64,000 nucleotides of DNA from Schumannella luteola (GTDB lineage Bacteria; Actinomycetota; Actinomycetes; Actinomycetales; Microbacteriaceae). The stretch lies in assembly GCF_013408685.1 (NCBI RefSeq), contig NZ_JACBZY010000001.1, forward strand, positions 2,914,001 through 2,978,000, given 5' to 3'. This document shows, one piece after another, positions 1 to 64,000 of this stretch. The position numbers and the translations under genes are program-made. Below the pieces are notes generated by a model that saw only the letters and a list, made by a program, of their open reading frames with translations, made no database searches and was not told the origin of the DNA. Numbering within the stretch: position 1 is the first letter of the stretch; each line of letters opens with the position of its first letter.

Positions 1-124
1 TTCGCCTTGCCGACGTAGATGACCCGCCCCGAGGGCGAGCGGAAGCGGTAGACGCCCGGCTGGGTCGGGATCTCGCTCGGCTTCGGCCGCCACGGGATGG
101 CGTCGGCGCGCTCCGGCCGCGCCA

Positions 125-125
<1 letters not shown>
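1..125 (-). CDS. uvrC: Excinuclease ABC subunit C (5' end only)
   Basis: Only the first 41 codons are inside the window; the rest lies beyond base 1. The visible N-terminus has PGVYRF followed by VIYVGKA, the start of the GIY-YIG nuclease domain that in UvrC makes the 3' incision during nucleotide excision repair. UvrC is recruited to the UvrB-DNA complex in the cytoplasm. The ATG (125-123) shares one base with the uvrA stop codon (TGATG), so uvrC is probably translated by ribosomes finishing uvrA. The 5' neighbour being uvrA, and uvrB lying 10 kb away, agree with the assignment. Length and C-terminal domains cannot be judged. Confidence 0.9.
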
Positions 126-3028
<2,903 letters not shown>

Positions 3029-3090
3029 CCCGAGAGTCTACGAACGACCACCGACATCCGCCGGACACGCCCGTCGTGGGAGGGCCGTCA

Positions 3091-4512
3091 TCAGCTCTCG
3101 CGGAGGAAGCGGCGGGGCTTGCCCTCGCCCAGGTCGATCGGCCGGGCGACGGCCTCGAGCTCGACCGGCTGCCCGAGCAGGGCGCGGATGCGACGGGTCG
3201 CTCGGTCGGCGTCGCCGCCGGCGATGCGCGCGCGCACCGTGCCGTCGGCGCGCTGCACGAGCGACCACGCCAGGGCGCCCGCGTCCTGCAGGTACTGGGT
3301 CAGGTCGACGGTGTTGATCGCGTGCCCGCCGGCCGTGACGAACTCGACGTGCTCGCGGCCCTCGAGGTCGGCGATCGCCGGGCGGCCGTCGCGTTCGACG
3401 AGGCGGCCGTGGTCGCCCGTGCGGTAGCGGGCGAGCGGCAGCAGCGGGTTGCTGCCGGCGGTGACCACGAGCTCGCCGCGCGCGTCGCCGGCGGGGCGGC
3501 CCGCCGCATCCACCGTCTCGACCAGCACGCGGGTGTCGAGCACCCGGAAGGGGCCGTCGTCGGCGCGCCAGGCGATCGGGCGCGTCTCGTGCAGTCCGTA
3601 GAGGTCGAGCACCGGCACGGCGAAGCGGCTCTCGAGCGCCGCCCGCAGCGCGGGGGTGAGATGCAGGGCTCCGCTGACGATCGCCAGGGGATGCAGCACG
3701 GCGGCCGTCTCGGGCTCGAGCAGCGTCGCCAGGCTGCTCGGGTTGCCGCTGATCAGCTGCGGGTCGTGGCCACGCAGGAACACGACCCGGTCGGCGGTCG
3801 GCCAGTCGCGCGGGTCGAGGTTGAGCCGGGCCATCAGGGTCTGACCGTCGGCGTCACCGCCGCTGCCGCCCGACCCGCCGCCGCGCTCGGCGGTGAACCC
3901 CGGCACGGGAGAGACGTAGGTGAAGGCCTGCCGCTGATGCACCACGAGCGCGAGGGCGAGTCGACGTGGATCCGGCTGCCAGTCGACGCCGAGTCCCGCG
4001 AGCAGACGGCGCACGAGCCAGAAGGTGCGCGCCACATCCTCGACGTCGTCGGGCAGCCGCAGCGCGGCCCCCGTCGATCCCGAGCTCGAACCCTGCACGA
4101 GACGCGAGAGGTCGGCGTCGCGCGGCACGAAGCCGCCGATGTCGGCCGCGAGCTCGGCGCGCGAGATGAGCGGGAAGTCGTCGAGAGCGTGCAGGCGCCC
4201 GCGCAGGCCGCGATAGGCGGGCAGCTCGCGCACGACCTCGAGATGCGCCGGCAGCCAGTTATCGACCGGCAGCTCGGCGCGCGCCCGCTCGACCGCGGCG
4301 GCGTCGAGCCGGTGCCCGACGCGGTGCCGCCAGAGCGGGGCGGCCGGATGCGCGAGCACGGCCTCCAGGCGGGTGCGGGCCGTGGCGGTCAGGCCCGGCC
4401 AGCGCTCGGCGTCGCTCAGGGCGACCGTCGACCCCGGCACGTAGTGCGGCAGCAGCACATCGGCGGGTCCGGACTCCGAGTCCGCGCTCGGGCCCCGGCC
4501 CGCGTCACTCAT
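3091..4512 (-). CDS. PaaK/CapK-type adenylate-forming enzyme (ANL superfamily), last gene of the MoxR-vWA operon
   Basis: 473 residues. Seen in the sequence: a glycine/serine phosphate-binding loop GSSSGSTG (residues 141-148), a later LYGLHETRP segment corresponding to the adenine-binding A5 motif, YRTGDHGRL (A7), and a C-terminal GKPRRF that could hold the catalytic lysine of the mobile subdomain. This order is that of the phenylacetate-CoA ligase/CapK/coenzyme F390 synthetase branch (COG1541), which activates a carboxylate as acyl-adenylate. A glycine-rich insert lies near the middle. The substrate is unknown. Start: ATG at 4512 (MSDAGRG) overlaps the preceding gene by 8 bases, whereas the open frame further upstream is arginine-rich antisense-like sequence. 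Co-occurrence with a MoxR ATPase and a vWA protein is unusual for this family; a role in modifying or activating a partner is inference only. Confidence 0.75.
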
Positions 4513-5233
4513 GCGAGTACCGCGCCGCCGCCTCGGCCGCGCGCTTCTCGGCCAGCGCGGCCTGGATGCGGCGCCGGTGCTCCTCGTCGGCGACGAGCTC
4601 GCGCAGCGCGGCATCGCGGGCGATCGTGTCGCGGCGCTCCCAGCGCGCCCGGGCGGTCGTGGCGTCCTCGCCCGCCGGGAGCCGCCCCGCCCAGAGCAGG
4701 AAAAGCCGCGCGGCCTCCTCGCGGCTCTCGTCATCCGCGAGCCAGCGACGCGGCTCGACGAGCGGCGCGAGCCGGAACGCGAGCGCGCCGATCGACGAGT
4801 GCGCCCAGCGCGCATCGAGCGGCGGCGCGAACGGCGTGAGCAGCTCGTCCGAGGCCCAGAGCCAGAGCGCGAGGGCCGCGCCCTGCCGCGCCGCGGGGTC
4901 GTGCTGCGCCTCGTCGGCGATCGCGAGAGCGCTCGCGAGCACGTGGTCGGGAGCGCCGGCGAGCACGTCGCCGGTCAGCGCGCGCAGCGAGATCGACTCG
5001 GCCAGGAAGGCCTGCGGAGCCGAGGAGATCCGCGTCTGCACGACCTCGAGCGACGGACCGGGAGCCAGCGCATCCCAGACCCGCGTCTCGTCGAGGCGCA
5101 GGGCGAACCAGCGGTCGAGCGGCCGAGGACCGCCGAGCGGTCCCGCGGCGGGAGCGCCGGCGGCGGCCGACGTCGCACCGGTCGATGCTGCGCCGGGAGT
5201 GCCGTCGTCGCGGGATGCGCTGGTGTCAGGCAC
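4505..5233 (-). CDS. Unknown helical protein, fourth gene of the MoxR-vWA operon
   Basis: 242 residues starting at a GTG (5233) that overlaps the stop of the metallopeptidase/vWA gene by 8 bases. I do not recognise the family. The first ~35 residues are Ala/Gly/Pro/Ser-rich and probably disordered. The rest looks helical, with leucine/alanine-rich stretches such as ALALWLWASDELL, and a charged C-terminal helix (EEHRRRIQAALAEKRAAEAA) that could form a coiled coil. No signal peptide or membrane segment is apparent, so it is probably cytoplasmic. Position inside the tightly overlapping operon suggests a dedicated partner or adaptor of the vWA protein or of the ligase downstream; this is inference. 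Confidence 0.7.
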   Translation of the reverse strand: MPDTSASRDDGTPGAASTGATSAAAGAPAAGPLGGPRPLDRWFALRLDETRVWDALAPGPSLEVVQTRISSAPQAFLAESISLRALTGDVLAGAPDHVLASALAIADEAQHDPAARQGAALALWLWASDELLTPFAPPLDARWAHSSIGALAFRLAPLVEPRRWLADDESREEAARLFLLWAGRLPAGEDATTARARWERRDTIARDAALRELVADEEHRRRIQAALAEKRAAEAAARYSHE

Positions 5234-7214
5234 GGGCCCGTCCTCTCCTGCTCGGCTCCCCCGGGCGCGCGATCAGCTCGGCCAGACGGCGACAGGCCGC
5301 CGGCGCATCCTCGTGACGCTGCACGTGCTCGACCGTGTAGCCGTTCGCGGCGGCGAGTTCGGGAACCCGGCCGAGCCAGCCGATCACGATGAGCGTCGCG
5401 GTGTCGATCCGCTGCCGCACCTCGCCGGCCACGTGCTCGAGGCCGGGCTGGCCCTGGCCGAAGAGCGACTCGAGTCCGCCGTCCGACAGCACGACGAGGT
5501 GACGACGGCGATCGCGAGCGGGGCGCACCGTGCGGTACCGCTCCGCGAGCACGTCGAGGGGGAAGGTCGTGCCGCCGCCGAAGTAGTGCAGCAGCGCACC
5601 GATCGCCTCCGAGCGATTGCGCGTCGGCCGGGCGAGTCCGGCGACCTGACCGGGACCGGAGAAGGAGGTGACCTGCACGCGGCCGCCGCCGGCGAGCACC
5701 GACTCGATGAGGATCGCGCCCGCGAGCAGCGCCGGCGAATCGGCGGCAGGGCTCGGCATCGATCCCGAGGAGTCGACCCAGAGATCGAGGTCGATGCTCT
5801 CCTGACGCGTCGGCGGATCGTCCTCCAGCCAGGTGCGACGCCGGGTCGTGACCCCGGGCACGATGCGCGGCGAAGCCGCGAGCGTCGCCCGCCAGTCGAC
5901 TGCGGTCAGCTCGTCGTCGACATCCCACAGCTCGGTCGGCCCGGGGATCTGCTCCCCCGTCGAGATCGGATGCGCCGGCTCGCGGATCGGCCTCACCCAG
6001 CGTCGTGCGCCGTCGAGATACCAGGCGCGCAGCACCGCGTCGGCGATCGCCGGGTCGTAGAGCTCGAGCGTCTCGGCGAGACCGTAGCCCTGGCTTTCCG
6101 AGCCGGTCGAGGCCGGGTCCTCGGCGTTCGAGATGGCCCGCCCGCTCTCGTCGAGCGCCGGATGCCGCGGCTCCTCACGCAGGCGGTCGTCGCGCAGCAC
6201 CTCGCCGAGCTCGGCCTCCGTCGGCGGCGCGGCGTCCACCTCTCCGCCGCAGCCGCGCGCGGCGCCGGGATCCGTCCCCCGCTCGTCGCCGCGGGAGGAC
6301 CGACCCCGTCTCCCGCTCGCGTCGTCAGCAGCATCCTGCTCGAGCAGGTACGGCGCGAGCAGCATCCCCGCCCGCAGGGCTCCGCGGATCGGGTCGTCGC
6401 CGAAAGTGCGGACGGTGCTCGCGAGCAGCCGTGCGTCCGCTTCCGGATGCGTGCGGGTCAGTGCGAGCAGGTCCGCGCGGGCGCGCTCGGCTGCGTCGCT
6501 CGCCGCATCCAGCTTCGCCTGCTGCTCGCGGAAGCGTTCGGCGACCACGGTCGAGCGACGTCGCTGCCCGAGCGCCGTTCCCAGCGGCTCCGGGACGACG
6601 GGTGCCGCCGGCGGATTCCCCCGGGCGAGTGCGCGGTCGGGCAGATCCCACAGCAGTTCGTAGGCGCGGAAGATCACCCACCAGAACCGGTCGACGGGTC
6701 CGTCCGCGAGCCGGGAGTACATCCGCACCATCCCGGTGCCGTCATCATCAGCGGCGGCGCGTTCGGCGCCCGCCACGCGCTGCAGCTCGTGCACCCGCAC
6801 GTTGATCAGCAGGTCCTCCCAGTGGTTCGCCAGATCGGCGGACCGCTCGCGCAGCCGTACCGGCGCGTCGTAGGAGCTCGCGACGAGCGCGCGCGCCATC
6901 TGCTGAGTGATCTTGAGCCCCGCGATGCGGGTGCTCGGCGCGAGCACGTGGTGCCCGATCTCGTGAGCGAAGATCGTCTCCCACTCGGCGTCGACCCCGA
7001 CCGCACGGGCGAAGACCGGGTCGACCGTCACCTGCGGCGGGAAGCCGAACCACGCGAAGCTCGGGCGCCCTGCGGCGGGATGCGCCTGCGCGGGATGCAG
7101 GTTCACGCCCCACAGCCGCTGCGCCCCAGACCAGGCGGGCGCCAGCTCGGGCGGGAGCGGTCCCGGCCCGCCGCCCTTCGCGCCGGGCCGCGCGCGCCGC
7201 ACCGAGCCGCTCAT
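5226..7214 (-). CDS. HExxH metallopeptidase-like plus von Willebrand factor A domain protein
   Basis: 662 residues. N-terminal part: IFAHEIGHHV puts a zinc-metallopeptidase HExxH motif at H84-E85...H88, followed by conserved-looking WEDLLIN about 50 residues later that could give a third ligand. The middle (~residues 250-400) is charged and of low complexity. C-terminal part: a vWA domain with a complete MIDAS, DSSGS at 481-485, GGGTTF at about 547-552 and SDGG at 577-580. The layout resembles predicted metallopeptidase/vWA proteins of the DUF2201/COG3864 type that sit beside MoxR ATPases, but I cannot confirm membership. Start: ATG at 7214 overlaps the previous stop as ATGA; the frame upstream has no coding character. 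No signal peptide. Probably the substrate- or partner-binding client of the MoxR ATPase encoded two genes earlier. Confidence 0.85.
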   Translation of the reverse strand: MSGSVRRARPGAKGGGPGPLPPELAPAWSGAQRLWGVNLHPAQAHPAAGRPSFAWFGFPPQVTVDPVFARAVGVDAEWETIFAHEIGHHVLAPSTRIAGLKITQQMARALVASSYDAPVRLRERSADLANHWEDLLINVRVHELQRVAGAERAAADDDGTGMVRMYSRLADGPVDRFWWVIFRAYELLWDLPDRALARGNPPAAPVVPEPLGTALGQRRRSTVVAERFREQQAKLDAASDAAERARADLLALTRTHPEADARLLASTVRTFGDDPIRGALRAGMLLAPYLLEQDAADDASGRRGRSSRGDERGTDPGAARGCGGEVDAAPPTEAELGEVLRDDRLREEPRHPALDESGRAISNAEDPASTGSESQGYGLAETLELYDPAIADAVLRAWYLDGARRWVRPIREPAHPISTGEQIPGPTELWDVDDELTAVDWRATLAASPRIVPGVTTRRRTWLEDDPPTRQESIDLDLWVDSSGSMPSPAADSPALLAGAILIESVLAGGGRVQVTSFSGPGQVAGLARPTRNRSEAIGALLHYFGGGTTFPLDVLAERYRTVRPARDRRRHLVVLSDGGLESLFGQGQPGLEHVAGEVRQRIDTATLIVIGWLGRVPELAAANGYTVEHVQRHEDAPAACRRLAELIARPGEPSRRGRARA

Positions 7215-7888
7215 CCGCGCCTCCCGACGCTGACCAGGTAGCTGTCGGTCGAGATCTCGGCCACGAGACGGGCGCGGTCGGGTGAGGCCTGCGTCAGCGG
7301 CTCGGCGGCCGGGGTGATGCGGCAGCCCACCGCATCCAGCTCGACGTGCCACCACTGCTCGCCGGTCGCGACCGCCAGCAGGGTCCCCTCGGCGACGACG
7401 AGGTCGCTCGGCGGCAGCGTCCAGACGCCGCCCAGACCGCGGAATCCGCCCACGAGAGCGAGCTCGGATCCGGCGCCGGGCCAGACGAGCGGATCATCGC
7501 CGGCCGCCAGCAGCTCGGTCACCTGCTGAGCCTCGAGGCCGAGCGTCGCCCCCGCGACCTCGCGCGGGAGCGCGGCGGCCGCATCCCGCGAAGCGCGACG
7601 GAACGCGGGGATGCCGCTGCGCCAGGCCGCGACCGTGCCGATCGCCCGCAGCGCGACCGGCTCGGCCTGCGCGGCGGCCGAATCGGCGGCGGCCGCGCCC
7701 CCACCACTCGGCTCGCCGCCGATCGCCCGCAGCGCGGCGAGGCCCGCCGCGGCCGACGCGGCATAGCGCGCCGGGTCACCGCCCCAGCCGCTCACCCGCT
7801 CGACGGTCGCCGTCAGGACATCCGGCAGGCCTGCCGCCACCGGCGGCGGCAGCACCGCGTTCACCGCCATCCCCGCGCGCCGCATCAT
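7211..7888 (-). CDS. Unknown protein, second gene of the MoxR-vWA operon
   Basis: 225 residues starting MMRRAGMAVN; the ATG at 7888 overlaps the MoxR stop codon (ATGATG contains the TGA). I do not recognise it. The N-terminal half is alanine-rich and likely helical with a low-complexity GGGAAAADSAAAQ stretch; the C-terminal half has beta-like segments (WTLPPSDLVVAEGTLLAVAT, then WWHVELDAVGCRITPA). No transmembrane segment, signal peptide or catalytic motif stands out. Both ends overlap neighbouring genes by four bases, so it is translated in step with the MoxR ATPase and the metallopeptidase/vWA protein and probably acts with them. It could be a small regulatory or adaptor subunit; that is inference. 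Confidence 0.72.
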   Translation of the reverse strand: MMRRAGMAVNAVLPPPVAAGLPDVLTATVERVSGWGGDPARYAASAAAGLAALRAIGGEPSGGGAAAADSAAAQAEPVALRAIGTVAAWRSGIPAFRRASRDAAAALPREVAGATLGLEAQQVTELLAAGDDPLVWPGAGSELALVGGFRGLGGVWTLPPSDLVVAEGTLLAVATGEQWWHVELDAVGCRITPAAEPLTQASPDRARLVAEISTDSYLVSVGRRG

Positions 7889-9453
7889 CGGCCGGTCGAC
7901 TCCAGCCAGCGCAGGTAGTTCGTGTAGCGCTGGTGCAGGTACTTCAAGGCGAGCAGCTCGTCGTAGTGGCGCCCGTAGAGCTTGCGGGTCGCGGCGATCG
8001 CGCCGATCGCCGCCTCGACCGCCGTGATCCGGCGGGAGGTCTCGAGCGCGTCGAGCCCCTCGAGGCCGCCGGACGCCTGCGCCAGCAAAGCGCCGACGGG
8101 GTCGTCGCGGTCGAGACCGAGCGAACGGAACTGCTCGCCCGACTGCCGCCACAGGTCGCGCAGCCAGGCCACCGCATCCGTCGCCAGCTCGCGATCGAGC
8201 TCTCCCTCGAAGCGCGGATGCGTCGGGTTCGGCAGCAGCTTGCCGCGCAGCACGAAGGGCAGAACCGCGGCGACGTCGTCGAGCGTCACCGCGCCGACGC
8301 CCCGGAACCAGGCCATCGCCTTCGCGTAGAGGATGAGGGTCTGCAAGGCTCGCACCGAGATGCTGTTGACGGTCTGCGCGCCGAGATCGACCTCGAGGTC
8401 GGCGCCGCCGTTGCTCTCGATCGCCTCGGAGACGCTCGCGCCGCCCGTCGCGACCGTGTCCTTCGTGCGGTACTCGAAGGCGCGCCCGCCGTGCTGCACG
8501 AACTCGAAGTGGCTCGTGAAGAACTCCAGCCGACGCCGCACCTCGGCGGGCAGCGGCACCGCGCGGACCTCGGCCGCCATCCGCGTGCGCCGGTCGGCGT
8601 CGAAGCGCAGCTCGACCGGCACATGCTCCTCGGGGCGCTCGCCGGCCTCGACCCGCGCCACCAGCTCACCGAAGAAGCGGCTGTTGAAGCCGAGCGCCGC
8701 GACCGTCACGTCCATGCGATCGCGCAGCGCCTGGATGACCGGGAAGGTGCCGCCGCCGGCGTCGTCGTTCGCGGTGAAGTACCAGGCGTCGACGCCCGAC
8801 TCCCCCGCGGTGCGCAGCTGCTGGTCGTAGCTCTCGACGTAGCCCTCGGCCACCATGGTGAGCAGCGCCGACTGCGTCTTCGTCGGGATGCGGTTGTATT
8901 CGTCGACGATCTTGACCGGCCGGGCGAGCCAGCCGCGCCAGGCGACGCGCACCGCATCCAGGCTGTCGGCCTCGACGAGATCGCGCGGCAGCGGGGCGCC
9001 GACCAGGTCGCTCACGGTCAGCTGCGGCTGCCCCTGCACGACCGAGGTGCGCACCCGTGTCGGCTCGTCGCCGGCGAGCACGCCCATCAGCACGGCGAGC
9101 GTCGTCTTGCCGCGTCCCGGGCCGCCGATCAGCAGACAGCGGCCGCCGACCGCGAAGGTCAGCAGCGGCAGCAGCACGTTCGACGAGTAGGACTGGTCGG
9201 TGGCCAGCTCGAGGCGGGCGCCGGCGTCGCCGAGCTCGAAGCTGAGCGGTGCGTCCCGCGAGAACTCGACATCGTAGAAGGGCGAGATCACGGCGCGGTT
9301 GACGAGCCAGAAGTAGGCCTGCCGCAGCCGCTCGTCGAGCGGCGGATCGACCGGAGCCGCCGTGGCGAAGAGGTCGTCGGCGTTCAGCTCGGCGCCGGCG
9401 TCGGCGCCGCTGCGGGTGGGCGAAGACGAGATGTGGCTCCACCGATCGCTCAT
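7885..9453 (-). CDS. MoxR-type AAA+ ATPase
   Basis: 522 residues. Walker A GPGRGKTT lies at 111-118 and Walker B IVDEYNR at 182-188; the latter is the variant DE-x-NR form typical of MoxR ATPases. A sensor-1 segment YFTAND is at 225-230. The C-terminal ~200 residues are a helical lid with ISVRALQTLILYAKAMAW. MoxR ATPases act as chaperones with a vWA partner to assemble, activate or insert cofactors into other proteins; here the vWA partner is two genes downstream. The first gene of a five-gene operon whose every junction overlaps. About 100 residues precede the ATPase core, longer than minimal MoxR proteins. No membrane segment. The client is unknown. Confidence 0.9.
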   Translation of the reverse strand: MSDRWSHISSSPTRSGADAGAELNADDLFATAAPVDPPLDERLRQAYFWLVNRAVISPFYDVEFSRDAPLSFELGDAGARLELATDQSYSSNVLLPLLTFAVGGRCLLIGGPGRGKTTLAVLMGVLAGDEPTRVRTSVVQGQPQLTVSDLVGAPLPRDLVEADSLDAVRVAWRGWLARPVKIVDEYNRIPTKTQSALLTMVAEGYVESYDQQLRTAGESGVDAWYFTANDDAGGGTFPVIQALRDRMDVTVAALGFNSRFFGELVARVEAGERPEEHVPVELRFDADRRTRMAAEVRAVPLPAEVRRRLEFFTSHFEFVQHGGRAFEYRTKDTVATGGASVSEAIESNGGADLEVDLGAQTVNSISVRALQTLILYAKAMAWFRGVGAVTLDDVAAVLPFVLRGKLLPNPTHPRFEGELDRELATDAVAWLRDLWRQSGEQFRSLGLDRDDPVGALLAQASGGLEGLDALETSRRITAVEAAIGAIAATRKLYGRHYDELLALKYLHQRYTNYLRWLESTGR

Positions 9454-9510
9454 GGCGTCACTCTATTGCGAGCGGCTGTCGGGAACCGGGCGACCGCCCG
9501 GGAACGCGGC

Positions 9511-9541
9511 AGCGGCCGCCGACTCGGAGTCGACGGCCGCT
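9511..9541 (-). terminator. Hairpin after the first membrane-protein paralogue
   Basis: Thirteen-base arms (9511-9523 and 9529-9541, one wobble mismatch) with a 5-base loop lie about 70 bases beyond the stop at 9614. There is no clear U tract, as is usual for terminators in high-G+C actinobacteria. It would separate the membrane-protein pair from the MoxR operon that starts at 9453. Confidence 0.5.
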
Positions 9542-9613
9542 GTGCGGACGGTGTGGTGCGGTGCTGCGTGCCGGCCGGGCCGGCTCCGGCGGTCCGGGCA
9601 GCGCGAGCCGCGA

Positions 9614-10801
9614 TCACTGGTAGCTGACGGTCACCTTGTCGCCCGACACCTTGATCGTGCCGAAGAGGTAGAAGGTGTCGGTGTCGGTCTTCGGCGTGTA
9701 GTCGCTGCTCGAGCTGTAGCGCTGCTGGTAGGTCGCCGTCGCCTTGCCGCCGTCGCCGGTGAAGCGCAGCGTGCTGCCGTTCTGGATCTTGATGGTCGGG
9801 TAGCTGTCGACCTTCCAGGTCAGGCCCTGGTAGTCGCCGTAGGCGTAGGTGTAGAAGGGGCATCCCGACGGACGGGCCTCGGTGCTCGCGGCGCACTTGT
9901 CGAGGTTCGCCGCGATCTGCTTCTCGACCTCCTTCTGCAGCGCCGCGGTGGGCTGGATGTCGATGTCGGCGCTGCCGTCGGAGCCGTAGGCGCCGACCAC
10001 GATCTTCGCGTTCTCGGCCTCGAGCCACTTGTTCGAATCCGGGGTGCCGACGTCGTAGACGCCGGGGTAGGCGAGGATGCTGAGGTAGCCGCCCGACTTG
10101 CGCGCCACGTCGACCTCGACGCCGTTGACCGACACCGAGTCGGCGCCGCTCGCGCTGACGCCGATCGGGCGCGCGATCGACTTGTCGACGACCCACTTGT
10201 CGAAGAACACCGCCTGCTTGCCGGCGCGGGCGAGCTGTAGGCTGACCGACTGCTTGCGTCCGTCGACGGTGAAGGTGACGCGGGTGTAGCCGCCGGCGCC
10301 GACGTTGCCGACCTGCACGTCGCTGATGCGGTTCTCGGCCTTCGCGAGCACGTCCTTGCTGTCGAGCAGGGTCGTGTCGTCGCGGCTGGTGCTCTCGGGC
10401 TCGACCATCTTCGTGGCCTTCGCGAGGTCGCCCGAGGCGATCGCGTTCATGTAGTCGCGGGCGACCGTCTGCGGCGAGAAGAAGGTCGAGCTGACGACGT
10501 TGAGTCCGACGGCGCCGACGATCACGGCGCCGAGCACGATGCCGCCGATGACGATGCCGCGGGCGAGTCCCGACATGCCGGGGTTCGCGTTCGGGTAGCC
10601 GGGGTGGCGCGGGGCGGCGGGCTTGGCCGGCTTGCCGGGGGCGCCGGCGTAGGCCTGCTGCTGGGGCTGCTGCGGGGCGCCGTAGGGCGTCGCGCCCGGC
10701 TGGGAGGCGGTGGGCTGACCACCCTGCGGCTGCTGCTGCGACCCGTAGCCGAAGCCGCCCTGGGGCTGCTGGGGGGTGTTCGGATCGTAAGGCGTCGACA
10801 T
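9614..10801 (-). CDS. Single-pass membrane protein with extracytoplasmic domain (paralogue 1)
   Basis: 395 residues. Residues 1-75 are a Gln/Pro/Gly-rich cytoplasmic tail; a membrane helix runs about 82-104 (RGIVIGGIVLGAVIVGAVGL); the remainder is presumably outside. The external part begins with a short helical SPQTVARDYMNAIASGD segment typical of small exported NTF2-like/DUF4878-type modules, and its C-terminal part carries a pair of cysteines in CAASTEARPSGCPF that could form a disulphide. No function is recognised. The ATG at 10801 was chosen because the paralogue next door starts with the same MSTPxDPN. It is the second of two tandem genes and is probably exported by the Sec route with an uncleaved anchor. 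Confidence 0.85.
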   Translation of the reverse strand: MSTPYDPNTPQQPQGGFGYGSQQQPQGGQPTASQPGATPYGAPQQPQQQAYAGAPGKPAKPAAPRHPGYPNANPGMSGLARGIVIGGIVLGAVIVGAVGLNVVSSTFFSPQTVARDYMNAIASGDLAKATKMVEPESTSRDDTTLLDSKDVLAKAENRISDVQVGNVGAGGYTRVTFTVDGRKQSVSLQLARAGKQAVFFDKWVVDKSIARPIGVSASGADSVSVNGVEVDVARKSGGYLSILAYPGVYDVGTPDSNKWLEAENAKIVVGAYGSDGSADIDIQPTAALQKEVEKQIAANLDKCAASTEARPSGCPFYTYAYGDYQGLTWKVDSYPTIKIQNGSTLRFTGDGGKATATYQQRYSSSSDYTPKTDTDTFYLFGTIKVSGDKVTVSYQ

Positions 10802-10980
10802 GGGGTGCGCTCCGTGCTCGTGAGGTGTCGTGATCGTCGTCAGGTGTCGTCGGTCCGGTGAAGGACTCCGCATCACCCTACGGGGAACCCGAGGGCGATT
10901 CGACGTCGTGTCGGATCCATCCTCCCCCGCGGCGGCGCCGGCGCGCGATGGAGACGACTCCCCATCCGCGGTCCCGCCGG

Positions 10981-12177
10981 TCACGAGAAGGTGACCCGCA
11001 CCGTGTCGCCCGAGATCCGCACGTCGCCGTAGAGCGAGAACGTGTCAGTGTCGACCCGCGTGGTGTACGCCGAGCTCGCGCCAGAGCGCTGCTGATACGT
11101 CGCCGTGGCCGATCCGCTCTCACCCGAGAAGCGGATGCCGCGGTCCGATTGGAGAGACAGGTCGGGGTAGCTGTCGATCTTCCAGCCGAGCCCCTGCACG
11201 TCGCCATAAGCGGACACGCGGAACGGGCAGCCTCTCGGGCGGGCGTCCGTGCTGGCGGCGCAGTCGTCGAGGTGGGCCCTGACCTGCGACTCGACCTCCT
11301 TCTCGAGCGCGGCGGTCGGCGTGACCGCGAGGTCGGCCGACTGATACGACCGGCCGCTGCGGCCGATTGTGAGCTTGGCCTTGTCGGCCACGACCCACTT
11401 GCTGGTGTCGGGAATCGTCAGGTTGTAGACACCCGGGTAGGCGATCAGACGGATGCTGCCGTAGGTCCTCGCGGGCAGGTCGACATCGACGCCGTTCACC
11501 GAGACCGTGTTCGAGCTCCGGGCGCTGATCGCGATCGTGCCGGCGAGCGAATCGGCGATGACCCACTTGTCGAAGAACACGGCCTGCGTGCCCTCGCGCT
11601 CGAGGCGCAGGGTGGCGCTGGTGGTACGGCCATCGAGCGTGTAGCTGACGGTCGCGTAGCCGCCGCTCGACACTCGCGAGACCCTGACGTCGCTGATGCG
11701 GTTCTCGGCCGACTTCAGCACGTCGCTCGTCACGAGCGTGGCTCCGGGATCGCCCTTGCCGTCGGGCTCGATCATCTCGTCGGCCCTCTCGAGATCGCCC
11801 GAGGCGATCGCATTCAGGTATTCGCGCGCGACGGCCTGCGGCGAGAAGGCGACCTCGCGGATCGTGTTCACGGCGACGACGCCGACGACGAGCGCGGCGA
11901 TCACCATTCCGCCGATCACGATGCCGCGAGCGAGCCCGGTCGTGCCCGGCGTCGAGTTCGGGTAGCCGGGATGACGTCCGTCGGCGCCGGAGACCGACAT
12001 CGATGAGAGGGATCGTGCTCCGCCGTAGGGGGCGCCGTACGGGGTTCCGGCGCCGGCGCTCTGCGGCGCGACCGGCTGTCGTCGCGGTGCGGCCTGCGGC
12101 GCGCCGTATCCGAACCCGCCGCTCGCGTCCGTGCTCGGCGGCGGCGAGGAGGAGTTCGGATCGTTCGGGGTGGACAT
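10981..12177 (-). CDS. Single-pass membrane protein with extracytoplasmic domain (paralogue 2)
   Basis: 398 residues, colinear with the neighbouring gene at 9614-10801: low-complexity N-terminal tail with GFGYG, shared HPGYPN segment, membrane helix at about 84-105 (RGIVIGGMVIAALVVGVVAV), SPQAVAREYLNAIASGD, and the cysteine pair CAASTDARPRGCPF near the C-terminus. The two differ at many positions, so the duplication is not recent. A 179-base gap separates them, which may carry a separate promoter. I do not recognise the function; an envelope role is inferred from topology. Start ATG 12177 gives the MSTPNDPN N-terminus that matches its paralogue. Confidence 0.85.
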   Translation of the reverse strand: MSTPNDPNSSSPPPSTDASGGFGYGAPQAAPRRQPVAPQSAGAGTPYGAPYGGARSLSSMSVSGADGRHPGYPNSTPGTTGLARGIVIGGMVIAALVVGVVAVNTIREVAFSPQAVAREYLNAIASGDLERADEMIEPDGKGDPGATLVTSDVLKSAENRISDVRVSRVSSGGYATVSYTLDGRTTSATLRLEREGTQAVFFDKWVIADSLAGTIAISARSSNTVSVNGVDVDLPARTYGSIRLIAYPGVYNLTIPDTSKWVVADKAKLTIGRSGRSYQSADLAVTPTAALEKEVESQVRAHLDDCAASTDARPRGCPFRVSAYGDVQGLGWKIDSYPDLSLQSDRGIRFSGESGSATATYQQRSGASSAYTTRVDTDTFSLYGDVRISGDTVRVTFS

Positions 12178-12315
12178 GCGCTCTGCTCCGTGCGGTCGTC
12201 GTGGAGTCGGGAAACCCCGCCCGGGAAGTCGAGGGCACTCCGACGCCGGGCGGCGATGGATCCATGGTGACCCTGCGAGGGCACGGGCGCGATGGACACC
12301 GCTCCCCATCGGCGC

Positions 12316-14382
12316 TCAGCGCACGTGGCCGGCGGCCTCCATCTGACGCAGCTCCTTCTTGAGGTCGGAGAGCTCGTCGCGCAGTCGTCCCGCGAGCTCG
12401 AACTTGAGCTCGTCGGCGGCGGCCAGCATCTGGCTGTTGAGGTCGGCGATGATCGCCTCGAGCTCGTTCGCGCCCTTCGCTGCGAGCCCCTCGCGGCGCA
12501 GGTTGGGTGTCGCAGCGCGCTTGCCGGTGTCGCGGCCCGAGAGCAGCTTCGCCGTGTCGGCGCCCTCGCGAGCGAGCACGTCGGTGATGTCGGCGATGCG
12601 CTTGCGCAGAGCGGTCGGCTCGATGCCGTTCTCGGTGTTGTAGGCGATCTGCTTCTCGCGCCGACGCTCGGTCTCCTCGATCGCCGAGGCCATCGAGTCG
12701 GTGATGTTGTCGGCGTACATGTGCACCTCGCCCGAGACGTTGCGAGCCGCGCGGCCGATCGTCTGGATGAGCGAGGTCGAGCTGCGCAGGAAGCCCTCCT
12801 TGTCGGCGTCGAGGATCGCGACGAGCGACACCTCGGGCAGGTCGAGGCCTTCGCGCAGCAGGTTGATGCCGACGAGCACGTCGTAGACGCCGGCGCGCAA
12901 CTCGGTCAGCAGCTCGACGCGGCGCAGGGTGTCGACGTCGCTGTGCAGGTAGCGCACCTGCACGCCGGCCTCGCTGAGGAAGTCGGTGAGCTCCTCGGCC
13001 ATCTTCTTCGTCAGCGTGGTGACCAGCACGCGCTCGTCGCGCTCGACACGGGTGCGGATCTCCTCGAGCAGGTCGTCGATCTGCCCCTTCGAGGGCTTGA
13101 CGACGATCTGCGGGTCGACCAGGCCGGTCGGGCGGATGATCTGCTCGACGATGCCGTCGGCGACGCCCATCTCGTAGCGGCCGGGGGTGGCCGAGAGGTA
13201 CACCTTCTGGCCGACGCGGTCGAGGAACTCCTCCCAGCGCAGCGGCCGGTTGTCGAGCGCGCTCGGCAGGCGGAATCCGTGCTCGACCAGGGTGCGCTTG
13301 CGGCTCGCATCGCCCTCGTACATCGCGCCGATCTGCGGCACGGTCACGTGCGACTCGTCGATCACGACGAGGAAGTCGTCGGGGAAGTAGTCGAGCAGCG
13401 TGTTCGGCGGCTGACCGGCCACGCGGCCGTCCATGTGGCGGGAGTAGTTCTCGATGCCGTTGCAGAAGCCGATCTGCTCCATCATCTCGAGGTCGAAGGT
13501 CGTGCGCATGCGCAGTCGCTGGGCCTCGAGCAGCTTGCCCTGGCGCTCGAGCTCGGGCAACCTCTCCCCCAGCTCGGTCTTGATCGTGCCGATCGCCTTG
13601 TGCATCGTCTCGGGGCTCGCGGCGTAGTGCGTGGCCGGGAAGATCGAGATCGCATCCATCTTGCGGATCACCTCGCCGGTGAGCGCGTGCAGCTCGTAGA
13701 GCGCCTCGATCTCGTCGCCGAACATCTCGATGCGCAGCGCGTGCTCCTCGTACATCGGGATGATCTCGATCGTGTCGCCGCGCACGCGGAACTTGCCACG
13801 AGAGAAGTCGATGTCGTTGCGCTCGTACTGCATGCCGACGAACTGGCGGATGAGCCGGTCGCGCGAGACGCGATCGCCCACCTGCACCGCGACCATCGCA
13901 TCCAGGTACTCCTCCGCGGCGCCCAGACCGTAGATGCAGGAGACCGTCGACACGACGACGACGTCGCGCCGGGAGAGCAGCGAATTCGTCGTGGAGTGCC
14001 GCAGGCGCTCGACCTCGGCGTTGACCGAGGAGTCCTTCTCGATGAAGGTGTCCGTCTGCGGCACGTAGGCCTCGGGCTGGTAGTAGTCGTAGTAGCTGAC
14101 GAAGTACTCGACCGCGTTGTTCGGCAGCAGGTCGCGGAACTCGTTCGCGAGCTGCGCCGCGAGGGTCTTGTTGTGCGCGAGCACGAGCGTCGGGCGCTGC
14201 ACCTGCTCGATCAGCCAGGCGGTCGTCGCCGACTTGCCGGTTCCGGTCGCGCCGAGCAGCACGATGTCGGTCTCTCCGGCGTTGATGCGCCCCGCCAGCT
14301 GCTTGATCGCGGTCGGCTGGTCGCCGCTCGGCTGGTACTCCGAGATGACCTCGAAGGGGCGGACGGAGCGGGTCGGTTCCAT
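12316..14382 (-). CDS. uvrB: Excinuclease ABC subunit B (UvrB)
   Basis: 688 residues, the usual length. UvrB is the DNA-loading helicase-like core of nucleotide excision repair, delivered by UvrA and nicked complex partner of UvrC. Visible: N-terminal ATP-binding GATGTGKS (44-51), the [13 protein letters not shown] beta-hairpin segment that clamps DNA, helicase motifs including DESHVT, and QTIGRAARN late in the protein. The last ~40 residues ([12 protein letters not shown]) form the UVR motif that contacts UvrC. Start ATG at 14382 ([10 protein letters not shown]). uvrB stands apart from uvrA/uvrC here. A 138-base gap precedes the membrane-protein genes. Confidence 0.97.
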
Positions 14383-14427
14383 GACTCCAGCCTAGGGACG
14401 GCCACCGACACGCGCTGGCGCGTCCAG

Positions 14428-14446
14428 CCTGCGCGCAGAGCGCAGG
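14428..14446 (-). terminator. Small hairpin after coaE
   Basis: Seven-base arms CCTGCGC/GCGCAGG with a 5-base loop lie in the 107-base gap between the end of coaE and the start of uvrB. No U tract. This could be a weak terminator or simply G+C-rich palindromy. Confidence 0.25.
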
Positions 14447-14489
14447 AGCCGCCGCCGCGTCGGCTGCGCCACGGTCGCGACTGCGGGAC

Positions 14490-15089
14490 TCAGCCCCGAT
14501 GCGCCGCCCACCACTCGTCGACCTGGGCGAGCGTCTGCGCGAGCGTGCCCGAGGCGTCGATCACCGTCGTCGCGACGGCGAGCCGCTCCTCGTCGCTCGC
14601 CTGCGCGGCGATGCGGCGCTCGGCCTCGGCGCGGTCCATGCCGCGCAGCTCGACCATGCGACGGATGCGCTCCTCGGCGGGAGCGTGCACGACGATCACC
14701 TCGTCGAAGCCGTGCTCGCGACCCCGCGACTCGACCAGCAGCGGCACGTCGTTGACGACGACCGCATCCGGGTCGGCGGCCAGCGCCGCATCGCGCAGGG
14801 CGCGGGTGCGCTCGCGGATGGCCGGATGCGTGATGCCCTCGAGCACGACGCGCTTCGCCGGATCGCTGAAGACGATCGCGCCGAGCGCCGGGCGGATGAG
14901 GCGGCCGTCGGCATCCACCACCTCGGGCCCGAACTCCTCGACGATGCGGGCGAGACCCGGTGTGCCGGGCTCGACGACCTCGCGGGCGACGACATCCGCG
15001 TCGATGATGACGGCGCCGTGCTCCGCCAGTCGCTGCGCGACGGCGCTCTTGCCCGCCGCGATCCCCCCAGTCAGTCCGATCCAGCTCAC
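14490..15089 (-). CDS. coaE: Dephospho-CoA kinase
   Basis: 199 residues, typical length. Catalyses the last step of coenzyme A synthesis, phosphorylating the 3' hydroxyl of dephospho-CoA with ATP in the cytoplasm. The N-terminal P-loop is GLTGGIAAGKS (about 5-15), followed by IIDADVVAREVV, the substrate-binding DAD segment of the family, and VNDVPLLVE in the middle. It lies between rpsA and uvrB, a common actinobacterial neighbourhood (rpsA-coaE-uvrB). The other CoA gene in this window, coaBC, is far away at 57589. Start ATG at 15089 gives the expected short leader before the P-loop. Confidence 0.95.
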   Translation of the reverse strand: MSWIGLTGGIAAGKSAVAQRLAEHGAVIIDADVVAREVVEPGTPGLARIVEEFGPEVVDADGRLIRPALGAIVFSDPAKRVVLEGITHPAIRERTRALRDAALAADPDAVVVNDVPLLVESRGREHGFDEVIVVHAPAEERIRRMVELRGMDRAEAERRIAAQASDEERLAVATTVIDASGTLAQTLAQVDEWWAAHRG

Positions 15090-15149
15090 CGATCCAGCCT
15101 AGGTGCTGCCGCCCCGTCGGCCTCAGCCCCCGTTATGCGGCTTGACGCC

Positions 15150-15187
15150 GGAAGCCGGCCAGCACCCGAAGGCGCTGACCGGCTTCC
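15150..15187 (-). terminator. Hairpin after rpsA
   Basis: Fourteen-base arms, 15150-15163 and 15174-15187, pair with one G.U wobble around a 10-base loop, starting 37 bases beyond the rpsA stop. A strong stem without a U tract; probable rpsA terminator separating it from coaE. Confidence 0.5.
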
Positions 15188-15223
15188 GAAGCGATCTCGG
15201 TCTCACGACCGATCAGGCTGCGA

Positions 15224-16684
15224 TCAGGCGTTACCCGACAGCTTCTCGCGCAGAGCCGCGAGCGACTCGTCGTCGGCGAGGGTTCCGCTGCCGCTGTCGC
15301 TCGAGTAGCTCGACGACGTGCTGGGGAGGAAGTCCTCGTTGTCGCCGGCCGCCTCGGCCGCGAGGATCTGCGCCTTGTGCGCCTCCCAGCGGGTCTGGGC
15401 AGCGGCGTACTCGCCCTCCCAGGCCTCGCGCTGGGCCTCGAAGCCCTCGAGCCACTCGCCCGTCTCCGGGTCGAAGCCCTCGGGGTACTTGTAGTTGCCC
15501 TGCTCGTCGTACTCGGTGACCATGCCGTACAGCGCGGCCAGGCCCGAGTCGAACTCGTTCGAGTTCGGGTCGATGCCCTCGTTGGCCTGCTTCAGCGAGA
15601 GGCTGATGCGACGACGGTCGAGATCGATGTCGATGACCTTGACGAAGACCTCGTCGCCGACCGACACGACCTGCTCGGCGAGCTCGACGTGCTTGGTCGA
15701 GAGCTCCGAGATGTGCACGAGGCCCTCGATGCCGTCGGCCACGCGCACGAAGGCGCCGAAGGGGACGAGCTTGGTGACCTTGCCCGGAGCGATCTGGCCG
15801 ATCGCGTGGGTGCGGGCGAAGACCTGCCACGGGTCCTCCTGGGTCGCCTTGAGCGACAGCGACACGCGCTCGCGCTCCAGGTCGACCTCGAGGATCTCGA
15901 CGGTGACCTCCTGGCCGACCTCGACGACCTCGCTGGCGTGCTCGATGTGCTTCCAGCTGAGCTCGGAGACGTGCACGAGGCCGTCCACGCCGCCCAGGTC
16001 GACGAACGCGCCGAAGTTGACGATCGACGAGACGACGCCCTTGCGGACCTGGCCCTTCGAGAGGTTGTTGAGGAAGGTCGAGCGCGACTCCGACTGGGTC
16101 TGCTCGAGCAGGGCACGACGGCTCAGGACCACGTTGTTGCGGTTCTTGTCGAGCTCGAGGATCTTCGCCTCGATCTCCTGGCCGAGGTACGGCGTGAGGT
16201 CGCGGACGCGACGCAGCTCGATGAGCGAGGCGGGGAGGAAGCCGCGGAGGCCGATGTCGACGATGAGGCCGCCCTTGACGACCTCGATGACGGTGCCAGT
16301 GACGACGCCGTCGGACTCCTTGATCTTCTCCACGTCGCCCCAGGCGCGCTCGTACTGCGCGCGCTTCTTCGACAGGATCAGGCGGCCTTCCTTGTCCTCC
16401 TTCTGGAGAACGAGGGCCTCGACGGTGTCGCCGACCTCGACGACCTCGTTGGGGTCGACGTCGTGCTTGATCGAGAGCTCGCGCGAGGGGATGACACCCT
16501 CGGTCTTGTAGCCGACGTCGAGGAGGACCTCGTCGCGGTCGATCTTGACGACGGTGCCCTCGATGAGGTCTCCGTCGTTGAAGAACTTCAGCGTCTTCTC
16601 GACCGCGGCCAGGAAGTCGTCAGCGGATCCGATGTCGTTGATCGCGATCTGCTTGGGGGCCGAGGCGGTCGTAGCGGTAGTCAT
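15224..16684 (-). CDS. rpsA: 30S ribosomal protein S1
   Basis: 486 residues. Actinobacterial S1 with four OB-fold S1 repeats at roughly 38-108, 125-193, 212-280 and 297-366; each shows the GxVxxIxxxGxxVDxG or G-FV pattern (for example [17 protein letters not shown] and [15 protein letters not shown]). S1 binds mRNA and helps the ribosome engage leaderless or structured messages. The C-terminal ~110 residues are acidic and low in complexity, with two [16 protein letters not shown]-like segments and a serine-rich tail. Start ATG 16684. A candidate promoter lies 150-180 bases upstream, leaving a long 5' leader that could be involved in autoregulation. Confidence 0.97.
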
Positions 16685-16833
16685 GTAGTGGTTGCTCCGT
16701 GGGGCGGATGCCCGGGGGTCAGGTCAGGCCGACGTCGATGAACTCGGATGAGTTCGAGCACGATTCGACCTGAGTGGAATCGGACCCTCCGACGACGGCG
16801 CGCGGATGGGATGTCGCAGAGAAGCGACGTTCT

Positions 16834-16862
16834 AGCTTAGCCACAGGAAGGTAACCGTTCAA
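16834..16862 (-). promoter_or_regulatory. Candidate rpsA promoter
   Basis: On the minus strand TTGAAC (16862-16857) is followed after 17 bases by TAAGCT (16839-16834). The -35 is a good match and the -10 weak. It points to rpsA and would give a leader of about 140 bases. No other candidate of this quality is seen in the 211-base gap. Confidence 0.4.
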
Positions 16863-16895
16863 CAACGCGGTCGATTCCCCCGCGGCTGCTCCGAC

Positions 16896-17516
16896 TCAGA
16901 GGGCGCCGATGCGCACCACCTGGAGGTACGCGGATCCGGACGGCAGGTGCAGTCCTGCTGCATCGTCGGGCGACAACACGTCGATCCAGTTGAGGACGAC
17001 GCTGATCGAATCCGCGTCGGAGGCGCCGCGAAGCGCGAAGGCGCGCTCGACGAATCCACCCTCATTCACATGCGCGGGTTCGCTCTGGAATCCGCGTGCC
17101 AGCATGCCCGCGATGAGCGCGTCGCGCGCCGCGGTCACCTGCGCCGACGGACGTCCGTAGTAGTAAGCCTGCAGCACCGGGATGTCGAGGGGGACGGAAC
17201 CACCGTCGCCGACGACGGTCGTGCCCGCCACCCGCAGAATGCACGTCGCCTCGAGCGCTGGCAGTTCGGCGGGGAGGACGCCGTCGTACTGCTCGACTCC
17301 GGCCTGCGCCATCACGGCCAGCATCTCTTCCGAGCAGGCACCGCCGTCAGACGCTGTCGAGGAGGGAGCAGGCGAGGAGGGAGCCGCCGAAGCCGCCGGC
17401 ACCACCGCATCCCGCGCGGGCGATCCCGCCGTGGGCGCGCTCGCGCAGCCCGCGAGGATGGCCACGATCGTGGCGGCGGGGACGAGGAGGCGGATCCTGT
17501 GGAGCAAGTCGAGCAC
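16896..17516 (-). CDS. Small predicted lipoprotein, function unknown
   Basis: 206 residues. An N-terminal hydrophobic segment ends in a lipobox, AILAGC, with the lipidated cysteine at C24, so the mature protein should be anchored to the outer face of the membrane by Lgt (encoded at 41227-42255) and signal peptidase II. It is followed by a Ser/Ala/Pro linker to about residue 55 and then a compact domain with cysteines in GGACSEEM and ATCILRVAG that could form a disulphide. No family is recognised. It lies 67 bases after the DUF885 gene in the same direction and may be cotranscribed. Confidence 0.8.
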   Translation of the reverse strand: MLDLLHRIRLLVPAATIVAILAGCASAPTAGSPARDAVVPAASAAPSSPAPSSTASDGGACSEEMLAVMAQAGVEQYDGVLPAELPALEATCILRVAGTTVVGDGGSVPLDIPVLQAYYYGRPSAQVTAARDALIAGMLARGFQSEPAHVNEGGFVERAFALRGASDADSISVVLNWIDVLSPDDAAGLHLPSGSAYLQVVRIGAL

Positions 17517-17562
17517 CTTTCGACTCCTTCGAGAGTAGGTGCTGGATTCCTCCCAGTCCGCT

Positions 17563-17576
17563 CCCCCATGCGGGGG
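17563..17576 (-). terminator. Short hairpin after the DUF885 gene
   Basis: CCCCC-ATGC-GGGGG lies 8 bases beyond the stop at 17584. A short stem with tetraloop and no U tract; weak evidence for termination before the lipoprotein gene. Confidence 0.25.
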
Positions 17577-17583
17577 CCCGCCC

Positions 17584-19263
17584 TCAGTCCAGCAGCGCCG
17601 ACTTCAGGGTGTCGAGGCCGACGCCGCCGATGTTCAGCGCGCGGGTGTGGAAGCGCTTCATGCCGAAGTCGGCGCCCTCGCGGCGGCGGTACTCGTCGCG
17701 CAGCTGCTCCCAGATGCGCTGGCCGACCTTGTACGACGGCGCCTGTCCCGGCCAGCCGAGGTAGCGGTTCGTCTCGAAGCGCACGAACTCGTCGGGCATG
17801 TTGACGTTGGCGCGCAGGAAGGGGAAGGCGTCGTCGCCCGTCCAGACCTTGTCGCTGCCCGGCATCCGCTTCTCGAGGTGCACGCCGATGTCGAGCACGA
17901 CGCGGGCGGCGCGCATGCGCTGGCCATCGAGCATGCCGAAGCGGTCGGCGGGCGCGTCGAGGTAGCCGAGGTCGGCCATGAGGCGCTCGGCGTAGAGCGC
18001 CCAGCCCTCGGCGTGACCCGAGGTGCCGGCGAAGCGGCGCCAGGTGTTCAGCTCGGCCTTGTTGAAGGTGGCCTGAGCGATCTGCAGGTGATGACCGGGC
18101 ACGCCCTCGTGGTAGACGGTCGTCAGCTCGCGCCAGGTGTCGAACTCGGTGACGCCTTCCGGCACGCTCCACCACATCCGGCCCGGGCGGGAGAAGTCGT
18201 CCGACGGGCCGGTGTAGTAGATGCCGCCCTCCTGCGTGGGCGCGATGCGGCACTCGAGCGCGCGCATCTCGGGCGCGATGTCGAAGTGGGTGCGGCCGAG
18301 CTCCTCGATGGCGCGATCGCTGGTCTCCTGCATCCAGCGCTGCAGGGCCTCTGTGCCGTGCAGCTTGCTGGCCGGGTCGGCGTCGAGGAAGGCGATGGCC
18401 TCGGCCACTCCCCCGCCGGCGACGATCTCGGCGGCGATCGACTCCTGCTCGGCGACCATGCGCGCGAGCTCCTCGATGCCCCACTCGTAGGTCTCGTCGA
18501 GGTCGACGGTCGCGCCGAGGAAATCGCGGGAGGCGAGCGCGTAGAGCTCACGGCCCACGGCGTCCTTCTCCGGTGCGGCGGGCGCGAGCTCCTGCTCGAG
18601 GAACTCGGCGAGGCGGCCGTAGGCGGCGGTCGCGCCGGCCGCGGCCTCGTTCAGCTCGGCGCGCAGGGCGGCCGGGAGCTCGGCGCCGTCGGCCGTGGCC
18701 GACCCGGCGAACTCGCCGAAGAAGCCCTCGGGCGCGGACTGACGACGTGCCTGGGTCGCGACCTCGCGCACCTGGCGGATGGCCGGCACGACGCCCGTGC
18801 GGATGCCCTCGCGCAGCGTGGCCTGGTAGCCCTCGAGCGCGGTCGGGAGGTTGCGCAGACGACGGGCGATCGCCTCCCAGTTCTCCGGCGTCGCTGTCGG
18901 CTCGAGGTCGAGGATGTCGCGCAGCTCCTGCGCGGGCGAGGCGATGACGTTGAGATCGCGCAGCAGGAAGCCGGCCTCGTGCTTCTCGATCGCGAGAGAG
19001 AGCTCGCGGCTCAGGTCGAGCTTGGTGACCCGGTCGACCTCGTCGACGACGGGTGCGGCCTCGACCTCGGCCAGCGCGGCGCGGGTCGCGGCGACGGCGC
19101 GCTCGGCGCCCTCCGGCGAGTAGTCGGAGTACTCGCCCTCGCGGCCCGGACGGCCGAGGTACACGTGGAACTCGGGGAAGAGCTCGAGCTGGGTGTCGAT
19201 CCATCGCTCGGCGACGGAATCGAGTTCGGTGGACGCGCGGCCGGGCTGGGGATCATTCGCCAT
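17584..19263 (-). CDS. DUF885 family protein (metallopeptidase-like)
   Basis: 559 residues, near the usual size of DUF885 proteins. The hallmark HEGVPGHH is at 385-392, and GHAEGWALYAE follows about 25 residues later; together they look like a zinc-binding site with the second element supplying a glutamate, and family members have been regarded as putative peptidases. No signal peptide, so it is cytoplasmic. The start was set at ATG 19263 (MANDPQPGR): the open frame continues far upstream, but across the HPr and dehydrogenase genes in antisense-like sequence. It ends next to a small hairpin and precedes a lipoprotein gene. Substrate unknown. Confidence 0.85.
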   Translation of the reverse strand: MANDPQPGRASTELDSVAERWIDTQLELFPEFHVYLGRPGREGEYSDYSPEGAERAVAATRAALAEVEAAPVVDEVDRVTKLDLSRELSLAIEKHEAGFLLRDLNVIASPAQELRDILDLEPTATPENWEAIARRLRNLPTALEGYQATLREGIRTGVVPAIRQVREVATQARRQSAPEGFFGEFAGSATADGAELPAALRAELNEAAAGATAAYGRLAEFLEQELAPAAPEKDAVGRELYALASRDFLGATVDLDETYEWGIEELARMVAEQESIAAEIVAGGGVAEAIAFLDADPASKLHGTEALQRWMQETSDRAIEELGRTHFDIAPEMRALECRIAPTQEGGIYYTGPSDDFSRPGRMWWSVPEGVTEFDTWRELTTVYHEGVPGHHLQIAQATFNKAELNTWRRFAGTSGHAEGWALYAERLMADLGYLDAPADRFGMLDGQRMRAARVVLDIGVHLEKRMPGSDKVWTGDDAFPFLRANVNMPDEFVRFETNRYLGWPGQAPSYKVGQRIWEQLRDEYRRREGADFGMKRFHTRALNIGGVGLDTLKSALLD

Positions 19264-19298
19264 GCTCCCCAGCCTGGCACACGCCTCCGACGGAGCGA

Positions 19299-19568
19299 CT
19301 ACTCCTTGTCGAGGTCGCGCGAGAGCAGCGCGACGAGCTCGTCGAGCGCGGCCTCCGAGCCTTCGGCGTCGGAGGCCAGCGTGACCTCCTCGCCCGAGCC
19401 GATGCCGAGCGAGAGAACGCCGAGGATGCTGGCGGCGTTGACCGACTTGCCGGCGGCCGAGGTCAGGGTGACGGGGACGCCGGCCTTCGCCGCGGCCTGG
19501 CTGAACAGCGAGGCGGGACGGGCGTGCAGGCCGACGCTCGAGGCGACGGTGACGGTGCGTTCGGGCAT
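19299..19568 (-). CDS. ptsH: Phosphocarrier protein HPr
   Basis: 89 residues, the standard length. HPr passes phosphate from enzyme I to the sugar-specific IIA proteins. GLHARPA carries the phosphorylated histidine at H15, and the second conserved region GKSVNAASILGVLSLG holds a serine (S47) at the place regulated by HPr kinase in Firmicutes. Whether Actinobacteria use this serine is not shown here. A clear ribosome site (AGGAGG) sits upstream of the ATG at 19568. It is the last gene of the sugar-alcohol PTS cluster; enzyme I is not in the window. Confidence 0.95.
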   Translation of the reverse strand: MPERTVTVASSVGLHARPASLFSQAAAKAGVPVTLTSAAGKSVNAASILGVLSLGIGSGEEVTLASDAEGSEAALDELVALLSRDLDKE

Positions 19569-19640
19569 GGGATCCTCCTGGTTGTCGGGGGTCGTGGTCG
19601 GTCGTGGAAGTTCGTGGGCATCCGGATGGATGCGCGAGCG

Positions 19641-20681
19641 CTACGGCTCGATGGTCACCTTGATCGCCTCGCCGCGGGCGACGAGCTCGATCCCCTCGAG
19701 CACCTGCTCGAGCGGGAGGCGGTGGGTGATGAGGTCGGCGACCGGCACGGCGCCGGTCGCGATGAGGCGCAGGGCCTCCGCGTTGTGGGCGGGGCTGGAG
19801 CCGTTCACCCCGAGCACGCTCAGCTCGCGGTAGTGCACGAGGTTCGCGTCGAGGGCGATCACGGCGGCATCCTTCGGCAGTCCGCCGAAGAGGCTCAGCC
19901 GTCCGCGCCGGGCCAGCATCTGCAGGCCGAGCTCCTGGGCGCGCCCGGACGCGGCGGCGGTGATGACCGCATCCGCCCCGTCGCCGCCCGTGGCCTCCAG
20001 AACCCGGGCGACGATGTCGCCGTCGCCGGCCGCGAGAGCCAGATCGGGCTTCACCACCTCGGCCGAGGCGGCGAGCCGCTCGGCGTTGAGGTCGATGAGG
20101 ATGACGCGCTCGGCGCCGCGGGCCCGGGCGAGGCGCACGTGCAGGCAGCCGATCGGCCCGGCGCCGATCACGACGACCGTGTCGCCGGCGCCGACGCCCG
20201 CGATCTCCTGGCCGTTGAGCACGCAGGCGAGCGGCTCGGCCAGCGAGGCCTCGGCGAAGGAGAGACCTTCGGGGATGCGGTTGAGACCGTCGACCGCGAG
20301 CACCTCGCGGGGCACGATCATGTGCTCGGCGAAGCCGCCCGCGAACTGGTACCCCATCGACAGCTGATTGCGGCACACCGCAGGGTGGCCGGCCCGGCAC
20401 TCGCGGCACGTGCCGTCGGGGATCGCGGCGATGACCTGCACGCGATCCCCGACAGCCCAGCCGTCGACCGCACGGCCGACCTGGGTGATCTCTCCCGCGA
20501 TCTCGTGGCCCATGACCTGCGGAGGGGTCATGTTCGGGTGGCCCGAGCGGGAGATCTTGACGTCGGTTCCACAGGTCGAGCACGCGCGAACGCGGATCAC
20601 GACCTCGTCGTCAGACGCCACCGGGTCGGGATCCGTCTCGAGACGGATGTCACCGGGGGCGTGGAACCTCGCGACTCTCAC
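19641..20681 (-). CDS. Zinc-dependent medium-chain dehydrogenase, probable polyol-phosphate dehydrogenase
   Basis: 346 residues of the medium-chain dehydrogenase family. The catalytic zinc site is visible as C37 (CGTD) and GHE at H59-E60. The structural zinc loop has C92, C95 and C103, with D89 where a fourth cysteine usually sits. The nucleotide-binding GAGPIGCLHVRLARARG lies in the second half. In galactitol and related pathways enzymes of this class (GatD) oxidise a sugar-alcohol phosphate brought in by the PTS, and its place between IIA and HPr supports that role; the exact substrate is not determined. Start is GTG 20681, six bases after the IIA stop codon. No classical MtlD-type long-chain dehydrogenase is present. 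Confidence 0.88.
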   Translation of the reverse strand: MRVARFHAPGDIRLETDPDPVASDDEVVIRVRACSTCGTDVKISRSGHPNMTPPQVMGHEIAGEITQVGRAVDGWAVGDRVQVIAAIPDGTCRECRAGHPAVCRNQLSMGYQFAGGFAEHMIVPREVLAVDGLNRIPEGLSFAEASLAEPLACVLNGQEIAGVGAGDTVVVIGAGPIGCLHVRLARARGAERVILIDLNAERLAASAEVVKPDLALAAGDGDIVARVLEATGGDGADAVITAAASGRAQELGLQMLARRGRLSLFGGLPKDAAVIALDANLVHYRELSVLGVNGSSPAHNAEALRLIATGAVPVADLITHRLPLEQVLEGIELVARGEAIKVTIEP

Positions 20682-20687
20682 GTGGGT

Positions 20688-21158
20688 CTACTCGTCCTCG
20701 TCCTCGGAGGCGAGCAGCTCGTAGACCTTCTCGGGAGTCGTGGCGCCGCGCAGGGCGGCCGCCTTCTCCGGGTCGAGCAGGATCGTCGCGAGCTGCGAGA
20801 GCAGGGCGATGTGCCCGTTGCCCTTCGCGGCGATCCCGACGGCGACGCTGACCTCGTTGCCGTCCCAGTCGACGGTGTCGGGGAAGCGGATGACGCTGAG
20901 CGCATCCGACTTCACCGCCTCCTTGCCGGCGAGGGTGCCATGCGGGATCGCCACACCCTCGCCGACGTAGGTGGACACCGAGTTCTCGCGCTCGAGCATC
21001 GCGTCGATGTACGACGCGTCGATCGCGCCGGCATCGAGCAGCGCCTGGCCGGCCTGACGGATGGCGTCATCCCGGCCCGTCGCGCTCGACTCCAGCCGGA
21101 TCGACTGCTCGGCGAGCAGCTCGGTCAGCGGCTTCGACTCGTTCGACTCGTCGCTCAT
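20688..21158 (-). CDS. PTS IIA component, mannitol/fructose type
   Basis: 156 residues. The active-site region ENSVSTYVGEGVAIPHGT contains H73, the histidine that accepts phosphate from HPr; the IPHGT context is that of mannitol-type IIA proteins. It passes phosphate to the separate IIB protein encoded four bases upstream in the same operon. The C-terminus is acidic (EDEDE). The free-standing IIA, IIB and IIC differ from the single MtlA polypeptide of E. coli. Start ATG at 21158. Confidence 0.92.
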   Translation of the reverse strand: MSDESNESKPLTELLAEQSIRLESSATGRDDAIRQAGQALLDAGAIDASYIDAMLERENSVSTYVGEGVAIPHGTLAGKEAVKSDALSVIRFPDTVDWDGNEVSVAVGIAAKGNGHIALLSQLATILLDPEKAAALRGATTPEKVYELLASEDEDE

Positions 21159-21162
21159 CGCC

Positions 21163-21471
21163 TCAGACCTCGACCGTCTCGCCGTTCTGGATCGCCTTGA
21201 CGATCTTGGTGACGGCGGGGTCGCCCAGGAAGAGCTGGAAGGGCACGACCGGGACGTCGGGGACGACGCCGCGGGCGCGCTCGGCCAGGCTCGCCTGGGT
21301 CACGACGACATCGGCGTCCGACGGGATGTGCGCGACGGGCGAGTGCTCGACCGTCACCCCGCTCTTCGCGAGCTGCTTCTTGAGCGTGGAGGCGAGCATG
21401 ACGCTCGATCCCATGCCCGCGTCGCAGGCGACGATGAGCTTCTTCACGTTCGATCCGTCGATGGTTGTCAT
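21163..21471 (-). CDS. PTS IIB component, mannitol type
   Basis: 102 residues. The phosphorylated cysteine is C16 in ACDAGMGSS, the P-loop-like signature of mannitol/lactose-class IIB proteins. It takes phosphate from IIA and gives it to the substrate bound in IIC at the membrane. A good ribosome site (AAGGAG) precedes the ATG at 21471. Complete and separate rather than fused to IIC. Confidence 0.93.
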   Translation of the reverse strand: MTTIDGSNVKKLIVACDAGMGSSVMLASTLKKQLAKSGVTVEHSPVAHIPSDADVVVTQASLAERARGVVPDVPVVPFQLFLGDPAVTKIVKAIQNGETVEV

Positions 21472-21503
21472 GAGGGGTCTCCTTCAGTGAGTGACGGTGT
21501 CGG

Positions 21504-22769
21504 TCAGGCCGCGGAACCGGCCGCGGGCTGGTTCTTCGACTCTGCCTTATTCTGCGCGGTCTTCTCCTGAGCCGCTTCCAGATCGATCGCGGCATCCGTC
21601 GCGCTCTCCTTGCGACCGAAGCCGAGCAGCAGCGCGCCGACCACGAAGGTCACGGCGGCCGAGATGATCACGCCGGCCACGATCAGCGGGATCTGCGTGG
21701 GCGGCGAGACCGCGACCCAGGCGATGATGCTGCCCGGCGACGCGGGTCCGACGAGGCCGAGACCGAAGATCGTCTCCCAGAGCACACCGGTCGCACCGCC
21801 GACGATGGCGGCGACGATGAGGATCGGCTTCATGAGCACGTAGGGGAAGTAGATCTCGTGGATGCCGCCGAGGAAGTGCACGACCATCGCGGCCGGGACG
21901 GTCGGGCGGATCGCGCGGGGTCCGAAGAGGAGCATCGCGGTCAGGATGCCGAGGCCGGGCCCGGGGTTCGACTCGATCATGAAGAAGATCGAGTGGCCCG
22001 CGCCGGCGCCGGCCTGCTCGATGCCGAGCGGGGTGAAGACACCGTGGTTGATCGCGTTGTTGAGGAACAGCACCTTGGCGGGCTCGACGACGATCGACAC
22101 CAGCGGGAGGAGCCCGGCGTTGACGAGCGCGTTCGCCAGCCAGCCGAGGCCCTGCGTGATCCAGAAGGTCAGCGGGCCGACGACGTAGAGGCCGATGACC
22201 GCGAAGACCGCGCCGACGATGCCGGCCGAGAAGTTGTCGACGAGCATCTCGAAGCCGCCGCGCACCTTGCCGGAGATGAAGTTGTCCCACCACTTCATCA
22301 CGAGAGCGGCCAGCGGTCCGAGCACGAACGCCGCCAGGATGGTCGGTCCGATCTCGGCGATGCTCTTCGGGGCCGAGACCTCCTCGCCGTTGAGCGGGAT
22401 CGCGACGAGCTTCAGCGCGACCGGGGCGAGCATCGCGCCGATCAGCGCCACGGCGCCGACGACGCCGCCGCGGTGGCCGTGCACGTTCTTGCCGCCGGTG
22501 TAGGCGATCAGGATCGGGATGAGGATCGTGATCAGCGGCCCGACGATCGAGCCGATCTGGTCGGTGATCGGGAGGGTCTGGTCAGCCGGCAGGCCGCCCC
22601 AGTGGGCGATGAGGTTGATCCAGCCGGTGGGGATGAACAGCGTGGTGACGATACCGAACGCGATGAACGCGCCCAGGTTCGGCATCACCATGCCGGCGAG
22701 GAACGCGCCGAACCGCTGAACGCGGGCGCGGGCCCCGGTGCCGGTGGCGGCGGGGGTGTAGTCGGACAT
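21504..22769 (-). CDS. PTS IIC permease, mannitol family
   Basis: 421 residues, an integral membrane permease that binds and translocates the sugar alcohol as it is phosphorylated. Many hydrophobic helices are visible, and the N-terminal GAFLAGMVMPNLGAFIAFG matches mannitol-type IIC proteins, as do the GHRGGVVG and later NxAINHGVFTPLG segments. It stops after the IIC domain with a short charged tail; IIB is a separate gene 32 bases downstream. Start ATG 22769 is preceded by AGGAG at a proper distance, while longer starts add only proline-rich sequence. The substrate is probably mannitol or another hexitol or pentitol; IIC family membership alone does not settle it. Confidence 0.92.
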   Translation of the reverse strand: MSDYTPAATGTGARARVQRFGAFLAGMVMPNLGAFIAFGIVTTLFIPTGWINLIAHWGGLPADQTLPITDQIGSIVGPLITILIPILIAYTGGKNVHGHRGGVVGAVALIGAMLAPVALKLVAIPLNGEEVSAPKSIAEIGPTILAAFVLGPLAALVMKWWDNFISGKVRGGFEMLVDNFSAGIVGAVFAVIGLYVVGPLTFWITQGLGWLANALVNAGLLPLVSIVVEPAKVLFLNNAINHGVFTPLGIEQAGAGAGHSIFFMIESNPGPGLGILTAMLLFGPRAIRPTVPAAMVVHFLGGIHEIYFPYVLMKPILIVAAIVGGATGVLWETIFGLGLVGPASPGSIIAWVAVSPPTQIPLIVAGVIISAAVTFVVGALLLGFGRKESATDAAIDLEAAQEKTAQNKAESKNQPAAGSAA

Positions 22770-22840
22770 CGGGGGTACTCCTTCGTACAGAGTGAGTTGC
22801 GGTGGTAGTGGTGGTGCAGGTTTCAGCGGCGCCAGGGGCG

Positions 22841-23794
22841 TCAGCCGGCCACGAGGGGCCGATCCAGGTCTGGCTGCCATACCAGCTGGACGTTCTCAGG
22901 GTGCAGGTCGCTCGGCGAGGGCACCGCGCTGCCGGGGAGCCCCGTCGCGGCGGCGCCCCAGGTGAGCCCCTCGGTGAAGGCCCCGACGAGATCGCTCTCA
23001 TCGCTGCCGTACTTCGAGAGGAACCCGGCGAGCAGGCAGTCCCCCGCGCCGACCGGGCTGACCGGACGGGCGACGGGCGACTCGCCGACGAGCTCGGTGT
23101 CGTCGGCGACGAGCACGGCGCCCGCGGCGCCGAGCGTGACGAGCACGATCGCGACGCCCGAGTCGCGCACCTCGCGCGCGGCCTCGAGCACGTCGGCGAT
23201 CGTGCGCAGCGGACGGCCCACCAGTTCGGCGAGCTCGTCACGATTGGGCTTGAGGATGCGCGGCGCGGCGGCGACGGCGGCGGCCAGCGGGTCGCCGCTC
23301 GTGTCGACGGCGACCGAGGCTCCCGCGGCGGTCGCGGCCTCGATGAGCGCGCGCACGTCGTCGGCGATGAGCCCGGGCGTGCCGCTGCCGGAGACGACGA
23401 GCCAGTCGCCCGGGCGGACGGTGCCGCGCAGGGCCGTCGCGATCGCGAGCAGATCATCGGCGTCGAGCGGCGATCCCGGCTCGTTGAGCTTGGTGACGAT
23501 GCCATCGCCGCCGACGATGCTGAGGTTCGAGCGCGTGCGGCCGCTCACGGCGACGTAGCGGCCGTCGACGCCCGCCGCATCCAGCAGCCGGCCGAGCTCG
23601 CTGCCCTCGGCGCCGGCGACCGGCACGACCGCGATCGAGGCGTGGCCGTTCGCGGCGAGGGCGCGGGTGACGTTGACGCCCTTGCCGCCGGGCTCGAGCA
23701 CCGGGGCCGAGGTGCGCAGCACGCGGCCCGGCTCGAGACGGTCGAGCGTCACCGTGCGGTCGAGGCTCGGGTTGATGGTGAGCGTGACGATCAC
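22841..23794 (-). CDS. PfkB-family sugar-phosphate kinase, 1-phosphofructokinase-like
   Basis: 317 residues. The N-terminus MIVTLTINPSLDRTV and PGGKGVNVTRALAANG are typical of the FruK/LacC (1-phosphofructokinase or tagatose-6-phosphate kinase) branch; the catalytic aspartate lies in SPVGAGDCLLAGF near the C-terminus. It phosphorylates a ketose monophosphate with ATP. In this operon it could act after the dehydrogenase to give a bisphosphate for glycolysis. The ATG at 23794 overlaps the regulator stop by four bases. A 71-base gap separates it from the permease gene, which has its own strong ribosome site. Confidence 0.88.
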   Translation of the reverse strand: MIVTLTINPSLDRTVTLDRLEPGRVLRTSAPVLEPGGKGVNVTRALAANGHASIAVVPVAGAEGSELGRLLDAAGVDGRYVAVSGRTRSNLSIVGGDGIVTKLNEPGSPLDADDLLAIATALRGTVRPGDWLVVSGSGTPGLIADDVRALIEAATAAGASVAVDTSGDPLAAAVAAAPRILKPNRDELAELVGRPLRTIADVLEAAREVRDSGVAIVLVTLGAAGAVLVADDTELVGESPVARPVSPVGAGDCLLAGFLSKYGSDESDLVGAFTEGLTWGAAATGLPGSAVPSPSDLHPENVQLVWQPDLDRPLVAG

Positions 23795-24555
23795 GGCGCG
23801 ATCACCACCCGCGGGCCGGCGTTCTCGAGGTCTTCGGCGAGCTCGGCGTCGATCGCCGCGTCAGTGATGATCGTGTCGATCGCCGAGATCGGGGCGACGC
23901 GGGCGAAGTCCTCGCGGCCGAACTTGGAGTGATCGGCCAGCAGCACCGTGCGGCGCGCGGCCGTGATCAGCTCGCGCTTGACCGAGGCCTCGGCCATGTC
24001 GGGCGTGGTGAGCCCGCGCTCGACGCTGATGCCGTTCGTTCCCATGAACGCCACGTCGGCGAAGACCTCGCCGATCTGCGCCCGCGTCCACTCGCCGACG
24101 GCGGCGAGGGTTCGCGGGCGCACGACTCCACCCAGCAGGTGCAGGCTGATGTTCGGGCGCGCGACGAGCGCGGCGGCCACGGGAAGACTGTGGGTGACGA
24201 CCGTGAACTCGCGGTCGGTGGGCAGCAGCTCGGCCAGGCGCACCGTCGTGGTGCCGGCGTCGAGGATGATCGAGCCGCCGTCGGGCAGCTCGTCGAGCGC
24301 GGCGCGGGCGATCGACTCCTTCTCCCCCGTGGCGCGCACCTCGCGGTCGGCGACGCCCGGCTCGATGCCGAGGCGCTCGACGGGGATCGCGCCGCCGTGC
24401 ACGCGGCGCAGTACGCCGCGGCGCTCGAGGGCCGTCAGATCGCGGCGCACGGTCTCCGGGGTGACCGAGAGCTCCTTGGCGAGACCGGCGACATCCACGC
24501 GACCGCGCGAGCGCGCGGTGGCGAGGATCTGCTGGTGACGCTCCGGTGCGTACAT
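23791..24555 (-). CDS. DeoR-family transcriptional regulator of the PTS operon
   Basis: 254 residues. The N-terminal winged helix-turn-helix is visible (VAGLAKELSVTPETVRRDL, then LERRGVLRRVHGGAI), followed by a DeoR sensor domain with ILDAGTTTVRLAELL, the sugar-phosphate-binding segment of the family. Such repressors usually sense a phosphorylated intermediate of the pathway they control. It is the first gene of the operon and its stop overlaps the kinase gene, so it is probably autoregulated through the inverted repeats and promoter directly upstream. Start ATG at 24555. Confidence 0.92.
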   Translation of the reverse strand: MYAPERHQQILATARSRGRVDVAGLAKELSVTPETVRRDLTALERRGVLRRVHGGAIPVERLGIEPGVADREVRATGEKESIARAALDELPDGGSIILDAGTTTVRLAELLPTDREFTVVTHSLPVAAALVARPNISLHLLGGVVRPRTLAAVGEWTRAQIGEVFADVAFMGTNGISVERGLTTPDMAEASVKRELITAARRTVLLADHSKFGREDFARVAPISAIDTIITDAAIDAELAEDLENAGPRVVIAP

Positions 24556-24580
24556 CGATCGACCTCTTCGTGATCCGGGC

Positions 24581-24600
24581 GGACTTAGCTGGCAAAGTCC
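24581..24600. promoter_or_regulatory. Inverted repeat in the leader of the PTS operon
   Basis: GGACTT and AAGTCC are spaced by 8 bases, just downstream of the predicted transcription start and 26 bases before the regulator ATG. A second inverted pair, gtgttga at 24602-24608 and tcaacac at 24643-24649, flanks the promoter itself. Either could be the DeoR operator; the sequence alone cannot decide. Confidence 0.35.
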
Positions 24601-24617
24601 TGTGTTGATCTGTGCCC

Positions 24618-24646
24618 ATAAAAGCCCGATTGCGTCCGGATGTCAA
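24618..24646 (-). promoter_or_regulatory. Promoter of the sugar-alcohol PTS operon
   Basis: On the minus strand an exact TTGACA (24646-24641) is followed after 17 bases by TTTTAT (24623-24618). The start of transcription would lie near 24611, giving a leader of about 55 bases before the DeoR ATG. The surrounding 225-base gap to polA has visibly lower G+C around the promoter. Confidence 0.6.
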
Positions 24647-24780
24647 CACCGGCGGACGGCGCGGCGTGGCGCACCCGGAGCAAAACGGACATGATCGGCG
24701 CTCACCACGAGGGAACCCCCGCCAGCACGGGGCTGACGGGGGTTCCGGATATCGGCGGTGCGATCCGCGCGATCGGTGGA

Positions 24781-27438
24781 TCAGTGGGCGGCGGCATCCC
24801 AGTTCGGGCCCGTGCCGACCTGCACGACGAGCGGCACCGAGAGCTCGGCGGCGCCCTCCATGCGCGAGCGCACGATCTCGGCCATCGCGTCCTGCTCGCC
24901 CTCGACGACCTCGAAGACGAGTTCGTCGTGCACCTGCAGCAGCATCCGCGATTCGAGGCCCTTGTCGCGGATGTCGGCGTCGATGTCGATCGACGCGCGC
25001 TTGATGATGTCGGCCGCCGAGCCCTGGATGGGCGAGTTGAGCGCCTGACGCTCGGCGTTGTCGCGCAGCACCCGGTTCGTCGACACCAGGTCGGGGAACG
25101 GTCGGCGGCGGCCGAAGATCGTCGTCGTGTAGCCGTCGACGCGCGCCTGCTCGACGACGCCGCGCAGGTAGTCGCGCACGGCGCCGAAGCGGGCGAAGTA
25201 GTCGGCCATGAGCTCCTTCGCCTCCTTCGTCTCGATGCGCAGCTGCTTCGACAGGCCGAAGGCGCTGAGGCCGTAGGCGAGGCCGTACGACATGGCCTTG
25301 ACCTTGGTGCGCATGACCGGCGTCACATCCGCCGGGTCGACATGGAAGATGCGGGCGCCGACGAAGCGGTGCAGGTCCTCCCCCGAGTGGAAGGCCTCGA
25401 TCAGGCCCTCGTCGCCGGAGAGGTGCGCCATGATGCGCATCTCGATCTGCGAGTAGTCGGCGGTGAGCAGCTGCGCGAACTCGGGACCGCTGCGGAACGC
25501 CGAGCGCACCTCGCGGCCGGTCTCGGTCTTGATCGGGATGTTCTGCAGGTTCGGGTCGTTCGACGAGAGCCGGCCGGTGCTCGATCCGGCCTGCTCGTAG
25601 GTCGTGTGCACGCGGTGGTCGGGCGCGATGGCCTTCTCGAGCGTCTCGACCATCTGCTTGAGCTTCGTCGCGTCGCGATGCTGCAGCAGCAGCGCCAGGA
25701 AGGGATGCGGGCTCTTCTCCTGCAGATCGGCGAGCGAGGCCGCATCCGTGGAGTAGCCGGTCTTGTTCGCGCGCGTCTTCGGCATCTGCAGCTGCTCGAA
25801 GAGCACCTCCTGCAGCTGCTTGGGCGAGCCGAGATTCACCTCGCGGCCGATCTCGGCGTAGGCCGAGGCGGCGTACTCGCTCGCGTTGGCGGTGAGCCGT
25901 GAGTTGAGGTCGCCGAGCACCTCGGCGTCGACCGTGACGCCCTGCAGCTCCATGCGGGCGAGAACCGGGATGAGCGGCACCTCGATGTCGGTCAGCACGC
26001 CGAGCGAGCCGGCGTCGAGCTGCGTCGAGAACTCATCGCGCAGGCGCAGCAGGTACCAGGCCTCGGTGGCCGGGCTCACCTGCGCCTCGGGCACGAGCTG
26101 GTTCGGGTCGGGCTCGGGCAGCGTCTCGCCCAGGTGGTCGTAGACCTGCTTCGACAGCGTCTCGGGCTTGTTGCCCGGTCGCAGCAGCCACCCGGCGATC
26201 GCCGTGTCGAAGACGACGCCGTCGAGGGGGATGTCGAGCTTGGCGAGCGCCTTGATCGCCCGCTTCGACTCGTGCAGCACCTTCGGCGCCGGGCTCGCCA
26301 GCCACTCCTCGAGGGCGGCGTAGTCGGGACGGTGCGCGCCCCACGGCACCCAGGCGCTCTCGGTGGCCGTGGCGATGCCGAAGCCGTCGAGCTCGCCGCC
26401 GTTCACCGTGACACGCAGACCGAGCGGCTCCCCCGCCTTCGTGGCGGTCTGCAGCCACTTCGCGAGCTCTTCGTCGACCATCTGCCGCACGGCCGGAGCG
26501 CCGGCTCCGGCGAGCGTCTGCTCGACGCCGTCCGCCGCATCCTCGGCCGTGCCCTCGAGCTTGATGACGCGGTCGAGAAGCGTGCGGAACTGCAGGCGGG
26601 CGAAGACCTCGCGCACCGCCGCGGCGTCGATCGGCTTGCGCTCGAGGTCGGCGGGCTTCGCGGGCAGCTCGACATCGCGCACGAGGCGGTTGAGGCGACG
26701 GTTTCGCACGGCGCGCTCCTGCTGCTCGCGCAGGTTGTTGCCGACCACGCCCTTGATCTCGTCGGCGTGCTTCAGCAGCTCATCGACCGTGCCGTACTGC
26801 TGGATCCACTTGACGGCGGTCTTCTCGCCGACCTTGTCGATGCCGACCAGGTTGTCGCTCGTCTCGCCGACCAGTGCGGCGATCTCGGGGTACTGCGCCG
26901 GCTCGATGCCGTAGCGCTCGACCACGGCGTCGCGGTCGTAGCGCTTGAGCTCGCTGACGCCGCGCACGTTCGGGTAGAGCAGGGTCACGTCGTCGTCGAC
27001 GAGCTGGATCGTGTCGCGGTCGCCCGAGACGACGAGCACGCGGAAGCCGTCGGCCGCACCCTGGGTGGCGAGGGTGGCGAGGATGTCGTCGGCCTCGAAG
27101 TCCTCTTTGCTCAGGGTCGTGATGCCCATCGCGTGCAGCGCCTCTTCGAGCAGAGGGATCTGGCCGACGAACTCGGCCGGGGTCTCGGCGCGCGTGCCCT
27201 TGTACTCGGGCAGCTCGCGCGTGCGGAAGGAGAAGCGGGAGATGTCGAAGGCGACGGCGAGGTGCGTGGGCTTCTCGTTCTGCAGCAGGTTCAGCAGCAT
27301 CGAGATGAACCCGTGGATGCCGTTGGTGTGCTGTCCGTCGCGGGTCACGAAGCTGTCGACCGGCAGCGCGTAGAACGCGCGGAAGGCGAGCGAGTGGCCG
27401 TCGATGAGCAGAAGGGTGGGCTTGTCGTTGTCCGGCAC
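24781..27438 (-). CDS. polA: DNA polymerase I
   Basis: 885 residues, normal length. The N-terminal ~300 residues are the 5'-3' exonuclease domain (LLIDGHSLAFRAFYALP, VVSGDRDTIQLVDDDV). The middle domain sits where a 3'-5' exonuclease would be but I do not see an intact DxE motif, as is common in actinobacterial PolA, so proofreading is doubtful. The polymerase domain has motif A DYSQIEMRIMAHLSGD, motif B RTKVKAMSYGLAYG and motif C LLQVHDELVFEV. It fills repair gaps and removes Okazaki primers. Start ATG at 27438; a 123-base divergent gap separates it from the thioesterase gene. Confidence 0.97.
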   Translation of the reverse strand: MPDNDKPTLLLIDGHSLAFRAFYALPVDSFVTRDGQHTNGIHGFISMLLNLLQNEKPTHLAVAFDISRFSFRTRELPEYKGTRAETPAEFVGQIPLLEEALHAMGITTLSKEDFEADDILATLATQGAADGFRVLVVSGDRDTIQLVDDDVTLLYPNVRGVSELKRYDRDAVVERYGIEPAQYPEIAALVGETSDNLVGIDKVGEKTAVKWIQQYGTVDELLKHADEIKGVVGNNLREQQERAVRNRRLNRLVRDVELPAKPADLERKPIDAAAVREVFARLQFRTLLDRVIKLEGTAEDAADGVEQTLAGAGAPAVRQMVDEELAKWLQTATKAGEPLGLRVTVNGGELDGFGIATATESAWVPWGAHRPDYAALEEWLASPAPKVLHESKRAIKALAKLDIPLDGVVFDTAIAGWLLRPGNKPETLSKQVYDHLGETLPEPDPNQLVPEAQVSPATEAWYLLRLRDEFSTQLDAGSLGVLTDIEVPLIPVLARMELQGVTVDAEVLGDLNSRLTANASEYAASAYAEIGREVNLGSPKQLQEVLFEQLQMPKTRANKTGYSTDAASLADLQEKSPHPFLALLLQHRDATKLKQMVETLEKAIAPDHRVHTTYEQAGSSTGRLSSNDPNLQNIPIKTETGREVRSAFRSGPEFAQLLTADYSQIEMRIMAHLSGDEGLIEAFHSGEDLHRFVGARIFHVDPADVTPVMRTKVKAMSYGLAYGLSAFGLSKQLRIETKEAKELMADYFARFGAVRDYLRGVVEQARVDGYTTTIFGRRRPFPDLVSTNRVLRDNAERQALNSPIQGSAADIIKRASIDIDADIRDKGLESRMLLQVHDELVFEVVEGEQDAMAEIVRSRMEGAAELSVPLVVQVGTGPNWDAAAH

Positions 27439-27561
27439 GCGATCAGCCTAGCGACGACCTCCGACAGTGCCGGAGCCACAGAGAGCGACGGCCGACGGGT
27501 CGCACGCAGCCGCGGCGGCATAGGCTCGCCGGGTCCGCATCCGACGCGAAGGAGCCCCCGC

Positions 27562-27987
27562 GTGACCCTGCTGCCGCCCGACCTCGACCCCGAGCTGGTC
27601 GACCGCATCGTCAACACGAAGGGCGGGTCGCTCTCGGTCAAGATGGGCATCGAGTTCCTCGAGCTCTCGGCCGAGCGCTCGGTCGCCCGCATGCCGGTCG
27701 AGGGCAATCAGCAGGTCATCGGCCTGCTGCACGGCGGAGCCCACGTCGTGCTCGGCGAGTCGCTCGGATCGATCTCGGCCGCCATCCACGCCGGTCCCGG
27801 CCGCTACGCCGTCGGAATCGAGATCAACGCGACGCACAGCCGCTCGGTCACCGAGGGCTGGGTCACCGGCACCTGCACCGCACTGCAGCTCGGCCGCACG
27901 CTGTGCACGCACGAGATCGTCAACACCGACGAGCAGGGTCGCCGCCTGTCGACGATCCGCATCACGAACCTGCTGCGCGACCAGTGA
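27562..27987 (+). CDS. Hotdog-fold thioesterase (PaaI/MenI type)
   Basis: 141 residues on the plus strand, divergent from polA. Motif VIGLLHGGAHVVLGESLGS carries the HGG and glutamate that form the active site of 4-hydroxybenzoyl-CoA thioesterase-like hotdog enzymes; the following beta segment AVGIEINATHSRSV is also typical. It should hydrolyse an acyl-CoA thioester, for example in menaquinone synthesis or phenylacetate catabolism, but nothing nearby fixes the substrate. The start is GTG 27562, chosen because GAAGGAG lies 7 bases upstream. It ends at a bidirectional hairpin terminator shared with pdtaR. Confidence 0.9.
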   Translation: MTLLPPDLDPELVDRIVNTKGGSLSVKMGIEFLELSAERSVARMPVEGNQQVIGLLHGGAHVVLGESLGSISAAIHAGPGRYAVGIEINATHSRSVTEGWVTGTCTALQLGRTLCTHEIVNTDEQGRRLSTIRITNLLRDQ

Positions 27988-27993
27988 GACGCC

Positions 27994-28032
27994 GCGAGCC
28001 CCCGGTCTCCACGACGGAGAGCGGGGGCTCGC
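27994..28032. terminator. Bidirectional terminator between the thioesterase gene and pdtaR
   Basis: Eleven-base perfect arms (27994-28004 and 28022-28032) around a 17-base loop lie between two convergent genes ending at 27987 and 28048. It can serve both strands. Confidence 0.65.
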
Positions 28033-28047
28033 GGGATGTCTGCGGTG

Positions 28048-28656
28048 CTACTTCTTGGCGCCCAGCTGGTCGATGATCGCCTGGGCGACGTCGTGCATGG
28101 TGAGACGGCGATCCATCGACGCCTTCTGGATCCAGCGGAACGCCTCGGGCTCGCTGAGGCCCATCTTCTCGTTGAGCAGGCCCTTGGCGCGGTCGACGAG
28201 CTTGCGCGTCTCGAAGCGCTCGACGAGGTCGGCGACCTCCGACTCGAGCGTGACGATCTGCTGGTAGCGGCTCAGCGCGATCTCGATCGCGGGCAGCAGG
28301 TCGTTGGGCGTGAAGGGCTTCACCACATAGGCCAGGGCGCCGGCCTCGCTCGCGCGCTCGACGAGCTCCTTCTGGCTGAACGCCGTGAGCAGCACGACCG
28401 GGGCGATGTGGTTCTTGCTGAGCTTCTCGGCAGCCGAGATGCCGTCGAGCTGCGGCATCTTGACATCCATCACGACCAGGTCGGGCTTGAGCTCGGTGGC
28501 CAGGGCGACCGCGGTCTCACCGTCGCCGGCCTCGCCGACGACCTCGAAGCCGTTGTCGCGGAGGATCTCCACGATGTCGAGGCGGATGAGGGACTCGTCC
28601 TCGGCCACGACGACGCGGCGCGGACGGCTGATCTCGGTCTCGTCGGTCACGACCAT
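28048..28656 (-). CDS. pdtaR: ANTAR-domain response regulator, PdtaR-like
   Basis: 202 residues. The receiver domain has the acidic pair E19-D20, phospho-acceptor D64 in VVMDVKMPQ, a threonine in LLTAFSQ and the lysine in VVKPF. The C-terminal ~65 residues are an ANTAR RNA-binding domain (RKLVDRAKGLLNEKMGLSEPEAFRWIQ). The PdtaS/PdtaR pair of Actinobacteria uses phosphorylation to let the ANTAR domain bind paired hairpins in target mRNAs and stop premature termination. The sensor kinase gene is not in this window. The start was set at ATG 28656; the open frame upstream runs into intergenic sequence. Next to it lies the left end of the tRNA-Leu islet. Confidence 0.92.
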   Translation of the reverse strand: MVVTDETEISRPRRVVVAEDESLIRLDIVEILRDNGFEVVGEAGDGETAVALATELKPDLVVMDVKMPQLDGISAAEKLSKNHIAPVVLLTAFSQKELVERASEAGALAYVVKPFTPNDLLPAIEIALSRYQQIVTLESEVADLVERFETRKLVDRAKGLLNEKMGLSEPEAFRWIQKASMDRRLTMHDVAQAIIDQLGAKK

Positions 28657-28743
28657 GAGCCTACGGTATGTCCGTACATCCGCCGCGCGCGGGTGAACGG
28701 ATGTGCACGACCCCGTCGACGGGAGCACCCGCGATGCGGGTGC

Positions 28744-28768
28744 GGTGCCGGATAACGGACTCGAACCC
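28744..28768 (-). repeat. Partial tRNA-Leu 3' end (left attachment-like repeat)
   Basis: Matches 31356-31380, the T-loop to acceptor end of tRNA-Leu(CAA), at 24 of 25 positions; the difference is C for G at 28756. Beyond this core the sequence departs from the tRNA and the T-stem cannot form, so it is a fragment and not a second tRNA gene. Such a 3'-end copy at the far side of an insert is the usual mark of site-specific integration into a tRNA gene. Confidence 0.7.
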
Positions 28769-28954
28769 GATACGGGAACCCCGGATCCCCGTGATTTCGG
28801 GGAGTCAGTCGGTCTGTAGCTTGTCCGACGCGCCGAGTTCGCTGGGCGTAATGCGTTCATGGACACACAACGTGGCCTCGCTACCCCCGGCCGCAAGCGC
28901 CGCACCCTGCACCGACCGGCCACCTCCGCTGCCTGACAGGTCACGGCGATCATG

Positions 28955-28995
28955 GAAGAAGCGCCGCACCCCGGCCTGGGGTACGGCGCTTCTTC
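28955..28995 (-). terminator. Long hairpin after the islet membrane-protein gene
   Basis: Twelve-base perfect arms GAAGAAGCGCCG/CGGCGCTTCTTC enclose a smaller CCCC/GGGG stem. It begins 3 bases after the stop of the small membrane protein and ends transcription of the exported-protein pair. On the minus strand the stem runs into only a short mixed tail. Confidence 0.6.
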
Positions 28996-28998
28996 GAT

Positions 28999-29244
28999 TC
29001 AGTCTCGGCGCTGGCGCGACTGGGGCATCTTGTGCGGGATGAACATCACCAGCACGAACGCGAGGATCGGCACCACCGACGCCGGACCGAGCCAGCTCGG
29101 TTCGTAGTGGTTCACGTTGAAGATGACGGTCGCGGCGATGCACCACACGATGCTCCCGATGAACCAGACGGTCCTCCACCACGGGGTGAAGTAGTAGCGG
29201 ATACGACCCGCGACGGTGTCGGGAACCGTTGAGTTCATCGGCAT
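28999..29244 (-). CDS. Small two-helix membrane protein, islet gene
   Basis: 81 residues. Two hydrophobic segments are clear: VWFIGSIVWCIAATVIFNV and LGPASVVPILAFVLVMFIP, with positively charged ends (RIRYYFTPWWR before, HKMPQSRQRR after) suggesting both termini are cytoplasmic. The start chosen is ATG 29244, with GGAGGG six bases upstream; an alternative ATG at 29238 would overlap the preceding stop as ATGA. Translation is therefore coupled to the exported-protein gene just upstream. Size, topology and coupling resemble immunity proteins of membrane-active peptides, but no homologue is recognised and that role is inference. Confidence 0.7.
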   Translation of the reverse strand: MPMNSTVPDTVAGRIRYYFTPWWRTVWFIGSIVWCIAATVIFNVNHYEPSWLGPASVVPILAFVLVMFIPHKMPQSRQRRD

Positions 29245-30233
29245 GAGGACCCTCCGTAGGTGTCCCAGAACGGGAACGGATAGCTCACATGAGTGTAGGT
29301 CAGGGTGAGCTGGAGGCAACGCTTGGGCTTCGAGTTCTGCGCGACCGCGGCGGTGTAAGAACCGGTACCGCTGACGGCGAGGCACGCGGCACCGAAGGCA
29401 GCAGCACCAGCCGGGCCACCGACTGCACTACCAGCCGCGATGCACACGGCGGTGATTGCTGCCGGAGTGAATCCGTTGCTGGCGATGGCTGCGGTCTCGG
29501 CACGGTTCCACTTCACGAGGATCTGGAAGCCATAGGTGATGACGTGGTAGGTCGGGTCGGCGACGACGGGGTAGGCGATGCCGGAGGCCCGATGGTCGAC
29601 GATCTGGACCAGGTTGTTGTCGCGGACGACGTATCGGGTCGGAACGTCCTTCCCGTTCGAGTCGATGGCCCAGGCGGCGTCCGCAGTGCCAATGACTACG
29701 GAGATGGCCGCCCGATGGCCCGTCTCCGGGTCGACCGCGTCCGCCGTGCGGACAAGCTCGACACTGCCGTCGGCCAGGAGCCTGGGGGCCACGTCGTCGG
29801 GCAGCGAGTATGCGTACTCGGTCGGCTGCGACTGCTCGCTGATGATCGTCGCGACTCGCGCCCCGTCTGCCACGGGGTGGATCGCGACGTCAACCGCCGC
29901 GCCCGTGCCGGCGTAGACGGTCGCCCCATCGCTGGCGGAGCTGGCGACCGGCGCGTCAGTGGGAAGGCCGACGGAGATCGTCGGCCCATCGGTGGCGCTG
30001 AGCACGAGGTCGCCGGCGGCGGACGCGGGCGTCGTGACCGTGACTTCGCCGTCGGGAGCCGCCGTGGCAGGAGCCGCGCCGACACTGCTGGCAGCGGCGT
30101 CCGCCTGTGCGGCGAGCAGCTCGGTCTCGTCAGGTGCCGCGAACGCCGCGGTGCTCGCCCCGGCGACGAGGATCGCCGATGCCAGGACCACCCCCGCCGC
30201 GCGCACTCCGTTGTGCATCAGTCGTGTAGCCAT
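29235..30233 (-). CDS. Exported protein with hydrophobic, cysteine-containing C-terminal domain, islet gene
   Basis: 332 residues. A Sec signal peptide is plain, with likely cleavage after AAFA (residue 32). Residues 33-215 are Ala/Asp/Thr-rich and beta-like. YPVVADPTYH at 221-230 marks a junction; I recall similar SYPVVADP-type segments from actinobacterial exported proteins. After it comes an Ala/Gly-rich hydrophobic stretch (257-298) and a short polar tail. All four cysteines (264, 284, 306, 331) are in this C-terminal part, which suggests disulphides outside the cell. CAACAGGAGA gives a good ribosome site before ATG 30233. The stop overlaps the two-helix membrane protein. A secreted bacteriocin-like or cell-surface protein is possible; no family is assigned. 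Confidence 0.75.
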   Translation of the reverse strand: MATRLMHNGVRAAGVVLASAILVAGASTAAFAAPDETELLAAQADAAASSVGAAPATAAPDGEVTVTTPASAAGDLVLSATDGPTISVGLPTDAPVASSASDGATVYAGTGAAVDVAIHPVADGARVATIISEQSQPTEYAYSLPDDVAPRLLADGSVELVRTADAVDPETGHRAAISVVIGTADAAWAIDSNGKDVPTRYVVRDNNLVQIVDHRASGIAYPVVADPTYHVITYGFQILVKWNRAETAAIASNGFTPAAITAVCIAAGSAVGGPAGAAAFGAACLAVSGTGSYTAAVAQNSKPKRCLQLTLTYTHVSYPFPFWDTYGGSSCR

Positions 30234-30451
30234 GCGCTGTCTCCTGTTGGATGAGTGAACGTCAACAACGCTAGACAGACTCCTCTACCCCCGCAGTCCG
30301 CACTTTGGAGGACGAGAAAAACTCTGACTAATACCCTGCGGCCAGAAGCCGCACGTCGTTGACGATTCGACCGAACCGGCACGGTACAGAAAGCCGAGGT
30401 CAACGAGAAGAGGCGATCTCGCCTCGCCCGCAAGGCCATCGGAGCGATTCC

Positions 30452-30549
30452 AATCGCCCCCCCGAACCGAAACACCCCGCTGGCCTCCCGTCGGCGGGAC
30501 GTTTCTGCGTTCCCGGCACGGAGCGTCGGCGGCGTCCGGTAGGACTGCA
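30452..30549 (+). repeat. Duplicated intergenic hairpin module, copy A
   Basis: Shares ordered blocks with 31195-31263: aatcgcccc, a CCCGC/GCGGG stem running into cgttt, a gcgtncccgg block and ggtag(g/a)actgca. Copy A has extra bases between the first block and the stem. Both copies lie on the same strand in the islet, one before and one after the two small plus-strand genes. Confidence 0.5.
30476..30505 (+). terminator. Hairpin with short T run inside module copy A
   Basis: CCCGC (30476-30480) pairs with GCGGG (30494-30498) and is followed by acgtttct. It resembles an intrinsic terminator, upstream of the small plus-strand operon; it may insulate that operon or belong to a lost upstream gene. 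Confidence 0.35.
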
Positions 30550-30600
30550 GGCAACCCGAACACCCCTCAAGACCAGAGGGCCCCGAGCCCGAGGAGCGCA

Positions 30601-30960
30601 GTGGACCTGAGCACCTGGCCGCCCGGCGCGCTGGCGACCTTCATCGCGGCGGTCGTCGCCGGCGTTGTAGCTGTCACCTCGACGATCGCGACGATCATCG
30701 ACGGCGCCGCCTCCCGCCGACGAACCAACGAGCTTGCGAAGCGGAAACAATGGTGGACCCGCTGGTCGTTCACCATCGAAAAGGCCCTCAGCGACGACCC
30801 CTCGGAACGCGAGATGGGAATGGTCAGCATGGACGCCCGCTCCGACATGCCGTGGCTGTCAGAAGACGACGAACGCATCGGGTACGCGATCTCCACAGCT
30901 ATCATCAGGCGCAACAGCCCCAACGAACCGGACGCCCGGGAAGGTGAGGACGATGCCTGA
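30601..30960 (+). CDS. Small membrane protein, first of two plus-strand islet genes
   Basis: 119 residues starting at GTG 30601, four bases after GAGGAG. An N-terminal hydrophobic helix (ATFIAAVVAGVVAVTSTIATII, about residues 12-33) is followed by a basic stretch (RRRTNELAKRKQWW) and a soluble part with many acidic residues ending EGEDDA. The predicted topology is N-out with a cytoplasmic C-terminal domain. No family is recognised. Hand-counted G+C over 30721-30780 is only 57%, clearly below the core genes, which agrees with foreign origin. It overlaps the next gene by 8 bases. Similar small helix-plus-basic-tail proteins are common in actinophages, but this is a resemblance only. Confidence 0.65.
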   Translation: MDLSTWPPGALATFIAAVVAGVVAVTSTIATIIDGAASRRRTNELAKRKQWWTRWSFTIEKALSDDPSEREMGMVSMDARSDMPWLSEDDERIGYAISTAIIRRNSPNEPDAREGEDDA

Positions 30961-31180
30961 GAAGAAGGACACCGACGTCACCATCGCCGCCGCCCGCTCG
31001 GTCGCCGAGAAGATGACTAAGCGGATCACGGAGCGTCACGGCAAGATCGAGAAGATTGCGACGACGCCCAAGCCTGGCAGCACAGTAGATCTCAAGACCG
31101 GCCGCCTGAAGCCGATCCACGTCCCCCACTCGGTCGACGGCGTCGTCGTCGTCGTCGAGATCATCCGCAAGAAGCAGTAG
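30953..31180 (+). CDS. Small basic protein, second of two plus-strand islet genes
   Basis: 75 residues from ATG 30953, preceded by GGTGAGGA and overlapping the previous gene by 8 bases, so the pair is translationally coupled. The protein is lysine-rich and starts with a likely helix (AARSVAEKMTKRITERHGKIEKI), then a beta-like end (GVVVVVEIIRKKQ). No membrane segment. No family is recognised; it could bind nucleic acid or its membrane partner. A terminator hairpin follows 20 bases after the stop. Toxin-antitoxin or phage accessory roles are possible but unsupported. Confidence 0.6.
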   Translation: MPEKKDTDVTIAAARSVAEKMTKRITERHGKIEKIATTPKPGSTVDLKTGRLKPIHVPHSVDGVVVVVEIIRKKQ

Positions 31181-31194
31181 CGCTCTCTGCATCG

Positions 31195-31263
31195 AATCGC
31201 CCCGCGAGCATCACGCCGGCGGGGCGTTTTCGCGTCCCCGGGCCGGCGGCAGGTAGAACTGCA
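31195..31263 (+). repeat. Duplicated intergenic hairpin module, copy B
   Basis: Second copy of the module at 30452-30549, with the same order of blocks (aatcgcccc, stem, cgttt, gcgtccccgg, ggtagaactgca). It follows the small plus-strand operon directly. Confidence 0.5.
31200..31230 (+). terminator. Intrinsic terminator of the small plus-strand operon
   Basis: CCCCGC (31200-31205) pairs with GCGGGG (31219-31224) and is followed by CGTTTT. It lies 20 bases after the stop at 31180 and is the clearest intrinsic terminator in the window. Confidence 0.65.
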
Positions 31264-31357
31264 CCCGGGCGGACCATCCAGGTGAAGATCCGGGCGCTCC
31301 CTGCCGGGGTGCACCGCATCTTCGCGTTCTCGGCCGCGTTTTCAGCGATTCTCGAGG

Positions 31358-31441
31358 TGCCGGATAAGGGACTCGAACCCTTAAGCCCTCACGGACAGAG
31401 CATTTTGAGTGCCCCGCGTCTGCCAATTCCGCCAATCCGGC
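31358..31441 (-). tRNA. tRNA-Leu (anticodon CAA)
   Basis: 84 bases on the minus strand. The 7-bp acceptor stem GCCGGAT/ATCCGGC is perfect with discriminator A; the anticodon stem GGGCA/TGCTC holds the loop CTCAAAA with anticodon CAA; a long variable arm (class II) and a T arm AAGGG-TTCGAGT-CCCTT follow. CCA is not encoded. Its 3' end is the right boundary of the islet at 28744-31380. Confidence 0.95.
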
Positions 31442-31511
31442 GCTCGCGTCGAGACGCGGCATTGGAACGATACCCGACCGCCGCCGCCCGCCCGCGCACG
31501 GCGCCGGCGGC

Positions 31512-31967
31512 TCAGTCGCCGACGACCGCGCCAGCGGGTCGCAGCATCCAGACGTCGACCTCGTCCTCGCGCTCGAACACGAAGCCGTGGCGGTCGTAGA
31601 GGCGGCGCGCCGGACTGCCCTGCAGCACGTCGAGCCGGAACGGCAGCTCGAGATGCGCGTCGGAGACGAGCACGTGAGCGAGCACCGCTCCCCCGATGCC
31701 CCGGCCCTGCAGTGCCGGATCGAGGTAGAAGTGCTCGATCCAGATGCCGTCGTCGGCCGGACGCACCGCGATGAGCCCCGCATCCGCGCCGTCGACCACG
31801 ATGACGCGGGTGACCTCCGGCCGGAACGCCGCGAGAAAGCGCTCGCGCGACCGCTCGGGCGACCACCGGTCGAGACGAGCGAGCTGCGGCTGCATCACGC
31901 GGGTCTTGAGGTCGAGCATCCACTCGACATCGGCGCCGGAGGCGGGGCGGAACGACCAGGCGGGCAT
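31512..31967 (-). CDS. GNAT-family N-acetyltransferase
   Basis: 151 residues, the size of a single GNAT domain. Acetyl-CoA-binding motif A is visible as LQGRGIGGAVL (Q87-G93), preceded by the beta strand WIEHFYLDP and followed by ARRLYDRHGFVFERED, the end of motif B. It transfers an acetyl group to an unknown amine. It is divergent from the XRE regulator gene, whose start lies 92 bases away, so the two may be regulated together. It lies just outside the right end of the tRNA-Leu islet. Start ATG at 31967. Confidence 0.9.
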   Translation of the reverse strand: MPAWSFRPASGADVEWMLDLKTRVMQPQLARLDRWSPERSRERFLAAFRPEVTRVIVVDGADAGLIAVRPADDGIWIEHFYLDPALQGRGIGGAVLAHVLVSDAHLELPFRLDVLQGSPARRLYDRHGFVFEREDEVDVWMLRPAGAVVGD

Positions 31968-32059
31968 CCGTCGACGCTAGCGGCCCGTCGGTGCGCGTCA
32001 CGTCTGCCTGGGGCCGAGGGGGCCAGGATGCGGGGCCCCGGCGCGCGTAGCCTGACCGG

Positions 32060-32971
32060 GTGAGCGACGACAACGAGCTGGGCGACTACCTGCGGGCGCG
32101 CCGCGGACTGGTCGACCCGACTGACGTGGGGCTGCCCGGCGGCGGTGTGCGCCGCACCCCCGGGCTGCGTCGCGAGGAGGTCGCGACGCTCGCCGGCATC
32201 AGCGCCGACTACTACCTGCGCCTCGAGCAGGGCCGTGATCGCAACCCCTCCGGTCAGGTGCTGGAGGCGCTCGCCCGCGTGCTGTGCCTCGACGCGGCCG
32301 CGACCGCCTACCTGCACGGACTCGTCGCCGAGCGCTCCGCCCCGCGATCGCGCCAGCGCCGCGCGACCGTGCCGCCCGGCATCCTGCAGCTGCTCGGCAC
32401 GTTGAACCTGCCGGCTTTCGTCGAGGACCGCGCCTTCACGGTGCTCGCTGCGAACCGACTCGCGACGGCGGTGTCACCCGCGATCGTCGAGGGCGAGAAC
32501 CGGCTGCGGTCGATGCTGCTCGACCCGCGCGAGTACGAGATGCACCGCGAGCGGGAGCGCGCCGTCGCGGGGATGGTCGCGACCTTCCGCGCCTCGATCG
32601 GGCCGTGGATCGACGATCCGGCCGTGCGCGAGCTCGTCGGCGAGCTGTCGCTGACCAGCGAGACCTTCCGGCGTCTCTGGGCGCGCCACGACGTGCGCGA
32701 GGTCGTCGGCAGCGCCTCGGTCGTGGATCACCCGGAGGTCGGCGAGTTCGCGTTCCGGCGCGAGAAGCTCACGATCGGCGACGCCGACGGCCAGCTGCTC
32801 GTGATCTACCACCCCGAGCCGGGCTCGCCGAGCGCGCAGAAGCTCGCCCTGCTGGGCAGCCTGCACGCGCCGGAGGCGACGGCGCCCGATCCGGTCGATG
32901 GGCCCGAGGATGCGCGCGGCGCCAGCGAGTCGAGCGGCACCGCAGCGCAGCGGCCCAGCCGCGAGGACTGA
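32060..32971 (+). CDS. XRE-family transcriptional regulator, MmyB-like
   Basis: 303 residues. The N-terminal helix-turn-helix covers about 6-70 (LGDYLRARRGLVDP, RRTPGLRREEVATLAGISADYYLRLEQGRD), the exact pattern of MmyB-like actinobacterial regulators; the remainder is the associated ligand-binding domain with LPAFVEDRAFTVLAANRLA and REYEMHRERERAVAGMVATFR. The last ~40 residues are acidic and disordered. These proteins usually regulate a neighbouring divergent gene, here the GNAT, or a redox/fatty-acid ligand-linked enzyme. The start is GTG 32060, giving the family's short N-terminus. One of only four plus-strand genes in the window. Confidence 0.92.
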   Translation: MSDDNELGDYLRARRGLVDPTDVGLPGGGVRRTPGLRREEVATLAGISADYYLRLEQGRDRNPSGQVLEALARVLCLDAAATAYLHGLVAERSAPRSRQRRATVPPGILQLLGTLNLPAFVEDRAFTVLAANRLATAVSPAIVEGENRLRSMLLDPREYEMHRERERAVAGMVATFRASIGPWIDDPAVRELVGELSLTSETFRRLWARHDVREVVGSASVVDHPEVGEFAFRREKLTIGDADGQLLVIYHPEPGSPSAQKLALLGSLHAPEATAPDPVDGPEDARGASESSGTAAQRPSRED

Positions 32972-33029
32972 GCCGCTCGATCACCTGAGCCTGCGTCGGC
33001 CGGGCGATCGCGCCCGACCGAGGTCGAGG

Positions 33030-33287
33030 TCAGTGCTCGCCGTGGTCCGCGTCGGTGAAATGTCCCGGGTGCTCCTCCTCGGTGCCGGCGTGCTTCTCCT
33101 CGCCGGGGATGTCGGCATCCGTGAACTCGCCGGGGCGCACGCCGCCGCGGTGGCGCCCGTCCTCGCCGGGGATGTCGGCGTCCGTGTACTCGCCGAACGA
33201 CGCGTCCGGCACCACGGCCGGGTCGTTGGGGATGTCGGAGTCGGGGTACTCCCCCTGAAGCTCCTCGTCGTTGATGCGCTCGGTCAT
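33030..33287 (-). CDS. Small acidic protein with four short repeats
   Basis: 85 residues made mostly of four degenerate copies of a 9-11 residue unit: GEYPDSDIPND, GEYTDADIPGED, GEFTDADIPGEE and GHFTDADHGEH, spaced by 7-12 residues. It is strongly acidic, lacks a signal peptide or hydrophobic core, and is probably disordered. GGGAGGATC before ATG 33287 gives a good ribosome site, which supports a real gene. The DxDxx repeats could bind a metal ion or a partner repeatedly. No family is recognised. It stands alone between the XRE regulator (convergent) and pyk. Confidence 0.75.
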   Translation of the reverse strand: MTERINDEELQGEYPDSDIPNDPAVVPDASFGEYTDADIPGEDGRHRGGVRPGEFTDADIPGEEKHAGTEEEHPGHFTDADHGEH

Positions 33288-33409
33288 CGGGATCCTCCCG
33301 TCGTCTCGTGCTGTCGCCGCCAGAGTACGACCGCCGCACCCCGCACGACAGGGGCTTCCGACCCGACGCTCAGACTCGGGGCGCTCGAGTGACCTGCCGT
33401 GGGAACGCC

Positions 33410-33441
33410 GGAGGGCGGGACCCCTCAGGATCCCGCCCTCC
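33410..33441 (-). terminator. Terminator after pyk
   Basis: Eleven-base perfect arms GGAGGGCGGGA/TCCCGCCCTCC with a 10-base loop begin 33 bases after the pyk stop. No U tract but a very stable stem. Confidence 0.6.
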
Positions 33442-33473
33442 GTGACGCGGTGCGGACCGCGGCGTGCGTCGGC

Positions 33474-34943
33474 TCAGACGGCCGGCGCCACGCCCGCGTC
33501 CTGCTGCCAGACCGGCGCCTCGCCGTCGACGGCGGTGCCGATGACGTGCACGCGCAGGTCGTTCGTGCCGCCCGAGATCCCGGGAGGGGAACCGGAGATC
33601 ACGACGACCTTGTCGCCGCGCTCGGCCAGGCCGTTCGCGAGCAGGATCTCGTCGACCTGGTGGTACATCGCATCCGTGTGCCCGACGCGGTCGACCAGGA
33701 ACGACTCGATGCCCCAGGTGAGCGACATGCGGCGGCGGATCGCCTCGTCGGGCGTGAACGCCTTCATCGGGATGCCGAAGCGCAGACGCGACATGCGGCG
33801 CGCGGAGTCGCCGCCCTCGGTGAAGACGCAGACGTACTTCGCCTCGACGAACTCGGCCACCTCGGCGGCGGCGAGGGTGATCGCACCGCCCTGCGTGCGC
33901 GGCTTGGTGCCGAGCGGCGGGATGCGGTCGAGACCGTGGTCCTCGGTCGACGCGACGATGCGCGCCATGGTCGCGACCGTGATCGCCGGGTACTCGCCCA
34001 CGCTGGTCTCGCCCGAGAGCATGACCGCATCGGCGCCGTCGAGCACCGCGTTGGCGACGTCGGAGGTCTCGGCGCGGGTCGGCACCGGGCTCGAGATCAT
34101 CGACTCGAGCATCTGCGTGGCGACGATGACCGGCTTGGCCATGCGGCGCGACAGCTCGACGGCGCGCTTCTGCACGATCGGCACGGCCTCGAGCGGCAGC
34201 TCGACGCCGAGGTCGCCGCGGGCGACCATGATCGCGTCGAAGGCGTCGACGATCTCCTCGAGCGCATCCACCGCCTGCGGCTTCTCGACCTTGGCGATGA
34301 CGGGCACGCGGCGCCCCTCCTCGGCCATGATCTCGTGCACGCGGGTGACGTCGGCGGCGTTGCGCACGAACGACAGCGCGATGAGGTCGGCGCCGAGCTT
34401 GAGGCCCCAGCGCAGGTCCGCCTCGTCCTTCTCGCTCAGGGCGGGCACGTTGACCGCGACGCCGGGCAGGTTGATGCCCTTGTTGTTCGACACGGCGCCG
34501 GCCACGACGACCTCGGTGCGCACGCGCACGCCGTCGGTGTCGAGCACGCGCACGCGCACCTTGCCGTCGTCGATCAGCAGGAAGTCGCCCGCCTTCACGT
34601 CCTGCGGGAGGCCCTTGAAGGTGGTGCCGACGAGCTCCTTGGTGCCCTCGACGTCCTCCGTGGTGATCGTGAAGATGTCACCCTCGGCCAGCTGGTGCGG
34701 CCCGTCGGCGAACTTGCCGAGACGGATCTTGGGGCCCTGCAGGTCGACCAGCACGGCGACCGGCTTCTGCACATCCTCGGCGGCCTTGCGCACGTTCGCG
34801 TAGACCTCCTCGTGCACGGCGTAGCTTCCGTGGCTGAGGTTCATGCGGGCGACGTCGACGCCCGCCTCGATGATGGCGCGGATGTTCTCGTAGCTCGAGG
34901 TCGCGGGCCCGAGGGTCGCGACGATCTTCGCTCGTCTCATCAT
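33474..34943 (-). CDS. pyk: Pyruvate kinase
   Basis: 489 residues. It makes pyruvate and ATP from phosphoenolpyruvate, the last step of glycolysis. Signature segments include ATLGPATSS and MNLSHGSY near the N-terminus, VIAKVEKPQAVDALEEI with the catalytic lysine, IMVARGDLGVELPLEAVP that binds metal and substrate, and SGETSVGEYP. The C-terminal domain has the SxxG-type allosteric region. The start is ATG 34943 (MMRRAKIV); ATG 34940 is equally possible. It lies 54 bases after gltD in the same direction, and ends at a strong hairpin terminator. Confidence 0.97.
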   Translation of the reverse strand: MMRRAKIVATLGPATSSYENIRAIIEAGVDVARMNLSHGSYAVHEEVYANVRKAAEDVQKPVAVLVDLQGPKIRLGKFADGPHQLAEGDIFTITTEDVEGTKELVGTTFKGLPQDVKAGDFLLIDDGKVRVRVLDTDGVRVRTEVVVAGAVSNNKGINLPGVAVNVPALSEKDEADLRWGLKLGADLIALSFVRNAADVTRVHEIMAEEGRRVPVIAKVEKPQAVDALEEIVDAFDAIMVARGDLGVELPLEAVPIVQKRAVELSRRMAKPVIVATQMLESMISSPVPTRAETSDVANAVLDGADAVMLSGETSVGEYPAITVATMARIVASTEDHGLDRIPPLGTKPRTQGGAITLAAAEVAEFVEAKYVCVFTEGGDSARRMSRLRFGIPMKAFTPDEAIRRRMSLTWGIESFLVDRVGHTDAMYHQVDEILLANGLAERGDKVVVISGSPPGISGGTNDLRVHVIGTAVDGEAPVWQQDAGVAPAV

Positions 34944-34997
34944 TTCCTAACGGTGGTGGTGGTGGTAGATGGCGCAGGAGGCCCGGGGCGGGAAGCC

Positions 34998-36455
<1,458 letters not shown>

Positions 36456-36506
36456 CGGAGGCCTCCAGAAGTTCGGTGCGGACGGGGATCGGAGCGAAGA
36501 TGCGCG

Positions 36507-41102
<4,596 letters not shown>

Positions 41103-41226
41103 GGGAACCGTCCTCATGATGAAACCGGGATGGGACGTCGCTGGCCCACAGGAACAGAGGGTGAGCCCGGAGTGCGGCTCGGAACGCCGGCTGGTGAGGC
41201 CGGCCTCGGCGTGGTGGTGCCGAGAA

Positions 41227-42255
41227 TCAGGAGGCGACCTTCGCTCCGCTTGTGGCGGCCTCGTCGGATTCCTCATCGACGACCGTCTCGTCGTCATCGG
41301 AGTCGGAGTAGGTCTCGCCGGAGTCTACGGCACTCGTCGGCGTCCACTCGCGACCCGGCAGGTACGGGCTCGGCTCGGCGCCCGGGTGACGACGCGTCTG
41401 CACGACGAGGATGACCAGTCCGATCACGATCGCGCCGACCGCGGCCCACACGTTCGCGCGGATGCCGAAGTAGTACTCGCTCGGATCGACGCGGATCGAC
41501 TCGAAGAAGCTGCGGCCGATGCCCTGCCAGATCAGGTAGACGGCGAGCACCTTGCCCCACTGCAGGTCGAGCTTCTTGCGCAGACCGTAGATCACGATGA
41601 TGCCGATGACGTTCCAGATGATCTCGTAGAGGAACGTGGGCTGGAACAGGGTGCCGGCGGGCAGACCCTCCGGCCAGGCGGCGTTGCTCTGCTCGATCTG
41701 CAGACCCCACCAGGCGCCGTCGGGCGTGGGCAGGCCGAAGAGCTCGTGGTTGAACCAGTTGCCGAGACGGCCGAGCGCCTGCGCGGCGAGCATGCCCGGC
41801 GCGATGGCGTCGACGATCGCGGTGAAGCGCAGACCGGTGAAGCGGCTGCCGATGTAGGCGCCGAGGGCGCCGCCGAGCAGGGCGCCGTAGTAGGCGTTGC
41901 CGCCCTCCCAGACCGCCCAGATCGACCCGGGCTGGGTGATGTTCCAGGTGTTCTTGCCGGGGCCGAAGTAGTCGCCCGGGTGGGTGAACACGTGGTAGAA
42001 CCGCGCCACGATGATGCCGAGCGCGACCGTCCAGATGGCGATGTCGAGGATGACCCACCGCTCGGCGCCGCGCTGGTTGAGGCGGTGGTTGGCCATGAGG
42101 ATCGCGGCGATGATGCCGGCGAGGATGCACAGCGCGTAGACGTGGATCTGACCCCACGCGGCCGGCCAGGCCGGGAACCAGGAGTGGATCCACTGACCGA
42201 CCTGGATGATCTGCCAGTCGGACGGCGGGCTCGGGATGCTGGCGGGCACGGCCAC
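41227..42255 (-). CDS. lgt: Prolipoprotein diacylglyceryl transferase
   Basis: 342 residues. The polytopic membrane enzyme attaches diacylglycerol to the lipobox cysteine of lipoproteins, including the one at 16896-17516. The family core is visible: [20 protein letters not shown], a [12 protein letters not shown] segment with the essential histidine region, and [19 protein letters not shown], followed by [14 protein letters not shown]. Seven or so membrane helices are apparent. The C-terminal ~60 residues are an acidic, disordered cytoplasmic tail ([16 protein letters not shown]), common in Actinobacteria. It follows trpA by 80 bases, the usual actinobacterial trpA-lgt order. Confidence 0.96.
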
Positions 42256-42335
42256 GGGTGGATCTCCTCAGCTGTCACGACGGCGCGCGGGAGCGCGCAC
42301 GACGATCGGTGGACTCGGGAAGTCTACTGCCGCCT

Positions 42336-43118
42336 CTAGCGGCGGCCGGACAGGGCGGCGGCCGTGCGGGCGAGCCCGGCGACTCCCCCATCGGCGAGCG
42401 ACGACACGAGGGCGGAGCCGACGATCGCGCCGTCGGCGTACTCGAGCACCTCGGCGACCTGCTCGGCCGTCGAGATGCCGATGCCGACGCAGGCGCGGTC
42501 GGCGCCGGCGTCGCGCAGTCGCGTGACGAGGCCGCGAGCGGCCGCATCCACGTCGGCGCGGGCGCCGGTGACGCCCATCGTCGAGACGGTGTAGACGAAG
42601 CCGCGGCTCGCGGCGACGATCTGCTTCAGGCGCGCGTCACTCGACGACGGCGCGGCCAGGAAGATGCGGTCGAGCCCGGTGCGCTCGCTCTCGGCGATCC
42701 AGTCGTCGGCCGAGTCGGGCGTGATGTCGGGCGTGATGAGCCCGGCGCCGCCGGCCGACTTCAGGTCGTCGGCGAAGCGGGTGGGACCGTACTGCAGCAC
42801 CGGGTTCCAGTAGGTCATGATCACGACCGGCACGTCGACGCGGGCTCGGATGCGCTCGACCGCCGTGAACGCGTCGCTCAGCCGGAAGCCGTTGGCGAGC
42901 GCCTGCTGCGTCGCGGCCTGGATGGCGGGGCCGTCCATGACCGGGTCGGAGTAGGGCAGACCGAGCTCGAGGATGTCGACGCCGTTCTCGGCGAGGGCGA
43001 CCGCGGCATCCACGCTGGTGTCGAGATCGGGGAAGCCGATCGGCAGGTAGCTGATGAGCGCGCCGCGCCCCTCGGCCTTGCGGGCGTCGATGACGCGCCC
43101 GACGTGGGACTCGGTCAT
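42336..43118 (-). CDS. trpA: Tryptophan synthase alpha chain
   Basis: 260 residues, a complete TIM barrel. It cleaves indole-3-glycerol phosphate to indole, which is channelled to TrpB. The active-site segment [18 protein letters not shown] carries the catalytic glutamate and aspartate; SxxGVTGAR and the phosphate-binding GIGIST lie later. The ATG at 43118 overlaps the trpB stop by four bases, so the two subunits of the complex are made together. The next gene downstream is lgt. Confidence 0.97.
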
Positions 43119-44329
43119 TCCTGGGTCGCTCCCTCGTCGAACAGGTCGAACCAGCGGCCCGCCGTCTGCACGTCCTTGTCGCCGCGGCCGGAGAGGTTCA
43201 CCAGCAGCGTCGCCTCCGGTCCGAGCTCCCGGCCGAGGCGCAGCGCGCCGGCGAGGGCGTGAGCCGACTCGATCGCGGGGATGATCCCCTCGGTGCGACT
43301 GAGCAGACGCAGTGCGTCCATCGCCTCGACGTCGGTCGCGGGCAGGTACTCGGCGCGGCCGATGTCGGCGAGCCAGGAGTGCTCAGGACCGACGCCCGGG
43401 TAGTCGAGGCCGGCGGAGATCGAGTGCGACTCGAGCGTCTGGCCGTCGTCGTCCTGCAGCAGGTAGCTGCGGGCGCCGTGCAGCACGCCCGGGCGGCCGC
43501 GCTGGATCGCGGCGGCGTGCTTCTCGGTGTCGACGCCGTCACCCGCGGCCTCGTAGCCGATCAGGCGCACGTCGGCGTCGTCGAGGAAGGCGTGGAAGAT
43601 GCCGATCGCGTTGGAGCCGCCGCCGACGCAGGCGAGCACGGCCGTGGGCAGCGCCCCGGTCAGCTCGAGCACCTGCTCGCGCGCCTCCTCGCCGATGATC
43701 TTCTGGAAGTCGCGCACCATCGTCGGGAACGGGTGCGGACCCGCCGCCGTGCCGAAGATGTAGTTGGTGCTCTCGACGCTCGCTACCCACTCGCGATACG
43801 CCTCGTTGATGGCGTCCTTGAGTGTGCGCGAGCCGGCGGTGACCGACACGACCTCGGCGCCGAGCAGGCGCATGCGGGCCACGTTGAGCGCCTGGCGCTG
43901 CGTGTCGACCTCGCCCATGTAGATCGTGCACTCGAGGCCGAAGAGCGCCGCCGCGGTCGCGGTCGCGACGCCGTGCTGGCCGGCGCCGGTCTCGGCGATC
44001 ACGCGCGTCTTGCCGATGCGCTTCGTGAGCAGGGCCTGGCCGAGCACGTTGTTGATCTTGTGCGAGCCGGTGTGGTTGAGGTCTTCGCGCTTGAGCAGGA
44101 TGCGGGCGCCGCCCGCGTGCTCGGCGAAGCGCGGCACCTCGGTCAGCAGCGAGGGCCGGCCCGTGTAGGTGCGGTGCAGCTCGGCGAGCTCGGCCTGGAA
44201 CACCGGGTCGACCTTGGCGGCCTCGTAGGCCTCGGTCAGCTCGTCGATCGCGGCGATGAGCGACTCGGGCATGAAGCGCCCGCCGAATTCGCCGAAGAAC
44301 GGTCCGTCGACCGCGCGGAGGTCGGTCAT
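43115..44329 (-). CDS. trpB: Tryptophan synthase beta chain
   Basis: 404 residues. The PLP enzyme condenses indole with serine. The PLP lysine is in [15 protein letters not shown], the phosphate loop is [12 protein letters not shown], and the N-terminus [16 protein letters not shown] is typical of TrpB1. Start ATG 44329 overlaps the trpC stop (ATGA) and its own stop overlaps trpA the same way, giving a translationally coupled trpC-trpB-trpA set. Confidence 0.97.
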
Positions 44330-45159
44330 GCGCGCTCTCCCGTCACGGCGTCAGCGCCCGAGGTCTCCGCCTGGGCGGGATCCGACTGGGCGTTGAGGAA
44401 CGACTCGAGGGTCTGGATCGGGTCGCCGCCCGTGACGAGCGCCTCGCCCACCAGCACGACATCCGCTCCCGCGTCGCGGTAGTGGGCGACGTCGGCGGGC
44501 CGCAGCACGGCCGACTCCGCGACGCGCACGACGCCGGCCGGGATGCGGTCGGCGAGACGGCCGAACAGGTCGCGGTCGAGCTCGAAGGTGCTGAGGTCGC
44601 GCGCGTTGACCCCGAGCACGCTCGGTCCGAGCTCGAGGGCCCACTCGACCTCGTCGGCACTGTGCGTCTCGACGAGCGCGGTCATGCCGAGCGAGTGGAT
44701 GAGCTCGTGCAGCTCGGCGAGCACCGACTGCTCGAGCGCGGCGACGATGAGCAGCACGAGATCGGCGCCCGCGGCGCGGGCCTCGAACACCTGGTACGGC
44801 TCGGCGATGAAGTCCTTGCGCAGCACCGGGATGCCGACGGCGGCGCGCACGGCCTCGAGGTCGTCGAGCGAGCCGCGGAAGCGGCGCTGCTCGGTGAGCA
44901 CCGAGATGGCGCTGGCTCCGCCGGTCTCATAGGAGACGGCGAGGGCGGCGGGATCGGTGATCTCGGCCAGGGCGCCGCGCGAGGGGCTCGCGCGCTTCAC
45001 CTCGGCGATGATCTTGACGCGCTCGGCCGGCTCGAGCGCCACGACGGCGTCGAGGGCGGCGGGGCGGGCCAGAGCGGCCGCCTCCACCTCGGCGAGCGGA
45101 CGGATGCTGCGGCGCTCCGCAGCATCCGCGAGGGCTCCGGAGACCAGGTCGCTGAGCAC
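44326..45159 (-). CDS. trpC: Indole-3-glycerol phosphate synthase
   Basis: 277 residues. It closes the indole ring from CdRP. The family motif [15 protein letters not shown] holds the catalytic lysine; later segments [22 protein letters not shown] and [13 protein letters not shown] match IGPS. The start is GTG 45159, two bases after the stop of the preceding small membrane protein gene; the longer open frame upstream is antisense-like. It is not fused to TrpF; the isomerase step is usually done in Actinobacteria by the bifunctional HisA/TrpF enzyme, which is not in this window. The C-terminal ~25 residues are a disordered extension. Confidence 0.95.
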
Positions 45160-45161
45160 CT

Positions 45162-45392
45162 TTAGTCGTGAGCCTTCGGAACGTAGCGGGCTCCCCCGAC
45201 GCCGTAGCCGGCCTTCTTGAGGATGCCGCCGACGATGAGGCCGACCACGAGGAGTCCGGCGCTCGCCCAGACGACCCACGCGACGTCCAGGAAGAAGGCG
45301 ACGGTGCCGATCGCGAAGGCGATGAGCATGATCACTACGGCCGTCCATGCCGCGGGCGAATTGCCGTGGCCGGGGTCGTTCTCTTCCGACAC
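45162..45392 (-). CDS. HGxxGaxxW-type small membrane protein of the trp cluster
   Basis: 76 residues. The N-terminus has DPGHGNSPAAW, the histidine-glycine motif after which this actinobacterial family is named, followed by two membrane helices (AVVIMLIAFAIGTVAFFL and WVVWASAGLLVVGLIVGGIL) and a short basic end. Members are found between trpE and trpC in many Actinobacteria, exactly as here. The function is not established; a role linked to tryptophan synthesis is inferred from position alone. It ends two bases before trpC. Confidence 0.88.
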   Translation of the reverse strand: MSEENDPGHGNSPAAWTAVVIMLIAFAIGTVAFFLDVAWVVWASAGLLVVGLIVGGILKKAGYGVGGARYVPKAHD

Positions 45393-45494
45393 AGGTGACT
45401 CCTTCTCGGGGGTGTTCGTTCAGTCTATCGGCCCGACCGACGCAGCCGGGACGGACGCGGGGCGCGGCGGCGATCGCGGGTGCGCCCGCGTCGA

Positions 45495-46205
45495 TCAGCG
45501 GGTGGGGTCGTCGCCCTCGCTCAGGGCGTCCCAGTCGGCGACGGCGTCGCGGGATGACGGCGGGGCGACGGAGGATCCGGGCGCGTCGGCGGCGGCGCGA
45601 GCGCCGGATCCGGGCGCGTCGACGGCCGGCGCCGTGTCGTCGAAGGCCTCCGCGGCGTCGCGCCCGTCGGGCGCCACCAGACGGGTGCGGGTGTAGCGAC
45701 GCGACGACACCGGCCACCGCGTCGCCGTGACGGCGACCAGCAGGCCGAGCAGCGCGACCACGATCCCCGCGACGAGCGCGAGCGCGGGCCATCCGGAGCC
45801 GTCGACGCGATCCACGAGGTCGGCGGCGTGCTGACCGGAGATGCCGGCCGTCTCGCGCAGCACCGAGCTCGACGCCCGCGCCGGGTCGCCGATCGTCAGC
45901 GCGGCCTGCAGCGTGATGCAGCCGCCGAGCGCGATCTGCAGCACGCCGAGGATGATGCGGAACGCCACCCCGGCGAGGGCGAGCGCGGCGACCAGCACGA
46001 GGCCGGTCAGGGCGAGCGCGAGCAGCGGGCCGGCAGCGACCTGACCGGAGGCCGGGATCGCGCGGTCGTCGAGGTGCAGCACGTACCACTGCTGGCTCCA
46101 GGCCAGCAGCACGACGCCGTTGCCAGCGAGCAGCGCGAGCAGGCTCAGGCCCTTGAGCCGGCCTCCGCGCTTCGCGGAGCTCTCGGGCTCGGCGGGCGCG
46201 CTCAT
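45495..46205 (-). CDS. Trp biosynthesis-associated membrane protein (TIGR02234-like)
   Basis: 236 residues. Four hydrophobic segments are visible: LSLLALLAGNGVVLLAW, GPLLALALTGLVLVAALALAG, IILGVLQIALGGCITL and GWPALALVAGIVVALLGLLV, the pattern of the actinobacterial protein found beside trpE, with the WSQQWY segment after the first helix. The C-terminal ~70 residues are an acidic, disordered cytoplasmic tail. ATG 46205 overlaps the trpE stop as ATGA. Function unknown; transport or regulation of a tryptophan intermediate has been guessed only from context. Confidence 0.88.
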   Translation of the reverse strand: MSAPAEPESSAKRGGRLKGLSLLALLAGNGVVLLAWSQQWYVLHLDDRAIPASGQVAAGPLLALALTGLVLVAALALAGVAFRIILGVLQIALGGCITLQAALTIGDPARASSSVLRETAGISGQHAADLVDRVDGSGWPALALVAGIVVALLGLLVAVTATRWPVSSRRYTRTRLVAPDGRDAAEAFDDTAPAVDAPGSGARAAADAPGSSVAPPSSRDAVADWDALSEGDDPTR

Positions 46206-47752
46206 CCCAGCCTCCGCAGCGCGTTCGCGACGGCGACGGCACGCAGCGGCGCCGCGGCCTTGTTGCGCGACTCCTCGAGCTCGGTCTGCGGGTCGGAGTC
46301 GGCGACCAGACCGGCTCCCGCCTGCACGTGCGCGCGGCCGTCGATGAGGGTCGCGGTGCGGATCGCGATCGCGAGGTCCGCATCCCCGGCCAGGTCGATG
46401 TAGCCCACCACTCCCCCGTAGACGCCGCGCTGCGCGGGCTCGAGCTCGTCGATGATCTCGAGGGCCCGCGGCTTCGGCGCACCGGAGAGCGTGCCGGCCG
46501 GGAAGGTCGCCCGGAAGACGTCGATCGGCGTGACCGTGTCGCGCAGGTCGCCCTCGACGCTCGAGACGAGATGCATGATGTGGCTGAAGCGCTCGACCTG
46601 CATGAACTCGGTCACCTCGACGGTGCCGGCGACGCTGACCTTCGAGAGGTCGTTGCGGGCCAGGTCGACGAGCATGAGGTGCTCGGCCCGCTCCTTCGGA
46701 TCCGCGAGAAGCTCCTCGGCGAGGTCGAGGTCGTGCTCGGGCGTGGCGCCGCGGGGGCGCGAGCCGGCGATCGGGTGCATGTACACCCGCTTCTCCTGCA
46801 CCTTGAAGAGCGCCTCGGGGCTCGAGCCGACCACGCTGTAGGGGCGGCCGTCGGGCGTCGCCAGGCTCAGCAGGTACATGTACGGGCTCGGGTTGAGCGT
46901 GCGCAGCACCCGGTAGACGTCGAGCGGCTCGGCGGTGAGCTCGGCGTCGAAGCGCTGCGAGATGACGACCTGGAAGACGTCGCCGTCGCGGATGAAGTCC
47001 TTCGAGCGCACGACCTCGTCGCGGTACTCCTGCTCGTCCTGGCGCGGCTCGGGCTGCGGCGGCAGGCTGAGGTCGACGTCGCCGATCCACGCCTCGGACG
47101 GCTGCGCCAGGCCGGACTGCAGCGCGTCGAGGCGCGACTGCGCGTCCGACCAGAGCGCGTCCGGCGCGTCCGTGCCGTCGTTGAGGACGGAGGCGATCAG
47201 CGTCGCCGTGCCGGTGCGGTGATCGAGCACCACGAGCTCGGCGACGAGGCCGAGCGCCTGACCCGGGATGTCGTAGTCGGCGGGCGGCGCGTCGGGCAGG
47301 CGCTCGATCTGACGGATCGCCTCCCAGCCGATGAAGCCGACCAGGCCGCCGGTGAGGGGCGGATGCCCGGGCACGCGCGGCGTGCTCCAGCGGCGGTAGA
47401 GGTGCTCGAGCGCCGCGAGCGGACCGGTCGGGGCGTCGGCGCCGAGGGCGCGCTCCGCCGAGACGCCGGTGTCGATCCAGTGCGCGCGGGCGCCGGTCTC
47501 GGGGTCGGTCGAGGTGCTGTCGCCGGTCTGGGTCAGCACGCCGAAGGAGCTGACGCCGATGAAGGAGTAGCGCGACCAGATGCCGCCCTGCTCCGCCGAC
47601 TCGAGCAGGAAGGTGCCCGGGCGTCCGGCGGCGAGCTTGCGGTAGACCCCGACGGGCGTCTCGCCGTCGGCGAAGAGCTCGCGCAGCACGGGCACGATGC
47701 GGTGCCCGGCGTCGAGGGCGGCGTCGAAGTCGGTGCGCGACGTCGAGGTCAT
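46202..47752 (-). CDS. trpE: Anthranilate synthase component I
   Basis: 516 residues. It makes anthranilate from chorismate using ammonia from a glutaminase subunit (TrpG, not in the window). The chorismate-binding core is visible as [46 protein letters not shown] and [15 protein letters not shown]. An N-terminal LLESAEQGG-like segment is where tryptophan feedback inhibition acts in the family (LLES element). The ATG at 47752 overlaps the hisI stop by four bases, so trpE has no leader or attenuator of its own in this arrangement. Confidence 0.96.
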
Positions 47753-48213
47753 TCGGTGCTCTCTCCCGCGGTGTCGTTCGAAGTCTGCTGGTCGGCATCC
47801 GCCGTCGTGTCGTCGGGGAACTCGGCGTCGTCGGCCGAGGAGCCGACCACGGGCTCGAGCGGATCCACGTCGAAGCAGGCCCGCGCGCCCGTGTGGCAGG
47901 CCGGGCCGAGCTGCTCGACCCGCACCAGGAGCGTATCCCCGTCGCAGTCGAGCGCCGCCGTCTTCACGTACTGGCGGTGGCCGGAGGTGTCGCCCTTGCG
48001 CCAGTACTCCTGGCGCGAGCGCGACCAGAACGTCACCCGGCCCTCGGTGAGGGTGCGGCGCAGCGCCTCGTCGTCCATGTAGCCGAGCATGAGCACGGCG
48101 CCGTCGGTGTCGTCCTGGATGATCGCGGGCAGCAGGCCGTCGCGGTTCCAGCTGACCCGGGCGACGACGGCCTCCGGGGTCTGATCGCTCGCGCTGTCGG
48201 TGGTCCAGCTCAT
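47749..48213 (-). CDS. hisI: Phosphoribosyl-AMP cyclohydrolase
   Basis: 154 residues, with only the cyclohydrolase domain; HisE is separate. It opens the adenine ring in the third step of histidine synthesis. Seen: [33 protein letters not shown], and the zinc/metal cysteines in [26 protein letters not shown]. The last ~40 residues are acidic and disordered. It overlaps hisF upstream and trpE downstream by four bases each. Confidence 0.96.
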
Positions 48214-48971
48214 CGCACCGCCACCCCTTCCGCGGCCATCGCCGCCTTGACCTCGCCGATCGTCAGCTCGCGGTTGTGGAACACGCTCGCCGCGAGCACC
48301 GCGTCGGCGCCGGCCTCGACCGCCGGAGCGAAGTCCGCGGCCTTCCCGGCGCCGCCGCTCGCGATGACCGGCACGCTGCTCAGCTCGCGCACCGCGCGGA
48401 TGAGCTCCAGGTCGAAGCCCTGCTTCGTGCCGTCGGCGTCGATCGAGTTGACCAGCAGCTCGCCGGCGCCGCGCTCGATCGCCTCGCGGGCCCAGGCCAG
48501 CGCATCCAGCTCGGTCTCGGTGCGGCCGCCGTGGGTCGTCACGACGAAGCCGCTCGGGGTGCGCTCGCTGCGCTTGATGTCGAGGCTCAGCACGAGCGCC
48601 TGCGCGCCGAAGCGGTCAGCGATCTCGCCGAGCAGCTCGGGCCGGGCGATCGCCGCGCTGTTGACGCCGACCTTGTCGGCGCCGCAGCCCTGCAGCCGGG
48701 CCACGTCCTCGGTGGAGCGCACGCCGCCGCCGACGGTCAGCGGGATGAAGACCTGCTCGGCCGTGCGGGTGACGACCTCGTAGGTCGTGGCGCGCTCATC
48801 CACCGTCGCCGTGACGTCGAGGAAGGTGATCTCGTCGGCGCCCTGCGCGTAGTAGAGCGCGGCGAGCTCGACCGGGTCGCCGGCGTCGCGCAGGTCGAGG
48901 AAGTTGACGCCCTTGACGACGCGCCCGCCGGACACGTCGAGACAGGGGATGACGCGGGTCGGAACCGACAT
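48210..48971 (-). CDS. hisF: Imidazole glycerol phosphate synthase, cyclase subunit
   Basis: 253 residues, complete TIM barrel. With HisH (not in window) it makes imidazole glycerol phosphate and AICAR. The catalytic aspartates are in [18 protein letters not shown] near the N-terminus and [13 protein letters not shown] in the middle; phosphate-binding GGGVRSTED and ASGGAGK follow. The start was set at ATG 48971 ([12 protein letters not shown]), 11 bases after hisG. The stop overlaps hisI as ATGA. Confidence 0.96.
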
Positions 48972-48982
48972 GGCGACCCGCC

Positions 48983-49822
48983 TCAGATGCGCGCGGCGTG
49001 GATGGGCGTCACCAGGATGGCGCGCGCACCCAGCGCGTACAGCTCGTCCATGAGCGCGTTGGTCTCGCGGCGCGGGACCATCACCCGCACGGCGACCCAC
49101 TCGCGGTCGCGCAGGGGCGACACCGTCGGCGACTCGAGACCGGGCGTCACCGCGACGGCGGCGTCGACCAGAGCGGCCGGCAGGTCGTAGTCCATGAGCA
49201 CGTACTGGTGCGCGACCAGGACGCCCTGGATGCGACGACGCAGCGTGTCGAGGCCGGGCACCTCGGGCCGCGCCGCGATGAGCACGCCGCTCGACTCGAG
49301 GATCGGCGGGCCGAAGACCTCGAGGCCCTGCTTGCGCAGGGTCGATCCGGTCTCGACCACGTCGGCGATCGCATCCGCGACACCGAGCTTGATCGCCGAC
49401 TCGACGGCGCCGTCGAGGCGCACGATCGAGGCGGAGAGGCCGTCGCGGCCGAGGAAGTCGCTGACGAGACCCTCGTAGCTGGTCGCGATGCGCAGGCCCT
49501 CGAGCTGGCTCACGTCGTGGAAGGCGCCGGCGGGCCCGGCGAAGCGGAAGGTGGAGGCGCCGAAGTCGAGCGCCTCGACCTCGACGGCGCTCGAGCGCGA
49601 GTCGAGCAGCAGGTCGCGGCCGGTGAAGCCGACATCCAGAGCGCCCGAGCCGACGTAGGTGGCGATGTCGCGCGGGCGGAGGTAGAAGAACTCCACGCCG
49701 TTGCGCGGGTCGGAGACGGTGAGCTCCTTCGGGTCGCGGCGCGTGGCGTAGCCCGCCTCGCGCAGCATCTCGACGGAGGACTCGGAGAGCGCGCCCTTGT
49801 TGGGCACGGCGATTCGCAGCAT
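48983..49822 (-). CDS. hisG: ATP phosphoribosyltransferase, long form
   Basis: 279 residues. It is the first, committed step of histidine synthesis, joining ATP and PRPP. The N-terminus [14 protein letters not shown] and the PRPP loop region ([17 protein letters not shown]) are typical. The C-terminal ~75 residues are the ACT-like regulatory domain of the long form, so feedback inhibition by histidine without HisZ is expected. ATG 49822 has a weak GAAAGA ribosome site. It lies 52 bases after hisE and just before hisF. Confidence 0.95.
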
Positions 49823-49874
49823 CGGTTCTTTCTCTTCGATCAGAGGGTTCACGGGGAGGGTGAGCGGGAACTGA

Positions 49875-50138
49875 TCAGAGATGTCGGTAGACGTCCTGCA
49901 GGCTGAGGCCCTTCGCGAGCATCATCACCTGCAGGTGGTACAGCAGCTGGGAGATCTCCTCCGCCGCCTCGTCGTCGCTCTGGAACTCCGCGGCCATCCA
50001 GACCTCGGCGGCCTCTTCGACGATCTTCTTGCCGATGGCGTGCACTCCCGCGTCGAGCTGCGCGACCGTGCCGGACCCCTCGGGGCGGGCGGCGGCCTTC
50101 TCGCTGAGCTCGGCGAACAGCGTGTCGAACGTCTTCAC
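49875..50138 (-). CDS. hisE: Phosphoribosyl-ATP pyrophosphatase
   Basis: 87 residues. It hydrolyses phosphoribosyl-ATP, the second step of the pathway. The MazG-like helical fold is recognisable by [17 protein letters not shown] and [19 protein letters not shown] with metal-binding glutamates. The start is GTG 50138 ([13 protein letters not shown] follows); an upstream ATG would add a non-conserved stretch. First his gene of the cluster, with hisG 52 bases downstream. Confidence 0.93.
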
Positions 50139-50184
50139 GAGGATCCAGGCTACCGGGCGCGGGAGGGTGCCCGGTGCGAACGAG

Positions 50185-50221
50185 CGCGCGGCGCGGGCCC
50201 CGAGGAGCACCGCGCCGCGCG
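50185..50221 (-). terminator. Terminator after the FKBP gene
   Basis: Perfect 12-base arms CGCGCGGCGCGG/CCGCGCCGCGCG with a 13-base loop begin 17 bases after the FKBP stop. It separates the FKBP gene from hisE. Confidence 0.55.
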
Positions 50222-50238
50222 AGGGAGTGGGAACGCGC

Positions 50239-50607
50239 TTACTTCGCGTCCAGCAGGTCGATCACGAACACCAGGGTGCGCCCGCCCAGGCGGTGACCGG
50301 AGCCGGCGGGGCCGTAGGCGAGGTGCGGCGGCACGACGAGCTGGCGACGACCGCCGACCTTCATGCCGGGGATGCCGTCCTTCCAGCCCTGGATGAGGTT
50401 GGTGAGGGGGAACTGGATCGACTCGCCGCGGTTCCAGCTCGAGTCGAACTCGTCGCCCGACTCGAAGTCGACGCCGACGTAGTGCACGTCGACGAGGCCG
50501 CCGGCGACGGCCTCCGCTCCGGTGCCGACCTCGAGGTCGGTGATGACGAGCTCGGTCGGGGCCGGGCCCTCGATGAAGTCGATCTCGGGCTTGGTCTTGT
50601 CAGTCAT
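50239..50607 (-). CDS. FKBP-type peptidyl-prolyl isomerase
   Basis: 122 residues, a single cytoplasmic FKBP domain without signal peptide. Characteristic segments: [38 protein letters not shown] and [10 protein letters not shown], followed by [10 protein letters not shown]. It speeds cis-trans proline isomerisation in protein folding. The start was set at ATG 50607 ([10 protein letters not shown]). It ends at a strong hairpin and is preceded by rpe 37 bases upstream. Confidence 0.95.
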
Positions 50608-50644
50608 GCGACCAGTCAAGCAGGTTCGACCCGCGTCGACAGCG

Positions 50645-51307
50645 TCAGTGCGCGTGGGCGGCGGCCGCGGCGCGCAGCCCGGCGATCGCCTCACCCGCGT
50701 GCGGGGCGCCGTAGACGCTCGAGCCGGCGACGAAAGTGTCGGCGCCCGCGGCGGCGGCGACCTCGATCGTGTCGAGCGTGATGCCGCCGTCGACCTGCAG
50801 CCAGACGTCGGAGCCGGCCGCGTCGGCCGCGGCGCGCACCGCGGCGACCTTGGCCATCTGGTCGGCCATGAACGACTGCCCGCCGAAGCCCGGCTCGACC
50901 GTCATGACGAGGACCTGGTCGAACTCGGGCAGCAGTTCGAGGTAGGGCTCCACCGCCGTGCCCGGTTTGAGCGCGAGCCCGGCTCGGGAGCCGATCTCGC
51001 GCAGACGACGCGCGAGCTTCACCGGCTCGTCGGTCGCCTCGGCGTGGAAGGTGACCGAGAACGCGCCCAGCTCGGCGTAGCCGGGGGCCCAGCGGTCCAC
51101 ATCCTCGATCATCAGGTGGATGTCGAGCCCGATCGGCGACACCGCCTGGATGCGCTGCACCATCTGCGGGCCGAAGGTCAGGTTCGGCACGAAGTGGTTG
51201 TCCATGACGTCGACGTGCACGTAGTCGGCGTCGGCGATGCGCGCGAGCTCGGCCTCCATGTTGACGAAGTCGGCGGAGAGGATGCTCGGTTCGATGCGCA
51301 CGGTCAC
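50645..51307 (-). CDS. rpe: Ribulose-phosphate 3-epimerase
   Basis: 220 residues, a TIM-barrel metalloenzyme interconverting ribulose-5-phosphate and xylulose-5-phosphate in the pentose phosphate pathway. Signature: EPSILSADF at the N-terminus, VHVDVMDNHFVPNLTFG with metal-binding His and Asp, MTVEPGFGGQSF and VDGGI. The start is GTG 51307. It follows rsmB after 55 bases; the rsmB-rpe order is common in Actinobacteria. Confidence 0.96.
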   Translation of the reverse strand: MTVRIEPSILSADFVNMEAELARIADADYVHVDVMDNHFVPNLTFGPQMVQRIQAVSPIGLDIHLMIEDVDRWAPGYAELGAFSVTFHAEATDEPVKLARRLREIGSRAGLALKPGTAVEPYLELLPEFDQVLVMTVEPGFGGQSFMADQMAKVAAVRAAADAAGSDVWLQVDGGITLDTIEVAAAAGADTFVAGSSVYGAPHAGEAIAGLRAAAAAHAH

Positions 51308-51362
51308 GGAGCGACCCTAGCGAGGGGCATCTCCGAGATCACGCGGTCGGCGCAGAGCGGTC

Positions 51363-53006
51363 TCATTCCGCGTCGGTCCGCGTCAGCAGCTGGATGAACA
51401 TCGCATCCGTCCCGTGCCGGTGCGGCCAGAGCTGCGCGGCCGTGTCGGCCGCGTCGCCCTCGGGGGTCAGCGCGAGGTCGCGGGTCGCGATCGGGGCGAG
51501 CGCGGCCGGGGTGTCGACCGCGCGCAGACCCGGATGACGCGTGAGCGCACCGTCAACGACCTCGCGCGTCTCGGCGAGGTGCGGCGAGCAGGTGACGTAG
51601 GCGATCAGGCCGCCGGGCCGCAGGGCCTCGACGGCGGCATCCAGCAGCTCGCCCTGCAGCGCGGCCAGCTCGGCGACGTCGTCGGGGTGCTTGCGCCAGC
51701 GCGCCTCGGGGCGGCGACGCAGAGCTCCGAGACCGGTGCACGGCGCGTCGAGCAGGATGCGGTCGAACTGATCGGGGCCGGTGATCGATCCGGCGGGTCC
51801 GGCTCCGAAGCGGCGTCCGTCGCCCTCGAGCACCTCGGGCGGCTCGGGCAGCACGTCGAGCGCGCGGCGCACGAGTCCCGCGCGGGCGGGGATCAGCTCG
51901 TTCGCGAGCAGGGTCGCTCCGGTGCGCGCCGCCTCGGCCGCGAGCAGGGCGGCCTTGCCGCCGGGGCCGGCGCAGAGGTCGAGCCAGCGCTCCCCCGGTT
52001 CGACCGGACGGCTGCGGCTCAGAGCGAGCGCGGCGAGCTGGGAGCCCTGGTCCTGCACGCGGGCGCGGCCGTCGGCGACGGCGGGGATCGCGGCGGGGTC
52101 GCCGGAGGCGGCCACGAGACCGAGGGGCGAGACGCCGTCGATCTCGGCGGACGGCGCGATGTCGGAGGGGCCGGTTTCGCCGCCCGTGATGTCGTCCGGC
52201 TCGGCGAGTCCCGGCAGCGCGACGAGATTCACCCGCGGCGGCACGTTGTCGGCGGCGAGCAGCTTGGCGAGCTCCTCCTCGCGGCCGGCGGCGGCCAGCG
52301 CGGCACGCAGCGCGGTGACGACCCACTCGGGATGCGCGTGCTCGACCGCGAGGCGGGCATCCCCGTCGACGTGCGCGGTGGCGCGGCGCAGCCAGGTCGC
52401 GGCGTCGTCGCGGGAGATCGTGCGCAGCACGCCGTTGACGAAGCCGGAGGCGTTCTTCGCGCCGGCGGCCCGGGTCAGCTCGACCGACTCGTCGACGGCG
52501 GCGTGCGCCGCGAGGTCCATGCCGAGCAGCTGGTGCGCGCCGAGGCGCAGCACGTCGAGCACAGGCGGGTCGATGCGGTCGGTCTCGCGGCCCGCGGCCA
52601 GCTCGATCACCCGGTCGTAGTAGCCCAGGCGACGCAGGGTGCCGTAGGCGAGCTCGGTCGCGAAGCCCGCGTCCCGCCCGGTGAGGCCGGCCTCGGCGAT
52701 GCGGCTCGGCAGCAGCAGATTCGCGTAGGCGTCGTCGGCGGTGACGGCCCGGATGACGTCGAAGGCCACCTGCCGCGGCACGGTCACGCGCGGACGCGGC
52801 GGGCGCGGCGGCTCGGACGCGCGCTCGGCGCGGCGGCGATCGCGGTCGGCGCGCTCGCGACGCTCCTCGCGCTGGTAGCGGGCCTCGCGGTCGTCGGCGC
52901 TCTCGCGAGGCGAACGGCGACCGCGGTCTCCGGCGCCGCCGCGGCGGTCGTCCCGACCGCGTCCCGAGCCGCCCGGGGCACCCGGGCGACGACCCTCGCC
53001 GCTCAC
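51363..53006 (-). CDS. rsmB: 16S rRNA (cytosine-967-C5)-methyltransferase
   Basis: 547 residues, with three parts. Residues 1-~85 are an Arg/Asp-rich disordered extension (RGRDDRRGG..., REERRERADRDRRR), probably RNA-binding. Next is a NusB-like RNA-binding domain (PRQVAFDVIRAVTADDAYANLLL). The C-terminal Rossmann methyltransferase has the SAM motif LDLCAGPGGKAALLA, the catalytic DAPCTGLGALRRRPE and TCSPHLAETREV; both cysteines of the RsmB mechanism are present. GTG 53006 overlaps the fmt stop (GTGA). The fmt-rsmB pair is the usual arrangement. Confidence 0.95.
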   Translation of the reverse strand: MSGEGRRPGAPGGSGRGRDDRRGGAGDRGRRSPRESADDREARYQREERRERADRDRRRAERASEPPRPPRPRVTVPRQVAFDVIRAVTADDAYANLLLPSRIAEAGLTGRDAGFATELAYGTLRRLGYYDRVIELAAGRETDRIDPPVLDVLRLGAHQLLGMDLAAHAAVDESVELTRAAGAKNASGFVNGVLRTISRDDAATWLRRATAHVDGDARLAVEHAHPEWVVTALRAALAAAGREEELAKLLAADNVPPRVNLVALPGLAEPDDITGGETGPSDIAPSAEIDGVSPLGLVAASGDPAAIPAVADGRARVQDQGSQLAALALSRSRPVEPGERWLDLCAGPGGKAALLAAEAARTGATLLANELIPARAGLVRRALDVLPEPPEVLEGDGRRFGAGPAGSITGPDQFDRILLDAPCTGLGALRRRPEARWRKHPDDVAELAALQGELLDAAVEALRPGGLIAYVTCSPHLAETREVVDGALTRHPGLRAVDTPAALAPIATRDLALTPEGDAADTAAQLWPHRHGTDAMFIQLLTRTDAE

Positions 53007-53923
53007 GAGAGCACCGTCGCACCCTGGCGTCCGCGCCACCAGTCGGCGGCGCGCATGCCCTTCTTGCCGGCGGGCTGCACCTCGCTCAGCTCGAGCGGCG
53101 TGTCGGCGGTGCCGACCACGACCTGCCCGGCACGGAGGTCGACTGCGCCCGGCGCGAGCGGGGCGACGTCGTGCGCGAGGGCGCCGGCGAGCACCTTGAA
53201 GCGCTCGCCGTCGAGGGTCGTCCAGGCACCCGGCTCGGGCGTCACGCCGCGCAGGCGGGCCACGAGCTCGGCACCCGGACGGGTCCAGTCGAGTCGTCCG
53301 TCGTCGAGGGTCAGCTTGGGGGCGAAGCTCGGCTCGCCCGTCTGCTCGGTGAGGGTCGCCGTGCCGGCTGCCAGCGCATCCACGGTGTCGCTCAGCAGCT
53401 CGGCGCCGGAGTCGGCGAGCCGGGTCAGCAGCTCGCCCGCCGTCGTGTGCCGGCCGACCGGCGACGACTGCATCGCGAGCAGCGGACCCGCATCCAGCTC
53501 CTCGACGAGACGGAACACGCTCGCGCCCGTCGTCTCGTCACCGGCGATGAGGGCGTGCTGCACCGGGGCGGCGCCGCGCCAGGCGGGCAGCAGCGAGAAG
53601 TGCAGGTTGATCCAGCCGAGGCGCGGGGCCGAGAGCAGCGGCTCGCGGATGAGCCCGCCGTACGCGACGACAACGCCGAGGTCGGCCTCGAGCGCGATCA
53701 GCTCCTCGGTGACCGGCGCGAGCCGCGCGGCGCGAACCACCGGGACGCCGGCCTCCTCCGCGACCTCGGCGACCGGCGTCGGGGTGAGCACGCGCTTACG
53801 CCCCTGCGGCGTGTCGGGGCGGGTCACGACGGCGGCGACCTCGTGCGGCGAGGCGAGCAGGTGCCGCAGGCTCGGCACGGCGGCGGCGGGTGAGCCCGCG
53901 AAGATCAGACGGAGCGAAGACAT
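53003..53923 (-). CDS. fmt: Methionyl-tRNA formyltransferase
   Basis: 306 residues. It formylates initiator Met-tRNA with 10-formyl-THF. The active-site stretch INLHFSLLPAWRGAAPVQ is clear, as are the N-terminal RLIFAGSPAAAVPSL and LGVVVAYGGLI. The C-terminal ~100 residues are the OB-like tRNA-binding domain. The start was set at ATG 53923; the open frame upstream runs through the 56-bp repeats and is not coding. The stop overlaps rsmB. Confidence 0.96.
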   Translation of the reverse strand: MSSLRLIFAGSPAAAVPSLRHLLASPHEVAAVVTRPDTPQGRKRVLTPTPVAEVAEEAGVPVVRAARLAPVTEELIALEADLGVVVAYGGLIREPLLSAPRLGWINLHFSLLPAWRGAAPVQHALIAGDETTGASVFRLVEELDAGPLLAMQSSPVGRHTTAGELLTRLADSGAELLSDTVDALAAGTATLTEQTGEPSFAPKLTLDDGRLDWTRPGAELVARLRGVTPEPGAWTTLDGERFKVLAGALAHDVAPLAPGAVDLRAGQVVVGTADTPLELSEVQPAGKKGMRAADWWRGRQGATVLS

Positions 53924-54000
53924 CCCGCCGATCCTCCCACGCAGGACGCGGCGTCCAGCGCGATGGCCTGACCACCCGGGATCTCTCGCGACCCTCCCGA

Positions 54001-54056
54001 GGGTGGCCACGAAGTGCACGCCCCCACGGCGTGTCGCGTGCACTCTCTGGCCACCC
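54001..54056. repeat. 56-bp palindromic repeat, copy 1
   Basis: Begins GGGTGGCCA and ends TGGCCACCC, a perfect 9-bp inverted pair. Inside it a second 8-bp pair, GTGCACGC and GCGTGCAC, is offset by four bases on each side, and the central loop holds CAC-GGC-GTG. Copy 2 at 54075-54130 differs at two positions. It resembles REP/MITE-like intergenic elements. Confidence 0.8.
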
Positions 54057-54074
54057 AGAACACTCCACTCGCGC

Positions 54075-54130
54075 GGGTGGCCACGAAATACACGCCCCCA
54101 CGGCGTGTCGCGTGCACTCTCTGGCCACCC
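54075..54130. repeat. 56-bp palindromic repeat, copy 2
   Basis: Same length and ends as copy 1, 74 bases away in direct orientation. It has aaatacac where copy 1 has aagtgcac. In RNA read from the minus strand, the direction of fmt and priA, both changes turn G-C pairs into G-U pairs, so the inner stem still forms. Confidence 0.8.
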
Positions 54131-54227
54131 GGGATTCCGCACGGCCCCAGGGCAGGACGACGTCTGCGGGACGACGGGACGCCGGGGCGGCGGAGGCGCC
54201 GGAGACGCCGGAGACGTCGGCGCGGAC

Positions 54228-56303
54228 CTACTCGTCGAAGGGCGCCGGATCGTCGAAGATCACGCGCAGCGGCACCGGCTGGCGCCCGCGCTTGCGCTGA
54301 TCGGGGCGGGCGCTGCGCCGGGTCGACGACAGCCGGATCATCTCGGCGCGCAGCTCGCCCGCGACCTCCGCGGCGATCCCGTAGTCGAGGCGCACGATCG
54401 CCCTCACGAGCCCCTCGGGCTGCGGCAGCGGCCCGAGCACGTCGAGCCCCGGACGCTGGATGCGGTCGAGCGCCGCGGTCACCACATCCGACGGTCCCAG
54501 CAGGGTCGCCGTGCGCACCGCCGGCGGGAAGCGCAGCGGGCGCCGGTCGGCGAGCTCGTCGCGCGCGTAGTCGGCGAGGCGCCAGGTGCTCAGAGCTGAG
54601 GCGAGCGCTCCGCCGACGCCGACCAGGACGGTCGGGGCGTCGTCGGCCGCGAGGGCCGTCGCATCCGCCCACCAGCGCAGGCAGTCCTCGCCGACGTGCA
54701 GGCTCTCGCGGGCGACCATGCGCTCGCCGTCGAGCAGCACGACGGCGCGGTAGCCGCCCGCGGCGATCGGCTCGGCGCCGCGTGTGGCGATGACGAGCGC
54801 GGGCTTGTCGTCGACGTGCTGCACCGGGTGCTCGCCGTCGGCCACGATCACGCGCTCGCCCGGGAAGGCGCGTCCCAGGTCTTCGGCGGTGCGCACCGAG
54901 CCGCTCCCCCGCGGGCGCAGCTTCACGCCGTCGCACTGCGCGCACTGCCACTGCGAGTCGGGCACGCCGCACCAGAGGCAGCTGACGACGCCGCCGCGTC
55001 CGCGCTGCTGCAGGGGGCCGCTGCACTGCCGGCAGCGGGCCGCGCTGCCGCAGTCGGCGCAGGCGAGGCCCGGGGCGAAGCCGGGCCGGGCGACCTGGAA
55101 CAGCACCGGGCCCTTGCGCAGCGCCTCGCGGGCGGTCCGCCAGGCGCTCGACGGGATGCGCGCCCGCTCGGCGAGCTCGTCACGCGCGGTCAGGTTGGCG
55201 CTCGGCAGAACCGAGGGGCGAGGGATGCGCGCGGGAGCGACGGCTTCGAGGTAGTCGAGCTCGACCAGGCGCTGCACCTCGGTGCTGCGCACGTGCCCCG
55301 CGAAGAGCAGCGCACCGCCCTGCTGCTGCTGGCGCAGCAGCGCCGCATCCCGCGTGTGCACGTAGGGCGCGTGCGGCTCGCGGTGCAGCGGGTCGCCGTC
55401 GTCCCAGAGCGCGACCAGTCCGAGCTTCTCGGCGGGCGCGTAGACGGCCGAACGGGTTCCGACGACGATGCACGGGCCGTCGATCGCCCGCAGCAGCGCG
55501 CGGTATCGCTGGGAGGGCGTGCCGGCCGCATCCCAGCGCACGATCACCTCCTCGGGCACGAGCGCGGTGAGCGCGGCGAGCAGCTGCTCGATGTCGCGGT
55601 AGTCGGGCAGGGCGAGGATCGCGGTGCCGCCACCCGCGAGCGAGAGTCGGGCGGTCTCGGCGAGGGTCACGGCCCAGCGCCCGACCCAGTCGCCCGCCGG
55701 GGTCTTCGTGACGCCGGTGAGCGCCTGCAGCGCGGCGCGACGCCCCTCGCGCACGACCGCGTCGAGGGTGTCGGGAGCGTGCTGGGTGATGCCCGCCGGC
55801 GCGGTCACCTCGCGCGCAACGGCCCGCAGCCGCTCGACCTCCTCGGGCTCGCGCTCGAGCCACGCCTTCTCGACCCGGGCCTGCCTCTTCGGCACCGCGA
55901 GCCGCAGCACGTCGGATGCGGAGCCGGCCGCGCGGGTCGACACGCCGCGCGCGAGCGCCCATACCTCCGGCCGCAGCAGCGGAACCGGCGAGACCACCTC
56001 CTCGAGGTCGCTCAGCGGCCCCGGGAACTCCTGCTGGTCGGTCAGCTCGACGACCAGCGCATCGACCGTGCGTCCCACGGTGCGCAGCGGCGCGCGCACC
56101 CGCACGCCGGGCGCGACCGCATCCGTCAGCTGAGCCGGGATGCGGTACTCGAGCAGCCGGTCGAGCTGCGGCAGCGGCGAGTCGAGCAGCACCCGGGCGA
56201 TGATCGGGGCGCCGACGTTCGCGGCCGGGAACAGGCCGGCGGGCGCGCTCGACGCCCCGGGCAGGTCGTCCGTGCCCGGGCTCGCGTCAGCGGCCCCGGG
56301 CAC
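54228..56303 (-). CDS. priA: Primosomal protein N' (PriA), helicase motifs degenerate
   Basis: 691 residues. PriA recognises stalled replication forks and starts primosome loading. The N-terminal DNA-binding domain (ARVLLDSPLPQLDRLLEYRIP, PGVRVRAPL) and the zinc-binding cysteines (CADCGS, CRQCSG, CLWCGV, CAQCDG) are intact. Where other PriA proteins have a GxTGSGKT Walker A, this one reads GVTKTPAGDWVG, and the DEAH box position reads LWDDGD, so ATPase and helicase activity should be absent, as described for the actinobacterial 'probable PriA' proteins. Start is GTG 56303, two bases after metK ends. Confidence 0.93.
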   Translation of the reverse strand: MPGAADASPGTDDLPGASSAPAGLFPAANVGAPIIARVLLDSPLPQLDRLLEYRIPAQLTDAVAPGVRVRAPLRTVGRTVDALVVELTDQQEFPGPLSDLEEVVSPVPLLRPEVWALARGVSTRAAGSASDVLRLAVPKRQARVEKAWLEREPEEVERLRAVAREVTAPAGITQHAPDTLDAVVREGRRAALQALTGVTKTPAGDWVGRWAVTLAETARLSLAGGGTAILALPDYRDIEQLLAALTALVPEEVIVRWDAAGTPSQRYRALLRAIDGPCIVVGTRSAVYAPAEKLGLVALWDDGDPLHREPHAPYVHTRDAALLRQQQQGGALLFAGHVRSTEVQRLVELDYLEAVAPARIPRPSVLPSANLTARDELAERARIPSSAWRTAREALRKGPVLFQVARPGFAPGLACADCGSAARCRQCSGPLQQRGRGGVVSCLWCGVPDSQWQCAQCDGVKLRPRGSGSVRTAEDLGRAFPGERVIVADGEHPVQHVDDKPALVIATRGAEPIAAGGYRAVVLLDGERMVARESLHVGEDCLRWWADATALAADDAPTVLVGVGGALASALSTWRLADYARDELADRRPLRFPPAVRTATLLGPSDVVTAALDRIQRPGLDVLGPLPQPEGLVRAIVRLDYGIAAEVAGELRAEMIRLSSTRRSARPDQRKRGRQPVPLRVIFDDPAPFDE

Positions 56304-56305
56304 GC

Positions 56306-57502
56306 TCAGAGTCCGGCGGACTCGCGGAGCGCATCCACGCGGTCGAGGCGCTCCCAGGTGAAGTCGGGCAGCTCGCGGCCGAAGTGGCCGTAGGTCGCCG
56401 TCTGGGCGTAGATCGGGCGCAGCAGGTCGAGGTCGCGGATGATCGCGGCCGGGCGCAGGTCGAAGACCTCGCGGATCGCGCTCGCGATGCGCTCCTCGGG
56501 CAGGTGCGCCGTGCCGAAGGTCTCGACGTAGAGGCCGACCGGGGCGGCCGCGCCGATCGCGTAGGCGACCTGCACCTCGAGCCGGTCGGCGAGCCCCGCG
56601 GCGACCGCGTTCTTCGCGACCCAGCGCATGGCGTAGGCGGCCGAGCGGTCGACCTTCGACGGGTCCTTGCCGCTGAAGGCGCCGCCGCCGTGACGGGCCG
56701 CGCCGCCGTAAGTGTCGACGATGATCTTGCGGCCGGTGAGGCCGGCGTCGCCCTGCGGGCCGCCGATCTCGAACTTGCCGGTGGGGTTCACGAGCACCTT
56801 GTGGGCGGTGGAGTCGAGGTCGACCTCGGCGAGCACCGGGTCGATGACGATCTCGCGCACGGCGGCGCGCAGGTCGTCGAGCGCGATCGACGGGGCGTGC
56901 TGGGTCGAGAGCACGACCGTGTCGATCGTGCGCGGCACGGTGCCCTCGTAGCCGACCGTGACCTGGGTCTTGCCGTCGGGGCGCAGCCAGTCGACGACGC
57001 CGTCGTGGCGAACGCGGGCGAGGCGCTCGCTGAGGCGGTGCGCCAGCCAGATCGGCAGCGGCATGAGGCTCGGCGTCTCGGTGGTGGCGAAGCCGAACAT
57101 GATGCCCTGGTCGCCGGCGCCCTGGCGGTCGAGCTCGTCGATGCTCGACTGCTCGCGCGCCTCGTAGGCGGAGTCGACGCCCTGGGCGATGTCGGGCGAC
57201 TGCCCGCCGATCGAGACGGTGACGCCGCAGGAGCGGCCGTCGAACCAGACGTCCGACGAGGTGTAGCCGATGTCGGTGATGCGCTTGCGCACGATGCCGG
57301 GGATGTCGACGTAGCCGGTCGTCGAGACCTCGCCGGCGACGTGCACCAGGCCGGTCGTGACGAGCGTCTCGACGGCGACGCGGGCGCCGGGGTCGACCTC
57401 GAGCAGGGCGTCGAGGATCGAGTCGCTGATCTGGTCGCAGATCTTGTCGGGGTGGCCCTCGGTGACCGATTCCGAGGTGAACAGGCGCAGGGGGGTGCTC
57501 AT
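56306..57502 (-). CDS. metK: S-adenosylmethionine synthetase
   Basis: 398 residues. It makes SAM from methionine and ATP. Typical segments: [24 protein letters not shown] at the N-terminus (GHPDK contacts phosphate), [16 protein letters not shown], the [22 protein letters not shown] loop and the C-terminal GHFGRE. It supplies the methyl donor used by RsmB a few genes downstream. The upstream gap to coaBC (86 bases) shows no SAM riboswitch that I can see. Start ATG 57502. Confidence 0.97.
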
Positions 57503-57588
57503 GGGCGCTCCGGGGATCGTGGGGGTGGCGTCGCGATCAGGCGCTCGTCTGCGCGGGGCAGCGCGAGCGCGGGATGCGACGTCACCGC

Positions 57589-58857
57589 TCAGGTGGTGCG
57601 GGCCGCGTCGGCGGCGGTCTCGGTGACGAGATCGAGGATACGGTCGGCGACCGACGCTTTACTCCCCGTTGCTTCGGCGCGGATCTCTCCGGCCGCGTCG
57701 ATGACGATGATCTCGTTCGTCTCGGCCTGGAATCCCTCGTGCCAGCCGACGCGGTTGAGCACGAGCAGGTCGACGCCCTTGCGGGCCGCCTTGGCGCGGC
57801 CGAGGGCGAGCTGCGCGTCGCGGTCGGGCTCGGTCTCGGCGGCGAAGCCGACGATCGTCTGACCCGGGCGCCGCACGCCGGTGAGCTCACGCAGGATGTC
57901 GGGGTTGCGCACGAGCCGCAGGGCGAGCTCGTCGCCCTGGTCGTCCTTCTTGATCTTCGCGGTGGCGATCTCGACGGGACGGTAGTCGGCGACGGCGGCG
58001 GCCATGATCACGACATCCGCCTCGTCGGTCGCGGCGAGGGCGGCCTCGCGCAGCTCGGCGGCGGTGCTGACGGCGACGACGCGCACGCCCGTCGGGGCGG
58101 CGATGTCGAGGTTCGCGGCGAGCAGGGTCACCTCGGCGCCGCGGGCGGCGGCGGCGAGGGCGAGCGCGACGCCCTGCCGGCCCGAGGAGCGGTTGCCGAC
58201 GAAGCGCACGGGGTCGATCGGCTCGCGGGTGCCACCGGCGGTGACGAGCACGCGGCGCCCGGCGAGGTCCTGCGGGATCGCGGATGCTGCCGAGCCCGCG
58301 GTGGCACCGGCGGCGGCGGGCGAGGCGGACTTCCCCGGCAGCACGGCGAGCACCGCGTCGACGATCTCCTCCGGCTCGCTGAGCCGGCCCGGTCCGCTGT
58401 CGGCGCCGGTGAGCTGCCCGTCGGCGGGGCCGACGAACACCGCGCCGCGCTCGCGCAGCAGCGCCACGTTCGCGACGGTCGCCGGGTTCTGCCACATCTC
58501 GGTGTGCATCGCCGGAGCGATCACGAGCGGCGCGCGGGAGGCGAGCACGGTCGTGCCGAGCAGGTCGTCGGAGAGACCGGCAGCGAGCTTCGCGAGCGAG
58601 GCGGCGGTCGCCGGGGCGATCACGATCGCGTCGGCGCGCTGGCCGAGGGCGACGTGGCGCACCTCGCTGACGTCGTCGAAGACCGACGTCGTCACCGGGT
58701 TGCGGCTGATGGCCTCCCACGTGGGGAGGCCGACGAAGCGCAGCGCGGCATCCGTCGGCACGACGTGCACGTCATGACCGGCGAGCACGAGAGCGCGCAC
58801 GACGGCGACGGCCTTGTAGGCCGCGATGCCGCCGGTCACGCCGACGACGATGTTCAC
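57589..58857 (-). CDS. coaBC: Bifunctional phosphopantothenoylcysteine decarboxylase / phosphopantothenate-cysteine ligase
   Basis: 422 residues. The N-terminal CoaC domain binds FMN ([19 protein letters not shown]; the [10 protein letters not shown] and [13 protein letters not shown] segments hold active-site residues), and the C-terminal CoaB domain starts near [25 protein letters not shown]. Together they convert phosphopantothenate and cysteine to phosphopantetheine for CoA synthesis. Order rpoZ-coaBC-metK-priA-fmt is the common actinobacterial arrangement. Start ATG 58857, 33 bases after rpoZ. Confidence 0.96.
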
Positions 58858-58890
58858 GCTGGCTCCGCGGTCGAGGGCGTCGTCAGACGC

Positions 58891-59160
58891 TTACTCGGCC
58901 TCGGCGTTCGGGTCGGCGGCGAGCACCAGCTTGTCTTCGTTGATCTCGCGCATGGCGACCGAGAGCGGCTTGTCGTCGATCGTCGAGTCGACGAGCGGGC
59001 CGACGTTGTCGAAGAGCGAGCCCTCGTGCAGGTCGGCGTAGTAGTCGTTGATCTGGCGCGCGCGCTTCGAGGCGAAGATGACGAGCTGGTACTTCGACTC
59101 CACCTTCGAGAGCAGCTCGTCGATCGGCGGGTCGATGATGCCGGAGTTCTTGTCGGCCAT
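58891..59160 (-). CDS. rpoZ: RNA polymerase omega subunit
   Basis: 89 residues. Omega helps fold and hold the beta' subunit. Seen: [34 protein letters not shown], with the conserved ASKRARQIN helix, and an extended C-terminal part ending in acidic residues as in Actinobacteria ([14 protein letters not shown]). Good spacing of GGAGG-like bases lies before ATG 59160. Usually rpoZ follows gmk directly; here a 294-residue hypothetical gene separates them. Confidence 0.95.
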
Positions 59161-59219
59161 GGTGCGCTCCTGACGGTTCGGAGGAAAAGACTCTCGATTC
59201 TAGCTGACGCCGGGCCCGC

Positions 59220-60104
59220 TCAGCTCGCGGCGCGCATCTGATCGAGCAGCCGGAACGCGGCGACCTCGTCGTCCGGCCCGCCGGTGTCGCCGAAGCGCAC
59301 CCCCTGCGGGGCCCCGAGCAGCTCGACGAGGAAGATGAGCTCGAGCGCCTGCTCGGGGCGCAGCGCCGGGTCGAGCTGCGCCACGACGGCGCCCCACTGC
59401 TGCCCCATCGCGGTCGTGCACGGCAGCACCACGCTGTCGTAGCGCGGGTCGACACTGGCGCGCACCGCCGGACCGTTGCGGAACAGCAGCACGAGCTCGC
59501 CATCCCCCGACAGTCCTCCGACACCGGGATCCGGCAGCAGCGGTGAGTTCTTCGCCCGGCTGCGCAGTGCCCGCACGTTGGTGCGCACGACGAGCGCCAG
59601 ATCGGCCCAGCGGATGAGCGGCACGGTGGGAAGGTGGATGCCGGCCATCGACACGCCGATGAACGAGGCGGGCCCGTCACCGAAGTACGGGCGCTGCGCC
59701 TCGGCCTCGGAGCGCATCCGCTCCTGCTTGGCGCGGGCCTCGCTCGCGCCCGCGAACAGCAGCGCCGGGCTCTGGTGGGCGATCGCCATGTACGTCCAGT
59801 ACGAGCCGGTCGGGTCGATGGCCCGGGGCGCGACGGCCGCCAGCGAGTACTCGAAGCCGTATCGCCCGCCGCCGCGGAACCACGACCACCACTGCCCGCG
59901 ATCGGCGCTGAACGCGGGTGTCGGGGTCGGAGAGGCGGGGTACCGGGAGATGACCGCGGTGGCATCGGCCCACAGGGGCACGGTGCCGGCGACCGGCTGA
60001 CGGGTGGGATGCACCGGGTAGGCCTGCTGCGCCGGATCGAACGGCGGCGGGCCAGCTCGGAACCCCGGCTGCTCTGCGTAGCCGTAGCCGATTCCGTCGG
60101 TCAC
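59220..60104 (-). CDS. Hypothetical protein between gmk and rpoZ
   Basis: 294 residues from GTG 60104. I do not recognise it. The first ~50 residues are Pro/Gly/Tyr-rich and disordered (YGYAEQPGFRAGPPPFDPAQQ). The rest is a soluble-looking alpha/beta region: YGFEYSLAAVAPRAI, QSPALLFAGASEARAKQERMR, SFIGVSMAGIHLPTVPLIRWADL, and a C-terminal helix EVAAFRLLDQMRAA. No membrane helix or signal peptide. The gene sits between gmk and rpoZ, with 50-60-base gaps on each side, so it may share their transcript. Its occurrence in this otherwise fixed gene pair is probably lineage-specific. Confidence 0.75.
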   Translation of the reverse strand: MTDGIGYGYAEQPGFRAGPPPFDPAQQAYPVHPTRQPVAGTVPLWADATAVISRYPASPTPTPAFSADRGQWWSWFRGGGRYGFEYSLAAVAPRAIDPTGSYWTYMAIAHQSPALLFAGASEARAKQERMRSEAEAQRPYFGDGPASFIGVSMAGIHLPTVPLIRWADLALVVRTNVRALRSRAKNSPLLPDPGVGGLSGDGELVLLFRNGPAVRASVDPRYDSVVLPCTTAMGQQWGAVVAQLDPALRPEQALELIFLVELLGAPQGVRFGDTGGPDDEVAAFRLLDQMRAAS

Positions 60105-60154
60105 GGCGCCTCCGTTCGATCAGCGGGATTCGAGAGGGATCCTCGACCTCGAGA

Positions 60155-61084
60155 CTAGACCGCGCCGACGTCGAGCTGCGCCACGACCTCGGCGGCCGCA
60201 CGGCCGACCTCGTCGTTGACGACCTCGACGTCGAACTCGCCGACCGCCGCGAGCTCGACCTTGGCGGTCTCGAGCCGACGTGCCTGCTCCTCCGAGCTCT
60301 CGGTGCCGCGGCCGATGAGGCGCCGCACGAGCTCCTCCCAGGTGGGCGGAGAGAGGAAGACCAGCAGCGCCTCGGGCATCGAGCGCTTCACGGCGCGGGC
60401 GCCCTGCAGGTCGATCTCGAGCAGCACGCTGCGTCCCGTAGCGAGGGCGGCGTCGATCGGTCCGCGCGGGGTGCCGTAGCGCGAGGCGTTGTGCACCGTC
60501 GCCCACTCGAGGAACTCGTCCTCGCCGATCATCCGGTCGAAGTCGGCGTCGCTGACGAAGTAGTAGTGCTCGCCCTCGACCTCGCCGGGGCGCGGGGCGC
60601 GGGTCGTCGCCGAGACGCTGAGCAGCACATCCGGGTACTGCTCGCGGATGTGGCGCGACACGGTGCCCTTGCCGACCGCGGTCGGTCCGGCGAGCACGAC
60701 GAGACGGCCGGTGCGCTGGGCGAGCCCGCGCTCCTGCAGCCAGGTGCGCAGCTTGGTGCGCTGGCGCACACCGAGTCCGCCGACGCGCTTCGACGCGGCG
60801 ATGCCGAGCTCGGCCATCGCACGGTCGGCGCGCAGCGGACCGACGCTCGGGATGCTGGTGAGCAGCTCGCGCACGCGCAGGCTCGCCTCGGGGATGCGCG
60901 CGTCGTCGCTCGCCCAGGCGGTCTCGGCGACGGCGAGCGGGCTGCGTCGGCGCTCGGCGACATCGCGCTTCACGACGGCGCGCGCACGGCGCGCCGCGAC
61001 GGCGGCGCGGGCGGCGGCCACGCGGTCGACGTCGGGCGGATTGGTCGAGCTGCCGCGCGGTGCGGCGCCCTCGGTCTCGCTCAT
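60155..61084 (-). CDS. gmk: Integration host factor-guanylate kinase fusion
   Basis: 309 residues from ATG 61084, which overlaps the pyrF stop as ATGA. Residues about 22-119 match actinobacterial integration host factor (mIHF): [38 protein letters not shown] and [14 protein letters not shown], the DNA-binding helix-two-turn-helix region. After a short linker the guanylate kinase begins: P-loop GPTAVGKG at 133-140, [20 protein letters not shown] binding GMP, and [13 protein letters not shown]. In most Actinobacteria the two are adjacent separate genes; here there is no stop or start between them. One protein would thus join nucleoid binding and GMP phosphorylation unless it is cut. Confidence 0.93.
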
Positions 61085-61939
61085 CGGCCCAGCTCCCGGG
61101 TCGCGGCGTCGAGACGCTCGCCGAGCTCGGCGAGCGGACCGGCCAGCAGCTCGCGCGACGAGGAGGCGAGCACCTGCGGGGCGGCGGCGCCGAAGATCGA
61201 GCGCACGTCGCCGAGCCGGGCGCCCTGCGCGCCGAAGCCGGGGGCGAGGACGGGCACCCCGGCCAGGTCGGCGGGCGCGATGCCGTAGTCGAGCAGTCGG
61301 ACGGTGGCGCCGATGACGACGCCGACGTCGCCGAGCGAGCCGCGCTCCACTGCGCCCCGCGCCAGGGCGGCAGCCTCGGCGACGTTCGCGGCGGCGACCG
61401 TGCGGCCGCGGTGCTGACCCGCGCGGACCGTGGCGGTCTGCGCATCCCGCGCCTCGGGGTTGCTGGTCGCGGCGAGCACGAACACGCCCGCTCCCGCCTC
61501 CCCCGCCCGCCCGATCGCGCCGGCGAGCGAGCCGAAGCCGAGGTACGGGCTCAGGGTGACCGCGTCCGACGCGAAGGGCGCGTCGGCATCCACCCAGGCG
61601 GCCGAGTAGCCGTCCATGGTCGAGCCGATGTCGCCGCGCTTCGTGTCGGCGATCACGATCAGCTCGGCCGCCCGCGCCGCGGCGAGCACCTCGGCGAGAG
61701 CCGTGAGCCCCGCCGCGCCGTGCCGCTCGAAGAGCGCCACCTGCGGCTTGACGATGCCGACCCGGCCGGCGGCGCCCTCGACGGCGCGCAGACCGAAGTC
61801 GCGCACGCCGTCGGCGTCGTCCGCCAGGTCCCAGCCGGCGAGCAGGGCCGGATGCGGGTCGATGCCGAAGCACAGCCCGGTGCGCGCCGCGATCGCCGCG
61901 GCGAGCCGGTCGCCGAAGCGACCCCGCTCAGCGAGAGCC

Positions 61940-61947
<8 letters not shown>
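61081..61947 (-). CDS. pyrF: Orotidine 5'-phosphate decarboxylase, type 2
   Basis: 288 residues, the longer type-2 form found in Actinobacteria. It makes UMP from OMP. The catalytic segment is [35 protein letters not shown] is at the N-terminus and [16 protein letters not shown] near the end binds phosphate. GTG 61947 overlaps carB by 8 bases and its stop overlaps the IHF-Gmk gene as ATGA, so pyrimidine and GMP kinase steps are coupled in translation. Confidence 0.96.

Positions 61948-64000
<2,053 letters not shown>

Follow-up and report, generated by a model that had tools for sequence, protein, structure and literature searches.

To our knowledge, MoxR-vWA machines are widespread and most of them have no known client. 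Among the closest described systems are NorQ-NorD, CbbQ-CbbO and RavA-ViaA, in which a MoxR AAA+ protein is encoded together with a vWA protein that has an intact MIDAS. NorD, a vWA protein that works with a MoxR protein, depends on its own MIDAS as well as on acidic residues of its client (PMC9976466). In the MoxR-vWA ternary conflict systems, VMAP among them, MoxR and a vWA protein are accompanied by one or more additional conserved proteins (Kaur et al. 2020, PMC7159879); metallopeptidase domains are rare in these systems, and the terms 'adenylat', 'acyl' and 'CapK' are all absent from the text of that paper.

The window analysed here is a stretch of 64,000 nucleotides from the genome of Schumannella luteola. 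On its minus strand, positions 3091-9453 hold an operon of the five genes MoxR (g1), g2, g3, g4 and g5, in that order, and the translations bear out the junction overlaps of 4, 4, 8 and 8 bases given in the original prediction. The genes and motifs are the following:

7885..9453, minus strand: g1, MoxR-type AAA+ ATPase, 522 aa (Pfam AAA_3, AAA_lid_2)
9103..9126, minus strand: Walker A GGPGRGKT of MoxR, invariant in 40 orthologues
7211..7888, minus strand: g2, uncharacterised protein, 225 aa, matching no Pfam, NCBIfam or PADLOC family
5226..7214, minus strand: g3, zincin-like (putative) metallopeptidase domain and C-terminal vWA domain, 662 aa (motifs conserved in 21 orthologues)
6948..6965, minus strand: zinc-binding motif HEIGHH of g3 (motif conservation in orthologues)
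5757..5774, minus strand: MIDAS core DSSGSM in the vWA domain of g3 (motif conservation in orthologues)
4505..5233, minus strand: g4, uncharacterised protein, 242 aa, predicted to be all-helical (AlphaFold2 model of an orthologue)
4508..4534, minus strand: C-terminal EAAARYSHE of g4, with the Glu at either end of this tail unchanged across 45 of 45 loci
3091..4512, minus strand: g5, PaaK-like adenylate-forming (ANL) enzyme by prediction, 473 aa (AMP-binding Pfam, PaaK structure profiles)
4069..4089, minus strand: ANL A3-type motif SSSGSTG of g5 (orthologue comparison)
3118..3120, minus strand: conserved C-terminal Lys of g5 (A10-type, GKPRR; orthologue comparison)

The locus thus shares with NorQ-NorD, CbbQ-CbbO and RavA-ViaA the MoxR protein and the vWA protein with its MIDAS, but differs from them by the HExGHH zincin domain that is added in g3, by the extra genes g2, g4 and g5 and by the linkage to pnuC-nadR that is described below. 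The next gene after g5 is uvrA (3028-125), which was rejected as a member of the operon since it adjoins the cassette in Schumannella only. No sigma-70-like promoter and no intrinsic terminator was detected between 2950 and 9700, using a scan that is weak for high-GC actinobacteria.

Judged by its sequence, g1 is a MoxR AAA+ ATPase: it matches the Pfam models AAA_3 (30.7 bits) and AAA_lid_2 (31.6 bits) above the respective cut-offs, and the Walker A, Walker B, sensor 1 and arginine positions of MoxR are retained in 40 relatives. In g3 the AHExGHH and DxSGSM motifs and related positions are invariant among 21 orthologues, as is D134, located downstream of HExGHH. The MIDAS (DxSxS...T...D) is intact, with D481, S483, S485 and D578 invariant and T549 present in at least 90%. 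The Peptidase_M48 model matched g3 weakly (7 of 21 members, best E 2.4e-4), and we regard the zincin domain as a putative metallopeptidase.

The AMP-binding Pfam model matches 20 of 21 g5 orthologues (best E 2.4e-12), and profile comparison of g5 leads to PaaK structures with a best E of 2.3e-16. With the PaaK/phenylacetate-CoA ligase branch of the ANL enzymes (2y4o, 2y27, 9s3l; NF045666, DVU_1553) g5 shares the AMP-binding fold, as predicted by profile, and A3, A5, A8 and A10-type motifs including the C-terminal catalytic Lys, and the ANL motifs are kept by all orthologues. It differs in that it stays far below the curated cut-offs of every named family. The match to the NCBIfam DVU_1553-type ligase (1.6e-13) is under the cut-off, and the score against PaaK TIGR02155 is 27.5 bits with a cut-off of 646, for which reason a phenylacetate-CoA ligase PaaK sensu stricto was rejected. 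By these sequence comparisons g5 is a PaaK-like ANL enzyme, presumably with ligase activity.

The 225- and 242-residue products of g2 and g4 had been put down as uncharacterised, and profile searches indeed returned no family for either of them in Pfam, NCBIfam or PADLOC. The N-terminal half of g2 is helical and its C-terminal half is beta, with a GGFxGxGG motif; the AlphaFold2 model of an orthologue has a pLDDT of 93.7. For g4, the model of an orthologue (pLDDT 92.8) is all-helical with a long C-terminal helix at its end, and the length of the protein ranges from 200 to 300 aa among the loci. Neither fold gave a Foldseek match with E<0.001, and VIA Z values were 4.2 or lower, with a known fold still possible. 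The beta half of g2 aligns weakly with propeller blades (Z about 4).

Similarity to MoxR alone retrieved 40 loci from GTDB contigs, and since 38 of them have the complete five-gene set in an unchanged order, the grouping is not a matter of chance. The two exceptions are a locus at a contig end (L029) and a Lysobacterales locus with MoxR-g2-g3 only (L050). One locus (L035) was left out, as its apparent gene rearrangement is probably a scaffold misassembly. Overlaps of exactly 4, 4, 8 and 8 bases were found in 15 loci, with automatic start choice. The five-gene order recurs in three phyla, and the genes were also found in another Actinomycetota class (G449, L073) and in Desulfobacterales (L051). 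MoxR, the zincin-vWA protein, the two uncharacterised proteins and the PaaK-like enzyme form one unit that is co-inherited in distant genera, and this part of the original prediction is supported. The unit is infrequent: a search with the g3 protein detected the cassette in 1 of 297 genomes sampled from the class, and the MoxR of the cassette is present in 11 of 300 Microbacteriaceae genomes, representing 5 of 85 genera.

The expectation that the ligase and the uncharacterised genes stay with MoxR and the vWA gene breaks down in some Lysobacterales and holds in the other loci. MoxR-g2-g3 stand alone in L050 and L105, and in L107 and L110 g3 and g4, with or without g5, are found without an adjacent MoxR. 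Three Lysobacterales loci (L107, L108 and L110) carry a radical SAM gene between g3 and g4, which most loci lack. In the literature searched, with most subscription papers outside its scope, the five-gene set was not described, with or without PnuC-NadR. The cassette is apparently an undescribed, conserved variant of the MoxR-vWA systems.

PnuC imports nicotinamide riboside (NR), and NadR is an NR kinase and NMN adenylyltransferase. Clustering of the flanking genes revealed that the two recurrent neighbours immediately 5' of moxR are this gene pair. This pair, the strongest association of the cassette, adjoins the upstream side of moxR in 23 of 40 loci, from Microbacterium, Cryobacterium, Frigoribacterium, Agromyces, Glaciihabitans, Demequina, Phycicoccus, Propionicimonas and two Mycobacterium. 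In three Lysobacterales loci (L108, L109 and L111) pnuC-nadR lie directly downstream of g5, and in Desulfobacterales a second contig (L084) carries the C-terminal half of g5 followed by pnuC-nadR, so that the adjacency extends over three phyla and two arrangements. The PnuC proteins of linked loci score 71-87 bits against TIGR01528 (cut-off 42), and the match of NadR to TIGR01526 is full-length with a score under the cut-off. Among the publications found on PnuC-NadR none described a MoxR, vWA or ligase partner.

The two loci also occur together where they are not neighbours. In the genome from which the window is taken, nadR (G000:C1:2600954-2602084), with pnuC, identified by tblastn only, just upstream, is about 320 kb away from the cassette at approximately 2.917-2.923 Mb. 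Of the 300 Microbacteriaceae genomes, all 11 with the cassette encode a full-length NadR compared with 2 of the 289 others (Fisher 2e-18, not corrected for kinship; a fairer measure is five genera together with the contrast within Schumannella). This contrast consists of three Schumannella species that have both cassette and nadR and two that have neither. Another Microbacteriaceae genus likewise has cassette and nadR unlinked yet co-occurring, and NadR is present in G449 and in 8 of 8 tested Mycolicibacterium-type genomes that have the cassette at an unlinked locus.

Among Actinomycetota, all tested genomes with the cassette also have NadR; in Gammaproteobacteria NadR is not always present. 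Mycobacteriaceae have NadR more often than the cassette (21 of 150 other genomes have NadR without it), and in Lysobacterales NadR was found in 3 of 10 genomes with g3 versus 0 of 20 control genomes. The prediction that NadR is present wherever g4-g5 are was not borne out, since the Lysobacterales G1299 and G1326 hold g4-g5 without NadR. The link between cassette and NadR is not strict. Actinobacterial NadR proteins have S or T at the position of the Walker A Lys in the kinase domain, both in genomes with the cassette and in those lacking it, whereas the P-loop Lys is retained in Lysobacterales and Desulfobacterales. With respect to known PnuC-NadR salvage the gene pair is the same, but the loss of the Lys makes NR kinase activity only putative in the actinobacterial proteins.

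The last nine residues of g4 follow the pattern E-[AS]-x-x-[RK]-x-x-x-E, without exception among 45 of 45 loci; examples are ESADKWTRE (Lysobacterales), EASAKVMRE (Desulfobacterales) and EAAAKATRE (G449). Either GAG or GAA encodes the final Glu. It could be thought that this Glu is a by-product of the 8-base overlap with g5; this was rejected, as at least 15 loci keep the Glu without the overlap motif, and seven use GAA for it. We propose that this Glu is a candidate acidic ligand of the g3 MIDAS, in the manner of NorD and its client. Alternatively, it may be an attachment site, as in LysW. The ligand role is favoured in view of the co-inheritance of g3 and g4 and the acidic nature of MIDAS ligands. 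In L050 and L105 g4 is absent beside g3, thus g4 would not be the only possible ligand of the vWA domain unless it is encoded elsewhere in these genomes.

Taken together, we suggest, with a probability of roughly 0.5, that MoxR, g2 and g3 form a dedicated MoxR-vWA remodelling machine with g4 and g5 as partners, which serves the NR/NAD metabolism of PnuC-NadR. MoxR would form an ATP-driven ring, and the vWA domain of g3 would offer the metal site of its MIDAS to the invariant C-terminal Glu of g4. In this way g4 might bring g5, or a complex containing g5, to the MoxR ring, and the zincin domain of g3 might trim or release the product. The recurrent adjacency and co-occurrence with pnuC-nadR argue for an ATP-driven protein machine tied to NAD salvage and not for defence; we infer the direction of this link as well as the putative substrates. 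One type of MoxR-vWA machine would thereby be tied to a defined metabolic step, NR salvage, by adjacency and by unlinked co-occurrence. An orphan five-gene cassette with two uncharacterised proteins becomes directly testable, with the terminal Glu of g4 as the first target for mutation.

It might also be that g4 is a carrier comparable to LysW/ArgW or to the pearlin carriers, whose C-terminal Glu is adenylated or loaded by g5, on whose tail a pyridine nucleotide or another small molecule is made or modified, and from which the g3 zincin releases the product. The gamma-carboxylate of a C-terminal Glu is used in this way in LysW (PMC10433800, PMC9303977), and g4 resembles these carriers in its invariant Glu, which is present as GAA or GAG even where the overlap does not force it, and in sharing an operon with an ATP-dependent, adenylating enzyme and a putative metallopeptidase. 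The radical SAM gene of three Lysobacterales loci would also fit, but most loci are without it. In addition, g4 is larger than the small Zn-binding LysW, helical throughout and devoid of conserved Cys and of the EDWGE motif, and g5 is predicted to be an ANL enzyme and not an ATP-grasp ligase like LysX. We know of no ANL enzyme that activates a protein C-terminus, and overall we consider such a carrier unlikely. A more specific version is quite unlikely: the ANL enzyme would activate the C-terminal Glu of g4, a cofactor derived from a pyridine nucleotide would be built or attached there with PnuC-NadR (and the radical SAM protein in some lineages), and the MoxR/zincin-vWA machine would load or release it, amounting to a new ribosomal-carrier pathway. 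If the carrier reading were true, it would represent a new way of handling a pyridine-nucleotide product on a protein.

Another possibility is that MoxR and the vWA protein act as maturation chaperone for a single metalloenzyme or multi-subunit enzyme that is encoded elsewhere, with pnuC-nadR only adding NAD for this enzyme. NorQD, CbbQO and RavA-ViaA operate in this way (PMC9976466), and the ability of MoxR-g2-g3 to stand alone in L050 and L105 would agree with it. However, the flanks of the 40 loci contain no recurrent client gene, and it is pnuC-nadR, g4 and g5 that recur instead, which makes this explanation decidedly unlikely compared with the dedicated machine for NR/NAD metabolism.

In the MoxR tree Microbacterium and Mycobacteriaceae each appear in several lineages that are mixed with other genera, suggesting that the chromosomal cassette was spread by horizontal transfer. 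All genes are under purifying selection (dN/dS 0.03-0.53), the flanks are housekeeping genes (murB, xthA, def, thiC, uvrA), and no copy of the cassette was found in plasmid, phage and viral-contig collections. A defence role as a VMAP-like MoxR-vWA conflict system, in which g5 or g3 would be the effector, comes close to the stress/conflict system that had originally been considered. It could draw on the coupling of MoxR and vWA with further genes and on the patchy, apparently horizontal distribution, but is very unlikely in view of this selection, these flanks and the lack of mobile copies, of PADLOC models whose matches to the ATPase did not exceed chance level (E 0.03 or worse), and of the same genes being present in 38 of 40 loci with no variable or exchangeable effector. 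No VMAP, iSTAND or FtsH component was recognised in the cassette, with g2 and g4 matching no Pfam family.

Distant MoxR-vWA pairs were also observed in another actinobacterial family (f60). They share only MoxR and g3 with the cassette; their HExxH motif is degraded and the third gene is a different one.

Between the two Schumannella loci compared, that of the window and L014, synonymous divergence was 0.36-0.56 for the cassette genes versus 0.11 for the neighbouring uvrA, a gap that may reflect either a separate history or a stronger codon constraint on uvrA. Upstream of moxR lie two tandem genes for similar proteins:

Window 9614-12309, minus strand: two tandem genes with a mutual overlap of 4 bases

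No Pfam family was found above the cut-off for this pair, and the proteins are presumably membrane-anchored. Relatives of them are also located near moxR in the other Schumannella loci.

In some Lysobacterales, g3 (zincin-like and vWA protein) and g4 (all-helical protein) are separated by a radical SAM gene:

L107, 6581-7507: radical SAM gene
L108, 9144-10109: radical SAM gene
L110, 6496-7440: radical SAM gene

In a Mycolicibacterium houstonense scaffold (L035), g3 is out of place and gene fragments are duplicated, which is probably a scaffolding error. Another actinobacterial family (f60, L074-L076) contains a recurrent distant MoxR and vWA pair with a degraded HExxH, beside which a different third gene (approximately 280-300 amino acids) is found.

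The kinase P-loop of the actinobacterial NAD-salvage protein NadR (L077, L078, L082, L083, L016-L053) reads GAESTG[ST]TT instead of GxESxGK[ST]; the P-loop lysine is retained in Lysobacterales and Desulfobacterales.

Follow-up and report, generated by a model that had tools for sequence, protein, structure and literature searches.

What is the origin of the 2.6-kb islet between pdtaR and tRNA-Leu(CAA) in Schumannella luteola, which has a tRNA 3′ end at each of its borders? Three features of the 64,000-nt stretch of DNA analyzed here (the window) define these borders:

31356 to 31441, minus strand: tRNA-Leu(CAA), the intact target gene (ARAGORN; Rfam RF00005 tRNA, 51.2 bits).
31356 to 31380, minus strand: tRNA-side attachment core, the tRNA 3′ end from the T-loop to the acceptor end (pattern match, 0 mismatches).
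28744 to 28768, minus strand: distal attachment core, a displaced second tRNA 3′ end (pattern match, 24/25), whose left flank aligns with the only tRNA 3′ end in the nearest relative, G001.

The core reads GGGTTCGAGTCC[C/G]TTATCCGGCACC, where C/G marks the position at which the two copies differ. As claimed in the original prediction, the tRNA 3′ end recurs ~2.6 kb away as a 25-base copy with one mismatch, and this displaced fragment lies downstream of the intact gene in direct orientation, on the side and in the orientation expected for tRNA-targeted integration. With up to 3 mismatches allowed, the core was found in the 3.75-Mb genome at 31356 to 31380 and 28744 to 28768 only (reversed-pattern control, 0), and the expected number of chance matches in the window was 0.00, which places the left repeat beyond chance.

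Comparison with relatives, proposed along with the prediction, indicated an empty site. The tRNA of G001 lies 68 bp from a pdtaR that is 99.5% identical and has a single 3′ end, and the G001 flanks align with the window up to the core. All 96 relatives compared have a pdtaR-tRNA distance of 27 to 228 bp, versus 2.7 kb here, and the 2.6-kb content is thus not conserved. The GNAT gene, which had been put forward as the other boundary for this comparison, proved unsuitable: it is absent from G001, where an HTH gene directly follows the tRNA, and none of the first 20 relatives has a match of >40% identity close to the site. A genome of the same genus (G003) has no pdtaR match and is hence uninformative on the site. 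With a near-exact attachment copy, an empty site in G001, and 96/96 relatives without the insert, the view that the islet is a real insertion at tRNA-Leu(CAA) by tRNA-targeted integration is well supported. The islet was found in one genome only, and neither an intact form nor an intermediate was encountered. If the DNA were instead ancestral and had been precisely excised from all relatives, a single tRNA 3′ end would likewise be left behind, but this would need loss in 96/96 relatives across many genera, and the 75-aa gene of the islet occurs in just 1/398 family genomes; we regard this scenario as extremely improbable.

In 9/96 relatives, the tRNA 3′ end is present a second time in direct orientation (score of ≥17; reverse-strand control maximum, 13), in two of the nine at 2033 and 2204 bp. 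Copies at short range, just 49 to 156 bp away, were present in 7/96 relatives, and some are clearly tandem duplications with a terminator. Such cases offer a precedent for a different origin, in which the tRNA 3′ end underwent short tandem duplication and unrelated DNA later entered between the copies by other recombination. In S. luteola, however, nonhomologous DNA starts exactly at the inner core edges and the copied sequence does not extend past the core, as expected for attL and attR, while side and orientation fit the rule for 3′ fragments in the available text on Islander (PMC4383910). A duplication origin therefore seems improbable to us.

The predicted composition of the islet was largely recovered. 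The G+C content between the cores is lower, as stated (66.6%, versus 71.6% for the window), and fell below this value in just 1/615 sliding pieces of the same length. A recombinase is indeed absent: no PF00589 match lies in 28744 to 31380 (the four in the genome are all elsewhere), and a catalytic-motif scan of 28000 to 32000 was empty. When 31 integrase-like ORFs were used as tblastn queries to look for an integrase remnant, no hit in the islet exceeded those in control pieces of the window. Most of the low E-values were due to ORFs L220 and L221, which scored better in controls and look like compositional noise. No transfer or virion families were found among the four islet genes, and comparison of the islet DNA with phages returned only short, weak matches.

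Islets of 2.0 to 2.2 kb with truncated tyrosine-integrase ends are also present at tRNA-Leu(CAA) in G032 and G106, two species of another genus. In the G032 islet, the C-terminal part of a tyrosine integrase adjoins the tRNA (PF00589, 2.9e-10); this fragment matches intact integrases at about 60 to 66%, is broken by a frame change, and shares the islet with a prohead protease fragment (PF04586, 4.2e-24). The G106 islet keeps about 37 codons of the integrase end (71 to 81%). The ends of the two islets align (228 bp at 87% and 122 bp at 81%), their middles differ, and their internal DNA is unrelated to that of the S. luteola islet. By analogy, the two islets suggest a prophage, and not an ICE, as the parent. 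Among 30 loci scanned with relatives of the G032 remnant, no intact integrase targeting tRNA-Leu(CAA) was found: only G032 itself adjoins this tRNA, and the relatives sit by tRNA-Ser, -Met, -Thr, -Phe, -Arg, or -Leu(TAA) or by no tRNA.

The original prediction had offered two accounts of an islet without a recombinase, a satellite or a decayed element. We favor decay, since islets of this size in a second genus, located at the same tRNA, contain a truncated integrase. A minimal satellite would never have had an integrase: its two cores and cargo would be integrated and excised in trans by a phage or mobilizable element whose integrase shares the tRNA-Leu(CAA) core. Nearly intact cores (24/25), compact and open gene pairs, and the similar sizes of the islets at tRNA-Leu(CAA) (2.0, 2.2, and 2.6 kb), two of them with conserved ends around different middles, are compatible with such a unit, but broken integrases in both other 2-kb islets point to decay. 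The suggested genome search for an integrase element with the same core was also negative: no further core copy exists at ≤3 mismatches and therefore no resident helper bounded by the core. IMG/VR holds no exact core match. These core searches, in the organism's own genome and IMG/VR, thus revealed no helper of the kind that phage satellites depend on and no evidence of mobilization in trans; an external helper is possible. When the core was considered as attP, the annotated phage matches among those listed were mostly phage-borne tRNA-Leu genes, and the plasmid matches among those listed were mostly without annotation. Taken together, a satellite origin is unlikely. A broader version, in which the tRNA-Leu(CAA)/pdtaR site serves the family (Microbacteriaceae) as a dock for 2- to 3-kb satellites (only two cores plus a toxin-immunity cassette) that phage integrases move in trans, appears slightly less likely still; if true, the attachment ends would stay fixed while one bacteriocin cassette is exchanged for another.

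The islet is thus probably a CIME-like remnant of a tRNA-Leu(CAA) element that lost its recombinase and carries a bacteriocin-type gene pair as cargo, with a prophage or mobilizable element as the best reading of the parent. The element would have entered the tRNA 3′ end by site-specific recombination of the tyrosine-recombinase type after the split from G001, and upon integration the element would have supplied a new tRNA 3′ end, with the original one displaced to 28744 to 28768. The integrase and the transfer or virion genes would then have been lost, leaving two short operons between the cores, and the remnant alone should not move. We infer the former presence of an integrase, and its loss, by analogy with G032 and G106, because searches of this islet revealed no integrase remnant. 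Retention of the cargo is probably explained by the 332-aa/81-aa pair, a predicted bacteriocin precursor and its immunity protein.

Like CIMEs in the available text of PMC5704250, the islet has two attachment sites around cargo at a tRNA 3′ end and has kept these sites while integration and transfer genes are gone. It differs in that no helper lies in tandem, and its parent may be an ICE, an IME, or a prophage. It also resembles the islands described in the available text on Islander (PMC4383910), with a displaced 3′ tRNA fragment on the right side and in the right orientation and a length of >2 kb. That text requires an integrase ORF inside the island. The S. luteola islet has none, which sets it apart from such islands and from self-mobile elements, and it would be rejected by the Islander filter for this reason. 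Remnants bounded by a tRNA end in this way are already known; the predicted toxin cargo is of greater interest. Genes for bacterial competition can reside in tRNA-bounded remnants that integrase-based island finders miss. The pdtaR/tRNA-Leu(CAA) locus also offers one chromosomal site at which insertion, decay, and cargo change can be traced family-wide.

The islet had been described as holding only small unrecognized genes, which does not apply to one gene, whose 332-aa product belongs to a recognizable family. It is found with these features:

29235 to 30233, minus strand: 332-aa secreted protein, predicted prepro-bacteriocin or polymorphic toxin (family relatives, alignments, and Min1 orf64).
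28999 to 29244, minus strand: 81-aa membrane protein, predicted immunity protein (hydropathy; G149 relative).
28955 to 28995, minus strand: terminator-like inverted repeat after the 81-aa gene (reverse-strand self-match and sequence reading; not called by the consensus scan).

The 332-aa protein has an N-terminal hydrophobic segment, a trunk ending in YPVVADP (residues 221 to 227), and a Cys-containing hydrophobic C-terminal domain. The 81-aa protein has two predicted helices (24 to 42 and 49 to 67; hydropathy), and the first 10 bases of its gene lie within the 332-aa gene. Of the 398 family genomes, 69 encode a relative of the 332-aa protein; in one of these (G149), an 81-aa relative (L140, 35% identical) is encoded directly 3′ of the toxin relative. 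Alignment of 30 trunk relatives revealed a common trunk with at least five kinds of C terminus, sorted by eye, and 19 of the 30 had a small membrane ORF next downstream, compared with 1/192 control ORFs. The C terminus of one trunk relative instead resembles DUF4258 (21 bits, under the cutoff of 25), and its partner is a DUF2283 gene (29.1, above 23). Microbacterium phage Min1 orf64 is a full-length relative (E, 1e-18), and orf64-orf65 have the same two-gene order. The 332-aa protein matched nothing convincing in Pfam, PHROGs, NCBIfam, and PADLOC and had no relatives in PDB or IMG/VR, in which the Min1 protein matches Min1 alone; the single-sequence fold prediction was poor (pLDDT, 41). No published description of the trunk was found among open-license papers. 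A short-pattern search of genome contigs found neither the 332-aa nor the 75-aa protein, which says little because relatives of the 332-aa protein in family genomes were found by another method.

On the single basis of family architecture, the 332-aa/81-aa pair is probably a secreted, membrane-acting bacteriocin precursor with a membrane immunity protein. The trunk would be exported via its signal sequence, the part after YPVVADP may be the active part, and the 81-aa protein would protect the producer. Read from sequence, the family appears to be one of secreted polymorphic toxins with swapped C termini and matched membrane partners.

Polymorphic toxin systems, in the available text of PMC3482391, share with the pair a signal sequence, a common trunk, a variable C terminus, and a small downstream partner; phage-borne MuF toxins (available text of PMC5576092) share the phage carriage seen occasionally in the 332-aa family. 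Unlike either, the trunk has no MuF, RHS, or WXG match (Pfam, PHROGs), and the main C-terminal type in the family, a hydrophobic domain that contains Cys, is paired with a membrane protein. The “putative closticin” of phage BN12 is 30.8% identical to the trunk (query residues 118 to 232) and also has a membrane-protein gene downstream. Closticin 574 is of the bacteriocin-precursor type; the match of the 332-aa protein to this type is confined to the trunk, and its C terminus is of another type.

The remaining features, on the opposite strand, form a second module and its surroundings:

30468 to 30597, plus strand: repeated intergenic unit, copy 1, composed of a terminator-like stem and GGTAG(G/A)ACTGCA and preceding the 119-aa gene (local alignment).
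30601 to 30960, plus strand: 119-aa protein with one N-terminal membrane helix, module gene 1 (family-genome and plasmid relatives).
30953 to 31180, plus strand: 75-aa basic protein, module gene 2, overlapping the 119-aa gene (alignment to partner genes versus shuffles).
31193 to 31312, plus strand: repeated intergenic unit, copy 2, with the attachment core next and no convincing gene following the unit (local alignment; ORF list).

Relatives of the 119-aa protein occur in 28/398 family genomes and on 6 Clavibacter plasmids (57 to 59%), and none of either module protein was found in IMG/VR and phages. On Clavibacter sepedonicus pCSL1, a 119-aa relative (58.9%) is followed by an overlapping gene for a small basic protein, as in the islet; that module is plasmid-borne and next to a HerA-like helicase gene, whereas the islet module is chromosomal. 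The 75-aa protein had no relatives at E 1e-5 in the other 397 family genomes. Compared with the small genes after the 119-aa relatives on pCSL1 and in G218, it scored above all 500 shuffles; against the G047 partner gene, the score (43) was below the shuffle maximum (49). The two copies of the intergenic unit aligned with a local score of 74, versus a shuffle maximum of 38. Because GGTAG(A/G)ACTGCA is also present in the loci of six other relatives, it is probably a common promoter-type motif with nothing islet-specific about it.

The islet beside pdtaR at tRNA-Leu(CAA) is a real insertion. The S. luteola genome is complete (3.75 Mb; window at G000:C1:2914001-2978000), and the last 25 bases of the tRNA 3' region, GGGTTCGAGTCCCTTATCCGGCACC (here the core), occur in it at only two places at up to three mismatches, the tRNA itself and 28744-28768; control matches numbered zero. 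The 25-base, one-mismatch copy of the original prediction is therefore present, on the same strand as the tRNA and unique in the genome. The predicted drop in G+C was also recovered, with 66.6% between the cores versus 71.6% in the window; only 1 of 615 same-length pieces was lower.

Features of the islet and its attachment site
28744-28768, minus strand (as the tRNA): displaced copy of the tRNA 3' end, one mismatch (pattern match)
28999-29244, minus strand: 81-aa membrane protein gene
29235-30233, minus strand: 332-aa protein gene
30468-30597: repeated intergenic unit, copy 1
30601-30960, plus strand: 119-aa protein gene
30953-31180, plus strand: 75-aa protein gene
31193-31312: repeated intergenic unit, copy 2 (copies align with a score of 74; shuffle maximum, 38)
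31356-31441, minus strand: intact tRNA-Leu(CAA) gene

The nearest relative, G001, whose pdtaR is 99.5% identical, has a single tRNA 3' end; 68 bp separate its pdtaR from the tRNA, which is oriented as in the window, and sequence on both the left and the right flank aligns with that of the window as far as the core. We compared 96 of 178 pdtaR-bearing relatives, chosen mostly from the most similar downward and not randomly; the distance from pdtaR to tRNA-Leu(CAA) was 27 to 228 bp in all 96, versus 2697 bp in the window, so the window genome alone among 97 has a pdtaR-tRNA insert of this kind. Comparison with close relatives, proposed as a check, thus uncovered the empty site. Among 398 family genomes, the 75-aa gene was detected in one, that of S. 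luteola itself. The GNAT gene beyond the tRNA (31512-31967) is absent from G001, where an HTH gene directly follows the tRNA, and this makes a second insertion/deletion difference at the site. With respect to pdtaR, the window tRNA (31356-31441) is inverted, as are those of 9 of the 96 relatives, from several genera (L040, L055, L150, L157, L158, L171, L180, L247, and L249); comparison of G001 with the relative G002 suggests that a short segment, the tRNA plus its upstream region, was flipped.

As predicted, no recombinase is seen in the islet, at least none of the tyrosine type: a tyrosine-recombinase profile search (PF00589) placed none of the genome's four matches there, and no integrase remnant was found in it. 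Two of the four, L147 and L148, look Xer-like by motif. A third, L145 (G000:C1:102253-102786), is a phage-type tyrosine integrase adjoining a tRNA-Glu/Asp/Phe cluster, beside tRNA-Phe, and the fourth, L146, has no tRNA within ~10 kb. The lack of a recombinase had been tentatively attributed either to decay or to mobilization of a satellite by another element with the same attachment site. The suggested search for such an integrase elsewhere in the genome yielded no resident element bounded by the Leu core (≤3 mismatches), and the exact core had no match in IMG/VR. Of the two explanations, decay is favored as more likely than a satellite moved in trans. In the decay route, which is probably the correct one, an element with the 25-bp core in its attP would have integrated into the tRNA-Leu(CAA) gene, rebuilding that gene and pushing the old 3' end to 28744-28768, as expected from the rule of displacement in the Islander survey (PMC4383910). 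The recombinase and most other genes would then have been lost, leaving a remnant that is CIME-like by the definition in PMC5704250. The islet belongs to an already known kind. Entry of an element with the same integrase specificity could, in principle, allow it to excise or move.

The same tRNA is also a target in relatives. In 9 of the 96, its 3' end recurs in direct orientation (score ≥17; reverse-strand scan maximum, 13), judged on loci of 20 kb each, which elements longer than 20 kb would escape, and on ~1.2 kb downstream of the tRNA in the nine inverted-tRNA relatives. Seven of these copies lie 49 to 156 bp downstream of the tRNA gene (L053, L056, L057, L154, L167, L170, and L187), with at least two in tandem in L154. 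Deleted elements may have left these copies as scars, or tandem duplication may have produced them; at least some resemble tandem duplications, terminator included. The other two, in G032 and G106, both of one other genus, lie at 2204 and 2033 bp, respectively. Next to its tRNA, G032 retains a C-terminal piece of a tyrosine integrase, interrupted by a frame change (PF00589, 2.9e-10; PHROG integrase, 3.1e-19), and its islet also contains a leucine-rich-repeat ORF and a fragment of a prohead protease (PF04586, 4.2e-24; PHROG, 2e-51); ~37 codons of an integrase end remain in G106. The ends of the two islets are similar (87% over 228 bp and 81% over 122 bp), and their interiors differ, except for one 92-bp match. 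Both are decayed prophage-type elements at the site used by the window islet. A motif scan of the first 76 loci found no integrase besides that of G032.

Of the 398 family genomes, 28 encode a relative of the 119-aa protein, and six Clavibacter plasmids do as well; the matches in two family members share their coordinates with Clavibacter plasmid hits, which points to Microbacteriaceae as the family. On pCSL1, a HerA-like helicase gene is followed by a relative of the 119-aa gene overlapping a small basic protein gene, a plasmid-type pair arranged like the 119-aa and 75-aa genes of the islet. The 75-aa protein matched the pCSL1 partner (score 68; shuffle maximum, 57) and that of G218 (77; maximum, 44), where the 119-aa relative has one in-frame TAG; its match to the G047 partner was not significant (43; maximum, 49). 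Copy 1 of the intergenic unit precedes a gene and copy 2 only the attachment core, which fits a gene once present after copy 2 and since lost. A plus-strand open frame after copy 2 (31282-31380) runs into the core, antisense to the tRNA; it may be fortuitous or the truncated beginning of a lost gene.

The predicted polymorphic secreted toxin family represented by the 332-aa protein is a more interesting lead than the islet itself. This protein has a hydrophobic N-terminal segment, a trunk ending in YPVVADP, and a cysteine-bearing hydrophobic C-terminal domain, and 69 of the 398 family genomes encode relatives of it. Plasmid-borne relatives include DNRLRE-, TNT-, and DUF4258-domain proteins among the annotations listed. 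Aligning it with 29 relatives, from ~90 listed places, gave at least five C-terminus types among the 30 (sorted by eye). Under a strict rule, 19 of the 30 toxin-like ORFs have directly downstream a small ORF predicted to encode a membrane helix, versus 1 of 192 control ORFs, the controls being filtered for high GC3 and the toxin-like ORFs unfiltered. G149 has the two-gene order of the window, with proteins 44% and 35% identical to the window pair. Phage relatives are in Microbacterium phage Min1 and Paenibacillus phage BN12 (annotated "putative closticin"). Min1 orf64 aligns over 305 columns (29%, E = 1e-18), C-terminal domain included; it is the second gene after a predicted holin gene, and the gene that follows it encodes a 61-aa membrane protein. 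Given the C-terminus variety, membrane partners, G149 order, and Min1 pair, we infer that the 332-aa and 81-aa proteins are a predicted prepro-bacteriocin and its immunity protein. Loss of immunity would expose the cell to the toxin of its kin, and the cargo may have been retained for this reason. The pair may once have been a phage moron; with matches in only two distinct phages out of 50,697 records, the link to phages is a thin one. The hypothetical genes orf64-orf65 of Min1 (L256, 38394-39450) form a toxin-immunity-like pair of the islet's type. At another locus, L093, the same secreted trunk has a DUF4258-like end (below the Pfam cutoff) and, directly downstream, a DUF2283 gene (above the cutoff) in place of a membrane ORF; the swapped end comes with a swapped partner.
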